Part shown: piece after piece, positions 1 through 64,000 of the stretch
Layout: the number at the start of each line of letters is the position of its first letter
Position numbering within the stretch: the stretch's first letter is position 1
NCBI GenBank assembly: GCA_024279945.1
Contig: JAJRRA010000003.1
Location: forward strand, 1-64,000
DNA length: 64,000 nucleotides
Source: Gammaproteobacteria bacterium
GTDB lineage: Bacteria > Pseudomonadota > Gammaproteobacteria > Xanthomonadales > SZUA-36
Reading direction: 5' to 3'
Notes under the pieces: model-generated
What the model was told of the DNA's origin: nothing
What the model saw: the letters and a program-made list of their open reading frames with translations, nothing else
The model's database searches: none
Position numbers and translations under genes: made by a program

Positions 1-438
1 CGGTGTCACCTTCATGGCACGCGAAATCAGGATAATGAGTGGGCCGAAAATCACTACCGTAGTAACGTTATCCAGTAGCAGGGAGAGTCCGGTAACCGCT
101 GTACCCAGCAGGACCAGCAAATAAAATTGCCGGCCTTTGCTTATTCTTGCCATATAGTTGGCCATGACTTCAAAGCCACCGGTGGGAATCATGATAGACA
201 CGATGGCCATCATGCAGCCCAGCAGAAATACAACGTTCCAGTCCACTGCCTTAAACGCCAGCGCAGAATCATAGAACTCAAAATACTGGCCCACTACGAT
301 CATGGTTATCGCCCCCAGCATGGCAAACTTGGCGCGGTGGAAGCCATGCATGGTTTCGGTAAAAATACCGATAAAGGTGATGGCGAGAATAATGCCCGAA
401 ATGAGCATCTCATCGTTCATGACCAGTGGTTCTGTCAT
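1..438 (-). CDS. ArsB/SLC13-type ion permease, N-terminal part (cut by window edge)
   Basis: The frame is open from an ATG at 438 to the left edge (146 codons). I translated it directly because the stop codon lies outside the window. It shows four or more hydrophobic segments and a DNVTTVVIFGP motif near residue 125, which matches the ion-transporter superfamily that includes ArsB, NhaD and P-protein permeases. The start is supported by GGAG nine bases upstream of the ATG. The protein is an inner-membrane transporter; the substrate (arsenite, sodium, citrate or other anion) cannot be told from this half. It diverges from metK, leaving about 170 bp between them. It is distinct from the complete NhaD at 46.8 kb. 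Confidence 0.75.
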   Translation of the reverse strand, partial: MTEPLVMNDEMLISGIILAITFIGIFTETMHGFHRAKFAMLGAITMIVVGQYFEFYDSALAFKAVDWNVVFLLGCMMAIVSIMIPTGGFEVMANYMARISKGRQFYLLVLLGTAVTGLSLLLDNVTTVVIFGPLIILISRAMKVTP

Positions 439-562
439 CAGATATTTCTCCGTAGGGTGTAAAAAATCAGCCCAATGAAGGGCATCGGACTATTATGCAC
501 AGAACCTGTCCACACACAATATATGCTTGCAAGGCGTGCATTTTTCAGACACTACAGGTATC

Positions 563-594
563 ATATATCTCTTTATCCTGATTGAAAGATATAT
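563..594 (+). promoter_or_regulatory. Imperfect AT-rich inverted repeat upstream of metK
   Basis: ATATATCTCTTT and AAAGATATAT face each other across a short spacer, 18 bases before the metK start codon. Position and symmetry suggest a repressor operator for the methyl-cycle genes. SahR, an ArsR-family repressor that responds to S-adenosylhomocysteine, controls such genes in many Proteobacteria, but I cannot confirm that this is its site. An RNA hairpin in the leader is an alternative. Confidence 0.35.
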
Positions 595-611
595 AGCGAG
601 GAATGCAGCGA

Positions 612-1775
612 ATGAGCAGTTACCTGTTTACATCTGAATCGGTATCCGAGGGTCACCCGGACAAAGTGGCGGACCAGATATCTGATGCGGTTCTGGACGC
701 CATCATTGAGCAGGATCCAGCCGCCCGAGTGGCTTGCGAGACCTTCATCAAAACCGGTGTCGCGATTATCGGCGGTGAGATTACCACCAGTGCCTGGGTA
801 GACCTGGAAGAACTGATTCGGAAAGTCATTGTAGATATTGGTTACGATTCTTCCGACGTTGGCTTGGACGGCAATACCTGCGCCATCGTCAATATCATCG
901 GCAAGCAGTCTCCCGACATTGATCGCGGGGTGAACCGTGAACGGCCTGAAGAGCAGGGCGCCGGTGACCAGGGAATGATGTTTGGCTACGCGACCAATGA
1001 GACGGAAGTGCTGATGCCTGCCCCAATCCACTACGCACATGAACTGGTCAAGCGCCAGTCTGTCGTGCGCAGAACCACCGCTGATGGCCGGCGCCATTTG
1101 CGACCGGATGCCAAGAGCCAGGTTACCTTCCGTTACGAAAACGGCAAAGCGGCCGGTATCGATGCGGTGGTGCTCTCCACGCAGCACAATGCGGACAGCA
1201 CGCAGACAGATCTGCGGGAGCTGGTGATGGAGGAAATCATCAAGCCGGTGTTGCCCGCAGATTGGCTGAACGGCAACACCAAGTACCTGATCAATCCCAC
1301 CGGTCGTTTTGAGGTAGGCGGCCCGGTTGGTGATGCGGGCCTTACCGGCCGGAAAATTATCGTGGACACCTATGGCGGCATGGCCCGTCACGGTGGCGGC
1401 GCATTTTCCGGCAAGGATCCCTCCAAAGTCGACCGTTCCGCCGCGTACGCCAGTCGCTACGTGGCAAAAAATATCGTTGCGGCCGGACTCGCCGACCGGG
1501 GGGAAATTCAGGTGTCCTACGCCATCGGTGTAGCCGAGCCTACATCCATCACGGTAGATACCTTTGGTACCGAACATATTCCGGTGAGCAGGATTGAGCA
1601 GGTGGTTCGGCAGGAGTTCGACCTGCGACCCTACAGCATCATCCAGATGCTGGACCTGATCAAACCAATCTACCAGCCTCTGGCGGCTTATGGCCATATG
1701 GGCCGGGAAGACCTGAATGCGAGTTGGGAAGTCGTCGACCGGGTTGAGCGCATCAAATCCGCGGTCGGACTTTGA
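612..1775 (+). CDS. metK: S-adenosylmethionine synthetase
   Basis: MetK makes S-adenosylmethionine from methionine and ATP in the cytoplasm. From the ATG at 612 the protein has 387 residues, close to the Escherichia enzyme (384), and begins [18 protein letters not shown]. Family signatures are present: GAGDQG (methionine/ATP site), the metal and ATP segment RPDAKSQVT, and [19 protein letters not shown]. An in-frame ATG at 603 would add three residues, but GAGG at 598-601 is well spaced only for the ATG at 612. It is the first gene of metK-ahcY-metF, 38 bp before ahcY. An inverted repeat upstream may be an operator. Confidence 0.97.
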
Positions 1776-1813
1776 GCCACCGGGTCACCACAATATTTAC
1801 GGGAGTATAAACA

Positions 1814-3250
1814 GTGAACGCTGTTATCGAAGAATTGGATAAACATGATTATTACGTAGCGGATATCGGCCTGGCGGAATTTGGCCGCAAGGAAATTGCC
1901 ATTGCCGAGACCGAAATGCCCGGCCTGATGGCGCTGCGTGAAGAATACCGGGATGAGCAACCGCTCAAGGGTGCGCGTATCGCCGGCAGCCTGCATATGA
2001 CCATCCAGACAGCCATGCTGATTGAGACACTGAAGGAACTGGGCGCCGCTGTGCGCTGGGCTTCCTGCAATATCTACTCAACTCAGGATCACGCAGCCTC
2101 TGCTATCGCCGCTGGCGGCACACCGGTGTTCGCCTACAAGGGCGAAACCCTGGATGAATACTGGGAGTTCACTCATCGCATTTTCGACTGGGGTCAGAGT
2201 CCCGGTGACGCGGATGAAAATTTTGCCAATATGATCCTGGATGACGGGGGCGACGCCACGATTCTTCTGTACCTGGGAGCCAAAGTGGAAAAAGATGCAA
2301 GCGTGCTGGACGATCCGCAGAGCGAAGAGGAAGTCGCCCTGTTTGCTTCGATCCGCCAACGCCTGGATACCCGCCCGGGCTGGTATACCACGGCCCTGGG
2401 GAAAATCCAGGGCGTAACCGAGGAAACCACCACCGGCGTGAAGCGTCTCTACCAGATGGCGAAAGACGGTGAATTGCCGTTCCCGGCCTTCAACGTCAAT
2501 GACTCGGTGACCAAATCCAAGTTCGATAACCTGTATGGCTGTCGTGAATCCCTGGTCGACGGCATCAAGCGCGCCACGGATGTGATGATAGCGGGCAAGG
2601 TTGCCGTGGTTGCCGGCTACGGCGATGTGGGTAAAGGCTGCGCGCAGTCTCTCAAGGGCCTGGGGGCTACCGTCTGGATCACCGAAATTGACCCGATCTG
2701 TGCCTTGCAGGCATCGATGGAGGGCTTCCGCGTGGTAACCATGGATGAGGCCGCTCCCCATGCTGATATTTTTGTTTCGGCAACCGGTAATTACCACGTC
2801 ATCACCCACGACCACATGGCGGCGATGAAGCACCAGGCCATTGTCTGCAACATCGGCCACTTCGATAACGAGATCGATGTCGCGAGCCTGCAGCAATACC
2901 ACTGGGAAAACATCAAGCCCCAGGTGGATCACATCATTTTTCCGGATGGCCGTCGGATCATCCTGCTGGCTAAGGGGCGCCTGGTGAACCTGGGTTGCGC
3001 CACCGGTCACCCGAGTTTTGTGATGTCCAATTCCTTCACCAACCAGGTGCTGGCGCAAATGGAGTTGTGGTTGCGGGGTGATGATTATGAGAATCAGGTT
3101 TACGTCCTGCCCAAGCACTTGGATGAGAAGGTGGCCAGGCTGCACCTGGAGCGCATCGGGGCTCATTTGACCACGCTCCGGGATGATCAGGCGCGGTACA
3201 TCAGCGTGGATGTCGCAGGGCCGTACAAGCCCGATCACTACCGCTACTGA
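1814..3250 (+). CDS. ahcY: Adenosylhomocysteinase (SAH hydrolase)
   Basis: AhcY reversibly hydrolyses S-adenosylhomocysteine to adenosine and homocysteine using bound NAD, relieving product inhibition of methyltransferases. The 478-residue protein carries the NAD-binding glycine loop ([15 protein letters not shown]), the substrate segment [22 protein letters not shown], and the C-terminal PDHYRY tail typical of the family. Its length fits the bacterial form with the extra insertion of about 40 residues. Translation starts at GTG 1814, preceded by GGGAG. It sits between metK and metF, so the operon recycles the SAM product and supplies the methyl donor for homocysteine remethylation; no metH or metE is in view. 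Confidence 0.97.
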
Positions 3251-3304
3251 TCCGGTGAATTACATCTGGCGTCGGAAGGTGCCGGCGCCGGGCGTGTAAA
3301 TCTC

Positions 3305-4141
3305 ATGACATCCCCTTCCATTTCCTTCGAATTCTTTCCGCCTCGAACAGCGGAACAGCAGTTGATCCTGGAATCGACCTGGCAGAAGCTGTCCCACCTG
3401 AACCCGGCCTACCTTTCGGTTACTTTTGGGGCTGGGGGATCAACCCTGGATGCGACCCGGGAAACGGTTGAGGCCCTGATCAGGGAGTCGGGCGTACCGG
3501 TGGCTCCGCATATTTCCTGCATGGCGCAGCATCGGGAAATGCTGCGTGACATCCTGCAATCCTATCGCGACAAGGGTGTGAATCGCCTGGTTGTGCTGCG
3601 CGGTGACCGGCCAGATGGAATGGAGGGCCCCGGGCCCTTTCAGTACGCCAATGAACTGGTCGCTTATGTGCGTGAGGAGTTCGGGGATCACTTCCATATC
3701 GAAGTCGCTTGTTACCCGGAATTCCACCCCGAATCTGCAACGCCACAGTCTGAATTGATGTACTTCAAGGCTAAGGTTGAGGCCGGGGCCAATGGCGCCA
3801 TCACGCAGTATTTTTATAATCCGGACAGCTATTTCCGCTTTGTGGATGACTGCCGTGGCATGGGCATAGACATCCCGATCACACCGGGCATTATGCCGAT
3901 TACCAACTACAAACAGCTTTCCAGGTTCTCCGGCATGTGCGGAGCCGAAATACCGCAATGGATACGCCGGCGTCTGCAAGGATTCGGTGATGACGGTGCG
4001 GCCATTCGTGAATTCGGCCTGGATGTGGTCACATCATTGTGTGAGCGCCTGCTGGAGGGCGGGGCGCCGGGCCTGCACATTTACACGCTGAACCGCGCCA
4101 ACGCCAGCATGCTGCTGTGGCAAAGACTGACCCAATTGTAA
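3305..4141 (+). CDS. metF: 5,10-methylenetetrahydrofolate reductase
   Basis: MetF reduces methylene-tetrahydrofolate to methyl-tetrahydrofolate with a flavin cofactor, providing the methyl group for methionine synthesis. The 278-residue protein begins with the family motif SFEFFPPRT. It has FGAGGST, HISCMAQ, and the strongly conserved LVVLRGDRPDG segment, and it spans the whole TIM-barrel length (Escherichia MetF is 296). The ATG at 3305 lies 55 bp after the ahcY stop. The gene closes the methyl-cycle operon and converges on the asparaginase-like gene, with 23 bp between the two stops. Confidence 0.96.
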   Translation: MTSPSISFEFFPPRTAEQQLILESTWQKLSHLNPAYLSVTFGAGGSTLDATRETVEALIRESGVPVAPHISCMAQHREMLRDILQSYRDKGVNRLVVLRGDRPDGMEGPGPFQYANELVAYVREEFGDHFHIEVACYPEFHPESATPQSELMYFKAKVEAGANGAITQYFYNPDSYFRFVDDCRGMGIDIPITPGIMPITNYKQLSRFSGMCGAEIPQWIRRRLQGFGDDGAAIREFGLDVVTSLCERLLEGGAPGLHIYTLNRANASMLLWQRLTQL

Positions 4142-4164
4142 GAGGTCGCTTGCGGCTGGTTCCA

Positions 4165-5184
4165 TCATTCATTTTTGTAAATCCTCACAGCCAGGTTGCC
4201 ATTAACGTCGATGCTGGCGCGGTACATGCCGGGTGTGTTGAAGGTCAGTACGATATTGCCTTTCGGGTCTATCGCAATAACCCCGCCATCACCGCCCATA
4301 TCCTGCAGTTGGCCGTTGATCACTGCGTCCGCTGCAACGGCCAGATCGACTCCCTGGTATTGCACTCGCGCGCAGATGTCACGGGCGACGGTGACACGGA
4401 TGAAGTACTCTCCGTGCCCGGTTGCGCTGACCGCGCAGGAGCGGTTATCGGCGTAAGTGCCGGCACCGATAATAGGCGAATCCCCAACCCGGCCCCAGCG
4501 CTTATTGGTCATGCCACCGGTGGAGGTGGCGGCTGCCAGGTTGCCATGGGCATCCAGTGCAACAGCCCCGACCGTTGACAACCAGTGATCCGGGTACTCT
4601 GACTGAATTTGTGTATCTTGTTTTTCTGCAGTTTTGATCTTTTGCAATTGTTGCCAGCGGTACTCGGTAAAAAAATAGTCATCATCGGCAAATTCAATTC
4701 CATTGGCCCGCGCGAATACTTCCGCACCCTCGCCAGCGAGCATCACGTGAACAGAGTTCGTCATGACCTTTCGCGCCAGCAGGATGGGGTTGCGGATGTT
4801 TTGCACACCGGCGACCGCACCCGCGTTCAGATCGGAACCGTCCATGATGGAGGCATCCATTTCGTGCTTGCCTTCGGCATTAAAAACCGCACCCCGGCCG
4901 GCGTTGAAGTGAGGTGAATCTTCCAGCACAGTGATCGCGCGTGTAATGGCATCCAGGCTGGAACCTCCAGAGGAAAGAACCTGGTATCCAGCCTGAACCG
5001 CCTGCTTGAGTGTGTTGCGGATTTTCAATTCCAGGGGAGCGCTAAAGTCCTCTTTGCTGATGGTGCCGGCACCGGCATGGATGGCAATAGCGACCGGTGC
5101 GCCGGACCCGGCGAATGCCGTTATGGTGATCAGCCCGCTGGAAAGCGCAATGATCAGAGTGAGGATGGTTCGGAAGTGCAACAT
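4165..5184 (-). CDS. Isoaspartyl peptidase / L-asparaginase (Ntn-hydrolase), exported
   Basis: This plant-type asparaginase precursor (339 residues) is expected to cut itself before Thr204, in the motif STVGAVALD, and then use that threonine as nucleophile on isoaspartyl dipeptides or asparagine. Matching family motifs are AIHAGAG near residue 36, the glycine-rich SSGGSSLDA, FNAGRGAVFN, and GDSPIIGAGTYADN. Residues 1-25 look like a signal peptide (hydrophobic stretch ending AFA), so the enzyme probably works in the periplasm, unlike cytoplasmic IaaA. The gene converges with metF and diverges from the MAPEG gene. Confidence 0.9.
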   Translation of the reverse strand: MLHFRTILTLIIALSSGLITITAFAGSGAPVAIAIHAGAGTISKEDFSAPLELKIRNTLKQAVQAGYQVLSSGGSSLDAITRAITVLEDSPHFNAGRGAVFNAEGKHEMDASIMDGSDLNAGAVAGVQNIRNPILLARKVMTNSVHVMLAGEGAEVFARANGIEFADDDYFFTEYRWQQLQKIKTAEKQDTQIQSEYPDHWLSTVGAVALDAHGNLAAATSTGGMTNKRWGRVGDSPIIGAGTYADNRSCAVSATGHGEYFIRVTVARDICARVQYQGVDLAVAADAVINGQLQDMGGDGGVIAIDPKGNIVLTFNTPGMYRASIDVNGNLAVRIYKNE

Positions 5185-5296
5185 GGCTTCACCCGTTCAA
5201 AGATTTCATGGTGAACTGTGAGTCGGAGGTGGTCAAGGGCGGTTTCCTCCTGTGCTACAGTTTCCGGCACAGTAATAAAATTAATGGAGAGTCACA

Positions 5297-5692
5297 ATGT
5301 CCTATCCTGTCACCATGCTTTACGCTTCCCTGCTTGGCATTCTTTTGATCATGCTGTCCTGGGGTGTTTCCAAAGTTCGCCTGCGCGAGCACGTATCCCT
5401 GGGAACTGGAGAATTTTCTGACCTCGAATCCGCCATTCGCGCTCATGGAAATTTTATCGAGTACGTACCCTTTGCGCTGATCCTTTTGCTGCTCGCTGAG
5501 TCGACCGGCGCCTCATCGTGGTTGTTGTATACACTGGGCGCTTCTCTGCTGGCGGGTCGTTTGCTGCACGCCTATGGAATACGGCAGGCTAAAAATACCA
5601 ATAATTACCGAAAATCCGGCACGGTGCTGACCTGGCTGATGATCCTGGTCACCTCTTTTTACATTCTGGCTATCAGGGTGGGAGTTCTGTAG
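5297..5692 (+). CDS. MAPEG-family membrane protein
   Basis: The 131-residue protein has three to four predicted membrane helices and the MAPEG signature around residues 46-60 (RAHGNFIEYVPFAL). The family includes microsomal glutathione transferases and eicosanoid synthases; bacterial members act on lipophilic electrophiles or have unknown substrates. GGAGAG precedes the ATG at 5297. The 3' end overlaps the convergent Nudix gene by 20 bp. Confidence 0.88.
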   Translation: MSYPVTMLYASLLGILLIMLSWGVSKVRLREHVSLGTGEFSDLESAIRAHGNFIEYVPFALILLLLAESTGASSWLLYTLGASLLAGRLLHAYGIRQAKNTNNYRKSGTVLTWLMILVTSFYILAIRVGVL

Positions 5693-6203
5693 ACGCCAGC
5701 CAGTAGAGCGCTGAGTAAATTTTGGGGTCCAGAAGCGTGCCTGCCGCCTGCCGTTCCTCCAGCCAGTGATCAACCTCATTGAGGGGGATGATATGTACCT
5801 GGATGTCTTCGCTGTCATCGCCACCACCGGGACCGACCCGGTGCAGTCCGCTGGCCAAGACAAAGGACAGAATTTCATCGCTCATGCCGGCTGAACCCGG
5901 GCACTCCATCAGCAAGTCCAGTTGTGCCGCCTCAAAGCCGGTTTCTTCAAATAATTCCCGTTGGGCGGCCTTGATGATGGATTCGTCCTGGTCTTCGTGA
6001 TCCCCGACCAGTCCGGCCGGCAATTCGATAACATTGTTTTCAACCGGTTTACGAAATTGTTCCACCAGAACAATTTCACCCTGATCGGTAACCGGAACCA
6101 GGACGACGACCGCGCTGGCGTTGCTCCTGCTGGCAAACTCCCATCCATCGCGTTCGAGCAGATTCAGGTATCGCCCCGCGTAATGGGTGATGTCGTCTTC
6201 CAT
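5673..6203 (-). CDS. nudF: ADP-ribose pyrophosphatase-like Nudix hydrolase
   Basis: Nudix hydrolases of this group split ADP-ribose or related nucleotide sugars into AMP and a sugar phosphate. The 176-residue protein shows ELPAGLVGD followed by E-x7-RELFEETGF, the metal-binding core of the Nudix box. The loop between the usual first glycine and the first glutamate is one or more residues longer than the standard spacing, as in the ADP-ribose subgroup with a PAGLVGD segment. AGGAAA precedes the ATG at 6203. The NudF assignment is by subgroup features; substrate specificity is inferred. Confidence 0.83.
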   Translation of the reverse strand: MEDDITHYAGRYLNLLERDGWEFASRSNASAVVVLVPVTDQGEIVLVEQFRKPVENNVIELPAGLVGDHEDQDESIIKAAQRELFEETGFEAAQLDLLMECPGSAGMSDEILSFVLASGLHRVGPGGGDDSEDIQVHIIPLNEVDHWLEERQAAGTLLDPKIYSALYWLASTELPP

Positions 6204-6386
6204 GCTTCGATTTCCTGTAGATTTGGTAGAATCTACAGATTGTAACTTTGACCGTATCGGTTTAACCAGAACTCATCGAACAGAACAACGCCACATTGAA
6301 GGAGTACCGGTTTCAGTATGGAACCATTCCCGTTGCGTCCGCTCAAACAGAGCCACGCCCAAGTACAAGGCTTCCGAGGAAAAATC

Positions 6387-7778
6387 ATGTCAAGAATAAA
6401 TGTTGTCAGCATTGTAGCTGCACTTCCGGCGTTGCTGCTGATGCTCTCTTTACAGGCCCAGCAGACACCTGAATCCGAATTAGCAGGCCCAAAGGCTGCT
6501 CCGCCCGGTTCGAGCAAGTTTTCGGCGCCAAAAATAGCTGAAAGTGTCGATGAACTTGAACAGAAGTCCCGGCAGTCTTATGCAGACGGCAAATACGTAC
6601 GTTATTACGTGGCCAATATGAAGTTACACCAGTTACGCCCCTATGAGCCCCGTTACATGGAAAATATTGTTGCGGCCTGTGCGCTGGTGGGCCGGACCAG
6701 AACAGCCTATCACTATCTTTTGCAGATGCAGCAGCAGGGCTTTTCAAACGATCTCAGTCAAAATCCCGACACCGAAAGTATCCGCGATACCGAAGTCTGG
6801 AAATATTTGAACGACCTCATGGTCGAGGCCGGAACGCCCGCCGGCAGAGGGGACATCGTGTTTACTTTGCCGGCGGAGCTTTCCAGGCCGACCGCCATAA
6901 GCTGGGATGAAAGCCGGGAGCGTTTCCTGGTGGGGACTGAGAATGACGGTACAGTGGTCGCGGTTGGGCAAGATGGCTCAAGCCAGGTTTTGATCAAGGC
7001 CAATGAGAAAAATGGTCTGTGGGCTATTCGGGGGCTATTTGTTGACAGCGAGAACAATCGCCTGTGGATATCCAGTGCGGCTGTTCCGGCTTTTTCCGGC
7101 TACCGTGATGGCGATCAGGGGCGCGGAGCTTTATTTGAATTTGATCTCAAGACCATGGAACAGAAGGGTCGTTTTGATGTACCCCAGGATGAGCAGACTC
7201 ATGAGTTAGGGCCCATTGCGGTATCGACGGATGGTGATATCTACATTGCAGACCTTGCCCAGCCAATGGTTTTTCGCAAAACCGCCAGGGGTGATCAGTT
7301 GGCAGCATTCGTCGGAAACGAGGGACTCGTCAGCTTGCGTGATCTGGCCATCTCGCCCGATAGCGGCAAACTGTATATTGCAGACAGCGCAATGGGGATC
7401 ATGGTGGTGGACCCTGTGCAGCAGACCTCGGCCATGTTGACGGGGCCGGACAATCTGAACCTGGGTGGCATTTCAGGTCTGTTCTATAAGGACGGCAACC
7501 TGATCATGATCCAAAATGGCTTTCAGCCGCAGCGCATCATGCTTCTCAAACTCGATGACAGTGGCACAAATGTCACCGAAGTCGTTCCGCTGGCTATAGC
7601 ACTCGATGAATTTGACCAGCCTGCTTTTGGTACGATCAAGGGCGAAGAAGTCTACTATTTCGCTAATCCGGGTAGGGATCAGCCGGTGAAAGTAATGAAG
7701 ACACCACTGGATCCCGGAAACTCAATCGAATCGGCGGAAATGCGGAAAATCAAGAAGCAAATGAAGGCGATGCAGTGA
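6387..7778 (+). CDS. Secreted protein with NHL/SMP-30-like beta-propeller
   Basis: Not recognised as a named family. The chosen ATG (6387, with GAGGA upstream) starts a clear signal peptide ending around LQAQQ, followed by a proline-rich linker. Residues about 45-150 resemble a helical tetratricopeptide-like segment. Residues 150-450 contain repeated blade-like strands (for example DGDIYIADLAQP, SGKLYIADSAMGIMVVD) typical of NHL or SMP-30 propellers. An upstream in-frame ATG at 6318 would place 23 charged residues before the signal and is less likely. Its stop overlaps the GTG of the exonuclease gene by four bases, implying co-translation. Function unknown; periplasmic binding or sensing is possible. 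Confidence 0.7.
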   Translation: MSRINVVSIVAALPALLLMLSLQAQQTPESELAGPKAAPPGSSKFSAPKIAESVDELEQKSRQSYADGKYVRYYVANMKLHQLRPYEPRYMENIVAACALVGRTRTAYHYLLQMQQQGFSNDLSQNPDTESIRDTEVWKYLNDLMVEAGTPAGRGDIVFTLPAELSRPTAISWDESRERFLVGTENDGTVVAVGQDGSSQVLIKANEKNGLWAIRGLFVDSENNRLWISSAAVPAFSGYRDGDQGRGALFEFDLKTMEQKGRFDVPQDEQTHELGPIAVSTDGDIYIADLAQPMVFRKTARGDQLAAFVGNEGLVSLRDLAISPDSGKLYIADSAMGIMVVDPVQQTSAMLTGPDNLNLGGISGLFYKDGNLIMIQNGFQPQRIMLLKLDDSGTNVTEVVPLAIALDEFDQPAFGTIKGEEVYYFANPGRDQPVKVMKTPLDPGNSIESAEMRKIKKQMKAMQ

Positions 7779-8659
7779 GTCTTTCACCCGTTTACCTTGT
7801 CGATGCCAGTATCTATATTTTTCGGGCCTGGTATTCCATGTCGGACGACTTCGTCAATGTGGCGGGTGAACCCACCAATGCAGTTTATGGATTTTCAGGA
7901 TTTCTCTGCAGCCTGCTTGAACAAACCACGGCTGAACATGTTGCTGTTGCCTTTGACGAATCCCTGACCAGCAGTTACCGAAACGATATATACCCCGAGT
8001 ACAAAGCCAATCGTGACCCGGCGCCGCTTGAACTGAAACGACAATTCGGCTGGGCGCGGTCCGTTGCCGAGGCGATGGGTTTTCAGTGTTTTGCCGATCC
8101 CCGGTACGAGGCTGATGATCTGATCGGCACACTGGCGTCTTACTGGCGAGCACGTGGACATCCCATCTGCGTGGTGACCAGTGACAAGGACCTGGCGCAG
8201 GTAGTGGGTGAGAATGATTACTGGTGGGATTACGCGCACAATCGTAAGCTCAATACCCGCCAGTTAACTGAGAAATTCGGCGTCATGCCGGAGCAGATGG
8301 CCGATTTCCTGGCGCTGACGGGGGATTCCGTGGACAACATTCCGGGTGTGCCCGGTGTCGGGCCCAAGTCCGCATCTGCTCTGCTCAGGCACTTTGGGAA
8401 TCTCGACAGCCTGTATGAACGATTGGATGAAGTGCAGCACCTGAAAGTCAGGGGAGCGAAATCGCTCCGGAAAAAGCTGGCGGATAATCGGGATGCGGCT
8501 GAGTTGGCGAGGAAATTGACCGGAATTGTGACCGAAGTGGAGTCTGCCCTGGCGGCGCCGGAAGTGAGACGCAAAACGGTAGATGAAGCCCGGTTAAACC
8601 GCCTGTTTGATGAATTAGACTTCGGGCGCATGCTACGGCAGCGCTGCCTGAGGAGTTAG
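7775..8659 (+). CDS. xni: 5'-3' exonuclease / flap endonuclease (Xni-like)
   Basis: This stand-alone relative of the DNA polymerase I 5'-nuclease domain (294 residues) has the acidic N-terminal metal motif LVDASIYIFRAWYS, YEADDLIGTLA, SDKDLAQVV and the helix-hairpin-helix DNA clamp GDSVDNIPGVPGVGPKSA. No polymerase domain follows. It is longer than Escherichia Xni (251). The GTG start at 7775 overlaps the stop of the secreted propeller gene; such a pairing is functionally odd. The role is probably removal of 5' flaps during repair or replication. A palindromic repeat begins 15 bp after the stop and probably ends transcription. Confidence 0.88.
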   Translation: MSLSPVYLVDASIYIFRAWYSMSDDFVNVAGEPTNAVYGFSGFLCSLLEQTTAEHVAVAFDESLTSSYRNDIYPEYKANRDPAPLELKRQFGWARSVAEAMGFQCFADPRYEADDLIGTLASYWRARGHPICVVTSDKDLAQVVGENDYWWDYAHNRKLNTRQLTEKFGVMPEQMADFLALTGDSVDNIPGVPGVGPKSASALLRHFGNLDSLYERLDEVQHLKVRGAKSLRKKLADNRDAAELARKLTGIVTEVESALAAPEVRRKTVDEARLNRLFDELDFGRMLRQRCLRS

Positions 8660-8673
8660 TGTAACGCAGATAA

Positions 8674-8738
8674 AATGTAAGAGCCCGCTTGCGGGCGACT
8701 GTTCCAGAGATTTTCGCCCGCAAGCGGGCTCTTACATT
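8674..8738. repeat. Long REP-like palindrome (copy 1)
   Basis: Two perfect 25-bp arms (8674-8698 and 8714-8738) face each other across 15 bp. Each arm contains its own small palindrome GCCCGCTTGCGGGC. The same arm sequence (GTAAGAGCCCGCTTGCGGGC and complement) recurs at 26305-26373, and a related form at 21126-21240. The right arm contains the stop codon of the HNH gene. It lies between convergent genes, so it can act as a bidirectional terminator or mRNA 3' stabiliser. Confidence 0.9.
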
Positions 8739-9340
8739 AGTAATTCTGTTCCCTGTTCCACTCGTTGACGCAACACACTTTGACGGGGGAAGTGCGCCAG
8801 CAGGAACTCCATTTGATCAGCCAGAATCGCGTGGCCTTGCAGGTAGACATATTCGGCGTGTGTGGGTGTGAACGGAATGGCCAATAATTCCAGGCCGGCC
8901 TGTTCGGGAGTGAGCGCAGCCTTGTAGTTGTTGCAGCGCTTGCATGCGGTGACCACGTTACCCCAACTGTCTTCACCACCCTGGCTCAGGGGTTTTACGT
9001 GGTCCCGCGACAACATGAAATATGGGAATTGCTCGCCACAATACAGGCACAGGGACTGGTCACGACGAAACAGCGCTTTGTTGCTCAGGGGTGGGGTATA
9101 AGCTTCTGAAAACAGGTGGGCATGGGAGTGGTGACCCTGGCTGGCAATGATGGCATTGACTTCAACAACGCTCTGTTTACCGCTGATGGCGTTAATGCCG
9201 CCATGAATGCAGTACAGGGTTTCTCCCAGCGAATAGCAGACCTGCTCCAGGCAGATCAGGCGAACCGCCTCCTGGTACCCGATCCACTCCAGTGGCATTC
9301 CCGCCACGTCAGTTCGTAACACTTGTTGTTGCAGGTCCAT
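8732..9340 (-). CDS. HNH endonuclease-family protein
   Basis: The 202-residue protein has a C-terminal HNH fold with a zinc ribbon: CLYCG, then LSRDHVKPLSQGG, then NVVTACKRCNNYK. The DH pair supplies the catalytic histidine and the two CxxC pairs bind zinc. The N-terminal half is the small conserved domain that precedes HNH in many chromosomal, non-mobile members, so a housekeeping role is more likely than a homing nuclease. ATG 9340 starts the conserved region; a TTG at 9388 is possible but adds nothing conserved. The stop codon lies inside the right arm of a REP-like repeat. Biological substrate unknown. Confidence 0.85.
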   Translation of the reverse strand: MDLQQQVLRTDVAGMPLEWIGYQEAVRLICLEQVCYSLGETLYCIHGGINAISGKQSVVEVNAIIASQGHHSHAHLFSEAYTPPLSNKALFRRDQSLCLYCGEQFPYFMLSRDHVKPLSQGGEDSWGNVVTACKRCNNYKAALTPEQAGLELLAIPFTPTHAEYVYLQGHAILADQMEFLLAHFPRQSVLRQRVEQGTELLM

Positions 9341-9535
9341 GTCCTTCACTTTAGCAATATACGGGCCAGCCTCAAGAGATCGTGTCAAACTCTTTCTTTT
9401 TATGCTGTATATCCGGTTTTTGGTGAAATGGCAAGTTTTCGGTCGAATGGTGTGCTGATATGATGTTTTACAATCGATGAGAACCTACCGCTAGGATTCT
9501 GGTCAAACCATTGGTCAATTACCCTGGAGTGAAAA

Positions 9536-10900
9536 TTGCAGCAATTATTCAAGTTAGTTTTGCTCGTTTTGGGTCTGGTTGCCGTGCTCAGTCCGGTAGA
9601 TCAGGCGATGGCAGCATTGCCTGTTGCCGTTGAAGGCGACCCTTTGCCAACCCTGGCTCCTGTACTCGAGCGTGTCACTCCATCGGTGGTCAATGTATAC
9701 ACTCAAACCCGTGTGCGCATTCGCAGTCCCCTGTTGGATGATCCGTTTTTCCGTCGCTTTTTCAATGTGCCGGATACGCCGCGTGAGCGGGTTTCACAAA
9801 GCCTGGGTTCTGGTGTAGTTGTCGATGCGGAACAAGGCTACGTGTTGACCAACAATCACGTTATTGCAGGATCAACCGAGATTTCGGTGACGTTGGCTGA
9901 CGGCAGGAGTTTTGAAGCGAAAGTCATTGGAACGGATCCCGATACCGATCTGGCAATGATCAAAATTTCCGCCGACAATCTCAAGGCGCTACCGCTGGCT
10001 GATTCGAACCAGTTGCGTGTAGGAGATTTCGTCATTGCGGTGGGTAATCCTTTTGGTCTCGGTCAGACGGTGACTTCCGGAATCGTCAGTGCACTGGGCC
10101 GGGCCGGTTTCCGCGGGCTTGAGTTTCAGAATTTTATCCAGACCGACGCTTCGATTAACCCGGGAAATTCGGGTGGCGCATTGATCAACCTGCGAGGCGA
10201 ACTGGTGGGTATAAACAGCGCAATATTTACTCCCAGCGGAGGCAATGTGGGCATCGGGTTTGCCATTCCATCCGCGATGGCCAGGTACGTGATGGATCAA
10301 CTTGTAAAGTTTGGAGAGGTTCGTCGCGGTACTCTCGGCATCTTTGTTCAGGACTTAACCGTTGAACTGGCGGGTGCCTTTGGCCTGGAAAACGGCAGCG
10401 GAGCGCTGGTGGCGGAAGTAGCCGGGGAATCTGCGGCTGAGCGGGCCGGTATCCAGGCCGGCGACGTAATCACCACGGTTGCCGAATATCCGGTGAACAA
10501 TGCGCGGGAATTCCACAATATTGAAGGTCAGTTGCCGCTGGGTGAACCCATTACCCTGGAGTTTTTCCGCAGCCAGGAGAAGATGCAGGTAAGCCTTAAC
10601 CCTGAAGCCCTGAAAGTGATTGATGGCAGCGCTTTAGATTATCGTTTAAAAGGTGCGAAGTTCGAGGAACTGCCGGTAAAACTAAGATCCGACCGGGTCA
10701 AGGGCGTCCTGCTTTCCGGGCTGGAGCCCGCTACCCAACTGGCCCAAAAAGGCCTGCGGCCAGGTGATATCATCACCAGCGTGAATCGTAAGAGCATTAG
10801 TGATCTTGCAGATTTCGAGGAAACGGTTGGCCTGGTCAAGGGGCGCTTGTATTTTCAGGTTGTCAGAAATGGCAGGGTCTACGGTGTCCGGATTGATTGA
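9536..10900 (+). CDS. degQ: HtrA-family periplasmic serine protease (Do/DegQ-like)
   Basis: The protein degrades or refolds misfolded envelope proteins. Residues 1-26 form a signal peptide. The trypsin-like domain has catalytic His108 (TNNHVI), Asp138 (DTDLAMIK) and Ser212 (GNSGGAL). Two PDZ domains follow (about 270-355 and 375-454), giving DegP/DegQ architecture rather than one-PDZ DegS. Translation appears to start at TTG 9536, with GGAG six bases upstream; the next in-frame ATG (9609) would remove the signal peptide. It stands alone between the HNH gene and the aminopeptidase gene. Confidence 0.94.
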   Translation: MQQLFKLVLLVLGLVAVLSPVDQAMAALPVAVEGDPLPTLAPVLERVTPSVVNVYTQTRVRIRSPLLDDPFFRRFFNVPDTPRERVSQSLGSGVVVDAEQGYVLTNNHVIAGSTEISVTLADGRSFEAKVIGTDPDTDLAMIKISADNLKALPLADSNQLRVGDFVIAVGNPFGLGQTVTSGIVSALGRAGFRGLEFQNFIQTDASINPGNSGGALINLRGELVGINSAIFTPSGGNVGIGFAIPSAMARYVMDQLVKFGEVRRGTLGIFVQDLTVELAGAFGLENGSGALVAEVAGESAAERAGIQAGDVITTVAEYPVNNAREFHNIEGQLPLGEPITLEFFRSQEKMQVSLNPEALKVIDGSALDYRLKGAKFEELPVKLRSDRVKGVLLSGLEPATQLAQKGLRPGDIITSVNRKSISDLADFEETVGLVKGRLYFQVVRNGRVYGVRID

Positions 10901-10967
10901 GCTGCGGTACCGCTCTTGCCTGAACTGATTTATCCTCATACTGTTTAATCACCCAAGCGGAGTCACT

Positions 10968-12347
10968 GTGGCCTACCAGTCTTTATCCGGAAGTATTTCC
11001 TCAAAAACCATCGTTACGCTCATTCCTCTGCAGAAAAATGATTTTGAGCAATGGCGGAACGCGCTGCCGAAAATACATCATCGGTGGGTCGATGTTTCCG
11101 GCTTCATGGGGAAAGCAGGGCAGTTTTGCATTTTGCCCGGCGAAGGGGAAGATGCTCCTTCCTGTGTATTCGGTATGCAGAAAGATGGCTGGGTGCCCCA
11201 GCTTGCAGTCCTGGTTTCTGTCTTACCGGAGGGCATTTACAAGCTCCAGTGTGACTGGGATCAGGAACAGCGTTTGCTGGCCAGCCTTGGCTGGGGCCTG
11301 GCTGCTTACGGTTTTGACCGCTACAAGAAAAACAGCAAGCGCCAGGCAGAGTTGTTGCTGGATGAAGATATTGATCAGCAAGTCCGCGCGCTGTGTGATG
11401 CACAGTGCCTGGTGCGTGACCTGGTGAACACACCCACCGAGCATATGGGCCCGCAGCAACTGGCGGATGCAGTGACCGCTCAGGCCGATTCTTTTGACGC
11501 CCACAGCGATTCCATCGTGGGTCAGGATCTGCTTACCCAGAATTATCCAGCCATTCATGCTGTAGGTCGTGCATCGGGACGCGAGCCCAGGCTGATTCTA
11601 ATGACCTGGGGTCAGGAACATGCCCCCTTATTGGTGCTGGTGGGCAAGGGTGTTTGCTTTGATTCCGGAGGGCTCGATCTGAAGTCTGCCAGTGGTATGG
11701 CCCATATGAAAAAGGACATGGGGGGCGGAGCCCATGCCCTGGCCCTGGCCAGGCTCGTGATGCAGCACAAGCTTCCGGTACGCCTGATGTTGTTGATTCC
11801 CGCGGTCGAGAACTCGGTGTCCGGCAACGCCTACCGACCAGGAGACGTGATTGGAACACGCAAAGGCCTGTCCGTGGAGATCGGTAACACCGATGCGGAG
11901 GGAAGGGTGGTTCTGTCGGATGCCCTGGCCTGTGCCTGCGAGCAGATGCCCGACCTGGTGATTGATTTTGCCACCCTGACCGGTGCGGCGAGAATTGCGA
12001 TGGGCCCTGAATTGACACCGCTGTTCAGTAATCGCATGGAAATCGCATGCGCCATTCAGGATGCCGGAGATCAGGTTGAAGATCCGATGTGGACCATGCC
12101 CCTGTTCCAGCCTTATCGCAAACTGATCGAGAGCCCGATCGCGGATCTGAACAATACCGGCACAACGCCACTGGGTGGTTGTATCACCGCGGCCCTGTTC
12201 CTGGAGCACTTTGTCGAAGCGGATATCCCGTGGGTCCACATTGATACTTTTGCCTGGAATTCGGTGGATAGCCCGGGAAGGCCAAAGGGCGGTGAGGCGC
12301 TGGGGTTGAGGGCGGTGTTCAGCTACCTGCAATCCCGCTTTCGCTAA
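10968..12347 (+). CDS. M17-family leucyl aminopeptidase
   Basis: The protein (459 residues) has the catalytic half of cytosolic leucyl aminopeptidases: [26 protein letters not shown] and the family signature [14 protein letters not shown], which provide the two-zinc site. The N-terminal third is divergent from PepA, resembling the shorter relatives sometimes called PepB-like. It would remove N-terminal residues from peptides in the cytoplasm. GTG 10968 is the start, with GCGGAG just upstream. It is followed after 32 bp by an aldehyde dehydrogenase, possibly co-transcribed. Confidence 0.9.
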
Positions 12348-12379
12348 TCAGAAACTGTATTCAATTTCAGGAGATCGTC

Positions 12380-13876
12380 ATGTCCTATCAAAAGCCTTCA
12401 TTCAGTGAACAATACGAAAATTTCATCGGCGGAGAATGGGTCGCACCGGTTGACGGGGATTACTTTGACAACACGTCCCCCGTTGATGGAAGTCTCATTG
12501 CCCGGGTGCCGAAATCAAACAGTAAAGATATCGACCTGGCCGTTAAGGCGGCCTGGAAGGCGGCTGATGCCTGGGGCAAGACTTCAGCAACGGACCGCAG
12601 CAATATGCTGTTCAAGATCGCCGCCCGCATTGAAGAGAACCTGGAAGATCTGGCCCTGGTGGAAGCCTGGGATAACGGTAAAGCGATTCGGGAAACCCTG
12701 GCGGCGGATATTCCCCTGGCGATTGATCATTTTCGTTATTTCGGCAGTGTCATCCGGGCTGAAGCGGGGCAAGTAGCTGATCTGGACGCGGGCACAGTTT
12801 CAATGGAAGTCCACGAACCCCTGGGCGTGGTGGGCCAGATTATACCGTGGAACTTCCCGATTTTGATGGCAACCTGGAAGCTGGCTCCTGCACTGGCGGC
12901 TGGTAACTGTGTGGTCCTCAAACCCGCAGAGCAGACACCCGTTTCCATCCTCTTTCTGATGGATGTGATCGGTGATCTGCTTCCGCCCGGTGTTCTGAAT
13001 ATCGTCAATGGCTTTGGGCCGGAAGCCGGCAAACCGCTGGCGACCCACCCGGATATAAAGAAAATTGCCTTCACCGGGGAGACCACCACAGGTCGGTTGA
13101 TCATGCAGTATGCCTCGGACAATATTATTCCCGTGACCCTGGAACTGGGTGGAAAATCTCCCAACATATTCTTTGAAAGTGTTATGGCACAGGATGACAG
13201 TTTCCTCGACAAAGCCATTGAGGGTCTGGTCCTGTTTGCGTTTAACCAGGGGGAAGTGTGTACCTGTCCATCCCGCGCGCTCATCCAGGAAAGCATCTAT
13301 GAAGAATTCATGGCGCGATGCCTGGAACGTGTTGCGGCCATCAAGATGGGTGATCCGCTGGATATGAGCACCATGATGGGCGCCCAGGCATCAAATGATC
13401 AGTATGAGAAAATCCTGAATTACCTGGATGTTGGTAAGCAGGAAGGAGCAGAAGTCCTGATTGGTGGAGAGGCTTATCAAAACGACTTGTACCCCAACGG
13501 TTTCTACATCCAGCCTACTATTTTCAAAGGCCATAACAAGATGCGTATTTTCCAGGAGGAAATATTCGGCCCCGTATTGAGTGTGACGACCTTCCAGGAC
13601 GAAACCGAGGCCATGGAAATAGCCAATGACACCCTGTACGGACTGGGCGCCGGCGTTTGGACCCGCGATGTCCACCAGATGCAGACTTTCTCCCGTGGTG
13701 TTCAGGCGGGTCGTGTCTGGTGCAATTGCTACCATGCCTATCCTGCCGGTGCTTCGTTTGGCGGTTACAAAAAGTCCGGCATTGGGCGGGAAAATCACAA
13801 AATGATGCTGAGTCATTATCGTCACACCAAGAACGGGTTGATATCCTATGACAAGAATCCACTGGGGTTCTTCTGA
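12380..13876 (+). CDS. Aldehyde dehydrogenase, ExaC/AldB type
   Basis: NAD(P)-dependent oxidation of aldehydes such as acetaldehyde to acids is expected. The 498-residue protein carries [20 protein letters not shown], the general base Glu255 in LELGGKSPN and the nucleophile Cys294 in [12 protein letters not shown]. The GEVCTCPSR form and the C-terminal [15 protein letters not shown] are characteristic of the AldB/ExaC subgroup. AGGAG precedes the ATG. The downstream DUF779 gene overlaps it by 29 bp, a pairing common for this subgroup. Confidence 0.95.
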
Positions 13877-14261
13877 GCAGGTGCCTGTCGAGCGGGTATC
13901 TGTTACGGACAAAGCCCGGGCCCTGATTGATCGCTTGCGGGAGCAGCACGGGGAATTGATGTTTCACCAGAGCGGCGGCTGTTGCGACGGCTCCGCTCCG
14001 ATGTGTTTTGCCAAAGGTGATTTTCTGATTGGTTCCAGGGATTTGTGCCTGGGTGAGGTTCACGGCTGTCGTTTTTACATGGCGGCAGATCAGTTTGAAT
14101 ACTACAGGAACACGCACATCACGATTGATGTGACCGAAGGCCGAGGGTCAAGTTTTTCACTGGAAATTCCGCTGGGGCTGAGGTTTATGGCCATTTCAAG
14201 GGTTTTTACGGAAGATGAATTAAGTCGCGTCCGGCCCGTTGAAGGGGGTGCCTCCGGGTAG
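13848..14261 (+). CDS. DUF779 protein, partner of ExaC-type aldehyde dehydrogenase
   Basis: The 137-residue protein matches the DUF779 family: [17 protein letters not shown], the paired-cysteine [14 protein letters not shown], and [14 protein letters not shown]. The family is usually encoded directly downstream of acetaldehyde-type dehydrogenases. The cysteines suggest metal or redox binding, but its biochemical role is not settled. The ATG at 13848 lies inside the last codons of the dehydrogenase gene, implying translational coupling. Its 3' end overlaps the convergent truncated FkbM gene by 42 bp. Confidence 0.88.
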
Positions 14262-14765
14262 GCTTATCGTTATTGGCGCCCGTTGGCGCACGATACCGAG
14301 TTCCGGAAACCCAGATACTGCTAGTCGTTCACGGACATAATCCTTGTCAAATTCTGCAGGATCAAGTGACCCCTGTGCACTCAATCCTGAAGCGCGACGC
14401 CCAGGAACATGCAGGGTCTGGCTGGCAAATTCATTACCGGCGGCCACCAGGCGGAAACGAAAGCGCCAGGGGTGCAGCAGGCAAATCAGCAGCAGGCTCC
14501 AGCGGTGTTTCCGATTGGGTTCCACCGAAAATACCTGCATACGAGTGGTTCGGCGCAATACGGATAGGGACGACTGGCCTCGGTTCGCACCGACATCCAG
14601 AACCAGTCCGCGTGTATCGGTCAGCCAGTCAAACACCTTGAAATCTGACTCGTGCGCATAGCGGGTCAACCATTGCACAAGGTTGGCGAGAACCCCGTAT
14701 GGCAGTATGGGACGCAACTTTTTTGCCAAAGAGTATATCCAGGGCTTCAAGCCATCCGGTAACAT
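14220..14765 (-). pseudogene. Truncated FkbM-family methyltransferase
   Basis: The 181-residue reading frame starts like an FkbM methyltransferase: VLDVGANRGQSSLSVLR is the SAM-binding loop near residue 54, followed by VFSVEPN. Full members run to about 250-300 residues and continue with LD...KIDVEGAE; here the sequence stops soon after PITIS and ends in a proline/glycine tail read antisense to the DUF779 gene. The C-terminal half, including the usual VEGAE motif, is absent, so I call it a 3'-deleted remnant, though it may still be translated. Its start is 5 bp after the aldehyde dehydrogenase stop, with GAGG upstream. Confidence 0.65.
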
Positions 14766-14769
14766 GCCC

Positions 14770-16200
14770 TCAGGGCTGCAACTGCTTTGGGTCGATATTC
14801 ACCGAGCGCAGGGCGCTGAAGGCCTGCAGGCCCGCCGGTGACAGTGCGATAGATCCGTTGCCGGAGTGTCCGTGCCCGATCCAGCCGAGCCGTGCGTCCA
14901 CGTAATTGCAGCAGTTTACGTACACGGTGCCGCTGTGCATGGCGGAGATAAAGGCTTCCGCCCGCTTCTGCGAACGGGTGAATATGGAACTGCTCAGACC
15001 ATAGCGGGTATCGGCCACCAGCCGGGTGGCCGTATCGTCTTCGTCAACGCGCGTGACGGGAAGTACCGGGCCAAAAGTTTCCTCACGCATAAGCAGCGTG
15101 TCCTGATTAACGTCGGCGATCAGAGTCGGCAATAGAAAATCACAATGGCCGATGCGCTGCACCTTGCCGCCGGCCAATAGCCGTGCGCCCCGCCCAATGG
15201 CGTCATCAACCATCGTCAACAGCCGATCAATACCTCCTCGACCACCAAACAGCGGACCCAGGGTAGTGTCTGGATCACACGGGTCACCGCAGATCTCAGC
15301 GGCCATGATGGCTTGCGCACGTTCGAGGTATTCGTCATACCGGCTGGCATGTACATACACACGCTTGGTGGCACAGCAGGATTGTCCGGAGTTGTGCAGG
15401 CGGCCGATTTTAACGGTCCAGAACGCAGCATCCTTGAGATCTGCATCTTCGGCGATATAGGCAGCATCGTTGCTGCCCAGTTCCAGTGAACACTGGATGA
15501 AAGGATTGGCCAGTTCGTTTTGACAGCGGCGGGCCACACTGGCGGCAATCTCACGACCGCCGCGTACCGAACCGGTGAAAACAACGTGGTTAATTTCAGC
15601 TTCCTCAATGATCCGCGCCGAGGTTTCAAAGTCAACGACTACATGTTGCAGCAGGCCGCCAATACCGGCCAGGGTGCCAAAAGCCTGTGCAAAATGCTCT
15701 CCAACCGATGGAGTAGTTGTGTGTTTGAGCAGCACGGCACTGCCGGCCAGCAGCGCGCAGACGGTGCCGTTGATGGCACAGAACAAGGGGTAGTTCCACG
15801 GGGAGATGATGTAAATCACGCCCTTGGCGCGATAGTCGATACGCCCCTGGAAACCTTCGTCCCACCAGTGGCTGAGATCAAGCGGGTCCAGTGCACCTGT
15901 TTCAGCGAAACGGCACATCTGGCGTGCACGTTCGAGCATGAAATCCAGTTCCTCCGCAGCGGCCAGCAGCGGCTTGCCCATCTCGCGGGTGATGCCGGCG
16001 GCAATTTCATCACGGTGTTGTTCAAAATAGTCCAGCGCTGCGCGTACAGCAGCGGCACGTTCACTCACGGCCAGTGCCGACCATGCATGGCTGGCCTGTT
16101 GAGCCGTTCGGGCGTACTCTGCAACCGTTTCAAAAGACTCGCTTGCTGCTGAGAATACGCGTTCGCCGGTGAAGGGATTGTGCAGTGTTGTCACGGTCAT
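14770..16200 (-). CDS. Aldehyde dehydrogenase, succinate-semialdehyde dehydrogenase-like
   Basis: The 476-residue cytoplasmic NAD(P)-dependent dehydrogenase has IISPWNYPLF, FTGSVRGGREIA, general base Glu240 (CSLELGSND) and nucleophile Cys275 (SGQSCCATKR). It resembles the succinate-semialdehyde/aliphatic group, but the substrate is not determined. It is unlike the ExaC-type enzyme at 12.4 kb. ATG 16200 follows AGGAAA. It is transcribed with the truncated FkbM gene and follows, on the same strand, a LysR gene that lies 123 bp upstream. Confidence 0.9.
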   Translation of the reverse strand: MTVTTLHNPFTGERVFSAASESFETVAEYARTAQQASHAWSALAVSERAAAVRAALDYFEQHRDEIAAGITREMGKPLLAAAEELDFMLERARQMCRFAETGALDPLDLSHWWDEGFQGRIDYRAKGVIYIISPWNYPLFCAINGTVCALLAGSAVLLKHTTTPSVGEHFAQAFGTLAGIGGLLQHVVVDFETSARIIEEAEINHVVFTGSVRGGREIAASVARRCQNELANPFIQCSLELGSNDAAYIAEDADLKDAAFWTVKIGRLHNSGQSCCATKRVYVHASRYDEYLERAQAIMAAEICGDPCDPDTTLGPLFGGRGGIDRLLTMVDDAIGRGARLLAGGKVQRIGHCDFLLPTLIADVNQDTLLMREETFGPVLPVTRVDEDDTATRLVADTRYGLSSSIFTRSQKRAEAFISAMHSGTVYVNCCNYVDARLGWIGHGHSGNGSIALSPAGLQAFSALRSVNIDPKQLQP

Positions 16201-16323
16201 GTTTTCCTGAAATACCGATAATTATCGAATGTCAGATGAAATAGTAGCATCGACCGCACTTGTATCAGAAATGAGCGGCGGTCAACCGGGTACCCTGGTC
16301 AATCAAAGATTCAAGACGAGTGA

Positions 16324-17217
16324 TTATCCCAATAGACCCAGCAAAATCCCACGCATCCAGATATTGGCCTGATCCTTGTCAGCACTCTTGTGCCAGTACA
16401 GGAACTGATCGAGGGCTTCGACATTGAACGGCAGTTCCAGCATTTTCATATCGTACATAATGGCCAGGCTGCGTGGGATGGTGAGGGCAAGGTTGGTGGA
16501 AGCAACAACTTGAGGTCCGGCCATGTAGTTTTGCATGCGTAACTGGATATTTCTTTGCCGGCCCAGACGGTCCAGTGCCCGGTCAACGTGACCAGCACCC
16601 CTGCGTCGGCCTGAGACATGAATGTGTTCAAGGTCCAGGTATTGATCGAGGGTTAGTTTTGAGCCCACTGCCGGGTGACCGGGCCGCACAATGCAGACGT
16701 AGTGTTCGGTGCTGAGTTGTTGCCGGCAAAGCTGGCGGGTGGCAAACAAGGGGACATCAAGTGCGAAATCAAGGCTGCCCGCAGTCAGTTCGCTCTCCAG
16801 ATCTCGGCGCGGAACGGTAAAACACTCAATTGATACACGGGGCGCCAGACCTCCCAGTTTATCCATCAGCTTCGGGATTACTTTGACCTCGTCAAGATCA
16901 TTAACACTGAAGGTAAAGGTTCTGTTGGATAAGCCGGGGGCGAATACATCCCCTTCGGCCAGGCTGATGTTCAGCAGGTGCAAGGCTTCCTTGACCGAAG
17001 TAGAAATATTGTCCGCAACCGGTGTCGGAGCAACACCATGGGGCGTGCGCACAAACAGAGGGTCATTAAAAGCTGCGCGCAGTCGCTTGAGCGCGTTGCT
17101 TACCGCCGGCTGGGTGACATTAAGGATCCTGGCAGCCCGGGTCAGATTGCCTTGTTCATAGACCACATCGAATACGATAAACAGATTCAGATCAACACTC
17201 GGTAAACGCAATGGCAT
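16324..17217 (-). CDS. LysR-family transcriptional regulator
   Basis: The 297-residue protein has an N-terminal winged helix (residues 6-64: LNLFIVFDVVYEQGNLTRAA, then VTQPAVSNALKRLR) and a periplasmic-binding-like effector domain. The DPLFVRTPHGVAPTP segment places it near the LeuO/NodD/ToxR-like subgroup. It diverges from the acyl-CoA dehydrogenase gene across a 114-bp AT-rich gap that contains a T-N11-A palindrome, so it very likely regulates that gene and itself. The aldehyde dehydrogenase downstream on the same strand may be another target. Effector unknown. Confidence 0.93.
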   Translation of the reverse strand: MPLRLPSVDLNLFIVFDVVYEQGNLTRAARILNVTQPAVSNALKRLRAAFNDPLFVRTPHGVAPTPVADNISTSVKEALHLLNISLAEGDVFAPGLSNRTFTFSVNDLDEVKVIPKLMDKLGGLAPRVSIECFTVPRRDLESELTAGSLDFALDVPLFATRQLCRQQLSTEHYVCIVRPGHPAVGSKLTLDQYLDLEHIHVSGRRRGAGHVDRALDRLGRQRNIQLRMQNYMAGPQVVASTNLALTIPRSLAIMYDMKMLELPFNVEALDQFLYWHKSADKDQANIWMRGILLGLLG

Positions 17218-17248
17218 CTCCTGATATAAATGTTATGAATAATATCCT

Positions 17249-17263
17249 ATTTATTTAATAAAT
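17249..17263. promoter_or_regulatory. Candidate LysR-type operator
   Basis: ATTTATTTAATAAAT is a perfect 7+1+7 palindrome and contains the T-N11-A pattern (T17250, A17262) that LysR regulators recognise. It lies between the divergent regulator (start 17217) and acyl-CoA dehydrogenase gene (start 17332). AT-richness makes chance palindromes more likely here. Confidence 0.5.
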
Positions 17264-17331
17264 TAGAACAATAACGAGCAAAAGTTTAAGCTGTACCTTG
17301 TTTCTGAATTGGTTAGCAGAGGTCATTCAAC

Positions 17332-18546
17332 ATGAATTTCGAATACGACGATAAAGTCAAGAATTTGATCGGACAGGTTCAAGGCTTCATGCAGGAGCAT
17401 GTTTTTCCCAACGAGGAAATATTCGATAAACAGCTTGAAGTAAACCGCTGGGAAACACCTGCCATTGTTTCGGAACTCAAGGAAAAAGCCCAGTCTGTCG
17501 GTTTGTGGAACCTGTTCTTGCCCGTTGAACATGGCAAGTACAGTGCAGGCCTCAGCAACATGGAATACGCTCCGCTGGCCGAGCAAATGGGCGGGGTCAC
17601 CTGGGCTCCTGAAGTTTTTAACTGTGCCGCACCGGATACGGGAAACATGGAAGTGCTGGCAAAATATGGCAATGAGGAGCAGAAACAACGCTGGCTGGAA
17701 CCTCTGCTGGCCGGTGAAATTCGCTCGGCATTTGCCATGACCGAGCCGGACGTCGCTTCCAGCGATGCCACCAATATTGCAACCTCTATGGTCCTTGATG
17801 GCGATGAATACGTGATCAACGGGAAAAAGTTTTACGCCTCCGGCGTTTGCCGCAAGCAGTGTGAAATCATGATCGTGATGGGAAAAACTGACCCGAAGAA
17901 TTCCAATCGATACATTCAACAGTCTCAGATTCTGGTCCCGGTAAACACGCCGGGTGTCACCGTGACACGCCCCATGAAGGTGCTGGGTTATGACGATGCA
18001 CCGGAAGGTCATGGCGAGATCATCTTTGACAATGTGCGGGTACCGGCGGCCAACCTGATCCTCGGTGAAGGGCGTGGTTTCGAAATTGCCCAGGGCCGCC
18101 TCGGCCCGGGCCGCATACACCATTGCATGCGGATGGTTGGGGCTGCTCAGCGTGCTTTCGACCTCATGTGTGAGCGGGCCAATTCACGCATTGCCTTCGG
18201 TCGTCCCCTGATCAAACAGCAATCGGTGCGTGAAGATATTGCAAAATCCGCTTGTCAGATCGAACAGGCCCGTCTCCTGACCCTGAAAGCCGCACAGAAA
18301 ATGGACACTGAGGGAAACCAAGGCGCCAAAGACCTGATCGCAATGATCAAGATTGTGGCACCCAATATGGCACTTGACGTTCTCGATCGCGCCATCCAGA
18401 TTCACGGAGCTGCTGGTCTGAGCCAGGATACGCCACTGGCGCATTTATATGCTTATGCGCGCACCTTGCGTTTGGCCGATGGCCCCGACCAGGTGCATAT
18501 GATGCAGTTGGGGCGAAATCTCGCCCGCCGCCACGACCAGGCTTAG
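17332..18546 (+). CDS. Acyl-CoA dehydrogenase (ACAD10/11-like)
   Basis: This FAD-dependent enzyme of 404 residues introduces a trans-2 double bond into an acyl-CoA. Seen motifs are [16 protein letters not shown] (flavin contact), NGKKFYASG, and near the C terminus [16 protein letters not shown] and ADGPDQVH. The pattern fits the ACAD10/11-like subgroup, whose substrates are often branched, long or hydroxylated acyl chains. The ATG at 17332 follows AGAGGTC. It is the likely target of the divergent LysR regulator. No thiolase or hydratase lies next to it. Confidence 0.92.
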
Positions 18547-18671
18547 CAACGAAATTCCCATTGATCGATGGAAAGAAGGGGGATGATCGGATCGGGGCGC
18601 GGCAGGGATTCGCTGACTGGAAGTTTGAGATCAGTTGTTGCCATTCCGCAACTCGCTACATCCGGCTTTTA

Positions 18672-19628
18672 TCAAAGCAGAACAAAGCTCAACACGGCCG
18701 CTACGGATGTGGCCAGGGACAGCAGGATTATATATGACAGGCCGATAACGACATATTTGGCCAGGGTCATTGCCCAACTTTGTTGATAGACTCGCTTCAT
18801 TGATAACAGGAAGTAAACCGGAATCCATGTGTATATCGTCGTGTTGATCCAGAAAATGGTGGTCGACACCGGCCCTTCTTCACCGGGCTCAAGCCAGCCG
18901 GCCAGCGCATTCAACAGCATACTCAGAAGGAATATCACGAACAGGAAAGAGTGGTTATGCAGGGCAAATATCAGGTGCTCTATATAGTATTTCCGGGCGA
19001 ACAAGTACCAGAATTTGAACAGCAATGCCGCCAGCGGCAGCAGGACGAACATGGTCATTGGCAACACATCAAAAATCTTGGCCAGAATCAGGTTGGGATT
19101 GGCCCCTATTTCCCGGCCTTTTTGTGGGGATTCCTCAATTTCGTCGTTGATCCAGTTGTTGACGAAATCCGGCATAAAAGGAATGGTCACCGGGTTGGTT
19201 TCCTTGTCCCAGGGCTCGCCATTGAGGTTGATCGTATCGCTCAGTGCAAGCTCCTTGTCCACGGCATCGGTATCAATCGTGATCGCGTTGCCTGCCAGCA
19301 TCGCTGCCAGGATAAAGAACAGCATGCTGGAGAAGATGTAAAGCCGTAAAGGAGGTGTAAAACGGAAGCGCTTGCCATCGAGGTAATCCCGGGTCAATTT
19401 TCCGGGGATGAACAACAAAGGCTTCATGGTTCTTGCAAAGCGGGAATCCAACTCCAGGAAATCTTCCAGAAATTCCCGCAGCAGCACTGGGAAGAAGCGC
19501 ATGAAGTTTTTATCCGGTTGGCCACAGTAGTAGCAGAAAGGCCCCTTGAGGGAAGTGCCGCAATTTAAGCATTGGGCGGAACCGGCCAAGCGGCTGGGTG
19601 GGATGGTCAGGGATTTTTTGCCTGTCAT
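18672..19628 (-). CDS. DUF3667 membrane protein with N-terminal zinc ribbon
   Basis: The 318-residue protein begins with a two-CxxC zinc ribbon (CLNCGTSLKGPFCYYCGQ, residues 19-36). The conserved RFFPVLLREFLEDFLELDSRF/TRDYLDGKRFRFTPPLRLY segment follows, then four or five membrane helices (about 97-115, 195-215, 225-245, 260-315). This layout is DUF3667. Function unknown; it is probably an inner-membrane protein. It diverges from the MATE transporter gene. Confidence 0.85.
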   Translation of the reverse strand: MTGKKSLTIPPSRLAGSAQCLNCGTSLKGPFCYYCGQPDKNFMRFFPVLLREFLEDFLELDSRFARTMKPLLFIPGKLTRDYLDGKRFRFTPPLRLYIFSSMLFFILAAMLAGNAITIDTDAVDKELALSDTINLNGEPWDKETNPVTIPFMPDFVNNWINDEIEESPQKGREIGANPNLILAKIFDVLPMTMFVLLPLAALLFKFWYLFARKYYIEHLIFALHNHSFLFVIFLLSMLLNALAGWLEPGEEGPVSTTIFWINTTIYTWIPVYFLLSMKRVYQQSWAMTLAKYVVIGLSYIILLSLATSVAAVLSFVLL

Positions 19629-19733
19629 GGGTTGCTCACAAGCCTTTGTTGGTCAATGCGGATGTCCTCTCATGTACAATGCTCGATCCGTCCCTGTAAA
19701 GTCAAAACCGGGTTCCGGATTGGCACTGCCGAC

Positions 19734-21104
19734 ATGACAAGTATAAACAAACAAAAAGATCACTTGGCTGAAGTACGGCGAACGCTGCATCTGGCCGCAC
19801 CCGTTATTATCGGCCAGTTGGCGGTATTCAGCATGAGTTTCGTCGACACGGTGATGTCCGGCCGCTTGCCAAACCGGGAAGTTGCGCTGGCAGGTCTGGG
19901 AATTGGCGGGGCCGTCTGGTCAGCGCTGCTGATGTTCACGCTGGGTATCCTGGTGGCCGTTCAGCCCAGCGTGGCACAACTCGATGGCGCCGGGCGTCCG
20001 AAAGAGGCTGGAGCCTATACCCGGCAGGCTTTCTGGGTTGCGGCGGCAATTGCAATTCCCTACTGGGCATTTTGTTTTTACGCTGAACCTTTCCTTGTCT
20101 GGTTCGGAATAGATTCCGCTATCGTACCGGTTGCGGCCGGCTATCTCCGCGCACTTTCCTGGGGCGCCCCGGGTATTTGTCTGACTTTCCTGTTGCGTTA
20201 CTTCAGCGAGGGTACCGGATATACCTGGCCCACCATGATGTATGGTGTTCTGGGCGCCTTGCTTAATATTCCGCTGAATTATATTTTGATGTTCGGGAAA
20301 CTGGGTTTTCCAGCACTGGGTACGGTTGGCTGCGGGATTGCCAGCACCATCGTGATCTGGTTTTCTGCGCTGTTGCTGCTGGTCTATATTCTCAAACACA
20401 AACATTTCAAACCCTTCGCGCTTTTTTCCAGATTGGACGCACCGGACTGGAAGCTAATCTCTGAACACCTGAGAGTGGGGTTTCCCATTGCAGTATCGAT
20501 ATTTGTGGAAGGCAGCCTGTTTGTTGGAGCGGCTCTGCTGATCGGACGACTTGGTCCGATACCGGCTGCATCGCATCTGGTGGCGATCAATTTCTCCGCA
20601 CTGGCGTTCATGATCCCGGTCGGTATGTCGAGCGCGATTTCAATCAGGGTGGGAAATGCGATTGGGCGTGCCGATCCTGAATCTGCCCGTTATGCCGGGC
20701 TGATCGGCATCGGTATCGTACTGGGGTTTCAAACCATCAGCGCCTCAGCCATGTTCCTGTTGCCGGACTTGATCGTGAATATGTATACCGCTGATCCGAA
20801 AGTTGTGCCTCTGGCCGTTAGCCTGCTTTTCTACGCGGGTCTGTTCCAGTATCCGGACGGAATCCAGATATGCGCCGCAGGTGCATTGAGAGGCTACAAA
20901 GACACCCTGGTACCCATGATTTACACTATTATTGCCTTCTGGCTGGTTGGTATGACCCTGGGCTATTACCTGACATTCAATGAGCAATGGGGTCCAGCAG
21001 GCATGTGGGTGGGGATGATTGCGGGCCTCAGTACGGCCGCCGTCCTGATGCTGGTCCGTTTTCACCGTCTCAGCCGGCGCCTGATTGCCATGCACCGGGA
21101 CTGA
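19734..21104 (+). CDS. norM: MATE-family efflux transporter (NorM-type)
   Basis: With the ATG at 19734 the protein has 456 residues, the usual NorM length, and about twelve membrane helices. Conserved segments include AAPVIIGQLAVFSMSFVDTVMSGR in helix 1, VQPSVAQLDGAGR, and PLNYILMFGKLGFPALGTVGCGIAS before helix 6. Such transporters export cationic drugs and dyes with sodium or proton exchange. The frame is open further upstream to 19572, but that stretch lies opposite the DUF3667 start and lacks membrane-protein character. No strong ribosome site is seen at 19734. Exact ion coupling is not evident. Confidence 0.9.
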   Translation: MTSINKQKDHLAEVRRTLHLAAPVIIGQLAVFSMSFVDTVMSGRLPNREVALAGLGIGGAVWSALLMFTLGILVAVQPSVAQLDGAGRPKEAGAYTRQAFWVAAAIAIPYWAFCFYAEPFLVWFGIDSAIVPVAAGYLRALSWGAPGICLTFLLRYFSEGTGYTWPTMMYGVLGALLNIPLNYILMFGKLGFPALGTVGCGIASTIVIWFSALLLLVYILKHKHFKPFALFSRLDAPDWKLISEHLRVGFPIAVSIFVEGSLFVGAALLIGRLGPIPAASHLVAINFSALAFMIPVGMSSAISIRVGNAIGRADPESARYAGLIGIGIVLGFQTISASAMFLLPDLIVNMYTADPKVVPLAVSLLFYAGLFQYPDGIQICAAGALRGYKDTLVPMIYTIIAFWLVGMTLGYYLTFNEQWGPAGMWVGMIAGLSTAAVLMLVRFHRLSRRLIAMHRD

Positions 21105-21125
21105 AAAGGCCCAATTTCCGGTGTG

Positions 21126-21240
21126 CGGCCGCAAGCGACTGTAAGAGCGCCCTTGGGCGCGACCAGACTTTCGGCCGCAAGCGACTGTAAGAGCGCCCTT
21201 GGGCGCGACCAGACTTTCGGCCGCAAGCGACCTCTTACAA
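21126..21240. repeat. Tandem REP-like repeat cluster (copy 2, variant)
   Basis: A 46-bp unit starting CGGCCGCAAGCGAC occurs at 21126, 21172 and, truncated, at 21218. Each unit contains GTAAGAGCGCCCTTGGGCGCGA, a variant of the arm found in the repeats at 8.7 and 26.3 kb. The cluster fills the gap between the convergent MATE and PspC genes and touches the PspC stop codon at 21241. Confidence 0.88.
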
Positions 21241-21555
21241 TTAGGGTTTCTTGTCCAATGCCCTGAATTGCCGCTCCAGGTCGGCAATGCGCTGACTTCG
21301 CTGCGATAATTCGGGGGATGTCAGCCTATCTCCTGCCTTCTTTCTGTTCGGTTGCCAGATTCCAGACAGGTGCATCGTCACCGCCAGGATGGCATATATC
21401 GACGGTGCGGCCACGGTCTTGATGGCGAGCAAACCGACAAAGAGGGCACGGAGAACCCAGACGTTCCATCGGAGCACCCGGGCGATCCAGGCGCAGACAC
21501 CGGCAAGCAGCGCCCCGTCAGGTCGTTTGACCTGCTGCCGTGGCCTGGCGCTCAT
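21241..21555 (-). CDS. pspC: PspC-domain protein
   Basis: The 104-residue protein has a PspC-like core: GALLAGVCAWIARVLRWNVWVLRALFVG, two hydrophobic segments (about 34-50 and 55-72) and a charged C-terminal tail that could form a short coiled coil. PspC-type proteins sense inner-membrane stress and partner PspA. Its ATG lies 3 bp after the pspA stop, so the two form an operon, presumably driven by the sigma-54 promoter upstream of pspA. No pspB or pspF is next to it. Confidence 0.82.
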   Translation of the reverse strand: MSARPRQQVKRPDGALLAGVCAWIARVLRWNVWVLRALFVGLLAIKTVAAPSIYAILAVTMHLSGIWQPNRKKAGDRLTSPELSQRSQRIADLERQFRALDKKP

Positions 21556-21558
21556 TGC

Positions 21559-22299
21559 TCAGGCTTCCTCCGGAGATTGCTCTGCTGCAACGGACTGATC
21601 CGCTGGCTGCTCTACTTCTTCAGGCCGGCTTTCACTGGAAACCTGTCGTTTGAGTTTCTCGAGTTCCTGTTCAACCATCGGGTCCATCGCCGTTTCACTG
21701 TGGGTATTCCAGACCTGAATTGCGGGTCCTCCAACTTCATAGGAACGCACTCTCGCTTCCAGGTTCTCTACCTGCGCCTGCAGTTGATCGAAGCGGTTCA
21801 TGGCGCGACGGATTTTCCTTTCTCCCGGCGTGAGCTTATGATTCCTTTGTGCAAATACCGTAGTTGGACGCTTGGGGTCGTACATGCCTTTGAGCTTCAG
21901 CTTGGCATTTGCCAGTTTGTTTTTCAGGATGAGCATGTCCTGCTCTAACTGGGTAACACGGTCTTTGACAAATTCCTGCTCATGGAGGATGGATTCGTGG
22001 TGGTCTGCGATTTCGGCCCTGGCTTTCAGGGCCGCACGGGCCAGATCATCACGTTCCTCTGTCACCGCATTTTCGGCACGCCGGCGCCATTGCAACAGAT
22101 CATCCGATAGTTGGCGTTCCAGTCGTTCCAGTTGCTGTTGCTCAGCGAGCAGATCAGCACTTGCCAAGCGCGCTTCTTCGCTGGCGTCTTCCATCTCGCG
22201 GATCAGGGCACGCAGCAGTTTCTCCGGATCCTCGGCTTTTTCGATCAATGCATTCACATTGGCGGCAATGACGTAGCGAAGGCGTGAAAAGGCTCCCAT
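21559..22299 (-). CDS. pspA: Phage shock protein A (PspA/IM30 family)
   Basis: PspA binds stressed inner membrane through an N-terminal amphipathic helix and forms ESCRT-III-like assemblies. The 246-residue protein begins MGAFSRLRYVIAANVNALIEKAEDPEKLLR and continues as a long helical coiled coil to about residue 190. The final 50 residues are an acidic glutamate- and glutamine-rich extension beyond the Escherichia length (222). It is followed by pspC. A near-perfect sigma-54 promoter sits 44-59 bp upstream of its start, as expected for PspF-controlled operons, although pspF is not in the window. Confidence 0.94.
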   Translation of the reverse strand: MGAFSRLRYVIAANVNALIEKAEDPEKLLRALIREMEDASEEARLASADLLAEQQQLERLERQLSDDLLQWRRRAENAVTEERDDLARAALKARAEIADHHESILHEQEFVKDRVTQLEQDMLILKNKLANAKLKLKGMYDPKRPTTVFAQRNHKLTPGERKIRRAMNRFDQLQAQVENLEARVRSYEVGGPAIQVWNTHSETAMDPMVEQELEKLKRQVSSESRPEEVEQPADQSVAAEQSPEEA

Positions 22300-22342
22300 G
22301 GTTAAAACTCCTGTTGTAAAAGGGTATTGCTACCGTTTAATA

Positions 22343-22358
22343 TGCAGGTTTCGTGCCA
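22343..22358 (-). promoter_or_regulatory. Sigma-54 promoter of pspAC
   Basis: Read on the minus strand the sequence is TGGCACGAAACCTGCA. The GG and GC dinucleotides are exactly 10 bases apart, as required for -24/-12 promoters, and only the first T of TTGCA is changed. Predicted transcription start is near 22332, giving a 33-base leader to the pspA ATG. The rest of the 300-bp gap up to sppA holds no gene I can support. Confidence 0.85.
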
Positions 22359-22602
22359 TCCATATTTACTTAATTAATACATTGGGATACACCTGCTTGA
22401 TAGTCGGCTTCAGTGTGGGTGATGGTGGAATTGGCTTATTCTTGGCGCAGGAGCGCGCCCTTGTATAATTCTTCCTGATGTTACGGGTCGCAGGCAATAA
22501 TGTGTATTGCATGCCCCATGCGCTCCTCCTGAACATGCCTTTTGGCCATTGTTTTGCCGTACCGTGCGGTTAGAATGGTCAGATTGACCAAAGGAATTCC
22601 CC

Positions 22603-24450
22603 ATGACTTCTGAACGATCTGCGCTTACACGCTTTTTTGTTGGCATCTGGCATGCCATTGATGGCGCCCGGAAACTGGTGCTCAACCTGATTTTCCTGTT
22701 GATCCTGTATTTGGTGGTTTTGGCGGTTATGGATGTTGAGGAGACGGTGATTATCAAGCAGGATACGGCGCTGGTTCTGCGGCCTTATGGAAACATCGTA
22801 GAGCAGTACAGTGGCACGCCGCTGGACCGGTTTGTACAGCAGGCTACCGAGCAGGAGCGTTCAGAAACCCGCTTGCGGGATATCGTGGAAGCCATCAGAA
22901 GGGCGCGCGATGATGACCGTATTACACGCCTGGTAATCGTGCCAACTTACATGTGGCGTGTTGGTATGTCTTCCTTGCTTGAAATCGAAGCCGCAATAGC
23001 TGATTTTAAAACTTCAGGCAAGCCGGTCATTACGCTTGCAGATAACCTGAGCCAGCAGCAATATTACCTGGCGGCCCTGGCTGATGAAATCTGGTTGCAT
23101 CCGAAGGGCATGGTCTGGATCGACGGCTTTTCAGCTTATCGCCAGTTTTACCGTGAAGGCCTGGATAAGCTCGAAGTAGAAGTGAACCTGTTCCGGGTCG
23201 GCCAATACAAGTCCGCCATGGAGCCCTTTATTCGTAATGATATGTCACCTGCAGCCAAGGAAGCCAACCTGTACTGGATTGGCAGCCTGTGGCAGCAGTA
23301 TCTGGAAGGGGTATCCCGCAATCGCGGCATTCCGTTGGAAAACCTGTCTGAGGCTATTAATGACTTTGCCAACGGACTGCAGGCAGTAGACGGTGACTTT
23401 GCACAATTTGCGCTCGAATTGGGCCTGGTTGATCGCCTGGTGAGCCGGCCGGAAGCGAATCTGGAACTGGCGGGGATGGGTGCGCCCGGGAGTGGTAGCG
23501 AAGGATTCCGTCAGCTTGGGTTTGAAAATTATCTTGCTCTCACCAAAATACAACATCGCCCAACATCGAAACAAAAGATTGCAATCGTCATTGCCGAAGG
23601 TGAGATCGTTCGGGGTGTTCAGCCACATGGCACGGTAGGTGCAGTGACTCTGTCTGAAGAATTACGTGCCGTTGCTGAAGACAGTGAGGTCAAGGCGGTT
23701 GTGCTGCGCATCAACAGCCCCGGAGGAGACGTGTTTGCCTCCGAAAAAATAAGGCGGGAAGTGCAGGCTCTGAAAGAGTCCGGCAGAACTGTAGTTGTGT
23801 CGATGGGTGATGTGGCCGCTTCAGGCGGATACTGGATCGCAATGGCAGCGGATGAAGTCTGGGCCAGCCCATCGACGATCACCGGATCGATCGGGGTGTT
23901 CGGTATGATTCCAACCTTCTCCAGGCCACTGCAGAAACTGGGCATTCATACCGATGGTGTGGGTATGACACCGCTGGCCGGAAAACTCAGGCTGGATCGG
24001 CCACTTGATGCAGACCTGAAGCAGATTTTCCAGCACGCGACGGAACAAACTTACGATGACTTTATCCAGTTGGTTGCCGATGCAAGGCCACTGGAACGGG
24101 ATGAAGTGGAAGCCGTTGCACAGGGCAGGGTGTGGAGTGGAGCACAGGCTAAAGACCGTCAACTGGTTGACCAGACCGGAACGCTCCGGCAGGCCATCGA
24201 TGCTGCAGCCCGGATCTCCGGCCTGGGTACCGATTACAGTGTGCAATATAACGAGCGTGAATTGAGTGGTTTCGAATCTTTCCTGATGGAAATGACCAGC
24301 ACTGCACTGGCCCGCATTGGAGTGGGACAAACGAGGGGACCCTTACTGCGCAGTTCACTGCTGGAAGATTTGCTTGGAGACTTAACCATGCTTGCACGTA
24401 ACGCCGGTAAATTTTCAGTTGTAGCTCATTGCCTGTGCCGGGTGGAGTAG
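22603..24450 (+). CDS. sppA: Signal peptide peptidase SppA, 67-kDa type
   Basis: SppA is an inner-membrane serine protease with a Ser/Lys dyad that digests cleaved signal peptides in the periplasm. The 615-residue protein has a membrane anchor at about 25-43 and two tandem SppA domains. Lys203 (VGQYKSAMEPF) lies in the N-terminal domain and Ser407 (DVAASGGYW) in the C-terminal domain, matching Escherichia Lys209/Ser409. AAAGGA precedes the ATG. A possible -10 element TAGAAT lies about 30 bp upstream of the start. Its neighbours pspA/pspC also serve the envelope. Confidence 0.95.
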   Translation: MTSERSALTRFFVGIWHAIDGARKLVLNLIFLLILYLVVLAVMDVEETVIIKQDTALVLRPYGNIVEQYSGTPLDRFVQQATEQERSETRLRDIVEAIRRARDDDRITRLVIVPTYMWRVGMSSLLEIEAAIADFKTSGKPVITLADNLSQQQYYLAALADEIWLHPKGMVWIDGFSAYRQFYREGLDKLEVEVNLFRVGQYKSAMEPFIRNDMSPAAKEANLYWIGSLWQQYLEGVSRNRGIPLENLSEAINDFANGLQAVDGDFAQFALELGLVDRLVSRPEANLELAGMGAPGSGSEGFRQLGFENYLALTKIQHRPTSKQKIAIVIAEGEIVRGVQPHGTVGAVTLSEELRAVAEDSEVKAVVLRINSPGGDVFASEKIRREVQALKESGRTVVVSMGDVAASGGYWIAMAADEVWASPSTITGSIGVFGMIPTFSRPLQKLGIHTDGVGMTPLAGKLRLDRPLDADLKQIFQHATEQTYDDFIQLVADARPLERDEVEAVAQGRVWSGAQAKDRQLVDQTGTLRQAIDAAARISGLGTDYSVQYNERELSGFESFLMEMTSTALARIGVGQTRGPLLRSSLLEDLLGDLTMLARNAGKFSVVAHCLCRVE

Positions 24451-24505
24451 AGGTTTTGTCTCCCGTTCAGGAGGGGGGTAAGGACTGTTCTGATTGTTCT
24501 GTAAT

Positions 24506-24940
24506 TCAATATCGCTTGGTGGGATCAGGCAGGCCGCTGTAAAGTTGCCAGCGCTTGATTTCCTCGTTATAGCGCCATTCCTGTTCATCATTAATAGTGC
24601 GTTCGACACCCTGGTTTTTGTTGAACATCTTGATCTCGACGGATTGCCGGACGGTCATGCCATCATCGAAAACTCCGAGGGAACGAACCGTGTAGGCCGT
24701 TACTTTGAATAATCTCAGGCGGTCCAGTTCCAGGCGGGAAATGGGGTGCTCCTGCTGGTACTCCGCAGAGACAAAATCAGCCGCGGCGTCCCACTGACTC
24801 CAGCGGACAAGGGTTTCATATTGTTTGAAAACCTCGCCGCGATTCTTGTTAACCTGGTTGGTGCTGCATGCTGCCAGAGCGATTACCGCAAGAGTCAGCA
24901 GCATTCCCGTGCGTGCAATCAACGTCCGTCCGTGTTTCAT
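24506..24940 (-). CDS. Small putative lipoprotein
   Basis: Not recognised as a named family. From the ATG at 24940 (GAGG upstream) the 144-residue protein has a positively charged start, a hydrophobic stretch and the lipobox LAAC at about residues 22-25, so it is probably lipidated and anchored in the envelope. The mature part (YETLVRWSQWDAAADFVSAEY...) is mixed helix/strand and resembles small NTF2-like domains in length and layout, which is a guess. It precedes dgkA by 16 bp in physical order and is downstream of it in transcription, possibly co-transcribed. Confidence 0.7.
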   Translation of the reverse strand: MKHGRTLIARTGMLLTLAVIALAACSTNQVNKNRGEVFKQYETLVRWSQWDAAADFVSAEYQQEHPISRLELDRLRLFKVTAYTVRSLGVFDDGMTVRQSVEIKMFNKNQGVERTINDEQEWRYNEEIKRWQLYSGLPDPTKRY

Positions 24941-24956
24941 GGGTCTTCCCTCGTGT

Positions 24957-25349
24957 TCAGCTAAAGTTAGTCCAGGCAATGGCGCCCCACGTAGTCGCAA
25001 TCAGGAACAGACACAGCATAACTGCGGCAGATGCCAGGTCCTTGGCCCGGCCCGACATCTCATGATGTTCGTGGCCGATTCGGTCCACCGTGGCTTCAAC
25101 GGCGCTGTTCAATAGTTCCACGATCAACAGCAGCATTAATGGCGTAATCAATGCGAGCCACTGTGTGGTTGACTCTGCCAAGTAAAATGACAAGGGGAAC
25201 AGGATAAGGCTCAGGCCTACATCCTGTCGGAAAGCAGCCTCATTTTTCCAGCAGGCCTTGATGCCGCTGATTGAGTTGCCTGTCGCCTGAATCAGTCGTG
25301 TAAGTCCTGTTTTTCCAGGTTTAGTCGACCTTGATTCCGCTTCTTTCAT
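24957..25349 (-). CDS. dgkA: Diacylglycerol kinase
   Basis: DgkA phosphorylates diacylglycerol to phosphatidic acid, recycling lipid released during envelope glucan synthesis. The 130-residue protein has three membrane helices and the family signature ELLNSAVEATVDRIGHEHHEMSGRAKDLASAAV split over helix 2 and the surface helix; the catalytic Glu and Asn are in ELLNSAVE. Length matches the Escherichia enzyme (122). The small lipoprotein gene follows 16 bp downstream. Confidence 0.95.
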   Translation of the reverse strand: MKEAESRSTKPGKTGLTRLIQATGNSISGIKACWKNEAAFRQDVGLSLILFPLSFYLAESTTQWLALITPLMLLLIVELLNSAVEATVDRIGHEHHEMSGRAKDLASAAVMLCLFLIATTWGAIAWTNFS

Positions 25350-25538
25350 TTTTATGCCTCATTTTACCTGGCTGGCCGCAAAACATGGTCCACAGCGCCA
25401 ACCATGCTAACATTCGCCGCTGTCGATTTGCGCATATTATGAACAGTATATTCAGAATGCAAAACCCACTTGCTTCCACCAGGCATTAATAAGGATGCAG
25501 TACACTCGAGAGCCATGGTTTGTTGAAGGAGCCACCTC

Positions 25539-26309
25539 ATGTTCAAGATCGCTTCATGGAATGTCAATTCGCTGAATGTGCGTTTACCGCATGTCATTGC
25601 ATGGTTGGATGCGGCACGACCCGATGTGCTGGCATTGCAGGAGACTAAGTTGACGGATGACCGCTTTCCGGTGCAGGAATTTCTGGACGAGGGTTATGCC
25701 AGTGTATTTTCCGGGCAAAAAACCTATAACGGGGTGGCAATTCTCAGCCGCGAGGAAGCGCTGGACCCCGTCACCGATATCCCTGGCCTCGATGATCCAC
25801 AGCGGCGTATTCTGGCGGTAACGGTGGGTGATATTCGTATCGTCAATCTTTATGTGGTGAATGGCAGCGAAGTTGGCTCAGAAAAATTTGAATACAAACT
25901 TCATTGGCTCGATCAGGTAACCGCATGGCTGGCGAGTGAACTCAAGCAGTTCGAAAACGTGATTGTGCTGGGTGATTTCAATATCGTACCGGATGACTGT
26001 GATGTGCATGATCCTGAAGGCTGGCGCGACAAAATTCTTTGCAGCGCGCCGGAACGTGAAGCCCTGGGTAAAATTCTGGAGCTTGGTTTTGAGGATACGT
26101 TCCGGCTGTTTGAGCAGCAGGAGAGGACCTGGAGTTGGTGGGACTACCGCATGAATGCTTTTCGCCGCAAGATGGGCCTGCGCATCGACCTGATACTGGC
26201 CTCAAACGCCATGGCCCAACGCTGTACTGCAAGCTATGTTGACATTGAGCCCCGGCGCCAGGACCGTCCCTCAGACCACGCCCCTGTCATTGCTGAATTC
26301 AATATGTAA
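25539..26309 (+). CDS. xthA: Exodeoxyribonuclease III / AP endonuclease
   Basis: The enzyme repairs abasic sites and removes blocked 3' ends. The 256-residue EEP-fold protein has SWNVNSLNVRLPHV, LQETKLTD (metal Glu), NLYVVNGSEVGSEKF, GDFNIVPDDCDVHDP, WWDYRMNAFRRKMGLRIDLIL and the C-terminal SDHAPV histidine motif. AAGGAG precedes the ATG. The stop codon falls inside the left arm of a REP-like palindrome that separates it from the convergent glutaredoxin gene. Confidence 0.95.
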   Translation: MFKIASWNVNSLNVRLPHVIAWLDAARPDVLALQETKLTDDRFPVQEFLDEGYASVFSGQKTYNGVAILSREEALDPVTDIPGLDDPQRRILAVTVGDIRIVNLYVVNGSEVGSEKFEYKLHWLDQVTAWLASELKQFENVIVLGDFNIVPDDCDVHDPEGWRDKILCSAPEREALGKILELGFEDTFRLFEQQERTWSWWDYRMNAFRRKMGLRIDLILASNAMAQRCTASYVDIEPRRQDRPSDHAPVIAEFNM

Positions 26310-26373
26310 GAGCCCGCTTGCGGGCGATCATTATTCAGGTCTGATGCGTTTCGCCCGCAAGCGGGCTCTTACA
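26305..26373. repeat. Long REP-like palindrome (copy 3)
   Basis: Arms 26305-26327 and 26351-26373 are perfect 23-bp complements with a 23-bp spacer and are the same sequence as the arms of the copy at 8674-8738. The left arm contains the xthA stop codon and the right arm ends one base before the glutaredoxin-rhodanese stop codon. As at 8.7 kb it separates two convergent genes. Confidence 0.9.
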
Positions 26374-26374
26374 G

Positions 26375-27298
26375 TCAGAAGGCCGGTAAAGAGGGATCAA
26401 TTTCCTGCGCCCAGGCCTGCATACCTCCGGCGACATTGCTGATTTTTGTGAAGCCCTTTTTGCGGAAAAAGTCTGCAGCCCCCTGGCTGGCATTGCCGTG
26501 TTGACAGAGAAAGGCAATTTCACTGTCTTTTGGCATCTGCTCCAGTTTATCCATTACTTCCCGGCTGAGCACTTCTGCGCCGTCAATGAAGGCCCGTTCC
26601 CGTTCAGCATCACCGCGGATATCGACCAGCGTAATATTCCCCGCTTCCAGTTTTTTCGCCAGTTCCTGCACCGTCATCTGTTTGACCGGTGGTGGAGCCT
26701 GGGGAAGATCAATCGCCAGGCCTTCGCCCTGGATAGTTGAAGCCCAGTCAATAACGGCACCCTGGGCGCGCTGGGCGGTGGCCAGATCCATCAGGATGAG
26801 GATGCCGTTGGATTCAGTGCTGATCTCATTGCCTTCGGCTGGAGCCAGGTTAAACTGCGAATTCCAGTTGGTATCGATCTGGAAATGCAGTGCAATCCCC
26901 TCGTGACCCTGCATGGATTCCTTGATCTTGGCGGCTGCTTCATCGGTGACTGTAATATCAGGTGGTGTTCGGTCCGGGGGATCCAGATCCAGACATTCGT
27001 GAAGTTCACCACTGTTCAGCATGCTGAGCACAATATCGCAGCCACCGACCAGTTCGCCATCAATATAAAGCTGGGGAATGGTGGGCCAGTTTCCGTAAAC
27101 TTTGATGCCTTCGCGTATCTCTTCATCCTCGAGCACATTGATCGTGCTGTAGTCCGGCAGCACGCTGTCCAGTGCCGCGATAATTTTTGCTGAGAAACCG
27201 CACTGAGGTTGTTGTGGTGTGCCTTTCATGAACAGGACAACCTTTTTGCCATTCACGTAGTTGTCGATTTTGGTTTTGACTGAATCACTCAAACTCAT
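26375..27298 (-). CDS. Monothiol glutaredoxin (Grx4 type) fused to rhodanese domain
   Basis: The 307-residue protein has three parts. Residues 1-105 are a monothiol glutaredoxin with the active motif CGFS and WPTIPQLYIDGELVGGCD, a type that binds and transfers Fe-S clusters. Residues about 115-200 (ITVTDEAAAKIKE...) look like an A-type Fe-S carrier fold without its cysteines. Residues 210-307 are a rhodanese domain with the catalytic cysteine in FLCQHGNAS. Comparable three-part proteins occur in other gammaproteobacteria. ATG 27298 is chosen because it starts the conserved glutaredoxin helix; an upstream start at 27382 would overlap the SET gene. A role in Fe-S assembly or sulfur transfer is inferred. 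Confidence 0.85.
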   Translation of the reverse strand: MSLSDSVKTKIDNYVNGKKVVLFMKGTPQQPQCGFSAKIIAALDSVLPDYSTINVLEDEEIREGIKVYGNWPTIPQLYIDGELVGGCDIVLSMLNSGELHECLDLDPPDRTPPDITVTDEAAAKIKESMQGHEGIALHFQIDTNWNSQFNLAPAEGNEISTESNGILILMDLATAQRAQGAVIDWASTIQGEGLAIDLPQAPPPVKQMTVQELAKKLEAGNITLVDIRGDAERERAFIDGAEVLSREVMDKLEQMPKDSEIAFLCQHGNASQGAADFFRKKGFTKISNVAGGMQAWAQEIDPSLPAF

Positions 27299-27356
27299 AA
27301 TGAAATTCCGTTTACTCAGGGATAAGCGTGCAATATGCGGGTTAAAGAAGTATTTC

Positions 27357-27692
27357 TCAAGAATCATTCCATCCGTAATCAATAGTGATTTCAGATCCGG
27401 CGGAAATAAAGGTCAGGGCGTAACATTTCAGCGCGTCCATTTCAGCATTGGGTCGGTCTGCGTGGTTCATGAAGCGCATCTCATTATTGCCTTCATATCC
27501 GGTCCATTCACCACCGGGTGAGTCTTCCACCCACAGTACATACATGCCATCTTCAGCAACAAGAGATCCTTCATACACTCCGATCAGTTGTCCCTTTTCG
27601 ATGTCCCCGGATGAGAACAGGCCGTTGCCATGTATGGCTGAACGATCCACAAAAACCAGCGGATTTACCTGGGAATTCTCCAATTCCTTCAT
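27357..27692 (-). CDS. Small SET-domain protein
   Basis: The 111-residue protein matches a minimal SET domain. It has SAIHGNGLFSSGDIEKGQLIGVYEG at the N terminus, NNEMRFMNHADRPNAEM (the NHS/RFxNHxxxPN SAM-binding motif), and AGSEITIDYGW at the C terminus. SET proteins methylate lysines using SAM. No pre-SET or other domain is present. Bacterial SET genes are uncommon and targets are mostly unknown. It lies between the glutaredoxin fusion and the peptide-transport operon on the same strand, without overlap. Confidence 0.85.
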   Translation of the reverse strand: MKELENSQVNPLVFVDRSAIHGNGLFSSGDIEKGQLIGVYEGSLVAEDGMYVLWVEDSPGGEWTGYEGNNEMRFMNHADRPNAEMDALKCYALTFISAGSEITIDYGWNDS

Positions 27693-27727
27693 CGCAGTTC
27701 AATTAGGATCCCGAACGATACATCACA

Positions 27728-28234
27728 CTAGCCTTCACGCATACGCTCCGATTGTATCGTTGCCGAACGGAATTGCCCCGGTTTTCCGGGAACAGGATAG
27801 AGATGACCCTTGTGTTTAAAGCGCAGGAATCCGTCTTCTTCAGTATGCACACGACCTTCCAGTTGGAAGGGCAGGCTCAGCACTTCGCCGTCCTTCAGGG
27901 ACAGCAGCAGATCCTGCACGAATGAATCAGGGAACTGTTCGACTTTGATGACTTCGGTGCTGTTGGCCCCAATCATGAGCCTGATATCCTCGTTATAATG
28001 TGCGAGTTCTGCTTCTTCGACCTGGACCGTGATTTGGATGCTGTCGATGTTCATTGCTTCTTCATTTGAGTTGCTGATATTGAAATTCACCGACAGACGG
28101 TCACCCTGCAAGGACAACTCCGAGATACTGATAAAAGGCGGTAGCCCACGGACGATTTTCGGACTACAGGCTGTGCAGGTCAGGATAATCAGAAATAACA
28201 CGACAAAGGAGCTGCTTCTTGCGGTTTTTTTCAT
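27728..28234 (-). CDS. LEA14/WHy-like lipoprotein
   Basis: The ATG at 28234 overlaps the oppF stop (TAATG), fixing the start. The 168-residue protein has a lipoprotein signal ending TCTAC followed by an approximately 110-residue beta-rich domain (SISELSLQGDRLSVNFNISNSNEEAMNIDSIQITVQV) that looks like the LEA type-2/WHy fold found in outer-membrane or periplasmic lipoproteins. The function is unknown. Translational coupling to the peptide ABC transporter suggests a joint expression unit, although such a lipoprotein is not a usual transporter part. Confidence 0.72.
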   Translation of the reverse strand: MKKTARSSSFVVLFLIILTCTACSPKIVRGLPPFISISELSLQGDRLSVNFNISNSNEEAMNIDSIQITVQVEEAELAHYNEDIRLMIGANSTEVIKVEQFPDSFVQDLLLSLKDGEVLSLPFQLEGRVHTEEDGFLRFKHKGHLYPVPGKPGQFRSATIQSERMREG

Positions 28235-29214
28235 TATGGGTTCCATAAGTGACACTTTACATGATGGCTGGTTCTTTTTTCCCCGGATTCATTGATTTGA
28301 TTGCTGAGGGGATCCAATACCCTGCATCGATCCTCGACTCGGGGGCAACGTGTATGAAATACACAGCCTGCAGGCGGAGTCAAGGCTGAGGGCACCTCAC
28401 CTTGCAGTGCGACCGGTTTGCCATGTGCCGGGTCAGGCACTGGCACGGCTTCCAACAGTGCACGGGTGTAGGGATGTGCGGCCTGACGAAACAGGCGGTC
28501 TGCCGGTGCGATTTCAATCATTTTTCCAAGGTACATGACACCCACATGGTCGGCCAGTTGCTGGATAACCGCCAGGTCGTGTGCAATAAACAAGAAGGCT
28601 ATGCCCAACTGCTGCCGCAAGTTCAGGATCAGCTCGATAATGCGCGCCTGGACGGATACATCCATGGAAGATACCGACTCATCGGCAATAATCAATTCCG
28701 GCTCTGTGACCAGCGCCCTGGCCAGCGCCACGCGCTGCCTTTGCCCGCCTGACAGTTCATGCGGAAAACGAAGCAGCACGTCCGCTTCCAGACCGACCGT
28801 TTCCAGTGCCCTGCAAGCCCGGGCGCGGCGTTGCTCTGGAGCATCAATCCGGAAGTGATCCAGCGGTTCGATCAGGCTTTGCTGAATGCTCCGGCGTGGG
28901 CTGAGTGAGGCCAGCGGATCCTGGAAAGCAAGTTGGATGTTCCGGCGCATTTTTTTCAGGTCAGATCCTTTCATATGGGCCAGGTTTTTACCGTGAAACT
29001 GTACTTCGCCTGAAGTCGGCAGGGTCAACTGCATAATAGAATGGGCAAGGCTGGTCTTGCCCGACCCGGATTCGCCTACCAGGCCAAAAATGCTGCCGGC
29101 GTGGATGTCGAAACTGACACCATTAACCGCGGTCAGCAGTTCTCGCCTGCTGCCGTTGACCCGGTATCTGACCACCAGTTCGCGAACGCTGAGCAGTGCA
29201 GAGTCAGTCTGCAT
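28234..29214 (-). CDS. Peptide ABC transporter ATP-binding protein (OppF/DppF-like)
   Basis: The 326-residue ATPase has Walker A GESGSGKTS, Q-loop AFQDPLASLSPRRS, signature ELSGGQRQRVALARAL and Walker B LIIADESVSSMD. The C-terminal oligopeptide-transporter domain ends with the cysteine motif CVFHTRCPRVEDRC that binds a 4Fe-4S cluster in some DppD/OppF proteins. ATG 29214 overlaps the oppD end by 11 bp; a start at 29274 would overlap oppD by 71 bp. With OppD it powers uptake through OppB/OppC. Confidence 0.9.
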   Translation of the reverse strand: MQTDSALLSVRELVVRYRVNGSRRELLTAVNGVSFDIHAGSIFGLVGESGSGKTSLAHSIMQLTLPTSGEVQFHGKNLAHMKGSDLKKMRRNIQLAFQDPLASLSPRRSIQQSLIEPLDHFRIDAPEQRRARACRALETVGLEADVLLRFPHELSGGQRQRVALARALVTEPELIIADESVSSMDVSVQARIIELILNLRQQLGIAFLFIAHDLAVIQQLADHVGVMYLGKMIEIAPADRLFRQAAHPYTRALLEAVPVPDPAHGKPVALQGEVPSALTPPAGCVFHTRCPRVEDRCRVLDPLSNQINESGEKRTSHHVKCHLWNP

Positions 29215-30205
29215 GACAAGAGTGTTCCAATGGGTGGTGACAGGCGTGAAGATGGGAATTTGTTGGCCCATCAACCGACCGCATGTTCGGTATCAAAGTC
29301 CGGCAGCGTGTGTCAGCTCGCTGGCAGCGGTTTGCAAAGTGGCAGCCATCGGAGAGTGCAGCCGGATGGGGCACCAGGCCGGGGATCGCCTGAACCCGTT
29401 GAGCCCGGCCAGTGCTGATGCGTGGTACGGCGGCCAGCAAGCCCGCTGTATAAGGGTGTGTCGGTGCCCCGAACAGTGCCTTGACCGGGGCTTCCTCCAC
29501 AATCCTCCCGCAATACATGATGAGCGCCCGATCACATGCCTGTGCTACCACGCCGAGGTCGTGGGTAATCAGCAATATTGCAGTACCGAAGCTTTGTCCG
29601 AGTTCACTGAGTTGTGTCAGTACCTGGGCTTGTGTCGTCACGTCCAGAGCGGTGGTTGGTTCGTCGGCGATGAGTACTTTCGGCCGACAGGCCATTGCCA
29701 TCGCGATCATGACACGTTGCCTCATGCCACCGGAAAGTTGGTGTGGATAGCTTTGCATGATCCGGTCGGCATCTGCCATTCCAACACGTTCCAGCATGTC
29801 GACAGATGAGCGCAGGGCCTGGCGCCGGTTCTCCCCACGGTGTCGGCGGATGACCGTGCTTAAGTGACTGCCTACGGAAAAAACCGGGTCGAGCGCAGTC
29901 AAAGGTTCCTGAAATATCATCGAAATCTCGCTGCCCCTGACGCGGCGCAAACTGGCCTCGTCCAGTTGAGTGAGGTTCTTATCTCCGAGCTTGATCTGAT
30001 CTGCCGTAACCAATCCTTGCGGTGAGAGAACCAGTCCCATCAGTGCGGCGGCCGTGATCGATTTGCCGCAACCGGACTCACCCACCAGACCCAGAATTTC
30101 ACCGCCCTGCAATGAAAAGCTGATTTTGTCCACAACCCGGGCCAGCCCAAGACCCGTCTGCAAGGTGACACTGAGGTTCCTGACGGAAAAAATGCAGTCA
30201 CTCAT
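29204..30205 (-). CDS. Peptide ABC transporter ATP-binding protein (OppD/DppD-like)
   Basis: The 333-residue ATPase has Walker A GESGCGKSITAAALMG, Q-loop IFQEPLTALDPVFSVG, signature QLSGGMRQRVMIAMAM, Walker B LIADEPTTALD and switch histidine ITHDLG. C-terminal cysteines (CHFANRCQRADTRC) match the cluster-binding tail of this family. It starts with ATGA overlap on oppC and pairs with the OppF-like ATPase. Substrate is peptides or another nickel/oligopeptide-class ligand, inferred from the family. Confidence 0.92.
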   Translation of the reverse strand: MSDCIFSVRNLSVTLQTGLGLARVVDKISFSLQGGEILGLVGESGCGKSITAAALMGLVLSPQGLVTADQIKLGDKNLTQLDEASLRRVRGSEISMIFQEPLTALDPVFSVGSHLSTVIRRHRGENRRQALRSSVDMLERVGMADADRIMQSYPHQLSGGMRQRVMIAMAMACRPKVLIADEPTTALDVTTQAQVLTQLSELGQSFGTAILLITHDLGVVAQACDRALIMYCGRIVEEAPVKALFGAPTHPYTAGLLAAVPRISTGRAQRVQAIPGLVPHPAALSDGCHFANRCQRADTRCRTLIPNMRSVDGPTNSHLHACHHPLEHSCHAD

Positions 30206-31119
30206 AAAGAAGCCTGCCTGGGATCGAACGCATCCTGCAGGGCGTCCGCGAGCAGATTGAAGCCCAGCAGCAGTATGAATAACATGAATGATGCTGTGAG
30301 GAAGTTATTGAAATGCCCGGCCAGTACTTCCTGGGTGCTTTCCGCCAGCATCATCCCCCAACTGACACTGTCCTGCACACCCAGGCCAAGGAAACTCAGG
30401 ATAACTTCGGTTTTGATGGCGGCGACAAAAGCCATGCTGGCCTGCACCAACAGGATGTGCAATGTATTGGGCAACACATGTCGAATCAGGATCACGGGAA
30501 CGGGTAAACCGATGGCGCGGCTTGACAGTACGAATCCACGAGATTTAATGCGCATGACCTCAGCCCGTACCAGGCGCCCGGTAGTCGTCCAGAACGTGAC
30601 GATCATGGCCACGTGCATGGCCCAGGGCCAACCCTGCAATGCATAAGCAACGGCGGCAACAAAAAGGTAAAAGGGAATGGAGTCCAGCACGCCCATAAGC
30701 CACAGAATGCTTCCATCCACCCAGTTTCCCCCAAGTTTCGTATTGTACCAACCAGCCAGAGCCCCCAGCAAAGCCCCCAGCAGTGTGGACAGAAGGGATA
30801 CGGCCAGCCCAATCTCGAAGGCCGTCCGTGTGCTGAAAACCGCCCGTTGGAAAATATCCTGCCCCAACAGGTTGGTTCCCAGCCAGTGATTCACACTCAT
30901 TGGTTCCCATCGGCCGCCGTCAGCGATCGACCATCCCTGACCCAGCCAGCCGAACAGCACCCCCAGAGAAAGTAAAAGAAATACTGTGACGATGACCAGG
31001 CCAAGCAAGCCGGCCTTGTCCCGGCGCAATTTGGACCAGACCCGGCCGCGTCCCTTGTCAGACTCAAAGGCATTAGCCGGGAATACTCTTGACAGGGTCA
31101 ACGCCTGTGGCGTTTTCAT
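30202..31119 (-). CDS. Peptide ABC transporter permease (OppC/DppC-like)
   Basis: The 305-residue inner-membrane protein has an N-terminal helix near residue 40, an extracytoplasmic stretch with HWLGTNLLGQDIFQRAVFSTR (the usual HxLGTDxxGRDxxSR motif in variant form), and five more helices carrying the EAA coupling loop (ATPase contact) before VLPNTLHILLVQ. The oppB stop and this start share a base (TGATG at 31117-31121). It forms the channel with OppB. Confidence 0.9.
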   Translation of the reverse strand: MKTPQALTLSRVFPANAFESDKGRGRVWSKLRRDKAGLLGLVIVTVFLLLSLGVLFGWLGQGWSIADGGRWEPMSVNHWLGTNLLGQDIFQRAVFSTRTAFEIGLAVSLLSTLLGALLGALAGWYNTKLGGNWVDGSILWLMGVLDSIPFYLFVAAVAYALQGWPWAMHVAMIVTFWTTTGRLVRAEVMRIKSRGFVLSSRAIGLPVPVILIRHVLPNTLHILLVQASMAFVAAIKTEVILSFLGLGVQDSVSWGMMLAESTQEVLAGHFNNFLTASFMLFILLLGFNLLADALQDAFDPRQASL

Positions 31120-32057
31120 CAACTGATCCTTGGGTCCACAAGCCGGTAAATGAAGTCGGTCGCGATCTGTATCAGTACAAATATAACGGCAGTCAATCCG
31201 ACCACGGCTTTCAATATGGGTTGGTCGCCACTGGTAATAGCGTCAAAACTTACCTTGCCGATGCCAGGGATGCCAAAGTAGCTTTCGATCAGCAGACTGC
31301 CTGAGATGACAACCAGCGGTATGGAAAACATGATCCTTGTGGTGATGGGTACCAGGCTGTTTTTCAACACGTGCCGCCACATCAGGGTAGCGGGTGAAGC
31401 ACCGAATGCACGAGCAGTGCGTATGTGTTCCCGAGATGATTCCTCAATAAACACGGCGCGGTAGAAGCGTGTGTTGTATCCCAGTGTCACCAGGATCAGT
31501 GACAAGGTAGGCACCGTCACATAAGCCAGGTAGGAAGACAGATCCTCAACCTGCCAGCCACGTACCGGAAACAGGTTCAGTCCGTAGGGTGTGCTCAGTA
31601 GTACCTGCAGGCCGATGATGATGATCAGAAAGCTGATACTCATTCCGGTCACCGACAGTCCGGTGATCAGGCGGTCGCTCCATGTACCCTTGCGAAAAGC
31701 AGCGATCAGCCCAAGCACAATGCCCAACAGGTTGCCGATGATGAAGCCTGGCAACATCAGCGCCAGTGATACGGGCAGGGTACGCCTCAAAATACTGTTG
31801 ACCTGCTCGCCGGATGAGTTGGAAGCACCCAGGTCAAGTGTGAACAGCTCGACCAGGTAGTCCAGGTAGCGCCGCATGAAAGGCTGGTCATAATTCAGTT
31901 CATGGCGCACTTCCATAATTTGACTGGCGGTGGCATTTTTACCGATCAGGGTATAAGTCTGGTCTGGCCCAAACCAGACCATCAGCAGGAAACTGATCAA
32001 GGTAACACCCAGGATCAACAGCAGACCATGAATGATATTGTGCAGTATGATCCGCAC
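31119..32057 (-). CDS. Peptide ABC transporter permease (OppB/DppB-like)
   Basis: The 312-residue membrane protein has six helices and the family segment MEVRHELNYDQPFMRRYLDYLVELFTLDLGASNSSGEQV. The EAA loop is AFGASPATLMWRHVLKNSLVPITT. Translation starts at GTG 32057, which overlaps the TAG stop of the binding-protein gene by one base. Gene order binding protein-B-C-D-F is the standard arrangement. Confidence 0.9.
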   Translation of the reverse strand: MRIILHNIIHGLLLILGVTLISFLLMVWFGPDQTYTLIGKNATASQIMEVRHELNYDQPFMRRYLDYLVELFTLDLGASNSSGEQVNSILRRTLPVSLALMLPGFIIGNLLGIVLGLIAAFRKGTWSDRLITGLSVTGMSISFLIIIIGLQVLLSTPYGLNLFPVRGWQVEDLSSYLAYVTVPTLSLILVTLGYNTRFYRAVFIEESSREHIRTARAFGASPATLMWRHVLKNSLVPITTRIMFSIPLVVISGSLLIESYFGIPGIGKVSFDAITSGDQPILKAVVGLTAVIFVLIQIATDFIYRLVDPRIS

Positions 32058-33871
32058 TATTCCTCTTGCCTGTTTTTAAAGTTGGCTTTGCCCGGGCCAG
32101 CAAAGCGGAAAAAATGACCGCCCAGAAATGAGCGGTCCGGTAACATGGCTATATCCCGGTTCCAAAGCAGAATCATTTTGCGCGAAATGCCGCTAATGGT
32201 CACGCAATCTTCAATCACAATTTGGTTCATCTTGCGGTACATCTCGGTGCGGGCCGGTGAAGCCAGCATGGTGGAACTGTCCCGGAATAAGCGGTTGAAT
32301 TCCTCATTGTTGTAATTGGCGGTATTGGACCCGGGTGTGGCATTCGGGCCATAAAATAGCTGGATGGTGTTTTCGGCATCCGGGTAATCCATGGTCCAGC
32401 CGATGGTCATCAGCATGACCTCGCGGTTGAGGTAGGCCTGCGCGTAGTCACCGTAGCTTGCAAAAGTCAGAGGGTGAATCTTTCCCCGGGGATAGCCGAT
32501 GTCAGCCATAAAGCTTCTGAACTGTTCGAACATTTGGCGTTCGGTGACGCTGGATGTAAACCCGATTTCCAGGTCAGGCAATTTATCCGCAGTCCAGCCA
32601 TGGCTTTTGAGCAACTCGCGTGCAGCCTTCAGGTCACGAATGATAGAAGTCCTGTCCTGATCCGGATTAAACTCAGGCGCAACTGGGGGAATGATGCCGG
32701 GGAATACTTGCCCAATGCCGTAGTAAAAAATCTCATTGCGCTTCTCCCAGTCGAAAGCCTTGGAAATTGCGCAGCGCAGCGCCTTGTTGCGGGCGTTTGT
32801 CTCAGGGTTCGGATGATAGCCGATACGCGGGTCATCCATGTTGAAATCGGTGTGGACAAAACCAGATTCCAGGGTGGCCTGAAAATGGAAATTCTCGGCC
32901 AGTTCCGGCTTCAAAACCAGTGGGTTGCGGCTTTCCAGCACCTGATCAAATTGACTTACGGGGGCTTTGACAAAATCGAGTTCGCCGGCGATGAATGCAT
33001 TCCAGCGCGCTGCATCTTCGCCGATAAACTCAACTTCAATACGGTCCATGAAAGGCGGGGTCAGGCCCTCCAGGTGTTCCAGGCCATAGCGGGACTGTGA
33101 GGCCGGGTCATAACCTTCATTTTCCAGGCTGAAGGGCTCCTGCCTGAAATCGGAGTTCCGCACCATCACTGCGCCAGCCGTGTTGAAGGACAACAGACGG
33201 TAGGGTCCGGAACCCACCGGATGTATCGCCAATTCCCTGCCGTAATACTCCACAGCCTCACGAGGAACAATGGCGGAGAAGCCCTGCGTCAGCGTGTGTA
33301 CAAGTTGGGGGTAGGGGGAGATCAACTGGATCTGGATTGTCCGGCCATCCAGTGCGCGAAGCCCGGTGATCTCCTGCTTATAATCTGATCCATTTGCTTT
33401 CCAATCATCCAGCCCAACGATTCTGTTTTGCCACAGCCATGCTCCCTGAGCACGTGTTTGGGGGTCAAAATGTCGTTTGATGGAGTAAACGAAATCCTGG
33501 GCGCTTACAAGTCTGCCTTTAGATTCCGGAAAAGCCAGATCATCAATGAAATAGACATCCGGTTTGATCCTGATCGTATAAGTTAATCCATCTGCCGATA
33601 TTTCGGGCAGGTTTTCGGCCAGATTAGGTTCCAGTTGGTAGGGGCGAGCGAGGTATTTGTAGCGGTACAGAGTGTCGTATAAATTTACCACCAGGAAATT
33701 GGCATATATATTTGATGAGCGGGCTGGATCCAGGTTGTTTGGAGCACCGTCCATTGAGTGCCGATAGACGGAATGGGAAATCTCTGTAGATGTGGATTGA
33801 TCCCCGCCGTTGCATGCGCCAAGCGCCAGCAAAAGCACCAGCAACGGAACTCGGAAGGACAGATTTTTCAT
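32057..33871 (-). CDS. Peptide ABC transporter solute-binding lipoprotein (family 5)
   Basis: The 604-residue protein starts with a lipoprotein signal (MKNLSFRVPLLVLLLALGAC), so it is anchored in the envelope. It shows family-5 features: SMDGAPNNLDPARSSNIYANFLVVNLYDTLYRY at the start, GSGPYRLLSFN, and KALRCAISKAFDWEKRNEI. It would capture peptides or other ligands for the OppBCDF channel. A GTG at 33883 would add four residues; I prefer the ATG directly before the signal. It is the promoter-proximal gene of the operon. Ligand not known. Confidence 0.9.
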   Translation of the reverse strand: MKNLSFRVPLLVLLLALGACNGGDQSTSTEISHSVYRHSMDGAPNNLDPARSSNIYANFLVVNLYDTLYRYKYLARPYQLEPNLAENLPEISADGLTYTIRIKPDVYFIDDLAFPESKGRLVSAQDFVYSIKRHFDPQTRAQGAWLWQNRIVGLDDWKANGSDYKQEITGLRALDGRTIQIQLISPYPQLVHTLTQGFSAIVPREAVEYYGRELAIHPVGSGPYRLLSFNTAGAVMVRNSDFRQEPFSLENEGYDPASQSRYGLEHLEGLTPPFMDRIEVEFIGEDAARWNAFIAGELDFVKAPVSQFDQVLESRNPLVLKPELAENFHFQATLESGFVHTDFNMDDPRIGYHPNPETNARNKALRCAISKAFDWEKRNEIFYYGIGQVFPGIIPPVAPEFNPDQDRTSIIRDLKAARELLKSHGWTADKLPDLEIGFTSSVTERQMFEQFRSFMADIGYPRGKIHPLTFASYGDYAQAYLNREVMLMTIGWTMDYPDAENTIQLFYGPNATPGSNTANYNNEEFNRLFRDSSTMLASPARTEMYRKMNQIVIEDCVTISGISRKMILLWNRDIAMLPDRSFLGGHFFRFAGPGKANFKNRQEE

Positions 33872-33954
33872 CCGGAAAGTCACAGTTGATCAGCTTAGCC
33901 CAGCCCCCTTGCTGCAACAAGTCTTGTCAAAGCCCGTGAGTGACCTGACTGGCC

Positions 33955-34707
33955 CTAGTAGTCCTCCAGCAGGGAGTCGTAATCTGGCGCCGGGGGGTCT
34001 CCGTCGTAGATCAGAAATTGACGTCGCTGCAGGTAGGCATCGCGGATCAGGGTGTAAGGATCATGGGCTGTCTTGATATCTTCGTCAAATGGCAGCAGCG
34101 ATGCACGCAATGTGATCAGGTCTGCCACCAGCGGAAGGTAGTTATTATGTTCCCGCGCATAATAACTGACCGGGTGAGCATATCCGTAGAAACTGCGACC
34201 GAGGAAATCCCGGGCCGTATATGGCCCGAAAAACGGCATTACAATGTAGCGGCTGTCTTTCCAGCCCCAGACAGCGAGAGTCTGGCCGAAGTCTTCGTCA
34301 TAATATGGAATGCCGTCCCTGCTGGCGATGTCGAAAAAGCCCAGCAGGCCCACTGTAGTATTCAACAGGAAGCGACCAGTGGCCTCCACGGATTCCTCAA
34401 AATGGCCCTGGAGAATCAGGTTGAGGAAAGTGACCGGGAACGCCAGGTTACGAAAGAAATTCCGCACACCGCGCTGTGGGGCATCGGGCATGATGTAGTC
34501 GTAGCCTTTTGCGACCGGACGGAATATGGTCCGGTCAAAGGCCATGTTGAAGTTGTGAATTTTTCGGTTATAGGATTCCCAGGGATCCCGCTCGGAGTCT
34601 GTCATGGTCACAGGATGGCTGGCGCAGGCGGTGAGCAGCATGATGATCACTGCGATACAGGTTTTGGTCGCCAACTGGCGTAATTTGTTGCAATCAAGGT
34701 GAGTCAT
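33955..34707 (-). CDS. mlaA: MlaA (VacJ) outer-membrane lipoprotein
   Basis: MlaA removes mislocalised phospholipids from the outer leaflet of the outer membrane and passes them to MlaC. The 250-residue protein begins at ATG 34707 (GGGGAA upstream), has lipobox LTAC, then SERDPWESYNRKIHNFNMAFDRTIFRPVAKGY and FGQTLAVWGWKDSRYIVMPFFGP, all typical. It overlaps the mlaB end by 14 bp, so here mlaA belongs to the mla operon rather than standing alone as in Escherichia. Confidence 0.95.
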   Translation of the reverse strand: MTHLDCNKLRQLATKTCIAVIIMLLTACASHPVTMTDSERDPWESYNRKIHNFNMAFDRTIFRPVAKGYDYIMPDAPQRGVRNFFRNLAFPVTFLNLILQGHFEESVEATGRFLLNTTVGLLGFFDIASRDGIPYYDEDFGQTLAVWGWKDSRYIVMPFFGPYTARDFLGRSFYGYAHPVSYYAREHNNYLPLVADLITLRASLLPFDEDIKTAHDPYTLIRDAYLQRRQFLIYDGDPPAPDYDSLLEDY

Positions 34708-35017
34708 TTCCCCGGCCTGAAATATCGAGTAATTTGTCTGCTTCACACAATTTTGCCAGGCGCAGCAGGTTCTCAGGTGCGTTTGTAATGTGCAGGTGCT
34801 GGTCGAGTTTATGGGCTATTGCTTGCCACTCGAGCAATAATGCGAGGCCTGAACTGTCCGTGTGTTCAATTCCAGCCAGGTCAATGTTCAGCACAGATCC
34901 ATTACCGGTAAATTTGCTTTCGAGTTCGCGGTAAATGCCCGGTGTGGAAACAAAATCCATTTTACCGGTCAGGTGCACCGTTCCGTCTTCTTGTGTATGG
35001 ATATTGTTATTACTCAT
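34694..35017 (-). CDS. mlaB: MlaB STAS-domain protein
   Basis: The 107-residue cytoplasmic STAS protein binds the MlaF ATPase and stabilises the MlaFEDB complex. The anti-sigma-factor-antagonist fold is visible in VLNIDLAGIEHTDSSGLALLLEW, with the conserved TDSSG motif. ATG 35017 overlaps the mlaC stop by a few bases, and mlaA follows with overlap. Confidence 0.88.
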   Translation of the reverse strand: MSNNNIHTQEDGTVHLTGKMDFVSTPGIYRELESKFTGNGSVLNIDLAGIEHTDSSGLALLLEWQAIAHKLDQHLHITNAPENLLRLAKLCEADKLLDISGRGNDSP

Positions 35018-35627
35018 CAAATGTTACATTTCCTGCAATAATCTCTTCAGTCACTTTTTCTATGCCTTCTGCCTGTACCCTGGGTGCTATCTGGTTACGG
35101 AAAGTGATGACGTAAGAAATACCTTCAACGGTTACGTCGAATATTTTCCAGCCTGTCTCGGTTTTGTGAAAAGCAAAGTCCACCGGGACAGCATTACCCT
35201 CGGCTAGCTTGATTCGGGTGCGAACCCGGGTGAGTGTGTCCGTGTTCTTGCCCTTTAGCGGCATCACCTGTATCCGCTCCTTATTGCTGAATTCGATCAG
35301 GCTGCCGGAATAGCGGTTGATCAGAACATTGCTCAGGGCCTTGGAAAAGGCCATCAGTTGCTCCTCTGAGGCTTGCCGTCCGGCCCGGCCGAGGACCAGT
35401 CGGGCAGAATAAACAACATCGAGCAACGGCAGCATGTTTTCCCGGACGACCTGGGCTAAAAGGGCCGGGTTCTGGGTATATTCGGCCCGATGGCTGTCCA
35501 GAAGGTCGAGGATTTGCGTACTGGCTTCGGTGATGATGGTGGCTGGATCGCGGTTATCCACCGCGTCTGCGTTCGCCAGACTGCTGCCAAGCAGCAGGAA
35601 CAAGGCGCCAGAGAGAAGTAGTTTCAC
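35010..35627 (-). CDS. mlaC: MlaC periplasmic phospholipid-binding protein
   Basis: MlaC shuttles phospholipids between MlaA and MlaD. The 205-residue protein has a signal peptide (residues 1-20, ending NADA), then a helix-rich N-terminal half and the strand-rich end (VPVDFAFHKTETGWKIFDVTVEGISYVITFRNQ) that form the lipid pocket; this is the toluene-tolerance Ttg2 family. It starts at GTG 35627, overlapping the mlaD stop by four bases. Confidence 0.94.
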   Translation of the reverse strand: MKLLLSGALFLLLGSSLANADAVDNRDPATIITEASTQILDLLDSHRAEYTQNPALLAQVVRENMLPLLDVVYSARLVLGRAGRQASEEQLMAFSKALSNVLINRYSGSLIEFSNKERIQVMPLKGKNTDTLTRVRTRIKLAEGNAVPVDFAFHKTETGWKIFDVTVEGISYVITFRNQIAPRVQAEGIEKVTEEIIAGNVTFDE

Positions 35628-36097
35628 TGGGGTTTCTCCGATGAGCCGGCATTGAACAGGTATTTGCCGATAACCTGCTCCAGGATCAGCGCGGACTGGG
35701 TGATGAAAATTTCATCGCCATCGACCAGCATGTCCGGAGCACCACCGGGTTCCAGGTTGATGTAACGGTCACCCAGCACACCCGAAGTTAAAACCGATGC
35801 ACCGGTGTCAGAAGGGATTTCATTGAAACGGGAGGCGATGTTCATATTCACTACGGCTTCAAACATGACCGGATCCAACACGATGGAATCGACCATGCCC
35901 ACGGTCACGCCGCCAATCTTGACCGGTGCTTTTACCCTGAGGTCGGCGACATTGGTGAAGCGGGCACTGATCTGGTAAGTGTCTTTGCCAATTCCCTGCC
36001 CATAGTCGGTGGCCCGCATTGCGAGCCAGACCAGGGCGGCGATTCCCAGTAACAGGAAAATGCCGGAAGCGAGTTCCACCTTGTAATTAGGGCGCAT
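35624..36097 (-). CDS. mlaD: MlaD MCE-domain protein
   Basis: MlaD has one N-terminal membrane anchor (residues 7-27) and an MCE domain (about 40-120: VRVKAPVKIGGVTVGMVDSI-type segment, GVLGDRYINLEPGG), forming the hexameric periplasmic ring on MlaE. Length is 157 residues, with a short C-terminal tail. GAGG precedes the ATG at 36097. Confidence 0.95.
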   Translation of the reverse strand: MRPNYKVELASGIFLLLGIAALVWLAMRATDYGQGIGKDTYQISARFTNVADLRVKAPVKIGGVTVGMVDSIVLDPVMFEAVVNMNIASRFNEIPSDTGASVLTSGVLGDRYINLEPGGAPDMLVDGDEIFITQSALILEQVIGKYLFNAGSSEKPQ

Positions 36098-36106
36098 TAG
36101 GGTACC

Positions 36107-36877
36107 TCAGGTAAAAAACGATGTCATGATAAAGTCGAATACAAGGATCAGCACCGAACTCAATACAACCGTATTGGTCGTTGCTGTACCAACACCGGCG
36201 CCGGTTGGTTTGGCCGTGTAACCAAAGTACACGGCGATCAGGCTGACCAGACCGCCGAACACCAGGCTTTTCCAGATGCCACCGATAAAGTCCTTGTAAA
36301 AGTAGATGCCGTTTTGCAGCTTGCTCCAGAAAATACCGCTATCCATATCCATTACGCCGATGGCAAACACGATGCTACCCAAAATAGCCAGGGCATTGAA
36401 CATGGCGGTAAGCAGGGGAAGCGAGATCAAGCCGGCTAAAAAGCGTGGCAGGGCGATGACCTGTATGGGGTCGATGGCCATCAGTTCCATGGCTTCGATC
36501 TGGTTGGTCGCTTTCATCAGCCCGATTTCTGCGGTGACTGAAGTGCCGGCGCGACCGGCAAACAGAAGGGCCGTGAGTACCGGCCCAAGTTCGCGAAAAA
36601 GAGACTTGACGACCAGCAGACTGACCTGGTCCGAGGCGCCAAATTGCTCCAGGGCATTGATTGCCTGAAGTGACAACACCATGCCGACGAAAAAACCGCA
36701 GATCATAATGATGACCAGGGATCGAGCACCGATAAGGTAGGTCTGTTGCAGCACCGCCCGGAGTTGTGAGGCGTTGAAGCGGATACTGGAAATCATCCTG
36801 AACAGGAACAGGAGGCACTGGCCGCTCTGTGCAACAGGCGCAGTCAGTTTGCTGATGTAACTTTCCGAAACAGCCAT
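36107..36877 (-). CDS. mlaE: MlaE permease
   Basis: The membrane subunit of the phospholipid ABC transporter has 256 residues from ATG 36877, the normal size. Motifs are ARSLVIIMICGFFVGMVLSLQ, FRELGPVLTALLFAGRAGTSVTAEIGLMK, and the C-terminal GGLVSLIAVYFGYTAKPTGAGVGTATT. The start is two bases after the mlaF stop; a longer frame to 36898 would only overlap mlaF. Confidence 0.95.
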   Translation of the reverse strand: MAVSESYISKLTAPVAQSGQCLLFLFRMISSIRFNASQLRAVLQQTYLIGARSLVIIMICGFFVGMVLSLQAINALEQFGASDQVSLLVVKSLFRELGPVLTALLFAGRAGTSVTAEIGLMKATNQIEAMELMAIDPIQVIALPRFLAGLISLPLLTAMFNALAILGSIVFAIGVMDMDSGIFWSKLQNGIYFYKDFIGGIWKSLVFGGLVSLIAVYFGYTAKPTGAGVGTATTNTVVLSSVLILVFDFIMTSFFT

Positions 36878-36879
36878 AA

Positions 36880-37689
36880 TCAGTCCAACAGCCCCCACTG
36901 TGTACCGGGCGTTTGATAGTGGAAGGGGATCGGTCCTTCCATTTTGCCGTTCATGAACTGGTAAACACTTGGTTCGGTGCTTGAGTTCAGCTCCTCCGGC
37001 GGGCCTTCTCCGGCAATTTTTGCCGAAGCAATAATGTAGCAGTAGTCTACCAACTTGCTCATCTGATCTACATTGTGCGTGACCACGATACTGGTCAGCC
37101 CCAGGGCATCGTTGGTTTCACGCATTAGTGTCCGGATGGTGGAAACTGCAATTGGATCCAGGCCAGTCATGGGTTCATCGTAAAGCATGATGCGGGGGTC
37201 TAGCACAATAGCCCGGGCGAAAGCCACCCGCCGTGCCATGCCACCCGACAACTCATGAGGCATGCGATCCTCAATGCCGCCTAAACCCACTGCGCTGAGT
37301 TTGCTCATCACCAATCGGCGAAGTAATGGTTCTGGCAGGTCGGTGTGCTCACGCAAAGGTGTGGCAATGTTTTCAAACACCGTCAGATCAGTAAACAGCG
37401 CTCCGTCCTGCAGCAAGACCCCAATGTTGCGGCGAAAGTGGTGCAGTTCACGGTCAGACATCGCTGATATCATCTGCCCATTAACCTCAATGGTCCCCGC
37501 GTCTGGCTTCAGTTGCCCTGAAATCAGCCGCAGAATGGTTGTTTTTCCGACACCACTCGGACCCATGAACGCAACAATGGAACCCTGCTGGATATCCATG
37601 CTGACACCATCCAGGATGGTTTTGCGGCCGCGACGAAAGACCAGGTTCCGGACACGGATGGCTGTTGTGTTTGGTTTTGCCTGTTCCAT
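36880..37689 (-). CDS. mlaF: MlaF ATPase
   Basis: The ATPase of the Mla transporter (269 residues) has Walker A MGPSGVGKTT, Q-loop LLQDGALFTDLTVFEN, signature ELSGGMARRVAFARAI, Walker B IMLYDEPMTGLDP and switch THNVD. It is the first gene of the mlaFEDCB-mlaA operon. A strong rho-independent terminator 94 bp upstream ends the noncoding transcript that lies before it, so the operon must start from its own promoter in that 94-bp gap. Confidence 0.95.
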   Translation of the reverse strand: MEQAKPNTTAIRVRNLVFRRGRKTILDGVSMDIQQGSIVAFMGPSGVGKTTILRLISGQLKPDAGTIEVNGQMISAMSDRELHHFRRNIGVLLQDGALFTDLTVFENIATPLREHTDLPEPLLRRLVMSKLSAVGLGGIEDRMPHELSGGMARRVAFARAIVLDPRIMLYDEPMTGLDPIAVSTIRTLMRETNDALGLTSIVVTHNVDQMSKLVDYCYIIASAKIAGEGPPEELNSSTEPSVYQFMNGKMEGPIPFHYQTPGTQWGLLD

Positions 37690-37782
37690 TATGGGTAATG
37701 ACCGGTCTACCGCTGTTGTCGAATAGTAATTGTATTACGAATCTGACCCGGAAAATGCGGTTAATGTTTCATTTTTTTGGAC

Positions 37783-37813
37783 AAAAAAAGAGAGGAGGCG
37801 TAAGCCTCCTCTC
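37783..37813 (-). terminator. Rho-independent terminator of the repeat-rich RNA
   Basis: On the minus strand a perfect 10-bp stem (GAGAGGAGGC / GCCTCCTCTC, loop TTAC) is followed by seven T residues. The plus strand has no T-tract after the stem, so it ends transcription travelling from 38.7 kb toward mlaF. Confidence 0.92.
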
Positions 37814-38100
37814 CGTAGAAGTATCGGAACTCCGCTGATGGTGGACTACAGATCCTCCTGGGCCTTTCCAACTTCACCGGCTCTCAGCTCTCTGCTGCTG
37901 GCCTCCGGTCACGGGGCTTCTTTCCCGTGTTTCTTTATTGACGCTAAGTAGCGACATCTCTCAGCCTTTCGGTTCCACTGGCTTGCGCCTGTTTCCCCGT
38001 CGGCTTCCTGGACTCTCGTCCTTTCCACCTGTCGGTCCTTCCGGCTTGCGCTTTCCGGTCCGGTGGTTGTCAGTTGCCGAAGCTTCTTCCAACCTTTAGA

Positions 38101-38236
38101 TCTTTCTGAGCCGAAGCCCTTTCCGGTTTTCCAATCTTTCTGAGCCGAAGCCCTTTCTGGTTTTCCAATCTTTCTGAGCCGAAGCCCTTTCCGGTTTTCC
38201 AATCTTCCTGAGCCGAAGCCCTTTCCGATCTTCCTT
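38101..38236. repeat. 34-bp tandem repeat, four units
   Basis: Units begin at 38101, 38135, 38169 and 38203 with TCTTTCTGAGCCGAAGCCC or one-base variants (plus strand). On the minus strand each gives a GGAAAGGGCUUCGGCUCAG hairpin and a GGAAAACC linker. Two diverged 34-bp units recur at 38401 and 38435. Units are directly adjacent, without spacers. Confidence 0.9.
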
Positions 38237-38400
38237 CCTTCCTGAGTCCTAACCTGGGCCGAAACCTGGGATAAAACCCCTTTCGATCTTCTTTCCTTCC
38301 TGAGTCTTAACCTGAGCCGAAGCCTGGGATAAAACCCCTTCCGATCTTCCTTCCTTCCTGAGTCTTAGCCTGGGCCGAAGCCCGGAATAAAACCCTTTCC
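38227..38400. repeat. 58-bp tandem repeat, three units
   Basis: Units begin with GATCTTC at 38227, 38285 and 38343, exactly 58 bp apart. Each is a 34-bp-type unit expanded by 24 bp that adds a second GG/CC hairpin and extra CTTCC triplets (GGAAG on the RNA strand). Substitutions often preserve stem pairing. Confidence 0.88.
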
Positions 38401-38689
38401 GATCTTTCGATCTTCCTGAGCCGAAGCTCTTTCCGATCTTTCGACTTTCCTGAACCTGAGTTCGTTCCAGTCTGTGGCATATCGAGACTTACACCTCTTG
38501 GCGTCTATCTCAAGGGATCGCGTTCTCCCTCTCGAGTCACCCTTATCAGTGGTACGACCGGCAATTACAGAGTCCGGTCTGGGTGACGTACTCAGTACCA
38601 CCTGAGCACTTGTCCGCTTTTCTGTTGCCCTTCGCTGCCTTCCGGCGGGTCGGCCGTCCAGCTGATGGGCTTCTTCGAACGGGGGATTA

Positions 38690-38718
38690 AAACTACTCCC
38701 GCGCTCCGGTGTTGTCAA
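38690..38718 (-). promoter_or_regulatory. Sigma-70-type promoter of the repeat-rich RNA
   Basis: On the minus strand TTGACA (38718-38713), a 17-bp GC-rich spacer and TAGTTT (38695-38690) form a promoter with a perfect -35 and a weak -10. AT-rich sequence lies upstream, as in stable-RNA promoters. No GacA/UvrY-type TGTAAG palindrome is visible upstream. Predicted start is about 38683. Confidence 0.6.
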
Positions 38719-39002
38719 CGGCAAATATTTCATAGTTATCGGGCATTTCTCAAGGTTAGTCTCAGGTGAAATTTCCAAGTTGCTGAATAGCATAAGAACC
38801 TGCAAGTTTGGCAAAATATTTTTTTGCGATGAAGCGAATTTGTTGCGAGTAAGCGAATCTATTTTCTTCGGGAATGTTGAAAAGTAGAATGACAAGGTTC
38901 TGAAAATCAGAGTTTGCGAAAAGGCTGATATTATTGTTTCCGTTACTGGGTATTGCCATTATCCTGTTACCCAGGGAGCAGTACGGGATGAGAGTTGAGT
39001 AG

Positions 39003-40601
39003 ATGATTTCAGGGGCTGCAAATTTTAATTATTTGAATATAATAGTAATTATATGTTTTTCCGTGCTTGTGCTGGTCGCATGCGGTGAGCGGGATACTGC
39101 GGCAACCCATGCGCCTGAGGAGCAGGCACTGGTGGCGACAACTGAAGCTTCGGTCGAAGTCTCAGGTCAATCAGGGGCGGAAGCCCCGGCAAACGGGGCA
39201 GTGCAGGCCCCGGCATCCTCCGATGAGCAACAGGCTGCTCAGTTTAATCTGCTTTCCCGTCGTTGGGTCGGCGACCTTGATGCCATGGAGCAAGAGCGCG
39301 TCATTCGCGTACTGACGGTCTACGGCCTGGGGCGTTATTTTCTGGACGGGCCGGAGGAGAAAGGTCTGACCTATGAATTGCTCAAAATGTTCGAGGACTT
39401 CATTAACCAGCGCCTGGGAAGGAAGCATCTGCGGGTTCATGTGATCTTTATACCTGTTGCCAGGGATGAGCTGATTCCCGGCCTGATCGCAGGCCGTGGA
39501 GATATCGCAGCAGCCGGCCTGACCATCACTCCGGAACGTGAAGAGCTGATTGATTTCACTGAGCCGGTGAGCAGGACGCTATCAGAAATCCTGGTCACCG
39601 GACCTTCGGCGCCGGCGCTTAATATCATTGAGGATCTGGCGGGGAAAACTGTCTTTGCACGCGCATCCAGCAGCTATCGTTCCAGCCTGGATCGGTTGAA
39701 CCGGCGATTCAGGCAGGAATCCAGAGATGAAATTGTGGTCGGGGATATCTCTGAATTGCTCGAAGATGAAGATCTCCTGGAAATGGTTAATGCGGGTCTG
39801 CTTGACTGGGTGGTTGTCGATGATTACAAAGCATTAATCTGGGCTGATATTTTTTCAGGTCTGACCGTGCGCGAAGACATTGTTTTGCGTAAGGGTGGAC
39901 AAATAGCCATGGCAATCCGTAAAAATAGCCCGACACTCATGGCGGCCCTGAACGAGTTTCTCCGCTCTCACCGCCAGGGGACTTTGCAAGGCAATATCCT
40001 GATTAACCGGTATCTCAAGAATTTTGATTGGGCAAAAAATGCTTTGAGTGGTGGGGATTACCAGCGATTCCAGGGCGTGGAAGATATCTTCCGGAGCTAT
40101 GGTGAACAGTATGGGGTGGATTACCTGATGGTCGCGGCACAGGGCTATCAGGAGTCCCGCCTGGACCAGAATGCGCGGAGCCGGGCGGGTGCTGTCGGCA
40201 TCATGCAGTTGCTGCCAAGCACCGCGAAGGACCCGAATGTTGGCATTCCGGATATCTTCAATGCCGATTCCAATATCCATGCTGGCATCAAGTATCTTGA
40301 TTTCATCCGCAAACGCTACTTTTCAGATCCTGAAATGGATCGGTTCAACCAAACCATGTTCGCCTTTGCAGCCTACAATGCCGGCCCGTCACGGATCAGA
40401 AAGTTGCGGGTCAGGGCGGAGCAGCAGGGATACGACCCGAATAAATGGTTCGATAATGTCGAGGTGATAGCAGCACAGGAAATCGGCCAGGAAACGGTTC
40501 AATACGTGGCCAATATTCTCAAGTACTACATCGCTTATCGACTCAGCGCGCAACAGCAGGCTCGAAGGGCGCGGGACCGCCTGAGTCATGGTGTGGATTA
40601 G
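39003..40601 (+). CDS. mltF: MltF-like lytic transglycosylase with solute-binding domain
   Basis: MltF cleaves peptidoglycan glycan strands at the outer membrane and is regulated by an ABC-type binding domain. The 532-residue protein has a lipobox (LVAC, about residue 27), a family-3 solute-binding domain (about 90-330, with DIAAAGLTITPEREELIDFTEP), and a C-terminal SLT domain (about 345-500). In the latter the catalytic Glu sits in QGYQESRLDQNARSRAGAVGIMQL. A disordered Ala/Glu-rich linker follows the lipobox. The 300 bp upstream is AT-rich and shared with the divergent noncoding RNA promoter. Confidence 0.92.
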   Translation: MISGAANFNYLNIIVIICFSVLVLVACGERDTAATHAPEEQALVATTEASVEVSGQSGAEAPANGAVQAPASSDEQQAAQFNLLSRRWVGDLDAMEQERVIRVLTVYGLGRYFLDGPEEKGLTYELLKMFEDFINQRLGRKHLRVHVIFIPVARDELIPGLIAGRGDIAAAGLTITPEREELIDFTEPVSRTLSEILVTGPSAPALNIIEDLAGKTVFARASSSYRSSLDRLNRRFRQESRDEIVVGDISELLEDEDLLEMVNAGLLDWVVVDDYKALIWADIFSGLTVREDIVLRKGGQIAMAIRKNSPTLMAALNEFLRSHRQGTLQGNILINRYLKNFDWAKNALSGGDYQRFQGVEDIFRSYGEQYGVDYLMVAAQGYQESRLDQNARSRAGAVGIMQLLPSTAKDPNVGIPDIFNADSNIHAGIKYLDFIRKRYFSDPEMDRFNQTMFAFAAYNAGPSRIRKLRVRAEQQGYDPNKWFDNVEVIAAQEIGQETVQYVANILKYYIAYRLSAQQQARRARDRLSHGVD

Positions 40602-40697
40602 TCCGTTCAGATAGAGCAAACTTCTGAGCTTCTGATTGAATCAAGCCATGGAGTCCTCAATATTAAACCCACCACAAAACGAAACGAGGTTTGAACC

Positions 40698-41099
40698 ATG
40701 TCAGGAATGGCCTACGACATAAAGCTTGATACATCCTATAGTGAATCCCTGGAGCGCGTGATCGCGGCGCTCAAAGACGAGGGCTTTGGGGTTCTCACCC
40801 GCATTGATGTCCACGATGCATTCAAAGAAAAACTAGGCGTTGATTTCCGCCACTACACCATCCTGGGCGCCTGCAATCCACCGTTGGCGCACCGGGCTCT
40901 CAGTGCTCGCCCCGATGCGGGCCTGATGTTGCCCTGCAACGTGGTAGTCGAAGAGGACGATGGCGGTACGCTGGTGCGCATCGTGGACGCGGCTGCAATG
41001 ATGCAGGCAGGAGGCCTTGACGGAGACCCGGTGTTGAAGGAAGTCGGTAGTGAGGCCGAAGCACGTCTGAAACGGGTTGCTGAAGCACTTGAAGGCTGA
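40698..41099 (+). CDS. DUF302 protein
   Basis: The 133-residue cytoplasmic protein matches DUF302: YSESLERVIAALKDEGFGVLTRIDVHDAFKEKLGVDFRHYTILGACNPPLAHRAL and a VRIVDAAAMM end. The single conserved cysteine in GACNP is typical. The family forms small dimeric alpha/beta proteins of unknown role, often near redox or sulfur genes. CGAGG precedes the ATG. A palindrome follows and probably ends transcription. Confidence 0.88.
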   Translation: MSGMAYDIKLDTSYSESLERVIAALKDEGFGVLTRIDVHDAFKEKLGVDFRHYTILGACNPPLAHRALSARPDAGLMLPCNVVVEEDDGGTLVRIVDAAAMMQAGGLDGDPVLKEVGSEAEARLKRVAEALEG

Positions 41100-41137
41100 G
41101 ATGCCTGGTGTAGTGTCAAGCCTGAATTGCCGCGGGG

Positions 41138-41174
41138 GCCCGAATTCGGTTTAAGCACTCACCGAATTCGGGGC
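41138..41174. terminator. Inverted repeat between convergent genes
   Basis: GCCCGAATTCGGT and ACCGAATTCGGGGC form a 13-bp near-perfect stem around a 10-base loop between the ends of the DUF302 and DUF885 genes. There is no long T-tract, so a structural 3'-end hairpin or factor-assisted terminator fits best. Confidence 0.6.
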
Positions 41175-41187
41175 TGCGTGGAGCTTG

Positions 41188-42975
41188 TTATGGTGTCGTG
41201 GTTGCGGCCTCGGCCGGCACAAAATCTTGCAGTACTGCCTGGCGTAGAATATCGGGTGGCAACAGCCCCTGGGCAAGCACGAAATCGTGGAATCTGAGTT
41301 GATCGAAACGATCACGCAGGATCAGTTCAACCTCGGTGCGCAGTCGCATCATGTTCATGTAGCCGTAATAATAGGACGTTGCCTGGCCGGGTGCACGGAA
41401 GGTGTAGCGGTCGACTTCGGAGCGGGCCATCGGCTCTGACAGAACCACATCGTTCATGATGAAGTTCAGTGCCTGTTCAGGCTCGATCTGGCCAAGGTTT
41501 AGCATCGGGTCGAGAAAAGCCCGCGCCGCACGCATCATTCTTGCCTGCAATGAAAACAACTGGCCTTCCAGTGGCAGGTATTGTTTCATCACGGCTTCAG
41601 CGTAAAGGGCCCAGCCTTCCACATTGGCGCTGTTGAACGCGTAGATGATACGCGCCTGTGATATACCAGACTCGATCATTGAGGCAAACTGCAGTTCGTG
41701 GCCGGGCCGGGCCTCGTGAACCGTGAGTGACCAGGTGCCGGCCTGGTGGCCCCAGTCATCCATTTTCGCTTCACCTTCTTTCGCGGTCGGGTTGCTGGTA
41801 ACCAGTACAAATTCTGCGGGCTGCCCGGTATTGCCAATCAGTTGCGGGGTGCTCAGGAACGGGGCGGGGATGGCGGAAGATTCTGCTTCGGTGGCCAGTC
41901 GGATCACCACATCGCGTTCAGGCAGGCTGATGATGTGGTTCTCCTCGATAATTTTTTCCAGGGTCTTGAGGCGGTCACGGTAGAAAGGCATCAACTCGGC
42001 GGGCGGGATCTGCTCCTTCTTCAGTTCCCGGATAACATCCCGGTAATCTGCTGATGGCAGTTTGCGCTCCTTTGCAATCAGTCTTGCGATTGTCTGCATT
42101 TCATTTTTGATTTCTCCAAACCCCAGTTGTGCCGCACGTATCAGGTCCTGCGGGTCCATATCCACGCCAAAATTTTTCAACTCGTTGGCATAAATCTCCT
42201 TCGGTAGTTGATGGTTCGGGCGCGAACGAGACACCATTTCCTTCTTCAACCAGACCGCGTAGTCATTGAGTTGTTCCTGTAACGTGGCGAGATCATCTTC
42301 CCAGCCCTCAAGGCCAGAATCAGCGAAGAGCTTCTCCAGGCCTGCACCGTACCGCTCAACGTTCCCGAGATCGGTTTCAAGTTCACCGGCATAAGGTCCC
42401 ACCAGTCCGGGTACATTGAAACGTTCGGTAGTCCGCGCTTTGGCCAGTTCGGTCAGTGGCGTATGTTTTTTGTCCTTTCCCGTGTATTTCCTGAGGCGCT
42501 CAAGGGCTGCCGGGTAGCGGGCGGAAGCAACACGGGGGTCCAGCAGTCCCCTGAATCCATAGAATAGGGTCTGCGAGAGATTGTAGTAGGGCAGCATGAG
42601 GCGGCGCTCAAGCTCCGCCGTCTCGTACTGATCCTGCAGGGACTTGATCAGGATTTTCATATCCTGGATCACTTTGGGGTTATCTGCTGATTGAAGCTGT
42701 TCCCTGACTTGGGTGATTAACTCCTGCGTGTGGGACTGCGAGCGCTGATAAATACCGTCCTCGAGGTCGAAGATCTCCCCGTCATATTTCTCGATGCCCA
42801 GGTTGGCAAAAGCTTCTGGTGTAAATTTGGCCTGCGCTTCCATCACCATCATGGTGGTGGCGTTGCTTTCCTCTACCCAGCTCTGCTCAGCCCCGTTGTC
42901 ACTGGCCAGGGTAGGGCCTGAAGTGATGAGGCTGGTGGCTGCGAACAGGCAGAGAAACTCGATACGGACTTTCAT
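41188..42975 (-). CDS. DUF885-family exported metallopeptidase-like protein
   Basis: The 595-residue protein starts with a signal peptide (residues 1-25, ending TLAS). Its zinc-type motif HEARPGHELQF lies at about residue 423, with a downstream glutamate (NVEGWALYAE), as in DUF885 proteins, which resemble M32/M3-like gluzincins. Other family blocks are RSRPNHQLPKEIYANELKNFGVD and TFRAPGQATSYYYGYMNMMRLR. A periplasmic peptidase is the likely role; substrate unknown. Confidence 0.88.
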   Translation of the reverse strand: MKVRIEFLCLFAATSLITSGPTLASDNGAEQSWVEESNATTMMVMEAQAKFTPEAFANLGIEKYDGEIFDLEDGIYQRSQSHTQELITQVREQLQSADNPKVIQDMKILIKSLQDQYETAELERRLMLPYYNLSQTLFYGFRGLLDPRVASARYPAALERLRKYTGKDKKHTPLTELAKARTTERFNVPGLVGPYAGELETDLGNVERYGAGLEKLFADSGLEGWEDDLATLQEQLNDYAVWLKKEMVSRSRPNHQLPKEIYANELKNFGVDMDPQDLIRAAQLGFGEIKNEMQTIARLIAKERKLPSADYRDVIRELKKEQIPPAELMPFYRDRLKTLEKIIEENHIISLPERDVVIRLATEAESSAIPAPFLSTPQLIGNTGQPAEFVLVTSNPTAKEGEAKMDDWGHQAGTWSLTVHEARPGHELQFASMIESGISQARIIYAFNSANVEGWALYAEAVMKQYLPLEGQLFSLQARMMRAARAFLDPMLNLGQIEPEQALNFIMNDVVLSEPMARSEVDRYTFRAPGQATSYYYGYMNMMRLRTEVELILRDRFDQLRFHDFVLAQGLLPPDILRQAVLQDFVPAEAATTTP

Positions 42976-43125
42976 GGGCTTTCCTCATGACGAATACAGA
43001 ATGTATGGGGAAACTAAATGAAACCGGACCATTAGTCCCGTGGCATTAGTCATGCCCGGATGAAATGAGCTGGCTGGTCACTCACCAGCGAGCCCCTGCA
43101 GGGGGCCGCTGCTATGAGTTTGATT

Positions 43126-44601
43126 TTAAGCCCGGAACAGGGTGCTGAAATTAACACCCGGTTCAAGTCCGGAAAAAGCAGTATCAGGAAATACCACGGC
43201 ACCGGCGCCCGGCCGGGACCAGTTGGTGGCTGCTTCCAGAATTCGTTCGGTGGAAGTCAGGCCTTCGATATCTGCCCCTGGTGTTTGCAGCGGCACATTG
43301 CCATCGGCGTCCGGTTGGGCCTCACGATCCGGGAACATTTCGCCATAAACTCCGCCCCGGACTGCTTCACCGATCACCATTGTGTAGGTGCCCCTGCCGT
43401 GATCGGTGCCTGCAGCGCCATTAGCGACGATCTGGCGACCGAAATCACTGGCCAGATAGAAAACAAGCTGGCTGGAGGCAGGCCGATCAATCCAGGGCAG
43501 GTTCTCGATTGCGCTCATGGCGGTGGCCAGGCCGGCATCTTCGCCAAACAGGTCCTGCAGGTTGGCGCCAATTTCTGCCGCCTCGTTATTGTGTGTATCC
43601 CAGCCACCGTATTTCATCGAAACGACACCGAGTTTGAGTGCATCCGGCACCTGGCATACATCGAACAGGTTGCGGCACTGCTGGGCGAACTCCGGTGAAC
43701 TGAGGCCCAGGTTGGCGAGCTCATCGGGCAGGGGCTGGCAGGCTTCCAGGCGGGCTTCAACGGTCGCGCCGAAAGCACGCAGGGCTGAGTTGTGCTGAAA
43801 GAATATGTGGTAGGGCCAGTCAGCCGACTTTTCTGCCGCGACTTCCTGGCCGCGGGCTGCATAGTAAGAGCCGAGCGCGCGAGCGAGGATACTTCGCCTG
43901 GAGGCAGGGGAGTTGTCGTCTGGACCGGCCAGTGAAATATCCCGCATGTCCTGGGCGTGCACGACCTGGTCGAGGCGTGCACCGGGTACAGAGCCTTTGT
44001 TAAAGGTTGAAATTTCACTCCCTAGTTCCACGCTGTTGGCGCCGTCACCAAGGAATTCAACCAATCTGCCTCCCCAGCCTGCCCGTTCAAAGTTTAGGAC
44101 ATCAAGGTCAGGTTCGCCGACATCAGCATTCAATATGGACTGGTCATGCCGCCGGTTACGCGAACAGTAGGCATTGGCTACCACGGCCACCCGCCCCAGT
44201 TCGAATTGTTCTTTCAGCCATGCAGCACGGCGGTAGATTCCAAACTGGAAACCAGTGGCCGGATCCGTGGCCAGCAGGTATTCGCTATCGAACATCTCCT
44301 GGTAGTTTCCGTATCCTGATTCGTACAGAGGACGGCGTGCCGTCCATGCAAGATCCCGGTAGCTGCTGTTTGGATGATTGGGAGCCGGCATAAACAGGAA
44401 GCGCAAATCAGCACCACCCTGTAACATCAGGTTAACCAGTGTTCTTGGCGCATCCACCACCTGGCACTCCATGGCTAGCGCGCTTAGCGGGATACTGGAC
44501 GAGGCGCCAACAGCCACGGCTGCAAGAATCGATTTTCTCAGGAAATTCCTGCGGTCCATGGAGATTTGATCCGGAAAAAAATGTGCTTTGCGATTTTTCA
44601 T
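43126..44601 (-). CDS. DUF1501 protein with Tat signal
   Basis: The 491-residue protein has a twin-arginine signal (MDRRNFLRKSILAAVAVGASS at residues 15-35), so it is exported folded. DUF1501 blocks include LVNLMLQGGADLRFLFMPAP, KLGVVSMKYGGWDTHNN, and FYLASDFGRQIVANGAAGTDHGRG, which resemble sulfatase/phosphatase-like folds. An ATGA overlap with the upstream gene and a perfect AGGAGG eight bases before ATG 44601 fix the start. It always pairs with a DUF1800-type gene, as here. Function unknown. Confidence 0.88.
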   Translation of the reverse strand: MKNRKAHFFPDQISMDRRNFLRKSILAAVAVGASSSIPLSALAMECQVVDAPRTLVNLMLQGGADLRFLFMPAPNHPNSSYRDLAWTARRPLYESGYGNYQEMFDSEYLLATDPATGFQFGIYRRAAWLKEQFELGRVAVVANAYCSRNRRHDQSILNADVGEPDLDVLNFERAGWGGRLVEFLGDGANSVELGSEISTFNKGSVPGARLDQVVHAQDMRDISLAGPDDNSPASRRSILARALGSYYAARGQEVAAEKSADWPYHIFFQHNSALRAFGATVEARLEACQPLPDELANLGLSSPEFAQQCRNLFDVCQVPDALKLGVVSMKYGGWDTHNNEAAEIGANLQDLFGEDAGLATAMSAIENLPWIDRPASSQLVFYLASDFGRQIVANGAAGTDHGRGTYTMVIGEAVRGGVYGEMFPDREAQPDADGNVPLQTPGADIEGLTSTERILEAATNWSRPGAGAVVFPDTAFSGLEPGVNFSTLFRA

Positions 44602-46541
44602 TCTGTGGCGCCTCCTGTAGCAAAGGTGTAAGGAAGCATTGTGATGAAGTTGATTGCCATTCCCACTCTTAGCTGTTCGTCCGGGTTGGAAAAATTCATG
44701 GTCATGGCGGCGAGTTCCGTATCTACTTCGGCTGCAGGGCCCTCGACAATATCTGCTGAGCTGAATACTGCATCGAGATCCCCTCGATTGAAGACGGCTG
44801 CAAAGTCAAAGCCGGTAGCGAGCAGGGCGTGGATTTGTGCCCGCGCGATGGGGTCAAAATTTTCTCCACCGTCCGGGATAAATCGGTTCCACAGCCATTC
44901 GGCGACATCACCGACAATGTATTCACCGCTGGCATTGGCTGGGATGACAGTTCCCCAGTCTTTCTGCCACAATTTTGGCGCTCCATCAGGCTCCAGTCGA
45001 TAAGGTATTTCGGCAACCGCCAGGATATCGGGGTTTTCTACATTGGCACTCCATGCATTCTTGAACACGTAGCGGTCATTGGCCGCATCGGTACCGGTTT
45101 GTCCGCCGAATACATCCCGGATCGGTGCAAAAACGAGCGCACCCTGTTCATACATGCGTACTACGGGGCCGGCATAGAACGGCCGGGCGAAGGCCTCTTC
45201 ATTGTTCAGAATGCTTGCATTGTAGACAATGAGGTTGCGTTCAAACGCAGACCAGTATTTGAACCTGTCCGGGCTGTGAAACAGGGTGGACACGGCATAG
45301 GCCCGGATGAATTTGAGTAAATCGAAATCTGCGCTGGCCCATGCTGTCTGCAGGGCCAGGGCTTCTTCATCGGAAATCACATTGTCAGCCAGGGAACGAA
45401 TAATTTTCAGTGGTGTATTGGCCATGCTTTCGGGGTGTCTGGCGGCAATTTCGCTCAGGGCCCGGAGTTTGACCGGCGCAGTTCCGCCACAAATTTTTTC
45501 GTGGAGTATTTCGAGGCAACTAAGCGCGCCTATGCGGTAATTATAGTGTGCGGTGCGGTTATAAATCTGTCGGCCGCCGGGGTCGACATGGTCTGAAAAG
45601 TCAATCGGGGACAATAACCAGTCAAGGCGGCGTTCCGAGCCGAATCGATCCGGTTCCATATCCAGCATCATGCCGGTTAGCAGCAGGGCATTGTTTTCGA
45701 TGGTGACGCTTTCATGATAGTTCTCGTCCTCCTCGGTCGTGCCCTTGATACCGAACAGGAGTTGAAAGTATTCCCTTGCAAAGTCGTCATTGCCGTGGAA
45801 TTGGCCGTTGCGAGGGTCAACGTAATTGGTGAAGTGGCCATAAGCAAATGCCAGTGCGCCATTGGTGGCCGCGTTGTACATCAGGTCGATGAAGTTGCTG
45901 CCAGAAGCCAGTGCTGCGACCGTATCGTTGTAGTAATCCCGGGTCAGGGCGACACCGGCGTTTTGTATATGGATGGAGGCGTGGTAGTTGGTCAGGTAGA
46001 ACGCCATCTTGTGCAGGAACAGATTACAGCCACGGGTATACATGGCTCGCGACCAGACCAGAAACAGCCCGAGTTGGCTCAATTGCGTCTGGTCTTCATT
46101 GAGCAGGGAATAGTAGGGGCGGTCGGAAACCCGCAGGGGGTTTGCAGGATCATCCGAACTCCACAAGGCTTGCAGTTCGGTCAGGGACGTGCAGGCTCCA
46201 ACGGCAAGGGCGCCACTTCCCGATGAAGAAAGCTTGCGATTTCCCGGTCTGAAATTCAGCATTTGGGTAATTGCAACATTGGGTATCATGGATGCCCAGG
46301 TTTCTATCTGGGCATCATCAGCCTGTCCGCCAAAAGCAAAAGCCTGCAGGACACGTCGGACGGCTGTCGTGCTCCAGTCATTGGCAGATACCGTTTCGAG
46401 ACCTTTAAGCATGGTCCTGCCAGGCAGTGACCCAGGATCAGGCGGCTTGTCCGGGCCTGGGTCAGATTGTCCCCATGCGGTGGATCCTGCTAACAGGAAC
46501 AGAATGAAAATACTTGCGATTACTCTCTTGGGATACGGCAT
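44598..46541 (-). CDS. DUF1800-like exported protein, partner of DUF1501
   Basis: The 647-residue protein begins at ATG 46541 (AGAGGAAA upstream) with a signal peptide ending AWGQ and a proline-rich linker. The DUF1800 core is recognisable but divergent: HGNDDFAREYFQLLFGI, NNALLLTGMMLD, and AYAVSTLFHSPDRFKYWS. DUF1800/DUF1501 pairs are frequent in Planctomycetes and scattered in marine gammaproteobacteria; the role is undefined, possibly in the envelope. It overlaps the DUF1501 gene by four bases. Confidence 0.78.
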   Translation of the reverse strand: MPYPKRVIASIFILFLLAGSTAWGQSDPGPDKPPDPGSLPGRTMLKGLETVSANDWSTTAVRRVLQAFAFGGQADDAQIETWASMIPNVAITQMLNFRPGNRKLSSSGSGALAVGACTSLTELQALWSSDDPANPLRVSDRPYYSLLNEDQTQLSQLGLFLVWSRAMYTRGCNLFLHKMAFYLTNYHASIHIQNAGVALTRDYYNDTVAALASGSNFIDLMYNAATNGALAFAYGHFTNYVDPRNGQFHGNDDFAREYFQLLFGIKGTTEEDENYHESVTIENNALLLTGMMLDMEPDRFGSERRLDWLLSPIDFSDHVDPGGRQIYNRTAHYNYRIGALSCLEILHEKICGGTAPVKLRALSEIAARHPESMANTPLKIIRSLADNVISDEEALALQTAWASADFDLLKFIRAYAVSTLFHSPDRFKYWSAFERNLIVYNASILNNEEAFARPFYAGPVVRMYEQGALVFAPIRDVFGGQTGTDAANDRYVFKNAWSANVENPDILAVAEIPYRLEPDGAPKLWQKDWGTVIPANASGEYIVGDVAEWLWNRFIPDGGENFDPIARAQIHALLATGFDFAAVFNRGDLDAVFSSADIVEGPAAEVDTELAAMTMNFSNPDEQLRVGMAINFITMLPYTFATGGATE

Positions 46542-46789
46542 TTTATTTCCTCTGCGATGACTCACTGGAGCCAATTAGGCAATTTGGTACGGTCAATGCT
46601 ACAGCGCGAGTTTGTCCTGAAGATGAAGAAAATGTGTACATTGGGTAAATGCCGGTAAACAGATTCTGATTGTTCTGACCGCAATTACCTTGACCATCAT
46701 AGCAAGTGTATTGTTCAATCCGGTATTCCCGACCTGAGCTCCTACGTGCTCAGCAATGAGGCTTGAACCCGGACGAGGATTCCCCAATC

Positions 46790-48271
46790 ATGATTAAAAC
46801 ACGTAACACGGGTCTGCTAATTCGGGCCATTGGACTCAGCCTGTTTGTCCTGTTGCTTCCGGTATTTGCTTTTGCCGCCACCGAAGGTGCAGTGGAAATG
46901 CTGGATCTGACAGTGCACTGGGCTGGAATTCTGTCCCTGATAATTTTTGTCCTGGCCTATTCGCTGGTTATTGGTGAGGAGGTCATACACCTCAGAAAAT
47001 CCAAGCCTGTGATCATTGCGGCAGGTCTGATCTGGGTGCTGGCGGCGATTGCATTTCTTCAGGTGGGAGACACTGAGCGCGCGCATGTAGCGATTCGGCA
47101 CGACCTGTTGGAGTTCGTCGAGCTATTCCTGTTCCTGCTGGCGGCGATGACCTATATCAACACGATGGAAGAGCGTGGTGTGTTCGATGTGCTGCGCGTA
47201 TGGCTGGTCACACAGGGCTTTTCCCTGCGCAAGATTTTCTGGGTCACGGGTGGTCTGGCATTCGTTATGTCGCCGTTAGCGGACAATCTGACCACGGCCA
47301 TGCTAATGGCGACTGTTGTGGTGGCTGTGGGTGGTACAAATACCCGTTTTGTTGCGCTCGCCTGCATCAATATAGTAGTTGCGGCCAATGCCGGTGGCGC
47401 TTTTAGCCCATTCGGTGACATAACAACACTGATGGTCTGGCAGAAAGGGATTGTCCAGTTTCAGGAATTTTTTGCTTTGTTCCTGCCCTCGGTAGTCAAC
47501 TGGCTGGTGACGGCGGTGATTCTGGGTTTTGTCGTTTCGAAGGAGCAACCCGAGCCGATCACTGATCATGCGGAACTCCAGCATGGAGCCTGGGTCGTGG
47601 TTGGCCTGTTCATACTGACTATCGCGATGGCCATTACCATGCATAACGTGCTGCACCTGCCGCCGGTGGTTGGCATGATGACCGGGCTCGGATTCCTGAA
47701 GTTGTTTGGTTACTACCTGGCGCGGCGTGATGTCCGGATTGCGCTGGGGCATGAATTACAGTTGGTTGAAAGTTCAGCTCTGGGTGTAACGGCTACTCAC
47801 GAAGGTGAAAAACAGCATTCCTCGCAGGTTTTTGATATCTACCATAACCTCCAGCGGGCTGAGTGGGACACCCTGATGTTCTTTTACGGGGTCATCATGT
47901 GTGTTGGCGGCCTGGGGGCCTTTGGTTACCTGGCCGTGGGTTCAGAATTAATGTATGAGGGCCTGGGAGCGACTCAGGCTAATGTCATTGTCGGGTTTGC
48001 GTCGGCCATTGTGGACAATATCCCGGTGATGTTTGCGGTGCTTGAGATGAGTCCGGATATGTCCCAGGGTCAGTGGCTGCTGGTAACGCTGACCGCCGGG
48101 GTGGGCGGTTCTTTGCTGGCGGTCGGATCAGCAGCAGGTGTTGCGGTAATGGGCACGGCAAAGGGCGTCTACACATTTTTTGCCCATCTGAAATGGAGTT
48201 GGGCGATCTTGTTGGGCTATATCGCCAGTATCGCAACCCATTTCGCAGTGAATGCCTCTTTGTTCACTTGA
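46790..48271 (+). CDS. nhaD: Sodium:proton antiporter NhaD
   Basis: NhaD expels sodium or lithium in exchange for protons, a function typical of marine and halotolerant bacteria. The 493-residue protein has a cleavable-like N-terminal hydrophobic segment, a long helix GILSLIIFVLAYSLVIGEEVIHLRKSKP and about 11 further helices. These carry SPLADNLTTAMLMATVVVAVGG, AANAGGAFSPFGDITTLMVWQ and a repeated VDNIPVMFAVLEM motif. ATG 46790 has GAGGA ten bases upstream; a TTG at 46763 is less likely. The following amino-acid permease gene starts one base after its stop. Confidence 0.93.
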   Translation: MIKTRNTGLLIRAIGLSLFVLLLPVFAFAATEGAVEMLDLTVHWAGILSLIIFVLAYSLVIGEEVIHLRKSKPVIIAAGLIWVLAAIAFLQVGDTERAHVAIRHDLLEFVELFLFLLAAMTYINTMEERGVFDVLRVWLVTQGFSLRKIFWVTGGLAFVMSPLADNLTTAMLMATVVVAVGGTNTRFVALACINIVVAANAGGAFSPFGDITTLMVWQKGIVQFQEFFALFLPSVVNWLVTAVILGFVVSKEQPEPITDHAELQHGAWVVVGLFILTIAMAITMHNVLHLPPVVGMMTGLGFLKLFGYYLARRDVRIALGHELQLVESSALGVTATHEGEKQHSSQVFDIYHNLQRAEWDTLMFFYGVIMCVGGLGAFGYLAVGSELMYEGLGATQANVIVGFASAIVDNIPVMFAVLEMSPDMSQGQWLLVTLTAGVGGSLLAVGSAAGVAVMGTAKGVYTFFAHLKWSWAILLGYIASIATHFAVNASLFT

Positions 48272-48272
48272 T

Positions 48273-49589
48273 ATGGGAAATGGGAACAGCCAGGCGAGTG
48301 GGCTCCAACGCGAAATCGGCAAACTGGGCTTCGGAGCAATCGTACTAAACGGTACGATCGGAGCAGGAATATTTGCTTTACCGGCAATTGCGGCAGAAAA
48401 AACCGGCTTGTTCAGCCCCTGGATGTTTTTTATCAGCGGCCTGCTGATCATGACGGTTGTGCTTTCAATGGCCAGGGCCGCCAGTTTTTTCAGCAGTACC
48501 GGGGGGCCGACCGCCTACGTCACCCATGCATTCGGAAAATTTGCCGGCTTTCAGATGGGCTGGCTGTATACGCTGTCCCGTATCGCTGCATTTGCCGCCA
48601 ACATCAACCTGATGGTGACCTATGCAAGCTGGTTCTGGGAGCCGCTGGCATCCGGAATGGGCCGGGCCATAACGACCACCGTGGTCAGCCTGCTGCTGAT
48701 TTACGTCAACGTGATTGGTGTGAAGCGCGGTCTGGCCGCCCTGTTCGTGATCACGGCACTGAAAATGATTCCCTTGTCCCTGATTATTTTACTGGGTATC
48801 ACAAAGATCAATCCGGAAATTTTTATTGCGGCTGACTTACCGGTTTTCGAAGGGCTGGGCGATACGATCCTGGTCTTGCTGTATGCCTTCGTCGGTTTCG
48901 AGGCTTCGGTAGTTCCTGCCGGTGAGGCGCGTAACCCTCGCCGGGATATCCCCTGGGCCCTGGTTAAGACCACCGTTTTTATCGGTATTTTCTACTTCCT
49001 GATCCAGTTGGTTTCGATTTCCGTAGAACCGGGTATCGGGGGCAGTAAAACACCGCTGACCGATGTTGCGATGGCCCTGATGGGAACTGCCGGTGCGGGT
49101 TTGCTGGTTTTTGGGGCTGTATTTTCTATCATCGGTAACCTGTCCTCGATGATGTTGTCCGGGCCACGAATGTTCTATGCGATGGCCCATGATGACCACA
49201 GCTTACCGCCCTGGTTCGGTGACATTCATCCGCACTTTCACACGCCCGCCCATTCGATCATTTTCCTCGGCCTTTTCGCCCTGGTCCTGGCCCTGAGCGG
49301 CAGTTTTGTCTGGCTGGCGGCCATGAGCACCGTGGTGCGCCTGATGGTTTATGCCGGGTGCATACTTGCGCTGCCCCGTTTGCAGAAAACCATTGAGCCG
49401 GTTGAAGGCCAGTTCCGTTTGCCCGGTGGTTTCACCATTCCCGCCATCGCTCTGGTATTGAGCCTGTGGCTGATGACACACGCTTCCATGGAGTCATGGC
49501 TGGTGACGGGAACCTTTGCGGTGCTGGGCAGTGTGTTCTATGTGGTGACGCGAAGGCAGGCTGCAGGCAGCCCCTCGGGCCCGGCCTGA
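48273..49589 (+). CDS. APC-superfamily amino acid permease
   Basis: The 438-residue inner-membrane protein has about 12 helices. The unwound substrate helix is in GTIGAGIFALPAIAAEKTG, and FVGFEASVVPAGEARNPRRDIP is the APC consensus in helix 6. It probably imports or exchanges amino acids. The exact start is uncertain: ATG 48273 follows the nhaD stop by one base, while ATG 48252 would overlap nhaD by 20 bp; neither has a clear ribosome site. Co-transcription with nhaD is likely. Confidence 0.88.
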   Translation: MGNGNSQASGLQREIGKLGFGAIVLNGTIGAGIFALPAIAAEKTGLFSPWMFFISGLLIMTVVLSMARAASFFSSTGGPTAYVTHAFGKFAGFQMGWLYTLSRIAAFAANINLMVTYASWFWEPLASGMGRAITTTVVSLLLIYVNVIGVKRGLAALFVITALKMIPLSLIILLGITKINPEIFIAADLPVFEGLGDTILVLLYAFVGFEASVVPAGEARNPRRDIPWALVKTTVFIGIFYFLIQLVSISVEPGIGGSKTPLTDVAMALMGTAGAGLLVFGAVFSIIGNLSSMMLSGPRMFYAMAHDDHSLPPWFGDIHPHFHTPAHSIIFLGLFALVLALSGSFVWLAAMSTVVRLMVYAGCILALPRLQKTIEPVEGQFRLPGGFTIPAIALVLSLWLMTHASMESWLVTGTFAVLGSVFYVVTRRQAAGSPSGPA

Positions 49590-49648
49590 ACGTACTTAAG
49601 GATACCGACCCGGCGCTCAAGGCGCTGTTTCTTCTCGTCAGCCGTTGG

Positions 49649-50077
49649 TCAGTCCTGCTCGTCTGATTTACACATTGGCCCCATGCCCGGCATTTCTGGG
49701 TAACAGGTGATGCCATTGTCGCCCTGTTGCAGAATATTGCCCTGATGGTCTTTCACGGTTGCATGGTCCGCAACGGCGGCCGGCGCGGCGCTCAGTGCGC
49801 TGGCGATCATGGCTTCCCTGTCGCCGGCCATCGGTTGGTCCTGCTGGTCTGACTTGCACATCGGGGCCATGCTGGGCATTTCTGGGTAACAGGTGATGCC
49901 ATTATCACCCTGTTTCAGAATATTGCCTTGATGGTCCTTCACGGTTGCATGGTCTGCAACGGAGGCTGGTGCGGCACTCAGTGCGCTGGCGATCATGGCT
50001 TCCTTGTCGCCGGCTATGGCCGTTCCGGCACCGAGCAGGCAAAAAGCGGTACAGAATTTGATGAAGGTATGGTTCAT
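49649..50077 (-). CDS. Exported protein of two near-identical 60-residue repeats
   Basis: The 142-residue protein has a signal peptide (residues 1-22) and two copies of a domain running from AMIASALSAAP to PMCKSD (residues about 26-76 and 88-138) that differ at only a few positions. Each has a conserved ATVKDHQGNIL(K/Q)QGDNGITCYPEMP core and two cysteines. A single-copy version of this domain is known as an uncharacterised exported protein in environmental bacteria. DNA identity of the two copies is also high, implying a recent tandem duplication. It follows rquA on the same strand after a 70-bp gap. Confidence 0.75.
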   Translation of the reverse strand: MNHTFIKFCTAFCLLGAGTAIAGDKEAMIASALSAAPASVADHATVKDHQGNILKQGDNGITCYPEMPSMAPMCKSDQQDQPMAGDREAMIASALSAAPAAVADHATVKDHQGNILQQGDNGITCYPEMPGMGPMCKSDEQD

Positions 50078-50150
50078 TTTGACTCTCCTAAGACGGCGTA
50101 CTGAATAAAGTTACCCGAAATGGGCTCTTGCCGTGCGAATTAGTGAGTTT

Positions 50151-50960
50151 TTACAAATTGACCACGACCTTTTGGTAGAGGCCGCCGAAGTAGAACTCTG
50201 AATGGATTTGTTCCGGCTTGATGTTATCCGGCATGTAGGCAGGCAGTTCTTCTTTCCACAGGTCCAGCGCGAAGGGCTCCAGCCAGCTCAGGATGGGCTT
50301 CATCACGTAACGCATCGGGTTGGATTTTCGCGGGCCGTGGTAGTCGACAAAGATGATCTTGCCGCCGGGTCGGGTTACGCGCAAGGCCTCGGCAATGGTT
50401 TTGCGACGGGCATCTTCAGGCTGTTCGTGCAGCAGGAAGAAGACAATGGTTTCATCGAAATGGGCGCCGGGGAAAGTCAGAGCGTTGGAATCCTGATGGT
50501 GGAATGTCACATTATCCCGCCCGCTCAGTTTCTTCTCGATATTACTCAACTGGATGGATGCAACGTCAACAACGTCAAGCTGAGACTGGCTCTGGTCCAG
50601 ATGTGAGGACAGCCGGTTTGAGAAATCTCCATAGACACAGGCCACTTGCAACACGCGACTTTGTGGCTGGAGATCCGACTCATCAAGCACAGCCTGTGTG
50701 AGTTTTTTCATATTGCCCCAAAGGATCAGGTTGACGACCCACTCACGCTCGAAGAAATAGAAAGATTTCGGATGAAGGTAGGCCCACCAGTAGGTGTCCT
50801 GCAGATAATCGGGGATAGCGGGTGCGACCTCGGCCGCAGTTGCGGTCAAAGTATCGGGTGAAGCGCTCCTCTCAATTTGTAGTGCGATATTACCTACCTC
50901 ATTATTTGCCGCGTATGGCTCGTTTGTAGCGACTGCTCTGGAGTCGTCATTCATCATCAT
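50151..50960 (-). CDS. rquA: RquA, rhodoquinone biosynthesis methyltransferase-like enzyme
   Basis: RquA converts ubiquinone to rhodoquinone, with SAM as the amino donor. The protein (269 residues from ATG 50960) has the RquA set: DYLQDTYWWAYLHPKSFYFFEREWVVNLILWGN, an altered class-I methyltransferase loop VLQVACVYGDFSNRL (no DxGxGxG), LDVVDVASIQLSN, FFLLHEQPEDARRKT and the end FGGLYQKVVV. The first 55 residues are a poorly conserved extension. A GTG at 50975 is an alternative start. It lies directly after frdD, which suits rhodoquinol-driven fumarate reduction. The assignment is motif-based. Confidence 0.86.
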   Translation of the reverse strand: MMMNDDSRAVATNEPYAANNEVGNIALQIERSASPDTLTATAAEVAPAIPDYLQDTYWWAYLHPKSFYFFEREWVVNLILWGNMKKLTQAVLDESDLQPQSRVLQVACVYGDFSNRLSSHLDQSQSQLDVVDVASIQLSNIEKKLSGRDNVTFHHQDSNALTFPGAHFDETIVFFLLHEQPEDARRKTIAEALRVTRPGGKIIFVDYHGPRKSNPMRYVMKPILSWLEPFALDLWKEELPAYMPDNIKPEQIHSEFYFGGLYQKVVVNL

Positions 50961-51006
50961 TGTTTGGCGGCTCACTTTGCGGTGGCTTTGCAGCCGTATC
51001 CCGGTT

Positions 51007-51351
51007 TCAGTTTATCGAGTATAAATAAAAAGCCGTCATTACGGTGCCAGCGGTGGCCACCAGATAGACGGCGGTGGCAATCAGCCCGTCTTTCCTCACC
51101 CCGAAATCGTGAAACACGACCCGCAGGCGATGGGCTGCATGCCAGAGTGAGAGGAAGAGTACGATGAACAGGGCTGCTTTGCCAAGCCAACTGGCCGCAA
51201 AAGCGTAAATATGTTCATATTGCAGGCCATCCGGGGTAAATCCGAGGGCCACCAGCAGGAAAAGGGCGATCAGGGCGGGAAAAATGAATGATGACAGAGT
51301 TCCTCCGGCTGCGAACAAACCCCACACAACTGCTTTTTTTGCGATGGCCAT
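51007..51351 (-). CDS. frdD: Fumarate reductase membrane anchor FrdD
   Basis: The 114-residue protein has three membrane helices and matches FrdD in length and in the segment SLWHAAHRLRVVFHDFGV between helices 2 and 3 (Escherichia FrdD has RIRHGLHD there). With FrdC it anchors the catalytic dimer and forms the quinone site; no haem is expected in this subclass. ATG 51351 is two bases after the frdC stop. Confidence 0.92.
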   Translation of the reverse strand: MAIAKKAVVWGLFAAGGTLSSFIFPALIALFLLVALGFTPDGLQYEHIYAFAASWLGKAALFIVLFLSLWHAAHRLRVVFHDFGVRKDGLIATAVYLVATAGTVMTAFYLYSIN

Positions 51352-51353
51352 GA

Positions 51354-51749
51354 CTAAATTACTCCTGCCAGCCAGAAAATGAAGGCGCTGAGCACTGCCC
51401 AGGCAATGTAGTGGCCAATAACAACATATTGACCGGACAGGTTCTTACCACCGACCTGGATCGGCATGGCCTTGGGCGCCAGCTTGAACCAGGCGAAGGT
51501 TTGGAAAAACAGGAAGTAGAGCAAGGCGATGGCATGAAAAGCAATCATCGCTGTATTCTGCTGTGACACCAGAAAGCTGATCCATGCGTTGGGTCCCTTC
51601 GCCAACGCTGCAAGCCCGGCTATCGTGAGAAAAGCATAAAATCCGACCAGTAGGCAGGTTACTTCACGCAGCATATAAACTTTGTAGCGCCCCTTGCGCA
51701 TGTACCAGGTGGTTTTCGAAAAAGGTCTGACATAGGGCTGGCTGCTCAT
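51354..51749 (-). CDS. frdC: Fumarate reductase membrane anchor FrdC
   Basis: The 131-residue protein aligns along its length with Escherichia FrdC: YVRPFSKTTWYMRKGRYKVYMLREVT at the N terminus, KGPNAWISFL, and FAWFKLAPKAMPIQVGGK before the last helix. Three helices are present. The start overlaps frdB by four bases (ATGA). Confidence 0.93.
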   Translation of the reverse strand: MSSQPYVRPFSKTTWYMRKGRYKVYMLREVTCLLVGFYAFLTIAGLAALAKGPNAWISFLVSQQNTAMIAFHAIALLYFLFFQTFAWFKLAPKAMPIQVGGKNLSGQYVVIGHYIAWAVLSAFIFWLAGVI

Positions 51750-52489
51750 GACTCACCTCCCGGGAATCCCAATTTTTGTTTCCACCATTCCATCGCGCCG
51801 TCGATTTTCATCTGCTGAATGGCTGCTGCCGGATCAACGTGCTTGGGGCAGACTTCCGAACAGGCGCCAACGAATGAGCAATCCCACACGCCGTCATGAT
51901 CGGCCAGGATGTCCAGGCGTTGAGATTTGCCTTGATCGCGTGAGTCAAGATTGTAACGATGGGCCAGTGCCAGTGCTGCGGGGCCGATAAAATTCTGATT
52001 CAGCCCGTACTGTGGGCAGGCGGCATAGCAGCACATGCAGTTGATGCACATGGTGTATTGCTTGAACTTCTCCAGTGCGCCGGGTGACTGCTTGAATTCC
52101 TTGTCTTGAGGTGGGGCGTCTTTACGGATGATATAGGGTTGTACCTTGTGCAATTTCTGCATTACGTCATCCAGTACTACCACCAGGTCCCGTTCGATCG
52201 GGAAGTTTTCCAGTGGCTCAATGCGCACCTTGTCGGGCAGGTCGCGGATGAAGGTTTTGCAGGTCAGGCTGGGTTCACCGTTCACCATCATGCCGCAACT
52301 GCCGCAGACCATCATGTGGCAGGACCAGCGATAACTCAGCGTGGTGTCAATATTTTCCTTCACATAGTTGATGGCATCCAGAATCGCCCAGTCTTCCTCG
52401 CAGGGTACGGAGTAATTCTGGAACCAGGGGGCTTCGTCCTTCTCGGGATCGTAGCGCATCACTTCGAGTTCGAGTTGGCGTATGGTCAT
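51746..52489 (-). CDS. frdB: Fumarate reductase iron-sulfur subunit FrdB
   Basis: The 247-residue protein carries the 2Fe-2S motif (SCHMMVCGSCGMMVNGEPSLTC, residues about 58-79) and two C-terminal cluster motifs, CINCMCCYAACP and GACSEVCPKHVDP, for 4Fe-4S and 3Fe-4S. It wires the quinol site to FrdA. ATG 52489 overlaps the frdA TGA by four bases. The sequence is closer to FrdB than to SdhB, as are the partner subunits. Confidence 0.94.
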   Translation of the reverse strand: MTIRQLELEVMRYDPEKDEAPWFQNYSVPCEEDWAILDAINYVKENIDTTLSYRWSCHMMVCGSCGMMVNGEPSLTCKTFIRDLPDKVRIEPLENFPIERDLVVVLDDVMQKLHKVQPYIIRKDAPPQDKEFKQSPGALEKFKQYTMCINCMCCYAACPQYGLNQNFIGPAALALAHRYNLDSRDQGKSQRLDILADHDGVWDCSFVGACSEVCPKHVDPAAAIQQMKIDGAMEWWKQKLGFPGGES

Positions 52490-54249
52490 TTCTCTTTGCC
52501 CCCCGAATAATCGCGCACACCCGGTTTCGATCGCGTGATCGACACATCGGCCCACTCAACGCGTGGGCGGCCATCGGATTGACGGAAACACAGAGAGTGT
52601 TTGAGGAAATTGACATCATCGCGCTCGGTATAGTCCAGGCGTTGGTGTGCACCCCTGGATTCGCGGCGCTGCAGAGAACCTTCTGCAACAGTTTCAGCCA
52701 CATCCAGCATGTTGCGCAGTTCGAGCGCCTGCTGGAGGTCGGTATTGAATACATTGCTCTTGTCATGTACTTCGATGGCGCTGTAGCGCTGACGAAGCTC
52801 TGCGATTTTCTCACAAGTGGCGGTCGCGCCTTCTTCATCGCGATATATGCCGGCGCCTTCTTCCAGCGTGGTTTTCATTTCCCGTCGCACACCGGAAAGC
52901 GATTCATCTCCACCTCCTTGCAGCAATAGCTCGCGCACTCCGGTCACGATGCTTTCCGCTTGTTTGGTCAAGTCTGGATCGTTATTGATTCCACCAGCCT
53001 CGCCTGCGTAAGCACAGGCTTGATCCGCCGTCCGCTTACCTGACACCAGTAACTCAGTTAGTGAATTGGAACCCAGGCGGTTGGCGCCGTGGAGGCCGGT
53101 ACAGGAGGTCTCGCCGAGGGCAAACAGGCCCGGCATGCGGGTTTCGCCGTTGATGTTGCAGTCGATGCCACCCATCATGAAGTGTATGACCGGGCGCACT
53201 GGGACCGGATCTGTCACGGGATCATGGCCCACGTAGGAAGCAGCCAGTTCCCGTACCAGCGGTAAGCGTGCATTGATTTTTTCTTCTCCGAGGTGACGCA
53301 TATCGAGCAGGACGCAGTCACCCCAGGGCGTTTCCACCGTGTTGCCCTTCTTTTGTTCGTGCCAGAAGGCCTGGCTCAAGCGGTCGCGCGGTCCAAGTTC
53401 CATCGTTTTCAGCACCGTTTCCCCGATCGGGGTTTCCGGACCCATGCCGTAATCCTGAAGGTAGCGATAGCCGTCCTTGTTGACCAGGATGCCTCCTTCG
53501 CCTCGGCAGCCTTCGGTCAGAAGTATTCCTGTGCCGGGCAGACCCGTCGGGTGGTACTGGACCAGTTCCATGTCTTTCAGAGGTACGCCGGCACGATAAG
53601 CCATGGCCATACCATCGCCGGTCTTGATGGCTCCATTGGTAGTAAACGGAAAAATCTGGCCGGCGCCACCGGTGGCCATGATGACCGCAGGTGAGTTGAA
53701 CTGGAAGAAACGCCCACTGCGCATTTCCATGGCGACCACACCGCTGCATTTACCGTCCCTGGTCAGTAAATCGAGGGCAAAATATTCATCATAGCGCTTG
53801 ATGGATGGGAACTGCAGTGAGGTTTGGAACAAAGTGTGAAGAATATGAAAGCCGCTTTTATCTGCCGCGAACCAGGTGCGCTTTTTCTTCATACCTCCGA
53901 ACGGGCGTACCGCGACCGAACCGTCATCCTCGCGGCTCCAGGGGCAGCCCCAGTGCTCCAGTTGAACCAGTTCACGCGGGGCCTGCTCAACAAAATACTC
54001 AACTACTTCCTGGTCGCACAGCCAGTCACCGCCGCTGACGGTGTCGTTAAAGTGCATTTCCAGCGAATCGTCAGCATTCTTGACGCCGGCCGCGCCGCCT
54101 TCAGCGGCACAGGTATGGCTACGCATGGGGTAGACTTTGGAAATCAGCGCAATGCTCAGTTCCGGGTTTTTTTCGGCGATGGCAATAGCGGCACGGAGGC
54201 CGCCGCCGCCGGCTCCGACGATGACGATATCAGTTTGGATGGTTTCCAT
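52486..54249 (-). CDS. frdA: Fumarate reductase flavoprotein subunit FrdA
   Basis: FrdA reduces fumarate to succinate in anaerobic respiration. The 587-residue protein has the FAD loop VGAGGGGLRAAIA, His45 in MRSHTCAAEGG for covalent FAD, LVQYHPTGLPGTGILLTEGCRGEGG, and RLGSNSLTELLVSGKR at the dicarboxylate site. ATG 54249 begins the conserved region; earlier frames lack similarity. Operon order is frdABCD-rquA. A candidate FNR-like site and -10 element lie directly upstream. Because FrdC and FrdD are of the QFR type, fumarate reduction is favoured over succinate oxidation. Confidence 0.95.
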   Translation of the reverse strand: METIQTDIVIVGAGGGGLRAAIAIAEKNPELSIALISKVYPMRSHTCAAEGGAAGVKNADDSLEMHFNDTVSGGDWLCDQEVVEYFVEQAPRELVQLEHWGCPWSREDDGSVAVRPFGGMKKKRTWFAADKSGFHILHTLFQTSLQFPSIKRYDEYFALDLLTRDGKCSGVVAMEMRSGRFFQFNSPAVIMATGGAGQIFPFTTNGAIKTGDGMAMAYRAGVPLKDMELVQYHPTGLPGTGILLTEGCRGEGGILVNKDGYRYLQDYGMGPETPIGETVLKTMELGPRDRLSQAFWHEQKKGNTVETPWGDCVLLDMRHLGEEKINARLPLVRELAASYVGHDPVTDPVPVRPVIHFMMGGIDCNINGETRMPGLFALGETSCTGLHGANRLGSNSLTELLVSGKRTADQACAYAGEAGGINNDPDLTKQAESIVTGVRELLLQGGGDESLSGVRREMKTTLEEGAGIYRDEEGATATCEKIAELRQRYSAIEVHDKSNVFNTDLQQALELRNMLDVAETVAEGSLQRRESRGAHQRLDYTERDDVNFLKHSLCFRQSDGRPRVEWADVSITRSKPGVRDYSGGKEK

Positions 54250-54284
54250 ATTTATTCTGTCTTGTTGGTACCAGTGAGAAGAAC

Positions 54285-54326
54285 AATCTAATGTTATGTC
54301 GGCAGGAAATGAATGACTCATGTCAT
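54285..54326 (-). promoter_or_regulatory. FNR/DNR-type class II promoter of frdABCD-rquA
   Basis: ATGAC-TCAT-GTCAT (54313-54326) is a perfect palindrome that keeps the TGA-N6-TCA core of FNR/FixK/DNR sites. A TAGATT hexamer at 54290-54285 (minus strand) puts the predicted start at 54278, exactly 41.5 bp from the palindrome centre. The leader is then 29 bases. Confidence 0.6.
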
Positions 54327-54340
54327 TATGAGCCAGTTTA

Positions 54341-54358
54341 CCCCGGGTAATCCCGGGG
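54341..54358. terminator. GC hairpin between the cytochrome c gene and frdA
   Basis: CCCCGGG and CCCGGGG form a 7-bp perfect stem with loop TAAT, just downstream of the lipoprotein cytochrome gene and upstream of the frd promoter. No T-tract follows on either strand, so termination would be weak or assisted. Confidence 0.5.
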
Positions 54359-54396
54359 TTCTGTGATCAAGGTGATTCTAATGCAATCAACAGAGC

Positions 54397-54786
54397 TCAG
54401 TTGTTCTTCGCGCCCTGTTTGATCCATTGCCTGATGGTCAGGATGTCCTGTTTGGGAATGGGTTCTTGCTGACCGTGTGGCATACTGATTGAAGGATCGG
54501 CCCGTCCCTCCATAAGGACGACCATGTTGCTTCCTTCGGCATCGCCGGCAATGATCATCGGGCCAAATTTTGTGCCTTTCATCAGATCATCGTAGGTTTC
54601 CATGTTGAAACCACTGGCCTCCGTGCCGACTCCGCCCGACTGGTGGCACTTGATGCAATTTTGGTCCAGAATCGGCCTTATATCCTGCGAAAAGCTGATT
54701 GTTTTTTCACCACCGCAACCCGTCATTACCAAAGGAAGCAGGGTCAGCGTGATCAACCTGGTGACAGTCTTGTATGAAATCTGCAT
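54397..54786 (-). CDS. Monohaem cytochrome c lipoprotein
   Basis: The 129-residue protein has a lipoprotein signal (ending VMTGC, about residue 24) and a single haem motif CIKCH at about residue 44, followed by family features IRPILDQNC and MPHGQQEPIPKQDILTIRQWIKQGA. This is the planctomycete-type cytochrome c layout, a short domain seen in electron-transfer lipoproteins. A candidate FNR-like site lies about 60 bp upstream. It is transcribed toward frdA and may share oxygen control. Partner unknown. Confidence 0.85.
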   Translation of the reverse strand: MQISYKTVTRLITLTLLPLVMTGCGGEKTISFSQDIRPILDQNCIKCHQSGGVGTEASGFNMETYDDLMKGTKFGPMIIAGDAEGSNMVVLMEGRADPSISMPHGQQEPIPKQDILTIRQWIKQGAKNN

Positions 54787-54837
54787 GGGAATCTCCTGGA
54801 ATCAATATAAAACTACGCCGTCAATACTAATTCACGT

Positions 54838-54851
54838 ATGACGCATGTCAA
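54838..54851. promoter_or_regulatory. Second FNR/DNR-like site
   Basis: ATGAC-GCAT-GTCAA repeats the palindrome found before frdA with nearly the same arms. It sits between the divergent cytochrome c lipoprotein and protoporphyrinogen oxidase genes. A TATATT hexamer (54809-54804, minus strand) would place the cytochrome gene start near 54797. Confidence 0.5.
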
Positions 54852-54924
54852 CTAATTGAAATTATTGGAGCACAGGGAGCAAAGAAAGGGTTAAATTCTC
54901 CATAGTGTGTAATGGAAGGGTCTC

Positions 54925-56316
54925 TTGAAGATAAGTATTGTCGGAGCTGGAATTTCGGGATTGGCCACAGCGCAAGCGATTTTGGCCAGGGCGCCGGATG
55001 CGGACATCACAATTTATGAGGCAGGCAAACGTGTCGGCGGCAAAGTCCGGACTGAAATCAGCCCGCAGGGCTACCTGTGCGAAGGTGGCGTCAATGGCTT
55101 TCTCAACAAAATCCCACGGACTCTGGAACTGTGCAGGGAAGTTGGTGTAGAGCCTGTTTCTGCCGACCCGGCAGCGGAAAAACGTTATGTGTTCAGTCAC
55201 GGTGAATTGCACAAACTTCCGGAGAAACCGCCTGAGTTTCTGACTTCGCGTTTATTGAGTGTGCCTGGGCGGTTGCGGGTGATTTACGAGCTTTTTGCCG
55301 GTGGTACTGACAATCCTGATGAAACGCTGGCTCAGTTCGGTACCCGGCGTCTTGGCCGTGAAGCATTTGAGCGGCTGATTGACCCCATGGCCTCGGGCGT
55401 GTTTGCCGGCGATGCCACGAAAATGAGTGTTACAAGCTGCTTTCCCCGCATCAAGGAGATAGAGGCTGAATACGGCAGCCTGATCCGTGGGTTGATCAAG
55501 TTGCAAATGAAAGCCCGCAAAGAGGGCAGGAAGAACACGCCCGGTCCTGGTCCCGGCGGCAGATTGACTTCGTTCGGTAAGGGAATGAGCGCCCTGACCG
55601 ACACTCTGGCGCAGATGCTGGGCTCAAGGATACGCACCGATGCGCCGGTCGCCGGTATTTCCCGAAACGGCAGGCTGTTCACCTTACATTTGAAGGACGG
55701 TACGGATGAAGAAACCGATGCCCTCATCCTGGCTGCCCCGGCTTTCGCCCAGTCGAGTATGTTGCAAGAGTATGACCCGGAACTGGCCGGCTTGCTTGGT
55801 GGTATCGAGTATCCGGCGCTTTCCGTCGTCTGCCTGGGTTACCGTGAAGATCGCATTGCCCCCTACCTGGATGGCTTCGGCTTTCTTGTCCCGTCCGGTG
55901 AGCGGCGCTCCATTCTCGGGACCATCGTAGATTCCAATGTCTTCCCGGGACGAGCACCCGAAGGTCACGCCCTGTTCCGAACCATGGTGGGCGGCGCTCG
56001 CACACCGCAACTTGCCCGCTTGCCCGATGAACAACTGCTGGATCGGGTCAGGGCGGATTTGAAAGACATAACCGGTCTTGCGGCAGAGCCTGAGTTCGCG
56101 CGAATCTTCCGCCATGAAAAAGCGATTCCCCAGTATGTGGTTGGACATGCCGCGAGACTGGACGCCATTGATCAAATTCTGCAAAAACACCCCGGCCTGG
56201 TACTGACCGGAAATGCGTTCAGAGGGGTTAGCCTGAATGATTGTGTAGTCAACGCCTGGCAAACCGCCGAGTCGTTGATGCAGGCTTTAGCTGAGGGTGA
56301 GTCACTGCCATGCTGA
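54925..56316 (+). CDS. hemY: Protoporphyrinogen oxidase (HemY type)
   Basis: The FAD-dependent enzyme oxidises protoporphyrinogen IX to protoporphyrin IX in haem synthesis. The 463-residue protein begins ISIVGAGISGLATAQAIL, then GGKVRTE, LIDPMASGVFAGDATKMS and the C-terminal FAD segment PGLVLTGNAFRGVSLNDCVVNA. Translation starts at TTG 54925, preceded by GGAAGGG. Escherichia uses the unrelated HemG. Its position before haem-based sensors and multihaem cytochromes fits a demand for haem. The kinase gene overlaps its end by seven bases. Confidence 0.9.
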   Translation: MKISIVGAGISGLATAQAILARAPDADITIYEAGKRVGGKVRTEISPQGYLCEGGVNGFLNKIPRTLELCREVGVEPVSADPAAEKRYVFSHGELHKLPEKPPEFLTSRLLSVPGRLRVIYELFAGGTDNPDETLAQFGTRRLGREAFERLIDPMASGVFAGDATKMSVTSCFPRIKEIEAEYGSLIRGLIKLQMKARKEGRKNTPGPGPGGRLTSFGKGMSALTDTLAQMLGSRIRTDAPVAGISRNGRLFTLHLKDGTDEETDALILAAPAFAQSSMLQEYDPELAGLLGGIEYPALSVVCLGYREDRIAPYLDGFGFLVPSGERRSILGTIVDSNVFPGRAPEGHALFRTMVGGARTPQLARLPDEQLLDRVRADLKDITGLAAEPEFARIFRHEKAIPQYVVGHAARLDAIDQILQKHPGLVLTGNAFRGVSLNDCVVNAWQTAESLMQALAEGESLPC

Positions 56317-57929
56317 TACAGGCCAGCCTGAAATTCAAAGTCGGGCTTTATCTGATTATCGTTCTGATGGTTGCTGTATTCCTGTTCACGTTTATGGTCG
56401 TCCGTCACAACCGTGAAGAACTCCTGCAGCAAGCGGTCAGGCACACCGCTCAGTTGTCCGAAGTGGTCATCAAGAGCACACGTTTTGCCATGTTGCAGAA
56501 TCAGCCGTCTCACGCCAGCAGAATCATTCAGGATGTGGCCGCCCAGGAGGATATCGAGAAAGTCAGAATTCTCAGCAAAAATGGAACGATCATTCATTCT
56601 TCACAGAAAGATGAAATTGGCACGCAGGTTGACCAGGAAGCAGAATCCTGCCTGGCCTGTCACCGGGATGAAAAGAACCGCAAGGCAAGCCCCATGATCG
56701 GCAGGCCACGATTTTTTACCGATCGGGATGGCAGGCGGATGCTCGGCAGCACAGCGGTGATTCTAAATGAGCCCACTTGCTCGAACAGCGGCTGCCATGT
56801 CCATCCGGAGGATCAAACCGTACTGGGGGTGCTGGATATTGTTTATCCGCTGGACAAGATCGACCAGGCTATGCGTTCGAACACCATCACCATGATTGGG
56901 CTGTCGCTCGGGTTTGTCATTCTGGCCGGATTGATGGTCAGCGTACTGGTGCATCGTATGGTTTATGTGCCCCTGCGTGACCTGGAGGAAGGGGCTCAAA
57001 GACTGGCTCAGGGCGATCTGGAGCAACCGATACCGGTTCGCAGTGCAGATGAATTTGGCCAGTTGGCGGCTTCCTTTAACAGCATGACTGCCGCTCTGCG
57101 CAAATCCCGCCTGGAATTGCAGGATTGGGGGCGGACTCTGGAAGAGAAGGTTGAGGAGGCAATGCACGAACTTCACATTGCCCAGGCTGAAACTGTGCGC
57201 AGTGAGAAACTGGCATCTGTCGGTTTGCTCACCGCCGGTATCGCGCATGAGCTTAACAACCCCCTGACGGGCATACTTACTTTTTCCCATCTGGTACGCA
57301 AGCAGGTGCCGGATGAAAGTCCTGAAGCGGAAGACCTTGACCTGGTGATCCAGGAGACCAAGCGCTGTGCCGCAATCATCAGGCGGTTGCTGGACTTTGC
57401 GCGGGAAAAAACGCCTGAGAAGAATTTTTCCGATCTCAATGCGCTGATCGAGGCGACTGCTCACCTGATCGAACAGACAGCGCATGTTCAGGATATCGAA
57501 ATCATCATGGAACTGGATGAGCATTTGCCAACGGTATGGATTGACGAAGATCTGATCAGGCAGGTCATTATGAACCTGTTGGTGAATGCGCAGCACGCTA
57601 TTGAAAGTGAGGGCGCCATCACCATTCGAACCAGTGTGCATGAGGAGTACAGGAAACCTGATGGCAGGCTTGTACCCATGGTTGAAATTGCCGTGATTGA
57701 TACCGGTTGCGGTATTTCCGAAGCAGACCTCCAGCGCATATTTGATCCTTTTTTTACCACCAAGGGTGTCGGTAAAGGCACCGGCCTGGGCTTGTCTGTC
57801 AGTCACGGAACCGTGACGGCGCACGGTGGTGAAATCGAGGTGGAAAGTACCGTTGGCACGGGCACCATATTCCGGATCTACCTTCCCATTGGAGGGGCGG
57901 ATACCGGTCAGGAAGGGAGTGAGTTATGA
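56310..57929 (+). CDS. Sensor histidine kinase with periplasmic c-type haem motifs
   Basis: The 539-residue protein has transmembrane helices at about 11-31 and 194-216. The periplasmic domain between them contains CLACH (114-118) and C-x4-CH (157-163, CSNSGCH), both usable for covalent haem c. HAMP (211-265), a coiled coil, the phosphorylation helix with His313 (AHELNNPL), and the ATPase domain (DTGCGIS, GTGLGLS) follow. It probably reads periplasmic redox state, oxygen or NO through haem. The stop overlaps the sigma-54 activator start, so they form a pair. Confidence 0.9.
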   Translation: MLIQASLKFKVGLYLIIVLMVAVFLFTFMVVRHNREELLQQAVRHTAQLSEVVIKSTRFAMLQNQPSHASRIIQDVAAQEDIEKVRILSKNGTIIHSSQKDEIGTQVDQEAESCLACHRDEKNRKASPMIGRPRFFTDRDGRRMLGSTAVILNEPTCSNSGCHVHPEDQTVLGVLDIVYPLDKIDQAMRSNTITMIGLSLGFVILAGLMVSVLVHRMVYVPLRDLEEGAQRLAQGDLEQPIPVRSADEFGQLAASFNSMTAALRKSRLELQDWGRTLEEKVEEAMHELHIAQAETVRSEKLASVGLLTAGIAHELNNPLTGILTFSHLVRKQVPDESPEAEDLDLVIQETKRCAAIIRRLLDFAREKTPEKNFSDLNALIEATAHLIEQTAHVQDIEIIMELDEHLPTVWIDEDLIRQVIMNLLVNAQHAIESEGAITIRTSVHEEYRKPDGRLVPMVEIAVIDTGCGISEADLQRIFDPFFTTKGVGKGTGLGLSVSHGTVTAHGGEIEVESTVGTGTIFRIYLPIGGADTGQEGSEL

Positions 57930-59368
57930 AAGGGCGGATACTGATTGTTGACGACGAGGAGATCGTCATCCGGAGTTGCCAGCGAATACTCGCTGATGGG
58001 GATTACCAGATTGATGCCGCAGACAACGGTCTGGAGGCACTAGGCAAAATTAATGAGAATGGTTACGACATGCTCATTCTCGACGTCAAGATGCCGAAAA
58101 TGAACGGTATTGAGGTGTTGCAACGAGTCAAGGAAGTGCACCCTGATATTGACGTGATCATGATTACCGGTCTGAATGAAATCGAAACTGCCGTCAAGGC
58201 CATGAAACTGGGCGCAATTGATTACCTGCCCAAGCCGTTTGATCCCGAGGAACTTGAAATCATTGTGATGAGGGCGTTTGAGCGCCGGCAATTGCTGCAG
58301 GAAAACGTCAACCTGAAAAATGAAGTCAGTGCCCGCTACCGCTTTGAGAACATAATTGGTTCCAGTCCCCCGATGCAGGCTGTTTACCGCCTGGTCGCAC
58401 GCTGTGCAATGACCAACAGCACGATACTGTTACGGGGTGAAAGTGGCACCGGCAAGGAGTTGATTGCCCGGGCCGTTCACTACAACAGTCTGCGCAAGGA
58501 TCGGCCTTTCATTACCGTCGATTGTGCATCCCTGAGCGAGAATCTGCTCGAAAGTGAGTTATTCGGTCATGTAAAGGGTTCGTTTACCGGTGCCGTATCC
58601 AACAAGAAAGGCTTGTTCGAAACAGCCGATGGCGGCACGTTATTCCTCGATGAAATCGGCAATATTTCCCTGTCTACCCAGGCAAAATTGCTGCGTTTCA
58701 TCGAACAGCGGGAATTCAAGGCCGTAGGTGACGCACGACTCCGGACCGTTAATATCCGTTTGATTACCGCCACCAACAAGAATCTGGAAAGCATGGTTGC
58801 AGAAGGAGATGTTCGTGAAGATCTCTATTATCGGATCAATATATTCCCGATCAAACTACCACCAGTGCGTGAGCGGCGCGATGACATACCGGCGCTGGCT
58901 TACCATTTTCTCAAGCTGTTCAGCAAGGAAATGGAACAGCCGGTCAAAGAGCTTTCCGCTGCCGCGATGAACCTGCTGATGAATCACGATTGGCCGGGGA
59001 ATGTGAGAGAACTGGAAAACGTCGTGCATCGTGCGGTGATCCTGACCAGTGATGCTGTGATTCGCCAGGGACACCTGGTCAATCTCATTGACATGTTGCC
59101 CCGGCTCGATCTGGATGTGCCGCGCACCAGTGAGGAGCTCAAACGCATCAAGAAGATCGCTCGACAAAAGTCAGTGGAAAATGTTGAAAAACACTTTGTG
59201 CTGGGGGCGCTGAAAAGAAATCGCTGGAACGTGACCCGCAGCGCCGAGGAGACGGGTATGCAGAGAACCAATTTCCAGGCTCTGATGAAAAAATACGATA
59301 TCCGGATCCGTGCCGCCGACCAGAGCGAGATAAATGAAGGCTCCGGTAAGGAGTCCGGAGCCTTCTAG
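57926..59368 (+). CDS. Sigma-54-dependent response regulator (NtrC family)
   Basis: The 480-residue protein has a receiver domain with Asp53 (LILDVKMP), an AAA+ domain (about 140-380) with Walker A GESGTGKE and Walker B GGTLFLDEIG, and a Fis-type helix-turn-helix at the C terminus (about 425-465). The loop that touches sigma-54 reads GSFTGA rather than GAFTGA. It overlaps the haem-kinase gene by four bases (ATGA). A consensus sigma-54 promoter at 62.57 kb is the likely target. A GC hairpin overlaps its 3' end. Confidence 0.93.
   Translation: MKGRILIVDDEEIVIRSCQRILADGDYQIDAADNGLEALGKINENGYDMLILDVKMPKMNGIEVLQRVKEVHPDIDVIMITGLNEIETAVKAMKLGAIDYLPKPFDPEELEIIVMRAFERRQLLQENVNLKNEVSARYRFENIIGSSPPMQAVYRLVARCAMTNSTILLRGESGTGKELIARAVHYNSLRKDRPFITVDCASLSENLLESELFGHVKGSFTGAVSNKKGLFETADGGTLFLDEIGNISLSTQAKLLRFIEQREFKAVGDARLRTVNIRLITATNKNLESMVAEGDVREDLYYRINIFPIKLPPVRERRDDIPALAYHFLKLFSKEMEQPVKELSAAAMNLLMNHDWPGNVRELENVVHRAVILTSDAVIRQGHLVNLIDMLPRLDLDVPRTSEELKRIKKIARQKSVENVEKHFVLGALKRNRWNVTRSAEETGMQRTNFQALMKKYDIRIRAADQSEINEGSGKESGAF
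59337..59364. terminator. Hairpin overlapping the 3' end of the sigma-54 activator gene
   Basis: AAGGCTCCGG and CCGGAGCCTT form a perfect 10-bp stem with an 8-base loop, inside the last codons of the regulator, just before its TAG stop. It lies 63 bp from the convergent cytochrome b stop. No T-tract follows. Confidence 0.6.
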
Positions 59369-59426
59369 CCGGCTGGTTCGACGCTGCCACGAACGAGCCG
59401 GCCCCCTTGCAAAGGGTAAACAGGTT

Positions 59427-60074
59427 CTAATCTTTTTCTTCGTATCCGGTAAACATTTCCTTGAAATGGGTTGAAGGTTTTTGACCCAGCGCGCCCATAT
59501 AGGCATGCACCAGGATGAAAAATACGAACAGGATAAATATCAGTACGTGCACTGTATCGACTACACGAATTCCCCCCATCAGTTCAATCCAGTTCCCGAA
59601 ACGCTTGACGTCCCACATCATGATTCCGGTGGTGAACTGAATGGGAACAACGACCAGCATCATTACCTGGTAGGCCACCATTTGCATCGGATTGAATTTG
59701 TCATAGGGGCTGACTCGGTGGGGACTGCTTTCTCCTTTGAAAATACCGTAACTGTAAAACCGGATTTGCCGGAAACTGTCGCTGAAAAACTTTTTTGCAT
59801 CGAGTTCGGGATGATAGACCTTGATCTTGTCAGTAAAAAGATAAAAACTAAGCCAGATAAAGTAGTTGGCAATGACGACAAAACCGGTCCAGTTGTGCAG
59901 CTTGACGGTTTCTTCGAAGGACAGCAGTCGGAACAGATCCATGTACCTGAGCTGGAAACCGGTCAGGATCAACAGCACGAATCCCAGCGCATTGACCCAG
60001 TGCCATATACGTACCGGCAGCGGATTAATGTAGTTGTCGCCATGCCGGAAATGGTCTGCATAAGTCGTTTGCAT
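59427..60074 (-). CDS. Cytochrome b (b561/HydC-like) membrane subunit
   Basis: The 215-residue protein has four membrane helices with paired histidines in WHWVNALGFVLLILTGFQ, VKLHNWTGFVVIANYF, and VHVLIFILFVFFILVHAYMGALG, the layout of di-haem cytochrome b subunits that oxidise quinol for periplasmic partners. Its ATG overlaps the nonahaem cytochrome stop (TAATG), so they are co-translated and probably form one complex passing electrons from the quinone pool to the multihaem protein. Direction unproven. Confidence 0.86.
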   Translation of the reverse strand: MQTTYADHFRHGDNYINPLPVRIWHWVNALGFVLLILTGFQLRYMDLFRLLSFEETVKLHNWTGFVVIANYFIWLSFYLFTDKIKVYHPELDAKKFFSDSFRQIRFYSYGIFKGESSPHRVSPYDKFNPMQMVAYQVMMLVVVPIQFTTGIMMWDVKRFGNWIELMGGIRVVDTVHVLIFILFVFFILVHAYMGALGQKPSTHFKEMFTGYEEKD

Positions 60075-61420
60075 TATTGATCTCCTTGTTTCGTTCTCTT
60101 TTTGAGTATTTTGCCCACCGTGATGTGTCCCAGCGGGATGGCGAGACCGCCAACCAGACTCAGGACCAACAGAACATCCAGCAACTGGATGCGTGTTCCG
60201 CCAGGGGCATAGAAGTCTCGGACGGAAGCAACGGACATGATGGAGCTCAGAACTTCCTTGTCCGCCTCATAACTTATCTGCCTGCCATCCGGGCGAGTGA
60301 TGGAGACCACAACATTCTGGAACGCATCAGAGCCCTTGTGATGGCAACTGTCACAATTCCTGACGGCTTCAGCCTTGATTGCCAGTCGGTGTGCTTCCGG
60401 GCCGGTGCTGACTTCCATACGTCCGCGCAGCGTGATGTCTGTTTCCTGTCCGTCCTCACTGTTTGCCCTTACCAGATTCCAAAGTTCAAGCGGATCCAGG
60501 CCGGCACCAGTTTCGTCAATGGCGTGCAGTTGTTTTTTGATCTGTGCGTGATCGTTGTGCTGGCCAACCGGAAGCTGGGCAGTGTTGTCGTAGAGTTCCA
60601 GATTGATCCTGCGTTCAGCCAGCGGGGCGTGGCAAGCCGCACAGGAAACAACGTCCAGGTGCAGACCGGCATTCGGCAGCCACTGGCGATGGGCCAGGCT
60701 GGCGTCCGGGTGACAATCGAGACAGGTAGACTGCAGGTAGTTGCTGGCCGCCACGGCAGTCACGCCATGTGCCTGGTGACAGTCTGCGCAAATCGGCGCC
60801 TGAATGTGACTGTCCCGGATAACGTTTCCGTTTGCCCTGGCCCCGCCATGTACGCTCTGCGCATAGGCTTCATAAATATTTTCATGGCATTTCTTGCAGG
60901 GCAGCCCGGTCACCGGCTGGTAAACCGCCATCGATTCGATTGCGTGAGCACTGTGGCAATCCGTACACAAGGGCGCCATGAGATTTCCTTCAGCCACCAG
61001 ACTTGCGTGGATACTGCTTTCATATACTTTGAAGTTTTTAGCATGGCATTTGCGACAACTCTGATTCAGCGTTAGAGAAAGTTGGCGCTTGCTGGCGATG
61101 GATTCCCTTGACGGGTGTTTTCTGGCGGCAATCGCCTGGTGACAACTGGTGCAGCCTATGTCACCGTGCACGGAGTTGGCATATTCGGTTTTTGAAACCT
61201 GCAAAGACAGCACGTCTCCGTCCTTCAGCGTTTTGTTCCGTTTTCTGGAGTGGCATTTCAGGCATTTGCTGTCGCTTTTTGTTCCCGGTTCGCTACTGCT
61301 GCGTGCAATGGCAGGCGAAACAAGCAATATCACGCCAAGTATCACCAGAGAAACGAGCAGGGCGGCAGAGACAGGTTTTGGCCTTCCCGTGATGCCGCCG
61401 GCTCTGCTCTGTAATGTCAT
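60074..61420 (-). CDS. Nonahaem c-type cytochrome, membrane-anchored
   Basis: The 448-residue protein has a signal or anchor helix at residues 18-40, nine CxxCH motifs (CLKCH, CTSCH, CRKCH, CTDCH, CKKCH, CADCH, CLDCH, CAACH, CDSCH) and a C-terminal membrane helix (about 412-438). Many motifs are followed by HAxG or HxAH patterns typical of tetrahaem and octahaem families. It sits in the envelope and probably carries electrons between cytochrome b and a terminal acceptor. Exact family not recognised. Confidence 0.9.
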   Translation of the reverse strand: MTLQSRAGGITGRPKPVSAALLVSLVILGVILLVSPAIARSSSEPGTKSDSKCLKCHSRKRNKTLKDGDVLSLQVSKTEYANSVHGDIGCTSCHQAIAARKHPSRESIASKRQLSLTLNQSCRKCHAKNFKVYESSIHASLVAEGNLMAPLCTDCHSAHAIESMAVYQPVTGLPCKKCHENIYEAYAQSVHGGARANGNVIRDSHIQAPICADCHQAHGVTAVAASNYLQSTCLDCHPDASLAHRQWLPNAGLHLDVVSCAACHAPLAERRINLELYDNTAQLPVGQHNDHAQIKKQLHAIDETGAGLDPLELWNLVRANSEDGQETDITLRGRMEVSTGPEAHRLAIKAEAVRNCDSCHHKGSDAFQNVVVSITRPDGRQISYEADKEVLSSIMSVASVRDFYAPGGTRIQLLDVLLVLSLVGGLAIPLGHITVGKILKKRTKQGDQ

Positions 61421-61455
61421 GTTGAATCTCCTTCTGAATCTGAATCCGGGCCTTT

Positions 61456-61488
61456 AACCGGGGTCCACTTTGCTCACAGTCCCCGGTT
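61456..61488 (-). terminator. Hairpin between receiver and cytochrome genes
   Basis: AACCGGGG and CCCCGGTT pair across a 17-base loop in the 88-bp gap between the membrane-linked receiver gene and the nonahaem gene. It could attenuate transcription or mark an mRNA processing point inside the operon. Confidence 0.45.
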
Positions 61489-61508
61489 GCGTTGGACTGG
61501 CGTAACCA

Positions 61509-62111
61509 TCATGCAGACAGGTGCCTTTTGTTGTAGGCCTGGTAGCCCAGCTTTGCGAACATGTAGAAACCGACAAACGGCAGTGCGATGATGTATGCCA
61601 GGGCAATGAAAGGAGCCGCGAAGAACAGACCGGCATTTTTAGCGAAAATACCCGCTTTTCTGAGAACTCCAGCCTGTTGCGCAGTATCGGCATCAGCTTT
61701 ATTCGCCATGCCAACTTCCTCAACCGGCTCTTCAGCCACAACCTTCTCATTGAGGGCTTTAAGCGTGATGTTCTCGATAATTTCGGGAGTGAGTGGTTTG
61801 TGAACGAAGCCACTGGCGCCAAGCACTGAGGCCCTGGCTTCATTGTCTTCTGAACCAAATCCCGTTATCACCACTACCGGTGTCCAGGGGCACCTGGCTT
61901 TGATGCGCTCGGTAACTTCCAGCCCATCCATTCCCGGCATTTTGATATCGGTGAAAACAACGTCAAACTTCGTATTTTCGATTGAATCCAGCGCTTCCTC
62001 ACCACTTTGAACGGTGCTGACTTCATAGCCTTTCTCGGAGAGGACCCGGTCGAAACTGCGTCCGACCACTGCGTCATCATCAATGACCAGCACTTGTAAT
62101 TTAGTATTCAT
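61509..62111 (-). CDS. Response-regulator receiver with C-terminal membrane segment
   Basis: The 200-residue protein is a receiver domain (residues 5-120, phosphoacceptor Asp55 in VVFTDIKMPG, Lys105 in VHKP) followed by an acidic Ala/Glu-rich linker (125-150) and a hydrophobic segment (about 161-185, FFAAPFIALAYIIALPFVGFY). There is no DNA-binding or enzyme output domain. A membrane-anchored receiver could dock with the cytochrome b/c complex or the kinase. It overlaps the preceding receiver gene by 11 bp and precedes the nonahaem cytochrome gene. Confidence 0.85.
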   Translation of the reverse strand: MNTKLQVLVIDDDAVVGRSFDRVLSEKGYEVSTVQSGEEALDSIENTKFDVVFTDIKMPGMDGLEVTERIKARCPWTPVVVITGFGSEDNEARASVLGASGFVHKPLTPEIIENITLKALNEKVVAEEPVEEVGMANKADADTAQQAGVLRKAGIFAKNAGLFFAAPFIALAYIIALPFVGFYMFAKLGYQAYNKRHLSA

Positions 62112-62532
62112 GATTTACCTCCTGATCCTGTTGAATTTCATTCACGCTGTGCAAGGCCCAGCGTTTTTGCGTCATGGCATCAATTGCCACCTTGATTACA
62201 TCATCGGGTCCCACCGGTTTGGCGAGATAATTGAACGCACCCAGACGGACGGATTCCTTGGCCGATTCGATCGTTGGGTAGCCTGTGATAACGACGACTT
62301 CGCTGTCAGGCCAGCGTTCCTTGATGGTTTTGAGGACATTCATGCCATCGAGACCCGGCATGCGAAGGTCAAGCAGAACGACATCAAAGGGATGCTGTTC
62401 CATGACGCGTATTGCCTCATTGCCATCTCCGGCAACCTGGGCATTGCAACCTGTGCTTGCCAGGCTTCTGAGGTGGCTGCGGCGCACCACTTCTTCATCA
62501 TCGACGATGAGGATATTGGCTCTGTTGTTCAT
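62101..62532 (-). CDS. Single-domain response regulator
   Basis: The 143-residue receiver has Asp55 in VVLLDLRMPG and Lys105 in YLAKP, with a short C-terminal tail and no output domain. ATG 62532 (CGGAG upstream) starts the conserved fold. It is the first gene behind a perfect sigma-54 promoter and is followed by the membrane-anchored receiver. It may act as phosphate sink or intermediate for the haem kinase. Confidence 0.9.
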   Translation of the reverse strand: MNNRANILIVDDEEVVRRSHLRSLASTGCNAQVAGDGNEAIRVMEQHPFDVVLLDLRMPGLDGMNVLKTIKERWPDSEVVVITGYPTIESAKESVRLGAFNYLAKPVGPDDVIKVAIDAMTQKRWALHSVNEIQQDQEVNHEY

Positions 62533-62567
62533 GTGATTACTCCGCATGGCTGTTTCATATAAGATGA

Positions 62568-62583
62568 TGCAACTTACGTGCCA
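62568..62583 (-). promoter_or_regulatory. Consensus sigma-54 promoter of the receiver-cytochrome operon
   Basis: The minus strand reads TGGCACGTAAGTTGCA, a perfect match to the TGGCACG-N4-TTGCA consensus with 10 bases between GG and GC. Predicted start is 62557, 25 bases before the ATG at 62532. Confidence 0.9.
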
Positions 62584-62711
62584 GAACACGGCTAAAGCGA
62601 GGGATATTGGCTTAGCTTATAAAAGTCAATCGCTTACGATCGTTTACCAACTTGAAGGGAGAGTGAGGTGATGTTCGGAAGAAGTCATGAAGTATATTTT
62701 TTGTGTACGCA

Positions 62712-62727
62712 GAAGTATAAATACTTC
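62712..62727. promoter_or_regulatory. Candidate enhancer site for the sigma-54 activator
   Basis: GAAGTAT-AA-ATACTTC is a perfect 16-bp palindrome about 160 bp upstream of the predicted sigma-54 start, a usual distance for NtrC-type activators. The half-site GAAGTAT recurs at 62689, two helical turns away. The rest of the 478-bp gap (62533-63010) is AT-rich and carries no gene I can support. Confidence 0.4.
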
Positions 62728-63010
62728 AAAATATTCCCTATTTTTCAGAATGATACAAAGACATCTAGTGTGTATATTTTTTTAGTACATTCGAATGATT
62801 TTGAAATTCATGACGGATGTTGCATAACAGCCAGAAAAGGCTGAATATTTTGCGCCCATTCTGATCTGGGTCATATTTAGGATCATGCAGAATCCCTAAT
62901 ATTTGCCTTTGTTGATATCGCTATGAAGTAGTTGCGCATATCCAGGCCATTAGTTGTTGCCGGCTGAACAAGGTGGGTGCCGGCACGACCACAAACCATA
63001 AGGAAATGAA

Positions 63011-64000
63011 ATGCCTCTGTCGAGCCGGTTACCCGGAACAATCTCCTCCCTGAACTCGCGACCTGGATGGATGCCAACTATACGGATTCTTTTTGCCGTG
63101 CTTTTACTTACTGCTTTGCAGCTTCCATTGAGCGGCACGGCGTTGGGTGAGCCAGATAACCCCAAACTGCGTAATGAGCGTTGTCTTCGCTGCCATGGTA
63201 AAGAGAATTTTTCCCGCAAGGGAGCCAATGGAGAACCTCGCGATCTGCACGTCATTGCGGAAAAGTTTAAAAGCAGCGTACATGGCGGTCGGGATTGTGT
63301 GAACTGCCACAAGGACATTGTCAAAATACCGCACAGAAAAGGAATCGATCGTAAAGTGGGTTGTGTGCAGTGCCATCAGGAACTCTGGAAGAAGGCACAG
63401 GAGGAGGGTACTACGGATGAAACCCCCTTGCTGGGTGTGGTGATAGAACAGATCAATAGCTACATGGGTTCCATTCATGCCCGGCCCAGTATTGAGGACC
63501 AGTCAAGGACAAATGCCACCTGTTACAACTGTCACGATGCCCACTACATTACACCGATCAACAGCGAGGTTGGCGCCGAAGGACGCCTGAAAATTCCCGA
63601 TATCTGCGGTAAGTGTCACGCCGATGTCAAGGCAATTTATTTGACCTCGGTGCATGGCCAGGAAGTCAGCGCCGGTAATGCGAATGCCGCAGTATGCAGC
63701 GATTGCCACACGACACACAATATCGAGCGACCACATGAGGTTTCAGGCAGGCTGGCCATCACGGAAAACTGTGGCAACTGTCATCAGGAGAACCTGGAAA
63801 CCTACATGGATACCTATCATGGCAAAGTCACCCGGCTGGGTTATGGGGAAACGGCCAAATGCTACGATTGTCACGGCTCCCATGGAATCAAGAGGGTCAG
63901 CGACCCGGCCTCATCCATGTACATCGATAACCGGCTGAAGACCTGTCAGACTTGTCACGAAGGCGCGACCCAGGGTTACACGACGTTCCAGCCGCACGGC
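63011..64000 (+). CDS. Multihaem c-type cytochrome (3' end beyond the window)
   Basis: The frame runs open from ATG 63011 (AAGGA upstream) through the right edge, 330 codons; I translated it by hand. It has a signal peptide (hydrophobic stretch at about 23-42) and at least nine CxxCH motifs so far (CLRCH, CVNCH, CVQCH, CYNCH, CGKCH, CSDCH, CGNCH, CYDCH, CQTCH). Several are followed by HxAH/H or preceded by SVHG, the pattern of octahaem and decahaem cytochromes. It diverges from the receiver-cytochrome operon and may carry electrons onward from it. C-terminal end unknown. Confidence 0.9.
   Translation, partial: MPLSSRLPGTISSLNSRPGWMPTIRILFAVLLLTALQLPLSGTALGEPDNPKLRNERCLRCHGKENFSRKGANGEPRDLHVIAEKFKSSVHGGRDCVNCHKDIVKIPHRKGIDRKVGCVQCHQELWKKAQEEGTTDETPLLGVVIEQINSYMGSIHARPSIEDQSRTNATCYNCHDAHYITPINSEVGAEGRLKIPDICGKCHADVKAIYLTSVHGQEVSAGNANAAVCSDCHTTHNIERPHEVSGRLAITENCGNCHQENLETYMDTYHGKVTRLGYGETAKCYDCHGSHGIKRVSDPASSMYIDNRLKTCQTCHEGATQGYTTFQPHG

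Follow-up and report, generated by a model that had tools for sequence, protein, structure and literature searches.

The window considered here, a stretch of 64,000 nucleotides of contig JAJRRA010000003.1 from a member of the Gammaproteobacteria, carries on its minus strand a segment rich in GGA triplets and hairpins, which the initial annotation read as an unusually long, repeat-expanded sponge RNA for CsrA or another GGA-binding protein. This reading raises the question of which part of the RNA is kept among relatives, and what kind of RNA that part would make it. All features of the RNA gene described below lie on the minus strand, and coordinates are those of the window.

Direct reading bears out the promoter proposed for this segment, which consists of TTGACA (38718-38713), a 17-nt spacer and TAGTTT (38695-38690). 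The same layout (38690-38718) is common to the homologues: 29 of 30 have TTGACN together with TANN(T/G)T according to a pattern search that presupposes this form, and reading shows the same in L020. A simple promoter scan of the window did not list the minus-strand promoter at 38690-38718, because TAGTTT fits TATAAT at three of six places and the scan requires four; the assignment thus rests on conservation among homologues and not on the scan. With transcription starting at about 38684, as judged from the promoter spacing, the RNA would span 37783-38684, and the proposed gene of about 900 nt holds up as 901 nt without a conserved reading frame between promoter and terminator. The intrinsic terminator (37783-37814) likewise stands, with an 11-pair stem at 37814-37789 followed by a T run, and 6 of 10 stem pairs show changes on both sides. 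A coding gene is rejected, as no consistent open reading frame exists among 29 members, in which the longest sense frame ranges from 31 to 146 codons. The folding energy of the whole RNA of the window is modestly better than that of shuffled sequences (z -1.88; reached by 0 of 20 shuffles), and for the stretch with the array-less homologue L046 folding is clearly better than in shuffles (z -3.61; 0 of 100). It is very probable that the stretch is a real, structured and independent RNA gene of a new class.

The class is called new in the sense that no Rfam 15 family matches it above threshold, and its function may prove to be of a known type. Rfam scans covered the whole window at gathering thresholds, where no match above threshold was found, as well as positions 37600-39000 at E values up to 5 and the homologues L046, L109 and L019 at E values up to 10. 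In these four permissive scans all matches fell far below the family thresholds, and the kinship with CsrB or Rsm RNAs raised by the initial annotation gained nothing, none of these families being listed in the window, L046, L109 or L019. A weak match to STnc290 over the 3' terminator end recurred in three of the four permissive scans (E 0.22, 7.4 and 3.4) and is taken as a resemblance between terminator hairpins. The class was also not found in the open-licence literature, in searches partly aimed at other questions.

Homologues were detected by a DNA search in 27 of 61 genomes (the genome of the window and 60 relatives), all of the same family, here termed f1. The conserved block on the 5' side, module A (described below), was made into a covariance model (R1), which matched 33 of 39 f1 genomes. 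Of the 22 with a completeness of at least 90% and a contamination of at most 5%, it matched 21; the 6 of 39 without a match include one genome of good quality, G005. In the order, a second model (R2) matched 36 of 250 genomes, namely the 33 of family f1 and three of a second family, f5, in which the RNA is thus present in 3 of 4 genomes. As R2 was built with L109 and L110 of f5, the better scores of these two follow by construction, and the genome G433 lies outside the model but is a congener of G051. In the class, the genome of the window was the sole match of both models among 369 genomes, apparently the same 369 in both searches; all searches above 40 genomes used stricter filters, on which absence elsewhere rests. 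A match in G060 (E 0.07) was dropped, as the locus L111 reads as protein-coding and gave no match with the richer model. Two MAGs yielded two matches each (G061:C14 and G061:C31; G035:C261 and G035:C152), in which the RNA sits at or close to a contig end; this may reflect two copies, a strain mixture or an assembly break.

A core-pattern scan of named genomes returned 29 stretches, every record of which is titled as a MAG and labelled Lysobacterales, Xanthomonadales, Oceanospirillales, Chromatiales, Gammaproteobacteria or Proteobacteria, apart from one 'Caldithrix' record (L046) that is probably misbinned. For two stretches the source is given as an isolate with the name SZUA-36, and family f1 is most likely the GTDB family SZUA-36. 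One homologue record is prefixed SHZL01, a name that a published study places under Lysobacterales; SZUA-36; SHZL01 (PMC11080526).

Upstream of the promoter, a conserved region (38776-38857) contains two TTCGCTTNNTCGCAA sites (38824-38838 and 38843-38857) and TATTCAGCAACTTG (38776-38789). In 29 of 30 f1-type members the TTCGCTT site (TTCGCTTNNTCGCA, at most one mismatch) precedes the -35 hexamer by 110-121 nt, with a TATTCA--AACTTG block separating it from the promoter. At the same tolerance, the search for the site was negative for L020, whose available upstream DNA is short, and for L109 and L110, and the site sits closer to the promoter in L099-L102. These conserved sites point to regulated transcription of the RNA. 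A wider TTCGCTTNNTCGCA regulon was considered and set aside: the whole genome has three exact sites, two of them upstream of the RNA gene, and the third is about what chance would give (an estimate of 0.5, with 0 for a reversed control pattern). Separately, DnaA-type boxes (TTATCCACA) were observed near the RNA promoter at L025:3399-3475, L028:3945-4021, L022:3944 and L046:1056 among 21 loci scanned. A replication origin, considered on account of these boxes, gained no support in the window, there being no GC-skew turn and no TTATCCACA box in L001.

The element that is conserved among members is not the GGA triplets but a folded core of about 330 nt, which consists of two modules. Covariation across relatives is present in both, the observed number of pairs with two-sided changes being reached by 0 of 500 shuffles in each. 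In module A (38502-38655; 27 sequences, 33 pairs), 95.6% of 891 cells are paired and 15 of the 33 pairs show two-sided changes, vs 7.0 in shuffles, and slid partners pair in only 30-42%. Helix H1 (38588-38609) has such changes in 7 of 7 pairs. Two pairs at helix ends fail in about half of the rows: the innermost pair of H1 (columns 57-66; 13 of 27) and the last pair of H3 (columns 86-103; 14 of 27). Within this module, the H1 loop UGGUAC (38600-38595) pairs with GUACCA (38555-38550) in a pseudoknot, PK1. Although 99.4% of its cells are paired, PK1 scarcely varies in the main alignment and draws its support from few changes; by reading, its partners appear to change together in f5, with GGUGGU/ACCACC in L109 and GUGGUA/UGCCAC in L110.

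Module B (37783-37942) includes the terminator and comprises 30 sequences, 29 of them distinct, and 32 pairs, with 94.2% of 927 cells paired and 16 of 32 pairs changed on both sides, vs 9.3 in shuffles. The number of further pair types in this module was matched by 20 of 500 shuffles, and at columns 94-109 the bases do not pair in 20 of 29 rows. The module A alignment (A1) omits the truncated L014, and that of module B (A2) omits L014, L024, L051 and L068, for which the sequence set contains no module B; by reading, L014 does have a module B but lacks a complete module A. The divergent loci L099-L102 and L109-L110 are contained in a third alignment (A3) only. The shuffle controls of both modules leave relatedness among members in place, and the slide control is biased towards the structures, since these were read from the very sequences on which they are tested.

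The two modules are linked by a second pseudoknot, PK2 (37890-38572), a helix of 6 bp in which CUCUGU of the H3 loop in module A (38572-38567) pairs with GCAGAG of an internal loop in module B (37895-37890; A90-95/B55-50). This pairing (UCUGC/GCAGA) was noticed by eye and then returned by a scan of all column pairs that did not name it. It is paired in 179 of 180 cells and shows 12 two-sided changes, vs 4.7 in shuffles (0 of 500), including a C-G/U-A exchange at A90-B55; slid versions pair in 62-117 of the 180 cells. Among 20460 inter-module windows, pairing of 90% or more together with eight or more two-sided changes is seen only in PK2 and its two register neighbours. Comparison of the aligned sequences shows that modules A and B fold separately and that a long-range pseudoknot ties them together. 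Three highly conserved stretches of the core, GAGAUAGACG, GUCGAUAAA and AAGCGGAG, are drawn unpaired.

The GGA-rich hairpin array of the window (site 2; 37943-38501) occupies the tip of an inter-module hairpin. Its repeats are much as first described: Tandem Repeats Finder reports a 34-nt unit in 4.0 copies (38100-38234) and a 58-nt unit in 3.5 copies (38219-38420), and the UUCG and GNRA hairpins are seen as nine tetraloop hairpins of at least 4 bp, vs 0.56 in shuffles (maximum 4). Over 26 arrays, 81 such hairpins were counted, vs about 4.7 as the sum of shuffled means, and for several short arrays single shuffles matched the observed count. The proposal that units spread by duplication while their stems stayed paired is supported by this excess in sum and by the copy number of the 58-nt unit, which varies from 3.5 in the window to 2.6 in the congener L002 and 3.6 in the near relative L056. 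Other repeats in the window include dispersed TGTAAGAGC-type and inverted CGCAAGCG-type sequences, REP-like by eye, at 4137-4154, 8676-8736, 21126-21239 and 26305-26373, and a 186-bp unit, a multiple of three, in two tandem copies with 89% matches (49652-50014).

Among the 30 members that have both modules, arrays occur at either of two sites. A site-2 array of 200-559 nt between the modules is found in 10 members (g1, g5, g6, g12 and the record L056). Another 17 (g2, g8, g9, g11, g14 and two records) carry extra hairpins at site 1, within the 5' domain, where the 5' segment ranges from about 95 nt, typically with two hairpins, to over 400 nt in L020, the longest 5' array (L020:96-561), which shows that either site can expand strongly. 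The remaining three, L008 and L011 (about 360 nt) and L046 (334 nt), have no array, as is the case for g3 and g13. Where the window has 559 nt at site 2, site-1 members have 7-8 nt (18 in L022), taken to be the loop in a hairpin like GACGC-GAAA-GCGUC. By this comparison of sequences, the GGA-rich array is a lineage-specific insertion at a tolerated hairpin tip and not a part of the core.

A possible trace of expression is found in the IMG/VR contig L068 (4759 nt), which encodes an ssRNA-phage replicase, a coat-like protein and a maturation protein; past the replicase gene, the same strand continues with module A of the RNA, preceded by the 5' array and followed by other sequence. The genomes of ssRNA phages consist of RNA, and L068 therefore presumably derives from an RNA library. 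This one chimeric or recombinant contig, which may be an assembly chimera or a true recombinant, suggests transcription of the RNA. By eye, the gene strand of L068 opens with 18 nt that resemble 23S sequence; the 3' end of L068 gave no E. coli match, and the contig gave no Rfam match up to E 0.1. A search of viral contigs with a module-B pattern was negative, and the replicase search brought up no contig other than L068.

A core with two pseudoknots and conserved stretches drawn unpaired could belong to a catalytic RNA or to the cofactor of a processing enzyme, in which the arrays would be peripheral expansion segments. RNase P RNA offers a parallel, since it combines a conserved pseudoknotted core with lineage-specific peripheral helices, and the variable periphery of the present RNA recalls it. 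A divergent RNase P RNA or 6S RNA was nevertheless rejected, as both are found elsewhere in the genome over family cut-offs, and the RNA itself has no Rfam match to RNase P or, above threshold, to any other family. Moreover, nothing indicates a substrate or a reaction, and the RNA occurs in two families only. Such a catalytic or cofactor role is unlikely.

The sponge reading, in which the GGA triplets of a repeat-expanded RNA titrate CsrA/RsmA, begins from the triplets themselves. The early estimate of roughly 45 was accurate, with 45 GGA counted in 901 nt, vs shuffle means of 27.8 (mononucleotide; z 4.1) and 36.5 (dinucleotide; z 2.2), so that the excess over dinucleotide content is modest. 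Of 29 members, L025, L026 and L028 have fewer GGA than their dinucleotide shuffles, and L012 and L046 have about as many; in the other 24, z lies between 1.0 and 2.8 in 23 and is 0.8 in L016. L020, the start of which differs from the promoter pattern, was left out of the GGA and tetraloop counts and added for the analysis of internal loops below. L001, L002 and L056 contain 6-8 copies of the motif CAGGA(U/A/C)G, compared with nine in E. coli CsrB, but the other 26 members contain 0-2. Furthermore, csrA was found in 31 of 39 family genomes, that of the window included. GacA/UvrY recognises a box of the form TGTAAG-N6-CTTACA. Searched for in the window, this box was not found between 35128 and 40699, and the window as a whole has 20 matches with at most three mismatches (14.2 expected).

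The placement of the triplets also differs from that in CsrB. A review of CsrA places CsrB repeats in the loops of hairpins or in other single-stranded stretches, and notes that 51 of 55 selected ligands had GGA in a hairpin loop (PMC7652899). In sampled structures, 2.6 of the 45 GGA of the window RNA are in hairpin loops, vs 10.2 of 22 in E. coli CsrB, and unpaired GGA of all kinds amount to 15.9 of 45 in the window RNA, 17.4 of 32 in the array folded alone and 15.4 of 22 in CsrB. In the array alone, 15.0 of the 32 are unpaired outside hairpin loops and 2.4 inside them. Across 27 arrays with 113 hairpins (stems of at least 3 bp), hairpins stand on an outer stem across a purine internal loop in 36 cases (at least 3 bp) and 27 cases (at least 4 bp), vs 16.1 and 7.3 with permuted right flanks, where 0 of 500 permutations reached the observed values; some of the hairpins so arranged are alternatives with common flanks. 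Five of the 12 hairpins in the array of the window have this arrangement. Frequent loops are GGAAA/AGGAA (5) and GGAA/GGAA (3), with GGA facing GGA, and G-A pairing is proposed within them. The GGA outside these loops lie in linkers and could bind a protein.

Like CsrB and RsmX, RsmY and RsmZ, the RNA is a free-standing gene with many GGA triplets and hairpin repeats; in contrast to them, its GGA are mostly outside hairpin loops and not conserved, and what is conserved is a pseudoknotted core. The initial proposal of a sponge for CsrA or another GGA-binding protein is therefore not supported as the conserved role, given the GGA statistics, the placement of the triplets and the core. As the main function, titration of CsrA is rather improbable, and it is retained as a minor rival. 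A secondary CsrA role in the group of the window is possible, given the presence of csrA in most family genomes and the roughly half of array GGA that may be unpaired.

The conserved stretches drawn unpaired might instead belong to a regulatory RNA that base-pairs with messages, and the conserved promoter and upstream sites, which suggest regulated expression, would suit such a role. However, the size of the RNA and its long-range tertiary pairing are unusual among base-pairing regulatory RNAs, and this function is quite improbable.

The genomic neighbourhood bears on whether the RNA acts in cis or in trans. Of 28 flanks examined, 22 have genes of the mla operon after the RNA, in its own orientation, and three are cut off by contig ends; in the window Pfam identifies an ABC ATPase, MlaE, MlaD, MlaC and MlaA. 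In g7, by contrast, all three loci are away from mla; L100 and L101 adjoin an aspartokinase/decarboxylase fusion gene, and L101 also ychF. In the two f5 loci examined, the RNA lies between glnE and a probable RAYT gene, so named by sequence reading. It is worth recording that the f5 RNA is divergent from this RAYT/TnpREP-like gene (L112:8222-9163; L113 near 2582), and that for the one such protein scanned, from L112, Pfam reports just a DnaA C-terminal domain slightly below cut-off. Since neighbours differ between lineages, the RNA is not tied to one operon and probably acts in trans. A cis-acting leader or attenuator of the downstream mla lipid-transport operon, suggested by these flanks and by an mlaF-like gene that begins about 94 nt past the terminator on the same strand, is rejected as highly improbable in view of the changing neighbours, the covarying terminator and a spacing that varies, to roughly 580 nt before the mlaF-like ORF in L099.

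A trans-acting structural RNA is favoured by the combination of a knotted core, tolerant arms, a promoter of its own with upstream sites, and a changing genomic context. Two separately folding modules, joined by PK2 and with PK1 inside module A, would make a compact core. The hairpin tip between the modules tolerates insertion, and the group of the window has filled it with a tandem array of tetraloop hairpins, while other genera have expanded the 5' domain rather than the inter-module tip. The array would then form arms on the core, and part of the GGA triplets would be structural, facing each other in purine internal loops. Such an RNA could serve as a structural scaffold, either with a protein or as a dimer of itself, instead of pairing with messages or soaking up CsrA. 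Taken as a whole, the reading of the locus as an independent, trans-acting, large structured RNA of a class outside Rfam, acting as a structural scaffold or oligomer, is given a probability of roughly 0.55; its scaffold or oligomer mechanism, proposed from sequence, is tentative and somewhat short of even odds.

The candidate site of self-association is a hairpin of module B (37840-37858), in which four of six stem pairs change on both sides. Its apical loop is a palindromic CUGCAG in 34 of 38 copies, comprising 27 of 30 f1-type members, L014, three of three in g7 and three of three in f5; outside the f1-type members the loop was located by reading and not by alignment. The palindrome is absent from L012, L022, L099 and the copy of the window, where the loop is CUGUAG (37851-37846) and dimer pairing would need two G-U pairs. 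By analogy with known kissing loops, the palindrome suggests dimerisation. A more specific proposal is doubtful, namely that CUGCAG kissing loops would join this new class of RNA into homodimers or larger particles, while its arms evolve freely in length by tandem duplication at two alternative sites of the double-pseudoknot core.

The analogy is drawn from other large bacterial RNAs. According to one report, OLE, GOLLD and ROOL form homo-oligomers held partly by kissing loops, which are symmetric in OLE and GOLLD and connect identical chains there, and ROOL has a disordered and poorly conserved linker (PMC12286853). The present RNA resembles these three in being a large bacterial RNA with a covarying fold of many helices and with pseudoknots. 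It differs from them in having no Rfam match, other hosts and a core of only about 330 nt, in that its variable part is a tandem hairpin array, and in that its oligomer is a prediction from a loop.

New classes of large structured RNA are rare, and the functions of OLE, ROOL and GOLLD are themselves unsettled. The RNA described here illustrates that a GGA-rich, hairpin-rich RNA can resemble a CsrA sponge while its conserved part indicates otherwise. Its core covaries strongly, and hairpin arms can expand from it at either of two sites. As these arms have grown partly by recent tandem duplication among close relatives, the family would offer a natural experiment in how a structured RNA gains expansion segments.
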